IMG/VR virus record: IMGVR_UViG_3300045135_000138
Location: 1-20,487 of that record
DNA from: a virus
DNA: 20,487 bases
Strand: one strand, 5' to 3'
Part shown: in pieces, positions 1 through 20,487 of the stretch
Numbering within the stretch: position 1 is the stretch's first letter
Layout of the letters: each line of letters opens with the position of its first letter
The notes under the pieces: generated by a model
What the model was told of the DNA's origin: nothing
The model's input: the letters and a program-made list of their open reading frames with translations, nothing else
The model's database searches: none
Translations under genes and position numbers: made by a program

Positions 1-576
1 GACTTGGGTTGGAATACTCCTCAGAACGATATCTACGGTGCGGCTGTAGTAAACGATAAAGTATTCGCTGAAGACGTTAAAGATCTATACAGCTCTACAT
101 ACGGAGCATCATACGAAGAAGATTATGCGGCTAACTGGCCAGCAGGTAATGGCGGTACATATTACTGGATGTCGGGAGGTCCTTACATTAAGTATGGTGG
201 ACAAACTATAGCTGCCGCTGAAGGTTTTCAATATCATGTAAGAGGTATTCAGTGGGATTATAACGGCTATGCCTTTGGGCGTATTATGGTTTGTGATGGA
301 GAAGGCGATAACCTAATTAAACACCCTACACTAAACGCTCCTTGGTATCTAGAGCCTAAGTTTAAAAACTCTACAGGCACGGCTCTAAATTCTGAAAGTG
401 CTATCGGTTCAGCGCTCGCTATGTCTAATGGTGATATTGCCGCTGGGTCTTGGATATTGGACGATTCTCCGAACAACTATACGGAGTATCCTGTTGATTG
501 CGGGTTCGTAAGTATTTGGCACTTCGGTAGCACGGGGAAACTTGGCCAAGCTTCAATGTTTGAATGTATATCCTAA
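1..576 (+). CDS. C-terminal part of a probable virion-surface/fibre protein (5' truncated)
   Basis: The reading frame is open from the first base of the window and ends at TAA 574-576, so the gene begins upstream; the TTG at position 4 is unlikely to be its start. About 191 residues are visible. They are rich in Gly, Tyr, Trp, Asn and Asp and show no membrane segment, as in secreted or virion-surface beta proteins. The first visible residues (YGAAVVNDKVFAEDVKDLY) resemble the closing strand and helix of LamG/concanavalin-A-like modules, which often occur in phage tail and fibre proteins. The rest does not match a family I recognise. The next gene starts inside its last codons (overlap 564-576). 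Assignment to a tail fibre or other surface structural protein is inferred from composition and from its place just before lysis and neck genes. Confidence 0.5.
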   Translation, partial: DLGWNTPQNDIYGAAVVNDKVFAEDVKDLYSSTYGASYEEDYAANWPAGNGGTYYWMSGGPYIKYGGQTIAAAEGFQYHVRGIQWDYNGYAFGRIMVCDGEGDNLIKHPTLNAPWYLEPKFKNSTGTALNSESAIGSALAMSNGDIAAGSWILDDSPNNYTEYPVDCGFVSIWHFGSTGKLGQASMFECIS

Positions 577-1091
577 GAGCTATTGTATTATCTCTATTTG
601 TAATAACGGCTACGGGGTGTGAGTCCCTCACCCCTATAGCTTCTGCCTTTTCAGCTGTTAATATCGCTAAAGAAGTTATTAAAGCTGAAAACCCTCCTCC
701 AGCTAAAGTTACAGCTGTCGGTGAGCAGCCTTCACTTGTAGTTGGCGATGCTGAAACTCTACCCCTACCTAATATAACATTTGATGAAGAGAAAGCTTTG
801 AATTCTATCCCTGCTTGGTTAATACTAATAGTTATCGTTTCTGGAATACTCACCCTTATAAATAGCATCAGGCATCATTATAATAATAAAAAAGAGGTGT
901 ATCATGATTCCAGTGGAATTGATAACGATGGCGGGCGGAGCAGCGATGGGCGGTTTGTTCAAGTTCATGGAGAATGCACAGAAGAACAAACAAGCTCAGA
1001 TGGAAATGCTGATGAAAGACCGTCAACAGAAGGCGGACATCCGCAACGCAGACCGAGAGTCATCATCCAAGTCGGCAGACGCAGCAGCTAA
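564..1091 (+). CDS. Putative unimolecular-spanin-like lipoprotein
   Basis: The N-terminus (residues 1-19) is a lipoprotein signal peptide: a short charged start, a hydrophobic core LSLFVITA, and lipobox A-T-G-C with Cys19. A Pro-rich, polar periplasmic segment of about 60 residues follows, then a second hydrophobic helix at about 82-102 (PAWLILIVIVSGILTLI) and a basic RHHYNNKK patch. An outer-membrane lipid anchor plus a C-terminal inner-membrane helix is the known layout of unimolecular spanins such as T1 gp11, which disrupt the outer membrane at lysis. A TGA lies in frame directly before ATG 564, so this is the first possible start; there is no clear Shine-Dalgarno, and translation probably couples to the upstream gene, which ends at 576. 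The last 62 codons overlap the downstream holin-like gene in another frame and encode a low-complexity polar tail. The function is an inference; the two-anchor topology is visible. Confidence 0.6.
   Translation: MYILRAIVLSLFVITATGCESLTPIASAFSAVNIAKEVIKAENPPPAKVTAVGEQPSLVVGDAETLPLPNITFDEEKALNSIPAWLILIVIVSGILTLINSIRHHYNNKKEVYHDSSGIDNDGGRSSDGRFVQVHGECTEEQTSSDGNADERPSTEGGHPQRRPRVIIQVGRRSS
857..864 (+). promoter_or_regulatory. T4-type late promoter (TATAAATA)
   Basis: This is an exact match to the T4 late -10 element TATAAATA recognised by RNA polymerase carrying gp55. It lies inside the 3' part of the spanin-like gene, 39 bases before the ATG of the holin-like gene at 904, so late transcription would begin near 870 and give a short leader with GAGGTG (894-899) as ribosome binding site. 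Confidence 0.75.
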
Positions 1092-1362
1092 ACGTACCGA
1101 CGATCCATTTGCTAAAATGACTAGACGTATCTTCGTCTTGTCTATGCTAGCGATGGGTGCTTGGGCAATGACTGGTGGTTTAGTTGGTCTTGATATCGTT
1201 GTACCAGTAGAAACTCAAACAGGCGGTTCATACCTATTTGGTATAATCGATACAACAAAGACTGTTACTGAGTATCTGAGGTTCGACAATGCTATAGTTC
1301 ACTTTGAGTGGCTCAAGATATCTATCCTAGCAGCAGGCTCTTTCTATCTTGGTAAATCATAA
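904..1362 (+). CDS. Holin-like membrane protein (probable)
   Basis: A 152-residue protein with a hydrophobic, Gly-rich N-terminal segment (residues 2-22, IPVELITMAGGAAMGGLF), a highly charged Gln/Lys/Arg/Asp-rich region (23-75), a strong membrane segment (76-100, IFVLSMLAMGAWAMTGGLVG) and a short C-terminal hydrophobic segment (about 136-150). This resembles small proteins of marine T4-like phages and the three-transmembrane holins of gene-transfer-agent type. The ribosome binding site is GAGGTG at 894-899. A late promoter at 857 would time it late, and the neighbouring spanin-like lipoprotein fits a lysis pair. No endolysin is in the window, so the lysis role is inferred. An alternative is a minor virion or membrane protein. 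Confidence 0.55.
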   Translation: MIPVELITMAGGAAMGGLFKFMENAQKNKQAQMEMLMKDRQQKADIRNADRESSSKSADAAAKRTDDPFAKMTRRIFVLSMLAMGAWAMTGGLVGLDIVVPVETQTGGSYLFGIIDTTKTVTEYLRFDNAIVHFEWLKISILAAGSFYLGKS

Positions 1363-1366
1363 CCAT

Positions 1367-1374
1367 TATAAATA
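1367..1374 (+). promoter_or_regulatory. T4-type late promoter for gene 13 operon
   Basis: Exact TATAAATA immediately after the stop of the holin-like gene. Late transcription would start about six bases downstream, near 1380, inside or at the edge of the following hairpin's left arm. It would serve the 13-14-15-16-17 group, which has no other late element between its members. Confidence 0.8.
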
Positions 1375-1408
1375 GTTCCAGTTAAATTTAATCACTGGAA
1401 CTTTTTTT
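1374..1408 (+). terminator. Intrinsic terminator abutting the gene 13 start
   Basis: Perfect 9-bp stem: AGTTCCAGT (1374-1382) pairs with ACTGGAACT (1394-1402) across an 11-base AT-rich loop, followed by seven T (1402-1408). The T run ends directly at the gene 13 ATG (1409), and the stem's right arm contains the only weak ribosome-binding-like bases (TGGAA, 1396-1400). It would end transcripts arriving from the lysis genes. Confidence 0.75.
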
Positions 1409-2152
1409 ATGGCAACTCCAACGACTAGAACCGAGTTTAAAAAATACTGCCTTCGAGAACTCGGTGCGCCAGTAATAGAAATCAACGTAGACGAAGATCA
1501 GGTACAAGACCGCATAGATGACGCTCTTGAGTATTACCGTGACTTTCACTACGATGGAACTGAATTCGATTACTACAAGCACGTTGTAACGCAGACAGAT
1601 ATTGACAACGGTTACATTACTCTTCCAGAATCTATTATTGGCGTAAACGGTATCTTTCCTATCGGTACAGGTCTTAACGCCAACAACTTATTCAACCTTC
1701 GTTATCACATCACTCTTAACGAAGTGTTTAACTGGGCGCACGGTCAATTCTCTAACTACACTATGACTATGGAACGTATTGCTCTCATGCAAGAGATCTT
1801 TGTAGGCAAGCAGTTAATTCGTTACAACCGTCATACCGATAGACTATACGTAGACACTGACTGGAAAACTAAAGTTCAGCCAGGAGAGCATATCATTGTT
1901 GAGTGTTACAAAACCGTAGATCCTGATGAGTTCAGCGATGTATGGGGCGACCGTTGGTTACGTAAATATGCGACTCAACTAATCAAACGTCAGTGGGGAA
2001 CTAACCTTAAGAAGTTCAGCGGCATGCAGCTTCCTGGAGGATTAACCTTTAATGGCGAACAAATCTACAACGAAGCCGATGAAGAGATTAAGAGGCTCGA
2101 AGAAGAAATGATCAACACTTACTCACTACCAACGTTTGATATGATAGGCTAG
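1409..2152 (+). CDS. 13: Neck protein gp13
   Basis: This 247-residue protein matches the T4 neck (head-completion) protein gp13, which together with gp14 closes the portal after DNA packaging and makes the platform for tail joining. The recognisable part is the N-terminal block ELGAPVIEINVDEDQVQDRI followed by DALEYYRDFHYDG, which aligns with the same region of T4 gp13, and a WGDRWLRKYATQLIKRQWG segment near residue 185. It is shorter than T4 gp13 (309 aa). The ATG at 1409 is the only start that keeps the conserved N-terminus, although it follows a run of T with little Shine-Dalgarno. Gene 14 follows four bases after its stop. Confidence 0.9.
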   Translation: MATPTTRTEFKKYCLRELGAPVIEINVDEDQVQDRIDDALEYYRDFHYDGTEFDYYKHVVTQTDIDNGYITLPESIIGVNGIFPIGTGLNANNLFNLRYHITLNEVFNWAHGQFSNYTMTMERIALMQEIFVGKQLIRYNRHTDRLYVDTDWKTKVQPGEHIIVECYKTVDPDEFSDVWGDRWLRKYATQLIKRQWGTNLKKFSGMQLPGGLTFNGEQIYNEADEEIKRLEEEMINTYSLPTFDMIG

Positions 2153-2156
2153 AATT

Positions 2157-2891
2157 ATGCCTACTATTAATCATTACTTCAACAACTTTCAAAACTCGAT
2201 GGAGCAAACGCTTATCGAGGATTTGATAATAGAATCTATTAGAGTATATGGGCTAGAAGTATTCTACATGCCTAGAACTCTAGTTGCTGATGATGAGTTG
2301 TTTAGTGAAGATGTATTGTCTAAGTTTGAAGATGCGTACCCAATCGAGATGTACATCAAGTCTGTTGATGGCTTCGAGGGGGACGGAGACTTCCTATCTA
2401 AGTTCGGTCTGGAAATCCGTGACGAAGTTACACTTACTGTAGCAAGACGTCGCTTCGGTGAGGAGATAGCAGCCTACGACACAACAGAAGGCATAGGTCG
2501 CCCATCTGAAGGGGATCTAATTTATCTCCCTCTTAATAACAAAATATTCGAAGTTAAGTTTGTTGAGCACGAAGCTGTATTCTATCAGATGGGTTCTCTA
2601 CAGACGTTTGACCTACGTTGTGAACTGTTCGAATACAGTCATCAGATCCTCGATACTGGTATTGACGCTATCGATAGCATCGAAGATGACTTCTCAGGCG
2701 ATACTGGTTTCTACCAGCTAATGCTTGAAGGCGGTAGCAACATGGCATTCGAAGATGGCTCAACGGTTGTTAACGATGGCTACCGAGTTGAAAACGCTGA
2801 TCCTCAGGCAAATAACGAATACTTCACTTCAGAGGCAGTAAGCATGGACTTCATCGACTGGTCTGAAAGCAATCCATTTGGAGAATTATAA
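2157..2891 (+). CDS. 14: Neck protein gp14
   Basis: This 244-residue acidic protein fits T4 gp14 (256 aa), the second head-completion (neck) protein, which forms a ring with gp13 below the portal. Recognition rests on length, the N-terminal block NHYFNNFQNSMEQTLIEDL and the VYGLEVFYMPRTL motif near residues 30-42, the DEVTLTVARRRFGEE block near 98-112, and its invariable position between genes 13 and 15. Its stop overlaps the gene 15 start (TAATG at 2889-2893), which indicates translational coupling. Confidence 0.9.
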   Translation: MPTINHYFNNFQNSMEQTLIEDLIIESIRVYGLEVFYMPRTLVADDELFSEDVLSKFEDAYPIEMYIKSVDGFEGDGDFLSKFGLEIRDEVTLTVARRRFGEEIAAYDTTEGIGRPSEGDLIYLPLNNKIFEVKFVEHEAVFYQMGSLQTFDLRCELFEYSHQILDTGIDAIDSIEDDFSGDTGFYQLMLEGGSNMAFEDGSTVVNDGYRVENADPQANNEYFTSEAVSMDFIDWSESNPFGEL

Positions 2892-3733
2892 TGGCTTGGG
2901 GTTACTTTTACAACGGGACTATTCGTAAATATATTATCATGTTTGGTAGTATGTTTAACGATATTAAAGTCGTTAGACGTAATAAAGCAGGCGAGGATAT
3001 TCAAACAATACCTGTGCCTATTGCTTATGGTCCAAGCGAAAAGTTCTTAGAAAGACTACAGACTGACCCAACGTTATCTCGAGAAGTTGCTATTCAGCTC
3101 CCTCGTTTATCGTTTGAACTTGAGTCTATGGAATATGCTCCGGATAGAGCGTTGAATAAAACGTTAAAGAATACGGGTGTCGGTCTTGGTACGAATACTA
3201 AACAAGTTCAGTACAGCCCGATTCCTTACAACTTCAACGTTACTCTATACGGTATGTTTGATAACAACGAAGATGCGGTTCAAGTAGCTGAACAGATTCT
3301 ACCGTTCTTTAGACCTGAGTGGACAAATAACCTAGAGCTTATTCCTGAGATTGGAGATAAGTATGACGTTCCTACTATACTGAATAGTATGAATATCGAA
3401 GATACTTACGAATCAGACTATAGCACTCGTCGAGCTATTATCTACAGCTGGAGCTTTACAATTAAAGGTTATCTGTTTGGTCCAATTAGCAATAAGGGTG
3501 TTATTAAACGTTCGATTGTTGATCTTGTAGCGCAACCTTCAGGAAACCCTATCGCTGAAGAGACTGGACCACAGTCTAAGATTACACTTACTCCTGGAGT
3601 TACTTCAGAAGGATTACCTACGACTGACGTTACGCAGTCAGTTGCGATTGAACAAATCGAAGCGACCGATGATTGGGGTTATGCTTTCGATAAAGAAGAC
3701 TTTTTTGATGGAATAAACAGGCACGATCACTGA
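2891..3733 (+). CDS. 15: Tail terminator / sheath stabiliser gp15
   Basis: A 280-residue homologue of T4 gp15 (272 aa), which forms the hexameric ring capping the finished sheath and tube and docking the tail to the neck. The first residues MAWGYFYNGTIRKYIIMFGS are the family's typical opening, followed by a compact alpha/beta region with LPRLSFELESMEYAPDRALN (about 73-92). The ribosome binding site GGAG lies at 2880-2883, inside the end of gene 14. Its stop (TGA 3731-3733) overlaps the gene 16 ATG by one base. Confidence 0.93.
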   Translation: MAWGYFYNGTIRKYIIMFGSMFNDIKVVRRNKAGEDIQTIPVPIAYGPSEKFLERLQTDPTLSREVAIQLPRLSFELESMEYAPDRALNKTLKNTGVGLGTNTKQVQYSPIPYNFNVTLYGMFDNNEDAVQVAEQILPFFRPEWTNNLELIPEIGDKYDVPTILNSMNIEDTYESDYSTRRAIIYSWSFTIKGYLFGPISNKGVIKRSIVDLVAQPSGNPIAEETGPQSKITLTPGVTSEGLPTTDVTQSVAIEQIEATDDWGYAFDKEDFFDGINRHDH

Positions 3734-4161
3734 TGAAAAATTTGACTGATAATATGAATGATATTTTAGGTATTGAAGGTGATTTGATTTTAGATGATCC
3801 AAAGACTCCTATCGTAATACCTAAGTCTGGTGAGCAAAGTAAAGACATACAAACCGACTATGAATATGCTCGTAGCAATCTTTACCAAGTTATTGAGAAA
3901 GGCTCTTATGCTTTAGACTCGCTTTTAGATTTAGCTAAGGCGAGCGAACACCCAAGAGCGTTTGAGGTTGTAAGTCAGCTCACCAAGACTCTAGTTGATG
4001 CTAACAAAGATCTACTAGATATACAAAAGAAAGTTAAAGAACTTAAGAAAGAAGAACAAACGCAAATTGCCGAAGAAGGCGGTAGCATTACAAACAATAA
4101 TTTGTATGTAGGCTCAACTGCCGATTTATTGAAGATGCTAAAAGATGAATCTAATAGATAA
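3733..4161 (+). CDS. 16: Terminase small subunit gp16
   Basis: A 142-residue, mostly helical protein in the size class of T4 gp16 (164 aa), the small terminase that recognises phage DNA and regulates the gp17 motor. Residues about 42-110 are heptad-rich and predicted coiled coil (YARSNLYQVIEKGSYALDSL and onward), as in the central domain of T4 gp16, and the tail NNNLYVGSTADLLKML is the family's C-terminal motif. It overlaps gene 17 by 17 bases (4145-4161). Identification is by position plus these features; small terminases are poorly conserved overall. Confidence 0.88.
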   Translation: MKNLTDNMNDILGIEGDLILDDPKTPIVIPKSGEQSKDIQTDYEYARSNLYQVIEKGSYALDSLLDLAKASEHPRAFEVVSQLTKTLVDANKDLLDIQKKVKELKKEEQTQIAEEGGSITNNNLYVGSTADLLKMLKDESNR

Positions 4162-5812
4162 AGGCTATCTTGGAAACCTCAACCTCAAACGTAAAGGCGT
4201 TCCGGTTGAGTGGGATGAAGATAGACTCAAAGAATATTTAAAGTGTGCCCAAGACCCAGTTTACTTCGCTGAGAAGTATATCAACATCGTACACGTTGAC
4301 CATGGTCTTATACCTATTCGACTCTATGAATATCAGAAAGAAATCGTAGAAAAGATTACAAACAATCGCCGTGTTACAGTAGTTACGTCCCGTCAGGCAG
4401 GTAAAACTACAACAGCGATGGCGGTTATCCTTCATTACGTTCTATTCAATAATCATAAAACTGTAGGTCTGCTCGCTAACAAAGGTGATTCGGCAAGGGA
4501 GATTCTTGATCGTATTAAGATAGCATACGAAGCTCTACCGAAGTGGATACAGCAAGGGGTTATCGAATGGAACAAAGGTTCGGTAGAATTCGAAAACGGT
4601 TGTAAGATTATAGCAGCGGCAACCTCGTCAAGCGCCATTCGTGGTAAGTCGGTATCGTTCCTTTATATTGACGAAGCGGCATTCGTAGAAAACTGGGATG
4701 AGTTCTTCGCTTCAGTATTCCCGACCATATCTTCAGGTAAGACAACTAAGATACTATTCACGTCTACACCTAACGGTCTTAATCACTTCTATAAAACCTG
4801 TGAAGGGGCTAAGGAAGGAACAAACGGTTACAAGTACGTTGAGGTTCCTTGGTTTGAAGTTCCTGGAAGGGATGAAGAATGGAGGAAAGATACTCTAGCG
4901 TCGATGGACTTTGACCTTCAGAAGTTTGCGCAAGAGTTTGAATGTGAGTTCCTCGGTTCATCGGGTACGTTGATCAACGGTACTAAGTTGAAACAGCTTG
5001 TATCAAAGCAACCGATACACGATAACCAAGGGATTAAGCAGTATTACGAACCTCAAAAGGATCACGTCTATTTCTGTATAGTAGACGTTTCAAGAGGTAA
5101 AGGTCTAGACTATTCAGCGTTTCATATAATAGACGCTACAACTATGCCCTACCAACAGGTTTGTACGTTCAGGGACAACATGATAGTCCCGATAGAATAT
5201 ACAGAAATTATACATAGAATGTGTAAGAAATATAATGACGCTATCGTTCTTGTAGAAGTAAACGATATCGGCGAGCAGATACCTGCTCTACTATTATACG
5301 ATTATGAATATGAGAACATTCTTTATACCGAAAGTGCTGGTCGAGCAGGTAAACGTATCTCAGGCGGCTTTAATAGATCGAGCGGTTCTATTGATAAAGG
5401 TATAAGAACAACTAAGCAGGTTAAATCTATTGGTTGTTCAATGTTAAAACTGTTGATTGAGGGTGACCAGCTATTAGTAAATGACTGGCATACAATCAAC
5501 GAACTATCGACATTCTCACAAAAGGGCGTGTCTTACGAAGCAGAACCAGGATGTCACGACGACTTGGTGATGGGACTAGTACTATTTGGTTGGTTATCTG
5601 AACAGGCGTTTTTTAAAGACGTAACAGATAACAATACGTTGGCTAGATTGAGAGATAGATCTCAAGAAGAACTCATGGAAAACTTATTGCCGTTTGGTAT
5701 ATTGGACGACGGTATGGATGAGTTTGATGCAGGTACTCCAGAGGACTGGGGAGGCGATGCTGATATGGCCAACGGAACGACCACCACATGGACTAATGAC
5801 TCATGGTTCTAA
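4145..5812 (+). CDS. 17: Terminase large subunit gp17
   Basis: This 555-residue protein is the packaging motor ATPase and headful nuclease (T4 gp17, 610 aa). The ATPase domain carries Walker A SRQAGKTT (residues 82-89, Lys87), Walker B LYIDEAA (173-179, Asp176/Glu177) and coupling motif TSTPN (206-210). The RNase-H-like nuclease has acidic residues in CIVDVSRGKGLDY (Asp314), VLVEVND (Glu371) and HDDLVMG (Asp472/Asp473). All catalytic positions are intact. The start lies inside gene 16, with GAAG at 4131-4134 as a modest ribosome binding site. No terminator follows before the gene 18 late promoter. Confidence 0.97.
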   Translation: MNLIDKGYLGNLNLKRKGVPVEWDEDRLKEYLKCAQDPVYFAEKYINIVHVDHGLIPIRLYEYQKEIVEKITNNRRVTVVTSRQAGKTTTAMAVILHYVLFNNHKTVGLLANKGDSAREILDRIKIAYEALPKWIQQGVIEWNKGSVEFENGCKIIAAATSSSAIRGKSVSFLYIDEAAFVENWDEFFASVFPTISSGKTTKILFTSTPNGLNHFYKTCEGAKEGTNGYKYVEVPWFEVPGRDEEWRKDTLASMDFDLQKFAQEFECEFLGSSGTLINGTKLKQLVSKQPIHDNQGIKQYYEPQKDHVYFCIVDVSRGKGLDYSAFHIIDATTMPYQQVCTFRDNMIVPIEYTEIIHRMCKKYNDAIVLVEVNDIGEQIPALLLYDYEYENILYTESAGRAGKRISGGFNRSSGSIDKGIRTTKQVKSIGCSMLKLLIEGDQLLVNDWHTINELSTFSQKGVSYEAEPGCHDDLVMGLVLFGWLSEQAFFKDVTDNNTLARLRDRSQEELMENLLPFGILDDGMDEFDAGTPEDWGGDADMANGTTTTWTNDSWF

Positions 5813-5823
5813 ACCAGTAATTT

Positions 5824-5831
5824 TATAAATA
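5824..5831 (+). promoter_or_regulatory. T4-type late promoter for gene 18
   Basis: Exact TATAAATA, 43 bases before the sheath gene ATG, predicting a start near 5837 and a leader of about 38 bases that includes the palindrome at 5852-5865. Confidence 0.8.
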
Positions 5832-5851
5832 AGTTACAAAGAACAAATTGA

Positions 5852-5870
5852 CCTTTGATCAAAGGAGATA
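5852..5870 (+). promoter_or_regulatory. Palindrome overlapping the gene 18 ribosome binding site
   Basis: CCTTTGATCAAAGG (5852-5865) is a perfect 14-base palindrome. Its right half forms the beginning of the strong Shine-Dalgarno AAAGGAGAT (5861-5869), which is spaced well for ATG 5875. As RNA it can form a five-pair stem with a GATC loop, partly covering the ribosome binding site. No T run follows, so it is not a terminator. Confidence 0.45.
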
Positions 5871-5874
5871 AAAC

Positions 5875-7779
5875 ATGCCTTTCCAAGTAAGTCCGGGCGT
5901 AAATGTAAGTGAAATTGATCTTACCACTGTCGTTCCTGCTGTTAGCACCACTACTGGTGCGCTGGCAGGTGGCTTTAAGTGGGGACCTGTAGATCAGCGT
6001 GTACTGATCGACAGCGAAGATCGTCTTGTTAATGTATACAACAAGCCAAACTCAAACACAGCAACAGATTTCTTTACCGCTGCGAACTTCCTCGCTTACG
6101 GTAACTCTCTGTACATCAACCGTACAGTCGTTGGTGCTAATAACGCTACATCTGGCGGCACTGGCGCATTCGTTAAAAACGAAGACGACTACAACGAAAA
6201 CTACACAAACGTTTCAAGTCATGGCGATTGGGTTTCTAAATACCCAGGAGACATGGGCGACTCGTTAAAAGTATCAGTTTGTCATAACGCTGCTGCTTGG
6301 CAGTCAGATGAATCAGTTGAATACTACGCTACTCGTAACAGCTCAAACGTTACACTTGGCGGTATTTCTACAGACGCTACTGATTACTTCAACGTTGGCG
6401 ATATCCTTCTACTAGGTACTAATAAAGAACAGCGTCAGATCAGCGCTATGAGCGGTAACACTATCACTCTTACTTCTGATTACACAGGCGATAACGTAGA
6501 AAACGAAAGCACTCTAACTCGTCGTTGGGAGTTCTTCAACTACTTCGACAACGCTCCTACAACTACAGCTTACGCTGAAAGTGTTGGTGCTACTGGTGAC
6601 GCTATTCACGTTGCTGTAGTAGACGAAGATGGTGCGTTCACTGGTCGTCAGGGTGTTGTAATTGAAACTTACGCTGAAGTATCTGTAGCAGCTGATGCTA
6701 AAACAGAACAAGGCGCAGGTAACTACTACAAAAACGTTATCAACCAGCAGTCTCCGTACATTTGGTTCGGTGCTCATAACAGCAGCCTAACTAATGCTGG
6801 CGGAAATGCTTCTGCGGGTCTAACTTTCGGCGGTAGCGATTCACCTGTAACTGCTAGCTTCAAAGGCGGTAAAGACGGTACTAAACCTACTGGCGCACAG
6901 AAGATCTCAAGCTACAACCTGTTCAAGTCTGCTGAAGACGTTGATGTTTCATTCCTACTAGGTTCAGACGCTGATACTACTCTAGCGACTCACCTAATTA
7001 ATAACATCGCTGAATCACGTAAAGATTGTATCGTAGTTCTTTCTCCAGAGCGTGCTGACGTTGTAAACAACAACGCATACGAAGGTAAAGAGCGTGATGA
7101 TGTAATCGAGTTCCGTGATACTCTACCAAGTTCTTCTTACGCTGTAATGGACTCTGGTTGGAAATATCAGTACGATAAGTACAACGACATCTACCGTTAC
7201 GTTCCATTAAACGGCGATACTGCTGGTCTAATGGTTCAGACTGATAGCACTCGTGACCCTTGGTACTCGCCAGCTGGCTTCAACCGTGGTAACGTTAAGA
7301 ATGTTATTCGTCTATCTTACAATCCAGGAAAAGCTGACCGTGACGAACTTTACAAGAAGGGTGTTAACCCAGTTGTAACTTTCCCAGGACAGGGTACTGT
7401 ATTGTTTGGCGATAAGACAATGCTATCTAAACCTTCTGCGTTTGATCGTATCAACGTTCGTAGACTGTTTATTGTTCTTGAAAAAGCAATTTCAACTGCG
7501 TCTAAGTTTACCCTGTTCGAATTTAACGATGAGTTTACTCGTTCACAGTTCCGCAACTTGGTTGAACCGTTCCTAAGAGACGTTCAAGGTCGTCGTGGTA
7601 TTACTGACTTCCGTGTTGTATGTGACGCTACTAACAACACTGGTGAAGTAATTGACCGCAACGAATTTGTTGGCGATATCTACATCAAGCCTGCTCGCTC
7701 AATCAACTTCATTCAGTTGAACTTTGTAGCGGTTAGATCTGGCGTAGAGTTCTCTGAAGTGGTTGGTAAATTCGGGTAA
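5875..7779 (+). CDS. 18: Contractile tail sheath protein gp18
   Basis: A 634-residue homologue of T4 gp18 (659 aa), the subunit of the contractile sheath. The N-terminal block PFQVSPGVNVSEIDLTTVVP is diagnostic of phage sheath proteins; this arm links neighbouring subunits. Variable protruding domains fill about residues 90-370. The conserved C-terminal domain includes FTLFEFNDEFTRSQFRNLVE, FLRDVQGRRGI and DIYIKPARSINFIQLNFVAV. It has its own late promoter and an excellent ribosome binding site, in keeping with high expression. Gene 19 follows after 28 bases with a second late element. Confidence 0.97.
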   Translation: MPFQVSPGVNVSEIDLTTVVPAVSTTTGALAGGFKWGPVDQRVLIDSEDRLVNVYNKPNSNTATDFFTAANFLAYGNSLYINRTVVGANNATSGGTGAFVKNEDDYNENYTNVSSHGDWVSKYPGDMGDSLKVSVCHNAAAWQSDESVEYYATRNSSNVTLGGISTDATDYFNVGDILLLGTNKEQRQISAMSGNTITLTSDYTGDNVENESTLTRRWEFFNYFDNAPTTTAYAESVGATGDAIHVAVVDEDGAFTGRQGVVIETYAEVSVAADAKTEQGAGNYYKNVINQQSPYIWFGAHNSSLTNAGGNASAGLTFGGSDSPVTASFKGGKDGTKPTGAQKISSYNLFKSAEDVDVSFLLGSDADTTLATHLINNIAESRKDCIVVLSPERADVVNNNAYEGKERDDVIEFRDTLPSSSYAVMDSGWKYQYDKYNDIYRYVPLNGDTAGLMVQTDSTRDPWYSPAGFNRGNVKNVIRLSYNPGKADRDELYKKGVNPVVTFPGQGTVLFGDKTMLSKPSAFDRINVRRLFIVLEKAISTASKFTLFEFNDEFTRSQFRNLVEPFLRDVQGRRGITDFRVVCDATNNTGEVIDRNEFVGDIYIKPARSINFIQLNFVAVRSGVEFSEVVGKFG

Positions 7780-7785
7780 TAAATA
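7778..7785 (+). promoter_or_regulatory. Late-promoter variant (AATAAATA) for gene 19
   Basis: AATAAATA differs from the late consensus at the first base and overlaps the gene 18 stop codon. It lies 22 bases before the gene 19 ATG, with AAGGAG (7795-7800) as ribosome binding site. It could supplement read-through from gene 18; the single mismatch and AT-rich setting limit confidence. Confidence 0.5.
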
Positions 7786-7807
7786 AGGGTAAATAAGGAG
7801 AACAACA

Positions 7808-8356
7808 ATGGCGTTTAACATTAACGACTTCTCAGCTGCCCTTACTGGTGGCGGTGCTCGTAACTCACTCTTCCAAGTGCAGATTACGAACCCTATCAGT
7901 GGCGTAGCTGATGCTCAAGTTCCGTTTATGTGTAAGGCTGCGTCTATCCCTGCGGCAACTCTAGGTACGATCGATGTTCCATACTTCGGTCGTCAGGTTA
8001 AGATCGCAGGCAACCGCACTTACGCTGAATGGCAACCAACAATCATCAACGACGAAGACTATGCGATTCGTAACGCTATGGAACAGTGGTCAAATGCGAT
8101 CAACTCATTCCAAGGCAACTTGAACAACGCTGGCGGCACTGCTCCTAGCCTGTACAAGTCTAACGCACAGGTTACTCAGTACTCTAAAGACGGTACTGTT
8201 CTTCGTGTCTACAACTTCGTTGGTATCTTCCCTACGGAAGTTTCTACTATCGATCTTTCTTGGGAACAAGAAGGCATTGAAGAGTTCACGGTAACGTTCG
8301 CATACGATTACTGGGAAGTTGTCGGTGGTACTACTGGCGATGCTGGCGGCATCTAA
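7808..8356 (+). CDS. 19: Tail tube protein gp19
   Basis: A 182-residue homologue of T4 gp19 (163 aa), the subunit of the inner tail tube through which DNA passes. Diagnostic parts are FMCKAASIPAATLGTIDVPY (about residues 39-58), the NDEDYAIRNAMEQWSNAI helix (about 77-94) and the C-terminal IFPTEVSTIDLSWEQ then EEFTVTFAYDYWEV. The spacing of the SIP..LG motif and final VTFAY strand recurs in the protein encoded at 14005-14523. A strong intrinsic terminator lies 17 bases after the stop, isolating this gene from gene 20. Confidence 0.95.
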   Translation: MAFNINDFSAALTGGGARNSLFQVQITNPISGVADAQVPFMCKAASIPAATLGTIDVPYFGRQVKIAGNRTYAEWQPTIINDEDYAIRNAMEQWSNAINSFQGNLNNAGGTAPSLYKSNAQVTQYSKDGTVLRVYNFVGIFPTEVSTIDLSWEQEGIEEFTVTFAYDYWEVVGGTTGDAGGI

Positions 8357-8373
8357 TCCGTAAAAAGTGATAT

Positions 8374-8412
8374 AGCGGGGAAGCATAAATAGTATACGCT
8401 TCCCCGCTTTTT
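8374..8412 (+). terminator. Intrinsic terminator between genes 19 and 20 with a late promoter in its loop
   Basis: Perfect 11-bp GC-rich stem AGCGGGGAAGC (8374-8384) / GCTTCCCCGCT (8398-8408) followed by a T run (8408-8412). The 13-base loop (8385-8397) contains ATAAATA. It is expected to stop abundant sheath/tube transcription before the portal gene, which is needed in only twelve copies. Confidence 0.88.
8384..8391 (+). promoter_or_regulatory. Late-promoter variant (CATAAATA) inside the terminator loop
   Basis: CATAAATA matches the late consensus at seven of eight positions. Initiation about six bases downstream would fall at 8397/8398, exactly where the terminator's right arm begins, so the late gene 20 transcript could not form the hairpin. 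The gene 20 ribosome binding site AGGAT (8418-8422) follows. Confidence 0.6.
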
Positions 8413-8428
8413 AATATAGGATATACGT

Positions 8429-9964
8429 ATGGAACTGTTTGGCTTTCAAATAGGTAAGAAACAAGAAGAAGAGCTGCCGAAAACGGTAGAATCATTTGCG
8501 CCCCCAGCAAACATAGATGGCGCTTATGACGTAAACGAAGGTGGCGCTTACGGAACAACCATCGACATGGATGGTTCGGCTTATCATGCTAAGAACGAAG
8601 CGGGACTCATTTCACGCTACCGTCAGATGGCTAGACAGCCTGAGTGTGAAAGAGCTATAGACGATATTATCAACGAAGCTATCATTACAGACGAGAAAGA
8701 ACCACCTGTATCTATCGTTGTTGATAACGTAGAAATGCCTGAGAAGATTAGAGAAGCGATTCGAGAAGAATTCGATAGCATAATCGATCTACTAAACTTC
8801 AATAACAACGGCTACGACATTTTTAGAAACTGGTACGTTGATGGTAGAATATTCTTCCATATCATGGTTGATACTGCTAATCCACGTGCGGGTATTCAAG
8901 AACTACGTTACATTGACCCTCGTAAAATTAAGAAGGTTCGTGTAGCAAAACGTAAAAACGAAATTAAGAACAATCAGTTTGTTCCTAAGCAATACGATGA
9001 GTATTACATCTACGCTGAAAGAGGCGTATCGGCAGGCAATCAGGGAATTAAAGTAGCTCCTGATTCTATCTGTTATGTTCACTCAGGCGTAATGGATGAG
9101 AACAACAAACTGATTCAGTCTCACCTACACAAAGCAATCAAGCCACTCAATCAGTTGCGTATGCTTGAAGATGCTACGGTAATTTACCGTCTAGCACGTG
9201 CGCCTGAGAGACGTATTTTCTACATCGACGTTGGTAACTTGCCTAAAGCGAAAGCTGAACAGTACCTACGTGATATGATGGCGAAGCATAAGAACAAACT
9301 AGTATACGATGCTAATAGCGGTGAAATTAGAGATGACCGCAAGTTTATGACTATGCTTGAAGACTACTGGCTACCTCGTCGTGAGGGCGGTAAGTCTACA
9401 GAGATTACTACGCTTCCTGCTGGACAGAACCTTGGCGAGCTTGAAGACGTTGATTACTTCCGCAAGAAGTTATATGAATCGCTAAACGTACCTATCGCTA
9501 GACTTGAGTCTGATTCTCAGTTTAATATGGGTCGCTCATCTGAGATCACCCGTGATGAGGTTAAGTTTGCTAGATTCATCAACCGTTTAAGAAACCGATT
9601 TAATGAGCTATTCAATACGCTACTAGAGCGCCAGCTTCTATTAAAAGGTATCATAACGAAACCTGAGTGGAAGATGATTAAGTCTCAGATCTTCTATGAC
9701 TTCCTAGAAGACAACCACTTTGCCGAGCTTAAAAATACAGAAATATTACAGAGCCGTCTTACAATACTACAAGACATTGATCAGTACGTTGGTAAATACT
9801 ACTCTGTTGAATATGTACGTAAACATGTATTACAACAAACTGAAGAAGATATCGAAGAGATTGATTCTCAGATTGAAATGGAACGTGAGGTTGAAGATGC
9901 CGACTTTGATTTTGGAGGCAACCAAGATCAGGATCAGGGCGGAAAACCCAACAATTTCCAGTAG
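8429..9964 (+). CDS. 20: Portal vertex protein gp20
   Basis: This 511-residue protein corresponds to T4 gp20 (524 aa), the dodecameric portal that nucleates prohead assembly and is the DNA channel. Recognisable blocks are RQPECERAIDDIINEAI (about 71-87), PDSICYVHSGVMDEN, IYRLARAPERRIFYIDVGNL (about 254-273), MLEDYWLPRREGGKSTEI and LNVPIARLESDSQFNMGRSS, all characteristic of T4-like portals and used as phylogenetic markers. The acidic, Gln/Gly-rich C-terminus is variable. The downstream late promoter at 9977 begins the prohead operon. Confidence 0.97.
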   Translation: MELFGFQIGKKQEEELPKTVESFAPPANIDGAYDVNEGGAYGTTIDMDGSAYHAKNEAGLISRYRQMARQPECERAIDDIINEAIITDEKEPPVSIVVDNVEMPEKIREAIREEFDSIIDLLNFNNNGYDIFRNWYVDGRIFFHIMVDTANPRAGIQELRYIDPRKIKKVRVAKRKNEIKNNQFVPKQYDEYYIYAERGVSAGNQGIKVAPDSICYVHSGVMDENNKLIQSHLHKAIKPLNQLRMLEDATVIYRLARAPERRIFYIDVGNLPKAKAEQYLRDMMAKHKNKLVYDANSGEIRDDRKFMTMLEDYWLPRREGGKSTEITTLPAGQNLGELEDVDYFRKKLYESLNVPIARLESDSQFNMGRSSEITRDEVKFARFINRLRNRFNELFNTLLERQLLLKGIITKPEWKMIKSQIFYDFLEDNHFAELKNTEILQSRLTILQDIDQYVGKYYSVEYVRKHVLQQTEEDIEEIDSQIEMEREVEDADFDFGGNQDQDQGGKPNNFQ

Positions 9965-9976
9965 ATGTATAACTTT

Positions 9977-9984
9977 TATAAATA
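9977..9984 (+). promoter_or_regulatory. T4-type late promoter for the prohead core/protease operon
   Basis: Exact TATAAATA 12 bases after the gene 20 stop. It lies largely within the loop and right arm of a 6-bp AT-rich inverted repeat, ATGTAT (9965-9970) / ATACAT (9982-9987). Leader of about 34 bases to ATG 10024, with TTGGAGAA (10011-10018) as ribosome binding site. Confidence 0.78.
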
Positions 9985-10023
9985 CATGTAATAAACTTTA
10001 AATAATTAACTTGGAGAATTCCA

Positions 10024-10194
10024 ATGGCTGAATATACTACAAGAGACGCTGTACGTCTTGCCTTTGAGGGTAACGCTTCTGACTTTAGAACTGCTGTTAG
10101 CGACCTTCTTATGGACAAAGTCTACGACGCTGTAGAAATTAAAAAACACGAAGTCGCTATGGGCTTCATGTCCGAACCTGAAGATGAGGCGTAA
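10024..10194 (+). CDS. 67: Small prohead core protein, gp67-like
   Basis: A 56-residue ORF with a good ribosome binding site (GGAG at 10013-10016) directly after a late promoter and the portal gene. Its sequence begins MAEYTTRDAVRLAFEGNASD and ends in a GFMSEPEDEA acidic tail; a helix DFRTAVSDLLMDKVYDAVEI lies between. T4 gp67 is likewise a small acidic core protein at this locus, starting with a short helix and ending in acidic repeats, and is degraded by the gp21 protease during maturation. The resemblance and position support the call; the sequence is too short for certainty. Its stop lies two bases before the next start, with GAGG (10186-10189) inside its end serving the next gene. Confidence 0.78.
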   Translation: MAEYTTRDAVRLAFEGNASDFRTAVSDLLMDKVYDAVEIKKHEVAMGFMSEPEDEA

Positions 10195-10195
10195 T

Positions 10196-10411
10196 ATGAG
10201 CATCAAATCTTTTAAGCAGTTTCACGAAGAAGTTGTTACTGAAGGCACTGGCGCTGCGGCTGATGAGCTAAAACCAGAAGAACAAAAAGACGACGAAACT
10301 AAAGAACTAAAACCTCGTTCAAAGGGTGAGCAGAAGTTCCGTGACGACCATGTTAAGAATATTAAGAAGGTTGATCACCCAGTAGCTACAGATGCTCAGT
10401 TTAAAGGCTAA
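10196..10411 (+). CDS. Small charged prohead core protein (gp68-like position)
   Basis: A 71-residue, highly charged protein beginning MSIKSFKQFHEEVVTEGTGA and rich in Lys, Glu and Asp. I chose ATG 10196 rather than the in-frame ATG at 10184 because GAGG (10186-10189) is correctly spaced only for 10196. In T4 this locus encodes gp68, a minor prohead core protein cleaved by gp21; V-T-E|G near residue 16 resembles a gp21 site. It is about half the length of T4 gp68, so homology is not shown and the role is inferred from neighbours. Confidence 0.65.
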   Translation: MSIKSFKQFHEEVVTEGTGAAADELKPEEQKDDETKELKPRSKGEQKFRDDHVKNIKKVDHPVATDAQFKG

Positions 10412-10413
10412 TT

Positions 10414-10662
10414 ATGAAAGTTAAAGGCGCAGCAGCTCCGCTGTCTACATCTACAACCCAGTTTAACCTTTCGACTTCAGTGTGGGTTTTCAATACGAAT
10501 ACAACTCACGGTGTTGTTACTGTTCGTAATATTGCGGATAGCGATGACGTTGGATCGATTTATATTGGTGCTGGTGCTGGTGCTGTTATCGATTTAGAAC
10601 TTGGACAAGGTTTGCGTGGGGCGAATACTTTAATCGCTACACACATAGCATCCGGAGACTAA
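10414..10662 (+). CDS. Hypothetical small protein of the prohead operon
   Basis: An 82-residue protein without charged low-complexity regions, membrane segments or a known motif. It alternates short hydrophobic strands with Ser/Thr/Gly/Asn turns (TTHGVVTVRNIADSDD, GSIYIGAGAGAVIDLEL), suggesting a compact beta fold like small phage decoration or spike-associated domains. It sits two bases after the core gene's stop and its own stop is one base before gene 21, so it is cotranscribed with prohead genes. Possible roles are a minor capsid, decoration or internal protein; I do not recognise the family. Confidence 0.75.
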   Translation: MKVKGAAAPLSTSTTQFNLSTSVWVFNTNTTHGVVTVRNIADSDDVGSIYIGAGAGAVIDLELGQGLRGANTLIATHIASGD

Positions 10663-10663
10663 T

Positions 10664-11332
10664 ATGAAACTGATAACAGAAGTTATTGAAGACATCAAAT
10701 ACTTGTCTGAAGCCAAAGAAGACGGCAAAAAGAATTACTTTATTGAAGGCGTTTTCATGCAAGGCGCAATCAAAAACCGTAATGGTCGTGTGTACCCTAC
10801 TGAAGTCCTACAGAAGGAAATAAATAGATACAACGAACAATACGTACAGAAAAACCGTGCTTATGGAGAGCTTGGTCACCCACAAGGACCAACTATCAAC
10901 CTAGAACGTGTTTCTCACATGATCACAAAGTTGGAACGTGACGGAGACAACTTTATCGGTCGTGCTAAAATCATGACCGAAACGCCTTACGGTGCTATCG
11001 TTAAATCCTTAATGGATGAGGGAGCACAGCTTGGCGTATCGTCACGTGGTATGGGTTCACTGAAGCAAAACTCTCGTGGTATTGCGGAAGTTCAGAACGA
11101 TTTTTATCTAGCAACTGCTGCTGATATTGTTGCGGATCCATCAGCTCCTAACGCTTTCGTAGAAGGTATTATGGAAGGCGCTGAATGGGTATTCAATGAG
11201 TCAACTAATAGTTGGAAGCAAATCGAAGCTACAGATCAATTGCGTACCCAAATGAGAAGAATGAGTGCTGCTGACATAGAAACTAACAAATTTGCGTTGT
11301 TTGAGCAGTTCCTTAATTCGTTAACGAAGTAA
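10664..11332 (+). CDS. 21: Prohead maturation protease gp21
   Basis: A 222-residue serine protease matching T4 gp21 (212 aa), which resides in the prohead core, cleaves core proteins, the scaffold and gp23 after (L/I)-x-E sites, then degrades itself. Catalytic-region motifs are GELGHPQG (His72), GVSSRGMG (Ser126/127) and the following DIVADPSAPNAFV (Asp154/158), in the order His-Ser-Asp expected for the family. GGAG (10655-10658) before the ATG gives the ribosome binding site. No late promoter separates it from the preceding small genes. Confidence 0.95.
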   Translation: MKLITEVIEDIKYLSEAKEDGKKNYFIEGVFMQGAIKNRNGRVYPTEVLQKEINRYNEQYVQKNRAYGELGHPQGPTINLERVSHMITKLERDGDNFIGRAKIMTETPYGAIVKSLMDEGAQLGVSSRGMGSLKQNSRGIAEVQNDFYLATAADIVADPSAPNAFVEGIMEGAEWVFNESTNSWKQIEATDQLRTQMRRMSAADIETNKFALFEQFLNSLTK

Positions 11333-11345
11333 AGACATTTATTTT

Positions 11346-11353
11346 TATAAATA
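11346..11353 (+). promoter_or_regulatory. T4-type late promoter for gene 22
   Basis: Exact TATAAATA, 34 bases before the scaffold ATG, lying in the right arm of a small AT hairpin ATTTAT (11337-11342) / ATAAAT (11347-11352). AGGAG (11375-11379) is the ribosome binding site. Confidence 0.78.
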
Positions 11354-11387
11354 AATCACAGATGAATAACTAATAGGAGCGATCCAA

Positions 11388-12479
11388 ATGTCTGAAAAAG
11401 AACTACTCGAAAAAGAGGATGGTCTTGAAGAAGCTAAGGCATCATTTGGCGTAGAAGCTGAAGTTCCAGAGCCATCAACTAAAGAAAATACTCCTCCTGG
11501 TGCTAAACCAAAGGATGAAGATAAAACCAAAAACCCTGAGCAGGGCGATTCTGTGAAGCCAACTAAGGTTTCTGCTATTCAGAATATCTCTCAGGCTGTT
11601 AAAGGTATTAGCCAAGCTAAACTAGAATCAGTAATGCCTAAGATCATGGCAGCTCTTACTGAAGAAGAAGGCGAAGCTGAACTAGAAGAAGCTTGCGGTA
11701 AGAAAGTATCTATTAAAGAGATGCCAAAAGTAACTTCTGAAGACGTAGACGTTAAAGAAGACGTAGTAGCTATGTTCAATGGCGAAGATCTTTCTGAAGA
11801 GTTTACTTCTAAAGCTACAACTATTTTTGAAGCCGCTGTTGTTTCTAAAGTAAACGAAATCCTAGAAACAGTTACCATTGACCTTGAAGGCGAAATGGAA
11901 GCTACTAAACAGGAAATCGAAGAAGAGTTCGCTGCTAAACTAGATTCATACCTTGGCTACGTTGCTGAAGAATGGATGGCAGAAAACGAACTAGCAGTTG
12001 AGCAAGGCATCCGTGCTGAGATCGCTGAAAACTTCATGCGTGGCTTGAAAGACCTATTCAACGAATCTTACATTGATATCCCAGAAGAGAAAGCTGACTT
12101 GGTAGACGAACTTGCTGCTAAGGTTGAAGAACTTCAGGCTGGTATCAACGAAGAAATCGAAAAGAATATTAACCTTAAGAAAACGCTTGACGAAGCTAAG
12201 AAAGAAATCGTTCTTACTGCGGTGTCTGAAGGTTTAACTGAATCTCAGTCTATCAAACTTTCTTCTTTGGCTGAAGGTGTTGAGTTTGAAGATGAGTCGT
12301 CTTACGCTGAGAAGCTTGAGACTATTAAAGAGAACTACTTCGCTACTAGCGAAACAGTACTCACTGAAGAAACTAACTTTGACGATGAGCCTCTTGAGAT
12401 CAAAGAGGATGCTGAAAAAGCAATCGATCCAGGAATGGCTGCATATATTACTGCCATCTCTAAGAGCATCAAAAAGTAA
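11388..12479 (+). CDS. 22: Prohead scaffold (core) protein gp22
   Basis: A 363-residue, very Glu/Lys/Ala-rich helical protein in the position of T4 gp22 (269 aa), the main assembly core on which gp23 assembles. The N-terminus is acidic and Pro-rich; long coiled-coil helices run from about 140 to 300 (for example DELAAKVEELQAGINEEIEK), and the C-terminus PGMAAYITAISKSIKK is typical of the family. L-E-E|A at about residues 13-16 and again at about 102-105, plus L-A-E|G near 296, fit the gp21 protease consensus, as expected for a scaffold destroyed at maturation. It is longer than in T4, mostly at its acidic N-terminal part. Confidence 0.93.
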   Translation: MSEKELLEKEDGLEEAKASFGVEAEVPEPSTKENTPPGAKPKDEDKTKNPEQGDSVKPTKVSAIQNISQAVKGISQAKLESVMPKIMAALTEEEGEAELEEACGKKVSIKEMPKVTSEDVDVKEDVVAMFNGEDLSEEFTSKATTIFEAAVVSKVNEILETVTIDLEGEMEATKQEIEEEFAAKLDSYLGYVAEEWMAENELAVEQGIRAEIAENFMRGLKDLFNESYIDIPEEKADLVDELAAKVEELQAGINEEIEKNINLKKTLDEAKKEIVLTAVSEGLTESQSIKLSSLAEGVEFEDESSYAEKLETIKENYFATSETVLTEETNFDDEPLEIKEDAEKAIDPGMAAYITAISKSIKK

Positions 12480-12484
12480 TTTAA

Positions 12485-12492
12485 TATAAATA
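12485..12492 (+). promoter_or_regulatory. T4-type late promoter for gene 23
   Basis: Exact TATAAATA six bases after the scaffold stop, giving a leader of about 32 bases with GAAGGAG (12516-12522) before ATG 12530. A strong late signal is expected for the most abundant virion protein. Confidence 0.82.
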
Positions 12493-12529
12493 ATACACAT
12501 TAGGAAAAGTAACTCGAAGGAGACTAATA

Positions 12530-13909
12530 ATGTCAAACACTGATGAACTTATCAAGAAGTGGCAGCCAGTTCTTGAGCACCCGGATCTAGAAGGTATCAC
12601 CGATGCTCACAAACGTGCCACTGTAGCACAACTACTAGAAAACCAAGAAATCGACGCACGTGCGCACGGTACGGGTTCTGGCGGTTACAACGCTCCAACG
12701 CTTCTAGGCGAAGCAGCGCCAACTAACGCTATGGGCGCTTCTAGCTCTACAGCAGGTGCTGGCAGCATCGATACTTTTGACCCAGTACTTATCTCGCTGG
12801 TTCGTCGTTCAATGCCTAACCTTATCGCTTACGATATCTGTGGCGTTCAGCCAATGACTGGTCCAACTGGTCTTATCTTCGCTATGCGTTCACGCTACGA
12901 AGGTCAGACAGGCACAGAAGCTATGTTTAACGAAGCTAACACTTCTTTCTCTGGCTCTGCTGCTGGTAACACCGCATCTATCCTAGTTGCTAACGGTTCT
13001 GCTGGTACAGCTCAGGCTGGTACTGATCCAAACGACCGTGCTAACGGCTCTGGCTACTCAGTATCTACTGGTATGTCACGCTCCGCAGCTGAAGCTCTAG
13101 GCGATTCAGCTTCTAACGCATTCCAGGAAATGGCGTTCTCAATCGAGAAAGTAGCAGTTACTGCTGTATCTCGTGCACTAAAAGCTGAGTACACTATGGA
13201 ACTTGCTCAGGACCTTAAAGCTATCCACGGTTTGGATGCTGAACAGGAACTAAGCAACATCCTATCTTCTGAAATCCTTTCAGAAATCAACCGTGAAGTA
13301 GTTCGTACAATCAACTACTCTGCTGTTGCTGGTGCTCAGAAAAACACTACTACTGCTGGTACTTTTGACCTTGACACTGACTCAAACGGTCGTTGGTCTG
13401 TTGAGAAATTCAAAGGTCTTATGTTCCAGATCGAGCGTGATGCTAACGAACTAGCTAAAGCGACTCGTCGTGGTAAAGGTAACATCATGATCACTTCTTC
13501 TGACGTAGCATCTGCTCTTCAGATGGCTGGTGTTCTTGATTACACGCCTGCTCTAAACAACAACCTACAGGTTGACGATACTGGTAACACGTTTGCTGGT
13601 GTATTGAACGGTCGTATCAAAGTATACATCGATCCATACTTCGCAGACACAACTAACCAGTACTACACTCTAGGTTACAAAGGTACATCATCTTTCGATG
13701 CGGGTCTGTTCTACTGCCCATACGTACCTCTACAAATGGTTCGTGCTATCGGCGAGAATACCTTCCAGCCTAAGATCGGCTTCAAGACTCGCTACGGCAT
13801 GGTTGCTAACCCATTCGCTACTGATGACGCTAACGGTACTCCTGCTCGTCTAGGTACTGGCGATGGTAACAAGTACTACCGTCTTGTTAAGGTTGCTAAC
13901 CTAATGTAA
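12530..13909 (+). CDS. 23: Major capsid protein gp23
   Basis: A 459-residue precursor of the HK97-fold major head protein (T4 gp23, 521 aa). The N-terminal pro-piece opens with LIKKWQPVLEHPDLEGI and contains LLENQE. A gp21 site L-G-E|A (Glu61/Ala62) should release mature subunits starting AAPTNAMG. The hallmark block LVRRSMPNLIAYDICGVQPM (about 84-103) and the C-terminal blocks GLFYCPYVPLQMVRA and TRYGMVANPFA are the usual marker regions for T4-like phages. It is followed by a UUCG-loop terminator. No gene 24 (vertex protein paralogue) follows, as in marine relatives that use gp23 alone. Confidence 0.98.
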   Translation: MSNTDELIKKWQPVLEHPDLEGITDAHKRATVAQLLENQEIDARAHGTGSGGYNAPTLLGEAAPTNAMGASSSTAGAGSIDTFDPVLISLVRRSMPNLIAYDICGVQPMTGPTGLIFAMRSRYEGQTGTEAMFNEANTSFSGSAAGNTASILVANGSAGTAQAGTDPNDRANGSGYSVSTGMSRSAAEALGDSASNAFQEMAFSIEKVAVTAVSRALKAEYTMELAQDLKAIHGLDAEQELSNILSSEILSEINREVVRTINYSAVAGAQKNTTTAGTFDLDTDSNGRWSVEKFKGLMFQIERDANELAKATRRGKGNIMITSSDVASALQMAGVLDYTPALNNNLQVDDTGNTFAGVLNGRIKVYIDPYFADTTNQYYTLGYKGTSSFDAGLFYCPYVPLQMVRAIGENTFQPKIGFKTRYGMVANPFATDDANGTPARLGTGDGNKYYRLVKVANLM

Positions 13910-13917
13910 TAAAAAGA

Positions 13918-13931
13918 GTCAGTTCACTGAC
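13918..13931 (+). repeat. Small stem-loop upstream of the gene 23 terminator
   Basis: GTCAG (13918-13922) and CTGAC (13927-13931) form a perfect five-pair stem with a TTCA loop, seven bases before the terminator stem. It may protect the 3' end of the gene 23 RNA or merely be chance. Confidence 0.4.
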
Positions 13932-13937
13932 CGTTTT

Positions 13938-13962
13938 AGAGGCTCTTCGGAGCCTCTTTTTT
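13938..13962 (+). terminator. Intrinsic terminator after gene 23
   Basis: Perfect 8-bp stem AGAGGCTC (13938-13945) / GAGCCTCT (13950-13957) closed by the extra-stable TTCG tetraloop, then six T (13957-13962). A canonical strong terminator for the capsid transcript. Confidence 0.95.
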
Positions 13963-13965
13963 ATG

Positions 13966-13973
13966 CCTAAATA
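13966..13973 (+). promoter_or_regulatory. Weak late-promoter-like element (CCTAAATA)
   Basis: CCTAAATA matches TATAAATA at six of eight positions, directly after the gene 23 terminator and 31 bases before ATG 14005. Some promoter is needed here if the terminator is efficient; this is the best candidate on the late side. Confidence 0.3.
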
Positions 13974-14004
13974 TAGGTGTAAACAAATTAATCGAGTCAA
14001 ACGT

Positions 14005-14523
14005 ATGGCTAACATTGAGAATAAAAACTTTCTATCTCCTATAGGGTTTCAGCTATCTGTACAGAAGCTTCCCCATGTAAACTACTTTTGTACATCAGCG
14101 TCTATCCCTGATATCAATCTAGGTCAAGCTGATTTGGAGAACACCTTCATCAGATTACCTATTCCGGGAGATAAGCTTACGTTTGGTCAGCTTAACCTAA
14201 GCTTCCGTGTAGATGAAGATTTAAAGAACTTCTCGGAGATCTATAACTGGATGCAGTCTATCGGTTTCCCTGACAACTTTGCTCAGCGAGCGCCAGCTCA
14301 ACGTGCTAACGAAAAGAATACAACGGCTACTACAGTATACAGCGATGCTTCGTTGATTATACTTACAAATCAATACAAGCCGAACATTGAAGTAAAGTTC
14401 CTCGATATGTACCCTGTATCACTCGGCTCGCTTGACTTCAACGTAGAGTCTACAGACGTAGCATACCTATCAGGCGAGGTCACATTCGCTTACAGAAAAT
14501 ATGAGTTGAACGTTTTGAACTAA
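14005..14523 (+). CDS. gp19-like tail structural protein (tube-fold paralogue)
   Basis: A 172-residue protein starting MANIENKNFLSPIGFQLSVQ. I prefer ATG 14005 over the in-frame ATG 13963 because the latter lies directly on the terminator T run and upstream of the only promoter-like element, and the extra residues are basic and unlike the rest. It shares a pattern with gp19 in this window: a Cys-x-Ser-Ala-Ser-Ile-Pro motif followed by LG (residues about 31-42), a helix with E.YNWMQSIGF, and a C-terminal MYPVSLGSLDF then GEVTFAYRKYEL. This suggests a tube-like fold as in T4 gp19 and baseplate-tube proteins. Homologues are common after gene 23 in marine T4-like phages and are labelled structural. 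Exact role unknown. Confidence 0.75.
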   Translation: MANIENKNFLSPIGFQLSVQKLPHVNYFCTSASIPDINLGQADLENTFIRLPIPGDKLTFGQLNLSFRVDEDLKNFSEIYNWMQSIGFPDNFAQRAPAQRANEKNTTATTVYSDASLIILTNQYKPNIEVKFLDMYPVSLGSLDFNVESTDVAYLSGEVTFAYRKYELNVLN

Positions 14524-14534
14524 TAGGGTATAAT
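14506..14534 (+). promoter_or_regulatory. Sigma70-type promoter for uvsY
   Basis: The -35 box TTGAAC (14506-14511, four of six) and a perfect -10 TATAAT (14529-14534) are separated by 17 bases. It overlaps the end of the gp19-like gene and points to uvsY at 14565, consistent with early transcription by host polymerase. Confidence 0.7.
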
Positions 14535-14547
14535 ATACGTTTATACC
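14527..14547. repeat. Inverted repeat over the uvsY promoter -10 region
   Basis: GGTATAA (14527-14533) and TTATACC (14541-14547) are perfect 7-base inverted arms around a 7-base centre. They cover most of the -10 box and the expected start site. It could be an operator or an RNA hairpin at the 5' end; no T run follows. Confidence 0.5.
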
Positions 14548-14564
14548 TCTAGGAATATTATATA

Positions 14565-15002
14565 ATGAGAATTGATGAAATTGTAGCGCAGTGGGATACC
14601 GACTCTAAGATAGATGAAACTGAGCTTGGCGGAGAAGCCGCTAAGATACCTAAGCTTCATAACAAGTATCTTAAGTTCTTTATGGGCGAGCGTGTATCCC
14701 TCTTCAAACTAAAAGCCGAAAAGAACAAAACTAAGAAAGTATTGATCGAGTATTACCTTGGAGAGCTTGATAGAGAAGAGCTTCAGGAACTTGGTCGTGA
14801 TCAGTTCTATAAGAAACTACTAAAGAACGAAGTAGAAACCTACCTTGAGTCTGACGACCTATATATTGAAATCAATCTTAAAGTGGCCATGCAGCAAGAG
14901 AAGGTTGATTACCTTGATGCTATAATCCGCAGCCTTAATAATAGAAACTTCCAAATCAAATCAGCTCTTGATTGGCTGAAGTTTACGCAAGGCTCTATGT
15001 AA
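14565..15002 (+). CDS. uvsY: Recombination mediator UvsY
   Basis: A 145-residue protein matching T4 UvsY (137 aa), which loads the UvsX recombinase onto gp32-coated single-stranded DNA during recombination-dependent replication and repair. Its opening IDEIVAQWDTDSKIDETEL and the following KIPKLHNKYLKFF are typical of the family; the rest is helical and Lys/Glu rich, with no nucleotide-binding motif, as expected. AGGA (14551-14554) is the ribosome binding site. Transcribed from the sigma70-type promoter at 14506 and followed 12 bases later by uvsW. Confidence 0.93.
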   Translation: MRIDEIVAQWDTDSKIDETELGGEAAKIPKLHNKYLKFFMGERVSLFKLKAEKNKTKKVLIEYYLGELDREELQELGRDQFYKKLLKNEVETYLESDDLYIEINLKVAMQQEKVDYLDAIIRSLNNRNFQIKSALDWLKFTQGSM

Positions 15003-15014
15003 TTGGAATATTGA

Positions 15015-16514
15015 ATGTCTGATGTATTAGAAGTATATAAGAAGGATGAGGTCTATCTAAAGATAGATTGTGATAGAGGCACTGCTATGGAGTTGTCTCA
15101 ATACTTCACCTTTGAAGTTCCCGGAGCTAAGTTTATTCCTAGCGTTCGCAACAAGCTCTGGGACGGTAAGATCAGACTGTTCAATGTAAACACTCGCCAA
15201 ATCTACGTAGGATTGATTCAGCATATTATACGCTTCTGTAAAGAGCGTGATTATGAAATCAATATTCACGATGGTATACTAGACACTCAAGACGTACCTA
15301 TAAATAAACTTGAGAAGTTCTTAGAAGAAAAGGACTACAAACCTCGTGATTATCAAACTAGAGCTATCGCTCACGCTATACGAAATCATAGAGCCTTAAT
15401 TCTCTCGCCTACGGCGAGTGGTAAATCCTTCATAATTTACAGCTTGTTGAAGTACTACCTTCAATCAAAGCAAGCTAAGAAGGCTCTAGTCATCGTTCCT
15501 ACAACCTCGCTAGTGTCTCAAATGAATTCAGACTTTCTATCATATTCAGAGGGACAATTTAATTATACTCACTTAATCATGGCAGGTCAAGGAAAATCTC
15601 ACGAAACAGCAAAAGTTTTTATTAGTACTTGGCAATCTATCTATAAACAGCCGAAATCATACTTCGATCAGTTCGATCTAGTAATAGGCGATGAAGCTCA
15701 CCTCTTTAAAGCAGCCTCTCTTACTAAGATTATGGAGAAGCTTCCTGACTGTAAGTATCGCTTCGGTTTCACAGGTACACTAGACGATACGGTTACAAAC
15801 AAGCTTGTACTTGAAGGGTTGTTTGGTCCAGTAATGAAAGTGATACAAACCAAAGAGCTAATTGACTCAGGACATCTTGCTGACTTCCGTATCAAAGCTC
15901 TTGTACTCAAATACCCGCCTGAGCTATGTAAGGTGATGTGTAAGGCGAAGTATCAGGATGAGATAGCCTTTATTGTAGGGAACGAAAGACGAAACGCCTT
16001 TATAAAGAACCTTACTCTTACTAGAAAAGGTAACACACTTGTGTTGTTTCAAATGGTTGAAAAACACGGTAAAGTATTATATAATATGATAAAAGATGAA
16101 GTTGCTGAAGGGCGGCACGTCTTTTTTGTACACGGAGGAATAGATGCTGATCAACGAGAAGAAGTTCGAAGAATTACTGAAGGAGAGCGGGATGCGATTA
16201 TCATCGCCTCATACGGGACGTTCAGTACAGGGGTCAATATACGTAATCTTCACAATGTTATATTCGCTAGTCCTTCTAAGTCTAGGGTACGCAATCTTCA
16301 GTCTATCGGTCGTGGTCTACGAAAAGGTAACGGCAAAGACAGAGCAACCCTCTACGATATCGCAGACGACTTACACCACAAGTCCTCAGCCAACCACACT
16401 CTTAAACACTTCTCAATCAGAATAAAGATGTACAACGAAGAAGAGTTCGAATACAAAATATACAATATAGAGTTGAAGCATGACAGTACAGATATTGAAG
16501 CTTACAAACGGTGA
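15015..16514 (+). CDS. uvsW: RNA/DNA helicase UvsW
   Basis: A 499-residue superfamily 2 helicase (T4 UvsW, about 500 aa) that unwinds R-loops and branched DNA and helps switch from origin- to recombination-dependent replication. After the small N-terminal domain (to about 105) come RDYQTRAI (111-118, Q motif), Walker A SPTASGKS (131-138), the DEAH box (226-229), FTGTL (252-256), motif V with SYGTFSTGVNI (399-409) and motif VI QSIGRGLRKG (429-438). All are intact. The ribosome binding site is weak (TGGA), suggesting coupling to uvsY. The last 35 bases overlap the next gene. An internal promoter-like site and an out-of-frame ORF lie in its second half. Confidence 0.97.
   Translation: MSDVLEVYKKDEVYLKIDCDRGTAMELSQYFTFEVPGAKFIPSVRNKLWDGKIRLFNVNTRQIYVGLIQHIIRFCKERDYEINIHDGILDTQDVPINKLEKFLEEKDYKPRDYQTRAIAHAIRNHRALILSPTASGKSFIIYSLLKYYLQSKQAKKALVIVPTTSLVSQMNSDFLSYSEGQFNYTHLIMAGQGKSHETAKVFISTWQSIYKQPKSYFDQFDLVIGDEAHLFKAASLTKIMEKLPDCKYRFGFTGTLDDTVTNKLVLEGLFGPVMKVIQTKELIDSGHLADFRIKALVLKYPPELCKVMCKAKYQDEIAFIVGNERRNAFIKNLTLTRKGNTLVLFQMVEKHGKVLYNMIKDEVAEGRHVFFVHGGIDADQREEVRRITEGERDAIIIASYGTFSTGVNIRNLHNVIFASPSKSRVRNLQSIGRGLRKGNGKDRATLYDIADDLHHKSSANHTLKHFSIRIKMYNEEEFEYKIYNIELKHDSTDIEAYKR
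15299..15306 (+). promoter_or_regulatory. Internal TATAAATA within uvsW (possible late promoter)
   Basis: An exact late-promoter octamer inside codons for P-I-N-K of UvsW, 285 bases after its start. It is the only exact copy in the non-structural block. It may be chance or may give late transcripts of the 3' half of uvsW and gene 55. Confidence 0.3.
16057..16085 (+). promoter_or_regulatory. Sigma70-type promoter inside uvsW
   Basis: TTGAAA (16057-16062, five of six) and a perfect TATAAT (16080-16085) with an optimal 17-base spacer. The expected start is near 16092. It precedes the GGAGG-ATG of the nested ORF at 16144 and could also supply the Sm-like gene and gene 55. Confidence 0.55.
16144..16425 (+). 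CDS. Possible nested out-of-frame small membrane protein within uvsW
   Basis: A 93-codon ORF in another frame of uvsW. It has a strong, well-placed ribosome binding site (GGAGG at 16134-16138, five bases before ATG) and lies 58 bases after a sigma70-type promoter. The product would have a charged N-terminal helix (LINEKKFEELLKESG), one long hydrophobic segment (about residues 30-58, YVIFTMLYSLVLLSLGYAIF and on) and a Thr/Ser/Gln-rich tail. The GGAGG arises from the Gly-Gly codons of UvsW, and hydrophobic out-of-frame translations are not rare, so this may be a shadow of the helicase. No homologue is recognised. Confidence 0.25.
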   Translation: MLINEKKFEELLKESGMRLSSPHTGRSVQGSIYVIFTMLYSLVLLSLGYAIFSLSVVVYEKVTAKTEQPSTISQTTYTTSPQPTTLLNTSQSE

Positions 16515-16848
16515 TACGCTACTCACTGATGTTTTAGATTCAGATGAGAAGGTTCTTACAATCGTAAACCCGATAGAACTTATTACTGAAACGAATGGAA
16601 GGAATGCTACAGCTACATTGTTAGCACATCAGTGGTTGCCTTTATTCGAAGAAGAGAATATAATGTACCTTAATCAAGCGCATGTAGTTGGAGTCGCTAA
16701 GGCTACTGAAGATATGCAGGAATACTATGTGAGTGCTATTACTCAGATCCTTCATCCGGAGAAGGCTGAGGAAGAGCGCAAAGAACGTGAATACTACCTT
16801 GACCAAATGCTAAAGGTTATGGCTAACAACAATATGGAATATCATTAA
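16480..16848 (+). CDS. Small Sm-like (LSm-type) protein, uncharacterised
   Basis: A 122-residue protein. Residues 3-75 show the pattern of a small Sm-like beta barrel: QILKLTNGDTLLTDVLDSDE, then VLTIVNPIELI, a polar turn, HQWLPL and VVGVAKAT. A charged helix EEERKEREYYLDQML follows. Proteins with this opening lie beside gene 55 in several marine T4-like phages, to my recollection, without assigned function. It overlaps the end of uvsW by 35 bases and the start of gene 55 by one base, so it is cotranslated with both. An RNA-binding or polymerase-related role is possible from fold type and company only. Confidence 0.7.
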   Translation: MTVQILKLTNGDTLLTDVLDSDEKVLTIVNPIELITETNGRNATATLLAHQWLPLFEEENIMYLNQAHVVGVAKATEDMQEYYVSAITQILHPEKAEEERKEREYYLDQMLKVMANNNMEYH

Positions 16849-17396
16849 TGGAAAAGCGTAATAAGAAAAAGAACCCGCATTATGTGAATAATAAGGACTT
16901 CTTAGAGGCAATGGTTAATTTTCGTGAAGACGTTCTACGCTGCGAAGAAGAAGGGTTGGCTCGCCCTATCGTTCCTATCTATATCGCTGACTGTATTATG
17001 AAGATTGCTACGCACCTATCGTACAAACCAAACTTCGTAAACTACAGCTTCCGTGATGAGATGATATGCGATGGTATAGAAAACTGCCTACAGTATATTG
17101 ATAACTTCAACCCTGAGAAGTCTAACAACCCATTCGCTTACTTCACTCAGATTGTATACTATGCGTTCCTGCGTCGTATTCAGAAAGAGAAGAAGCACCT
17201 GTATACCAAGTATAAAGCCTCTGAGAATGCTAATATCTTTGGCGAGACGGCTGACGTACAGGATCACGACTCTGGCGTAGACTTCAACGACGAGATTAAG
17301 TACAACGAATGGTCTCAGGAATACATGTCCGACTTCATTCGTAACTTTGAAGAGACTAAGCGCAATAAGAAGAAGCGTAAAGTAGTTGTTGACTAA
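16848..17396 (+). CDS. 55: Late-transcription sigma factor gp55
   Basis: A 182-residue sigma70-family factor (T4 gp55, 185 aa) that directs host RNA polymerase to TATAAATA late promoters, many of which occur upstream in this window. The family opening HYVNNKDFLEAMVNFREDV and the region-2-like core YSFRDEMICDGIENCLQYID then NNPFAYFTQIVYYAFLRRIQ are clear; there is no sigma4 domain, as in T4. In T4 the C-terminus ends in a hydrophobic/acidic sliding-clamp-binding epitope (SLDFLYE type). Here the end is basic (TKRNKKKRKVVVD), and only SDFIRNFEE about 20 residues earlier is faintly similar. The start overlaps the previous stop (TAATG). Confidence 0.94.
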   Translation: MEKRNKKKNPHYVNNKDFLEAMVNFREDVLRCEEEGLARPIVPIYIADCIMKIATHLSYKPNFVNYSFRDEMICDGIENCLQYIDNFNPEKSNNPFAYFTQIVYYAFLRRIQKEKKHLYTKYKASENANIFGETADVQDHDSGVDFNDEIKYNEWSQEYMSDFIRNFEETKRNKKKRKVVVD

Positions 17397-17417
17397 CGGT
17401 TTGAATTCAGGTATAAT
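17389..17417 (+). promoter_or_regulatory. Sigma70-type promoter for genes 47-46
   Basis: TTGACT (17389-17394, five of six) and a perfect TATAAT (17412-17417) separated by 17 bases, overlapping the end of gene 55. Predicted start near 17424, 24 bases before ATG 17448. The -10 is preceded by GG and followed by A, as at the uvsY promoter (GGTATAATA in both). Confidence 0.8.
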
Positions 17418-17447
17418 AGCCTAACTATAAGATGAAAGAGTAACTTC

Positions 17448-18509
17448 ATGCGATTAGCTTTAATCACAGATACCCACTTTGGCGCACGTAACGATAACCC
17501 AGCGTTCTTAGATTACTTTGAACGCTTCTACGATAAGACCTTCTTTCCTAAACTAAAGGCTGAAGGGATTGATACTATCGTACACTTGGGCGATATTGTA
17601 GACCGTAGGAAATACATCTCTTATGTTACGCTGCGTCGTATGAAAGATATGTTTATCGATAAGTGTTCTGAGAACGGTATCGATCTTCATGTTATTATCG
17701 GTAACCACGATGTTCCATATAAGAACACCAACGACATCAACTCTATGGTTGAGCTCTTCCGTGATAGTAATGTAAACTATTACTCAGAGCCTAAGACTGT
17801 AGACTTCGGTGGTACACCTATTCTGTTTATGCCTTGGATCAACCGTCAGAACTATGACGAAGCGATTAAAGCGATGGATGAAACTCCTGCGCAGATTATG
17901 ATGGCTCACCTTGAAGTTGCTGGCGCTTTCATGGACAGAGGGAACGTAAACGAACACGGCATGGAAGTAAACATGTTCCGCAAGTTCGATCAAGTATTCT
18001 CTGGACACTTTCACCATAAGAATCTAATTGGTAACGTTCAGTATCTTGGTTGCCCTTATGAGCTAACTTGGATTGACTACCAAGATCCTAAAGGGTTTCA
18101 TATCTTCGATACCGAAAGCCGAGAGCTAGAGTTCATTCGTAATCCTTATTCGATGTTTCATAAAGTATTCTATACTGATGCTGGTAAGACGGTTGAAGAA
18201 ATTACAGACTTCGATGCTAGCTTCTATGAGAACACCTTCGTTAAAGTTATCAAGTCAACTTGCGAGAATCCTTACTGGTTTGACCTCTTTATGGATAAGA
18301 TCTACAAATCGAATCCTATACATATACAGGTCGTTGATGATAATCTAAATCTAAACCTTGAGTCTGAAGAAGAGATAGTAAACGAAGCTGAGGATACTAT
18401 TACAATCATGTCTAAGTACGTACAAGGGATGCCTGACTACGTACCAAAAGAAAGACTTGACTCATTGATGAGATCATTATATAATGAAGCAATAAATCTA
18501 GGAATCTAA
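17448..18509 (+). CDS. 47: Recombination endonuclease subunit gp47 (Mre11/SbcD-like)
   Basis: A 353-residue calcineurin-like phosphoesterase (T4 gp47, 339 aa), the nuclease subunit of the gp46/gp47 complex that resects DNA ends for recombination. Metal-binding motifs are LITDTHFG (Asp8, His10), HLGDIVDRR (Asp49), IIGNHDVP (Asn86, His87), MMAHLE (His154) and SGHFHHKN (His187, His189), all intact. The C-terminal part (about 220-353) corresponds to the capping and ATPase-contact region. Driven by the sigma70-type promoter at 17389. Gene 46 begins four bases after its stop, so the two subunits are coupled. Confidence 0.96.
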   Translation: MRLALITDTHFGARNDNPAFLDYFERFYDKTFFPKLKAEGIDTIVHLGDIVDRRKYISYVTLRRMKDMFIDKCSENGIDLHVIIGNHDVPYKNTNDINSMVELFRDSNVNYYSEPKTVDFGGTPILFMPWINRQNYDEAIKAMDETPAQIMMAHLEVAGAFMDRGNVNEHGMEVNMFRKFDQVFSGHFHHKNLIGNVQYLGCPYELTWIDYQDPKGFHIFDTESRELEFIRNPYSMFHKVFYTDAGKTVEEITDFDASFYENTFVKVIKSTCENPYWFDLFMDKIYKSNPIHIQVVDDNLNLNLESEEEIVNEAEDTITIMSKYVQGMPDYVPKERLDSLMRSLYNEAINLGI

Positions 18510-18512
18510 GCT

Positions 18513-20231
18513 TTGATCTACTTTCGTGATATTAAATGGAAGAACTTTCTATCGACTGGTAACGTGTTTACTGAAGTACAACTAGATCGTTCTCCTTCTA
18601 CTGTTATTATTGGAGAGAATGGTGCGGGTAAATCTACTATTCTAGATGCTATCTGCTTCGTTCTATTCAATAAACCTTTCCGGAACATTAAGAAGCCTCA
18701 ACTACTTAACTCCGTAAACTCAAGAGACCTCTCTGTAGAGATCAACTTCAAGGTCGGCTCTAACGAATATCATATTGTTCGTGGTATGAAGCCGACTGTA
18801 TTTGAAATCTATAAGAACGGGTCTCTTCTCGATCAACCAGGAGCGGCTAAAGACTACCAAAAGATCCTTGAAGATACCATTCTGAAGCTGAACTACAAGT
18901 CGTTCACTCAGGTTGTTATTCTAGGTTCGGCAACCTTTACTCCGTTCATGCAGCTCAGTGCTAACGATAGACGTGATGTTATTGAAGACCTACTTGATAT
19001 TCAGATCTTCAGTAATATGAATATGCTACTCAAAGACCGTATCGCTAAGAACAAGTCTGACCGTCTAGATACCGAGAATAAGATAGACCTTCTTGAAGAA
19101 AAGATCAACGTACAGAAGGACTATATTAAGAAGCTCGAAGAGCAGACTGAGAAGCAACGAAAAGAGCTCGAAGAAGAAATCAATGAGTGGAGTTTTCAGA
19201 TCTCTAGCTCTACTGAAAAGATGGGCTCTATTACTTCTACTATAGAAGAACTAAAGGCTAGCATTACTGACTCAAATAAGGTAAATGCGAAGTCTAATAA
19301 AGTGTCTGAACTGCTAATGCGCCTCAACGATAAGGTAGCATCAGCTGAGAAGCGATTGCGTTTCTATCAGTCTAATAATCATTGCCCTACTTGTGAACAG
19401 GTAATCGAAGCTCATGCTAAAGCAGAAGCATTAGAAAAGAACCAAGCAACGGTAGGTGAAACAACTGATGCTATCGAACAGCTGAAAGTTGAACAAGACA
19501 AGCTAAATGCCTCTCTTGATCGTATAAGTAAGGTTCAGTCTAAGATTAATACTCTACAGACCGAATGGAATGAACTACAAGTTGGTGTACGAAACTACCA
19601 ATCGAATATTCAACGTTGTAATACGAAGATAAGCTCTCTTCAAGAAGTTCATCTAGACGAAAGCGACGAAAGTCCTGTAGAAAAGATCAAGAACTTCAAG
19701 CAGGAGCTGAAGGTTAATACTGAGTTCGCTGAAGATCTAAGCCACGAAGCTGACGTCTTTAAGCATGCGCAGGTTATGCTAAAGGATGGCGGTATTAAGA
19801 CTAAGATCATTCGTCAGTATGTACCTGTAATCAACAAGCTGGTTAACAAGTACCTAGCAGTGATGGACTTCTTTGTAAACTTCGAACTAGATGAAGAGTT
19901 TAACGAAGTAATTAAGTCTCGACATCGTGATGACTTCTCTTATGCCTCGTTCTCTGAAGGCGAGAAAGCTCGTATCGACATCGCTCTTATGCTTACTTGG
20001 CGAGCGGTAGCTAAGTTGAAGAACTCAGTTAACACTAACCTTCTGATTCTAGACGAAGTGTTTGACTCGTCTATGGATGCTAATGGTGTAGAAATACTGA
20101 TGAATCTATTCAACGAACTACACGATACTAACATCTTCGTTATCTCTCATAAGGGCGATATGATGGTCGATAAGTTCCGCAGTCTAATTAAGTTTGAAAA
20201 AGTAAAATCATTCTCTAGGATCGCAGCATGA
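18513..20231 (+). CDS. 46: Recombination ATPase subunit gp46 (Rad50/SbcC-like), TTG start
   Basis: A 572-residue SMC-like ATPase (T4 gp46, 560 aa), partner of gp47. Walker A GENGAGKST spans residues 34-42. Two coiled-coil arms (about 175-290 and 310-410) flank a zinc hook CPTC (Cys291, Cys294). The signature FSEGEKARIDIALML (from 480) and Walker B LLILDEVFD (Asp514/Glu515) complete the second ATPase half. The start must be TTG 18513: an in-frame stop lies two codons upstream, the next ATG is about residue 92 (past Walker A), and AGGA (18500-18503) in the end of gene 47 is well spaced. Its TGA overlaps the next ATG (ATGA). Confidence 0.96.
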   Translation: MIYFRDIKWKNFLSTGNVFTEVQLDRSPSTVIIGENGAGKSTILDAICFVLFNKPFRNIKKPQLLNSVNSRDLSVEINFKVGSNEYHIVRGMKPTVFEIYKNGSLLDQPGAAKDYQKILEDTILKLNYKSFTQVVILGSATFTPFMQLSANDRRDVIEDLLDIQIFSNMNMLLKDRIAKNKSDRLDTENKIDLLEEKINVQKDYIKKLEEQTEKQRKELEEEINEWSFQISSSTEKMGSITSTIEELKASITDSNKVNAKSNKVSELLMRLNDKVASAEKRLRFYQSNNHCPTCEQVIEAHAKAEALEKNQATVGETTDAIEQLKVEQDKLNASLDRISKVQSKINTLQTEWNELQVGVRNYQSNIQRCNTKISSLQEVHLDESDESPVEKIKNFKQELKVNTEFAEDLSHEADVFKHAQVMLKDGGIKTKIIRQYVPVINKLVNKYLAVMDFFVNFELDEEFNEVIKSRHRDDFSYASFSEGEKARIDIALMLTWRAVAKLKNSVNTNLLILDEVFDSSMDANGVEILMNLFNELHDTNIFVISHKGDMMVDKFRSLIKFEKVKSFSRIAA

Positions 20232-20487
20232 TATATAAACTACTAGATGAAAACAACCCTTCACTAAGAAAGCCAGCAGAACGGTTTGACTTCGCTAATC
20301 CGCCAGTTGACCCAGTAGAGTTGTTTGAAAATCTAAAAGAGACAATGATCGCCAATCACGGTTATAGTCTATCGGCTAGTCAGGTTGGAATACCTTATCA
20401 AGTTTTTGTGATGGGTGACTTCAATAACCCTGACTCTATCTTCTCGGTATTCAACCCTCGTGTTATCGAAGAGGGGAAAGATGTACT
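20228..20487 (+). CDS. pdf: Peptide deformylase, N-terminal part (cut by window end)
   Basis: The frame opens at ATG 20228, overlapping the gene 46 stop by four bases (ATGA), and remains open to the window edge (86 codons seen). The sequence matches peptide deformylases: an N-terminal LRKPAERFDF segment, a helix with LFENLKETMIANHGYSL, and motif 1 GYSLSASQVGI (residues 45-55), where bacterial enzymes have GxGLAAxQVG; the key Gln52 is present. Then YQVFVM and FSVFNPRVIE follow the family's strand order. The metal-binding EGC(L/S) and HExxH motifs lie beyond the edge and cannot be checked. It would remove the formyl group from new proteins; pdf genes are known in marine T4-like phages. Confidence 0.85.
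   Translation, partial: MIYKLLDENNPSLRKPAERFDFANPPVDPVELFENLKETMIANHGYSLSASQVGIPYQVFVMGDFNNPDSIFSVFNPRVIEEGKDV

Follow-up and report, generated by a model that had tools for sequence, protein, structure and literature searches.

In the window analysed here, a 20,487-nt stretch of viral DNA, the late promoter box ahead of gene 20 lies in the loop of a strong hairpin in the gap between genes 19 and 20. This nested arrangement is conserved among relatives, and its stem covaries. The element is rather likely a compacted terminator–promoter junction, in which the hairpin would end or attenuate the gene 18-19 RNA, while the late transcripts of gene 20 would start inside the hairpin and escape it.

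The 20.5-kb window is a piece of a T4-like phage with genes 13 to 23 in T4 order on one strand. Profile search of the window confirmed the products of genes 13, 17, 18, 19, 20 and 23; genes 14-16, 21 and 22 are named from their order. Gene 19 for the tail tube protein is located at 7808-8356 (+ strand; phrog_45, 4e-60; stop codon 8354-8356) and gene 20 for the portal protein at 8429-9964 (+ strand; phrog_213, 2e-206; ATG at 8429), leaving a gap of 72 bp from the gene 19 stop to the gene 20 ATG. The nearest named matches of the portal are cyanophage proteins with 57% identity. A gp55-like late sigma factor is encoded at 16848-17396 (+ strand; phrog_234, 2e-58) and is the expected reader of the late box. 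A classical TTCG terminator with a T run (13938-13962) is found just 3' of gene 23, and a second tail-tube-like gene (13963-14523, phrog_45) has its ATG directly after it. No match to Rfam is observed anywhere in the window.

A late promoter box inside a hairpin

The hairpin spans 8374-8408 on the + strand. Its left (5') arm AGCGGGGAAGC (8374-8384) and right (3') arm GCTTCCCCGCT (8398-8408) form a perfect 11-bp stem with 8 GC pairs around the loop ATAAATAGTATAC (8385-8397). The U-tract TTTTT of the putative terminator (8408-8412) is placed immediately 3', which gives the GC-rich stem the structure of an intrinsic terminator. The loop of 13 bases is long, and a terminator scan with loops up to 8 therefore missed this hairpin. 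A T4-type late promoter consists of an 8-bp box about one helical turn before the start, with no -35 element. Such a box, CATAAATA, is present at 8384-8391 (+ strand) and matches the consensus TATAAATA at 7 of 8 positions with a C at -13, a position at which variation has been described in T4-like phages (PMC1524935). This C is also the last base of the left arm and closes the stem, and the remainder of the box is in the loop. With the box at -13 to -6, the T4 rule predicts that late transcripts start at the last loop base, 8397, or alternatively at 8398, the first base of the right arm. The nesting of the box in a terminator-like hairpin with a T run and a start at the loop/right-arm boundary had both been proposed in a first-pass annotation of the window; the former is confirmed by direct reading, conservation and covariation, and the latter agrees with the T4 rule.

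Since the late promoter is inside the hairpin, the hairpin can act only on RNA coming from upstream. Read-through RNA (8357-8431) folds at -22.7 kcal/mol (z -3.4), and the late transcript from 8398 is predicted to fold at only -1.4 kcal/mol. The box itself is credible only via its position and its relatives, because one-mismatch late-box sites occur in the window at chance rate (36 found, 34 expected). For the same reason the question of chance is poorly answerable from a single sequence.

Another conserved element, GTGAT (8366-8370, + strand), is found 5' of the stem base only at the 19/20 junction. Of 63 non-redundant 19/20 boxes, 25 have it directly 5' of the stem, and none of 360 other late boxes does, so that a general upstream element of late promoters is rejected; conserved upstream elements are absent from T4 late promoters (PMC2988020). 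Its distances to the box and to the stem are about equally variable (variances 1.77 and 1.71). GTGAT is similar to the complement of AUCAC at the 3' end of 16S, with no start codon at Shine-Dalgarno (SD) distance.

Conservation, covariation and spread

Within the window's clade and its close kin, a strong hairpin encloses 30 of the 35 non-redundant 19/20 boxes, where 0.66 are expected from shuffled flanks; the shuffles preserve base composition and not relatedness, and the clades contain related rows. At the same loci 6 of 209 other late boxes are inside a hairpin (2.77 expected). An initial count over all loci gave 31 nested boxes against 0.58 expected, nearly all the strong ones at 19/20.

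The first-pass annotation had suggested a covariance search and a comparison with shuffled sequences, and both came out in favour of the design, with nesting far above the shuffled expectation and a covarying stem. In the ten-pair core of 15 close relatives, 99.3% of the cells are paired, and 5 pairs with 20 cells are changed on both sides. None of 500 shuffles matches the observed paired cells, double-changed cells or covariation score, and the number of double-changed pairs is reached by 5 of 500. Shifting the partner by one, two or three columns makes the pairing collapse. Sequence similarity between the stems is low (AGCGGGGAAGC, GGACAGCACT, GGGGTGTATA, AGGGGCGACT and GGGTATATA are examples, all paired with their complements), while the ATAAATA of the late box is invariant among the 15 relatives. 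Thus the fold and not the sequence is kept around the box. That one fold, spelled differently, is found in dozens of relatives shows the nested arrangement to be maintained. In a sub-group of the window's relatives (L112, L115-L117, L127, L135, L136, L029, L131 and L132) the late box is spelled CTAAATA, a form described in Aeromonas phage Aeh1 (PMC1524935).

A tree of 76 portals contains a supported clade of 46 rows, nearly all nested, and given its starred branches the nested state must have changed six times or more. The junction classes were set by our own script with thresholds, and 'overlap' rows were counted as nested after reading. Separate nested cases on the tree are cyanophage Syn10, Rhizobium phage RHph_I1_18 (on a long branch, with unsure placement), L071 and L150. 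A second nested set is observed around RHph_I1_18 (11 of 28 junctions, 0.36 expected), with stems including AGAGAGCCGTTAT/ATAGCGGCTCTCT and AGGGCTGCTATA/TATAGCAGCCCT, and a weaker one in cyanophages (8 of 36 junctions, 0.33 expected). Judged from these sequence comparisons, the nested arrangement recurs in at least three lineages besides the window's clade.

Other arrangements are found in the same gap. The hairpin precedes the box in RB7 (T4 group), S16, Ahp1, S-CAM7 and L054-L064. In S-CAM7 and L054-L064 a classical terminator comes first and the late box separately after it, the same two parts at the same place but side by side and not nested; in RB7 hairpins and box are also side by side, without a clear U-tract. 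The box precedes the hairpin in KP15, 50AhydR13PP and the L065 group, and AB-Navy4 and P10VF have neither. Hairpins without a late box, which the first-pass annotation had named as evidence against the design, do occur (KVP40, L145, L350, L354 and L386), and in L139 and L140-L142 the hairpin is kept with a decayed box (ATATATA, ATTTATT). These boxless hairpins, however, are a minority in other lineages or represent losses within the clade.

When the genomes of seven named phages were scanned whole, the excess over expectation was clearest in RHph_I1_18 and RB7 and only slight in S-CAM7 and KP15. Nested late boxes away from 19/20 are found in RHph_I1_18 (MN988519) at 41123 (+) and 119581 (-) and in S-CAM7 (KU686212) at 109881 (+), followed by an Appr-1-p processing gene, a baseplate lysozyme gene and a DNA helicase gene, respectively; the one before the helicase has a T run after the stem. 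An AT-rich inverted repeat TTTTTATA...TATAAAAA surrounds a late box in L112 (7999), L117 (7068), L135 (8007), L094 (562) and L101 (6314). It seemingly lies in the gene 18 leader and is kept in distant relatives. At 17637 of L105 a 16-bp hairpin around a late box precedes a homologue of the window's open reading frame at 13963; with GGAG and ATG in or beside its 3' arm, it looks like a hairpin hiding a ribosome binding site (RBS).

Possible roles of the hairpin

In the reading that we favour, polymerase from the late promoters of genes 18 and 19 would produce RNA with both arms. The hairpin and the U-tract would end or attenuate this RNA after gene 19, leaving a protected 3' end and a drop in expression. 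From the gp55 late promoter in the loop, gene 20 transcripts would begin at the loop/right-arm boundary and continue into gene 20. With the promoter in the loop, these transcripts would lack the left arm, so they could not form the hairpin. Through this placement of the start, a terminator and a promoter could share about 35 bp without interference.

The likeliest role of the hairpin is to terminate or attenuate the 18-19 message, in view of three observations. In relatives, T makes up 59% of the first 8 bases beyond the stem versus 25% of the next 8; classical terminators occupy this site in other lineages; and a terminator is annotated in the 19/20 gap of the KP15 record. The best tails are canonical, such as TTTTTAAT in the window, TTTTTTGT in L173 and TTTTTATT in L030. 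Many relatives have an imperfect U-tract (AATCTTT, ATACTTT or AATTATT, for instance), so termination may be weak, or the hairpin may have a different role. The C at -13 and the relatives with a hairpin but no box, or with neither, also count against this reading.

The main rival is protection or processing of the 3' end. Here the hairpin would mainly stabilise the abundant 18-19 mRNA by blocking an exonuclease, or serve as a site of endonuclease cleavage in the AU-rich loop; the box inside would make a fresh gene 20 message, and termination would be minor. About half of the relatives keep the stem but have a poor U-tract, the loops are indeed AU-rich, and covariation shows only that a fold matters. 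The T enrichment after the stem and the canonical terminators at the same place in other lineages argue against it, and we regard it as unlikely. An extension of the terminator–promoter reading, to which we give only a small chance, is a hand-off. Polymerase stopped at the hairpin would stay on the DNA, as in recycling termination (PMC11347151), and re-initiate with gp55 at the late start about 10-15 bp away. If true, portal transcription would be coupled to tail-tube transcription and set as a fraction of its level.

A further possibility is that the hairpin hides the RBS, so that gp20 would be translated from late RNA and not from read-through RNA. RB7 serves as a positive control, since the scan of its genome recovers a nested hairpin (composed of AATACCTTCTA, TAAATACT and TAGGAGGTATT, with ATGAAT immediately after) that in our reading is the leader of gene e. 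In T4 gene e (PMC3014915) and I-TevI (PMC2988022) the late start likewise lies inside the hairpin. The SD of gene 20, AGGA (8418-8421, + strand), however, lies free outside the hairpin, 10 nt 3' of the stem. Its predicted unpaired probability in the window is 0.64 in read-through RNA and 0.58 in late RNA, and over 31 junctions the mean predicted accessibility is 0.51 versus 0.40. Because accessibility does not rise in late RNA, the SD is not sequestered by the 3' arm in these predictions, and we reject RBS hiding at gene 20 as very unlikely.

The situation is different at gene 13. In its leader (1367-1411) the box TATAAATA (1367-1374) lies 5' of the left arm (1374-1382), outside the loop, and the right arm carries the GGA of gene 13's own SD. 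Many relatives have TATAAATAGTCC...GGACTATT ahead of the gene 13 ATG. The SD in the window is predicted to be unpaired with probability 0.00 in read-through RNA and 0.13 in late RNA; relatives are not uniform in this respect (0.30 to 0.41). This hairpin probably is an RBS-hiding member of the gene e/I-TevI class. The first-pass annotation had seen in it the same geometry and used it as a second example against chance. Neither point survives, as the gene 13 box precedes the stem and the 3' arm holds the SD, whereas the gene 20 SD is free; the conclusion that the 19/20 arrangement is not accidental stands through the relatives instead.

A DNA-level element, with the inverted repeat extruding as a cruciform or binding a dimeric regulator over the promoter, is in line with the centring of the repeat on the late box. 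Between relatives, however, the stems have entirely different letters and still pair, which misfits a fixed protein site, and other late promoters at the same loci have little or no hairpin enrichment; both make this explanation highly improbable. Chance overlap of an AT-rich box and a terminator, despite the short gap of 72 bp and the commonness of CATAAATA-like sites, is refuted at the clade level by 30 nested boxes against 0.66 expected, by covariation and by recurrence, and is hardly credible at all.

Relation to known elements and significance

The 19/20 element is a variation on late promoters inside hairpins and on composite promoter–terminator motifs, both already known. PeSLs, which Arbiol in 2010 and Comeau in 2014 are said to have described, are composite promoter–terminator motifs of T4-like phages. 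They have early (sigma-70) promoters, are found in variable regions and, as repeated motifs, reportedly help to shuffle variable genes. A PeSL is like the 19/20 element in that a promoter and a terminator stem-loop are fused in one short intergenic motif, but the 19/20 element has a late promoter with its box in the loop and is located at a core gene junction; its box is of the late type, and no sigma-70-like promoter was found at 19/20 in our scan. The hairpins of T4 gene e, I-TevI and soc type (PMC3014915, PMC2988022) share with it a late promoter within the hairpin, and late transcripts predicted to lack the 5' arm, so that only read-through RNA folds. In that class the 3' arm hides the downstream RBS, whereas at 19/20 the RBS is free and a U-tract is present 3' of the stem. 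None of the papers that our literature search covered describes a late promoter in a terminator loop, although the PeSL work may include a late version.

Predictors that treat promoter and terminator as exclusive, or that limit loop size, will miss the nested design, as our terminator scan did. A nested terminator–promoter is a simple design, testable and reusable. In about 35 bp one message would be ended and the next begun, and the new RNA would escape the terminator through the position of its start. The recurrence of the design at the core junction between tail tube and portal genes, across several lineages of T4-like phages, is a sign that the ratio of both proteins is under selection.
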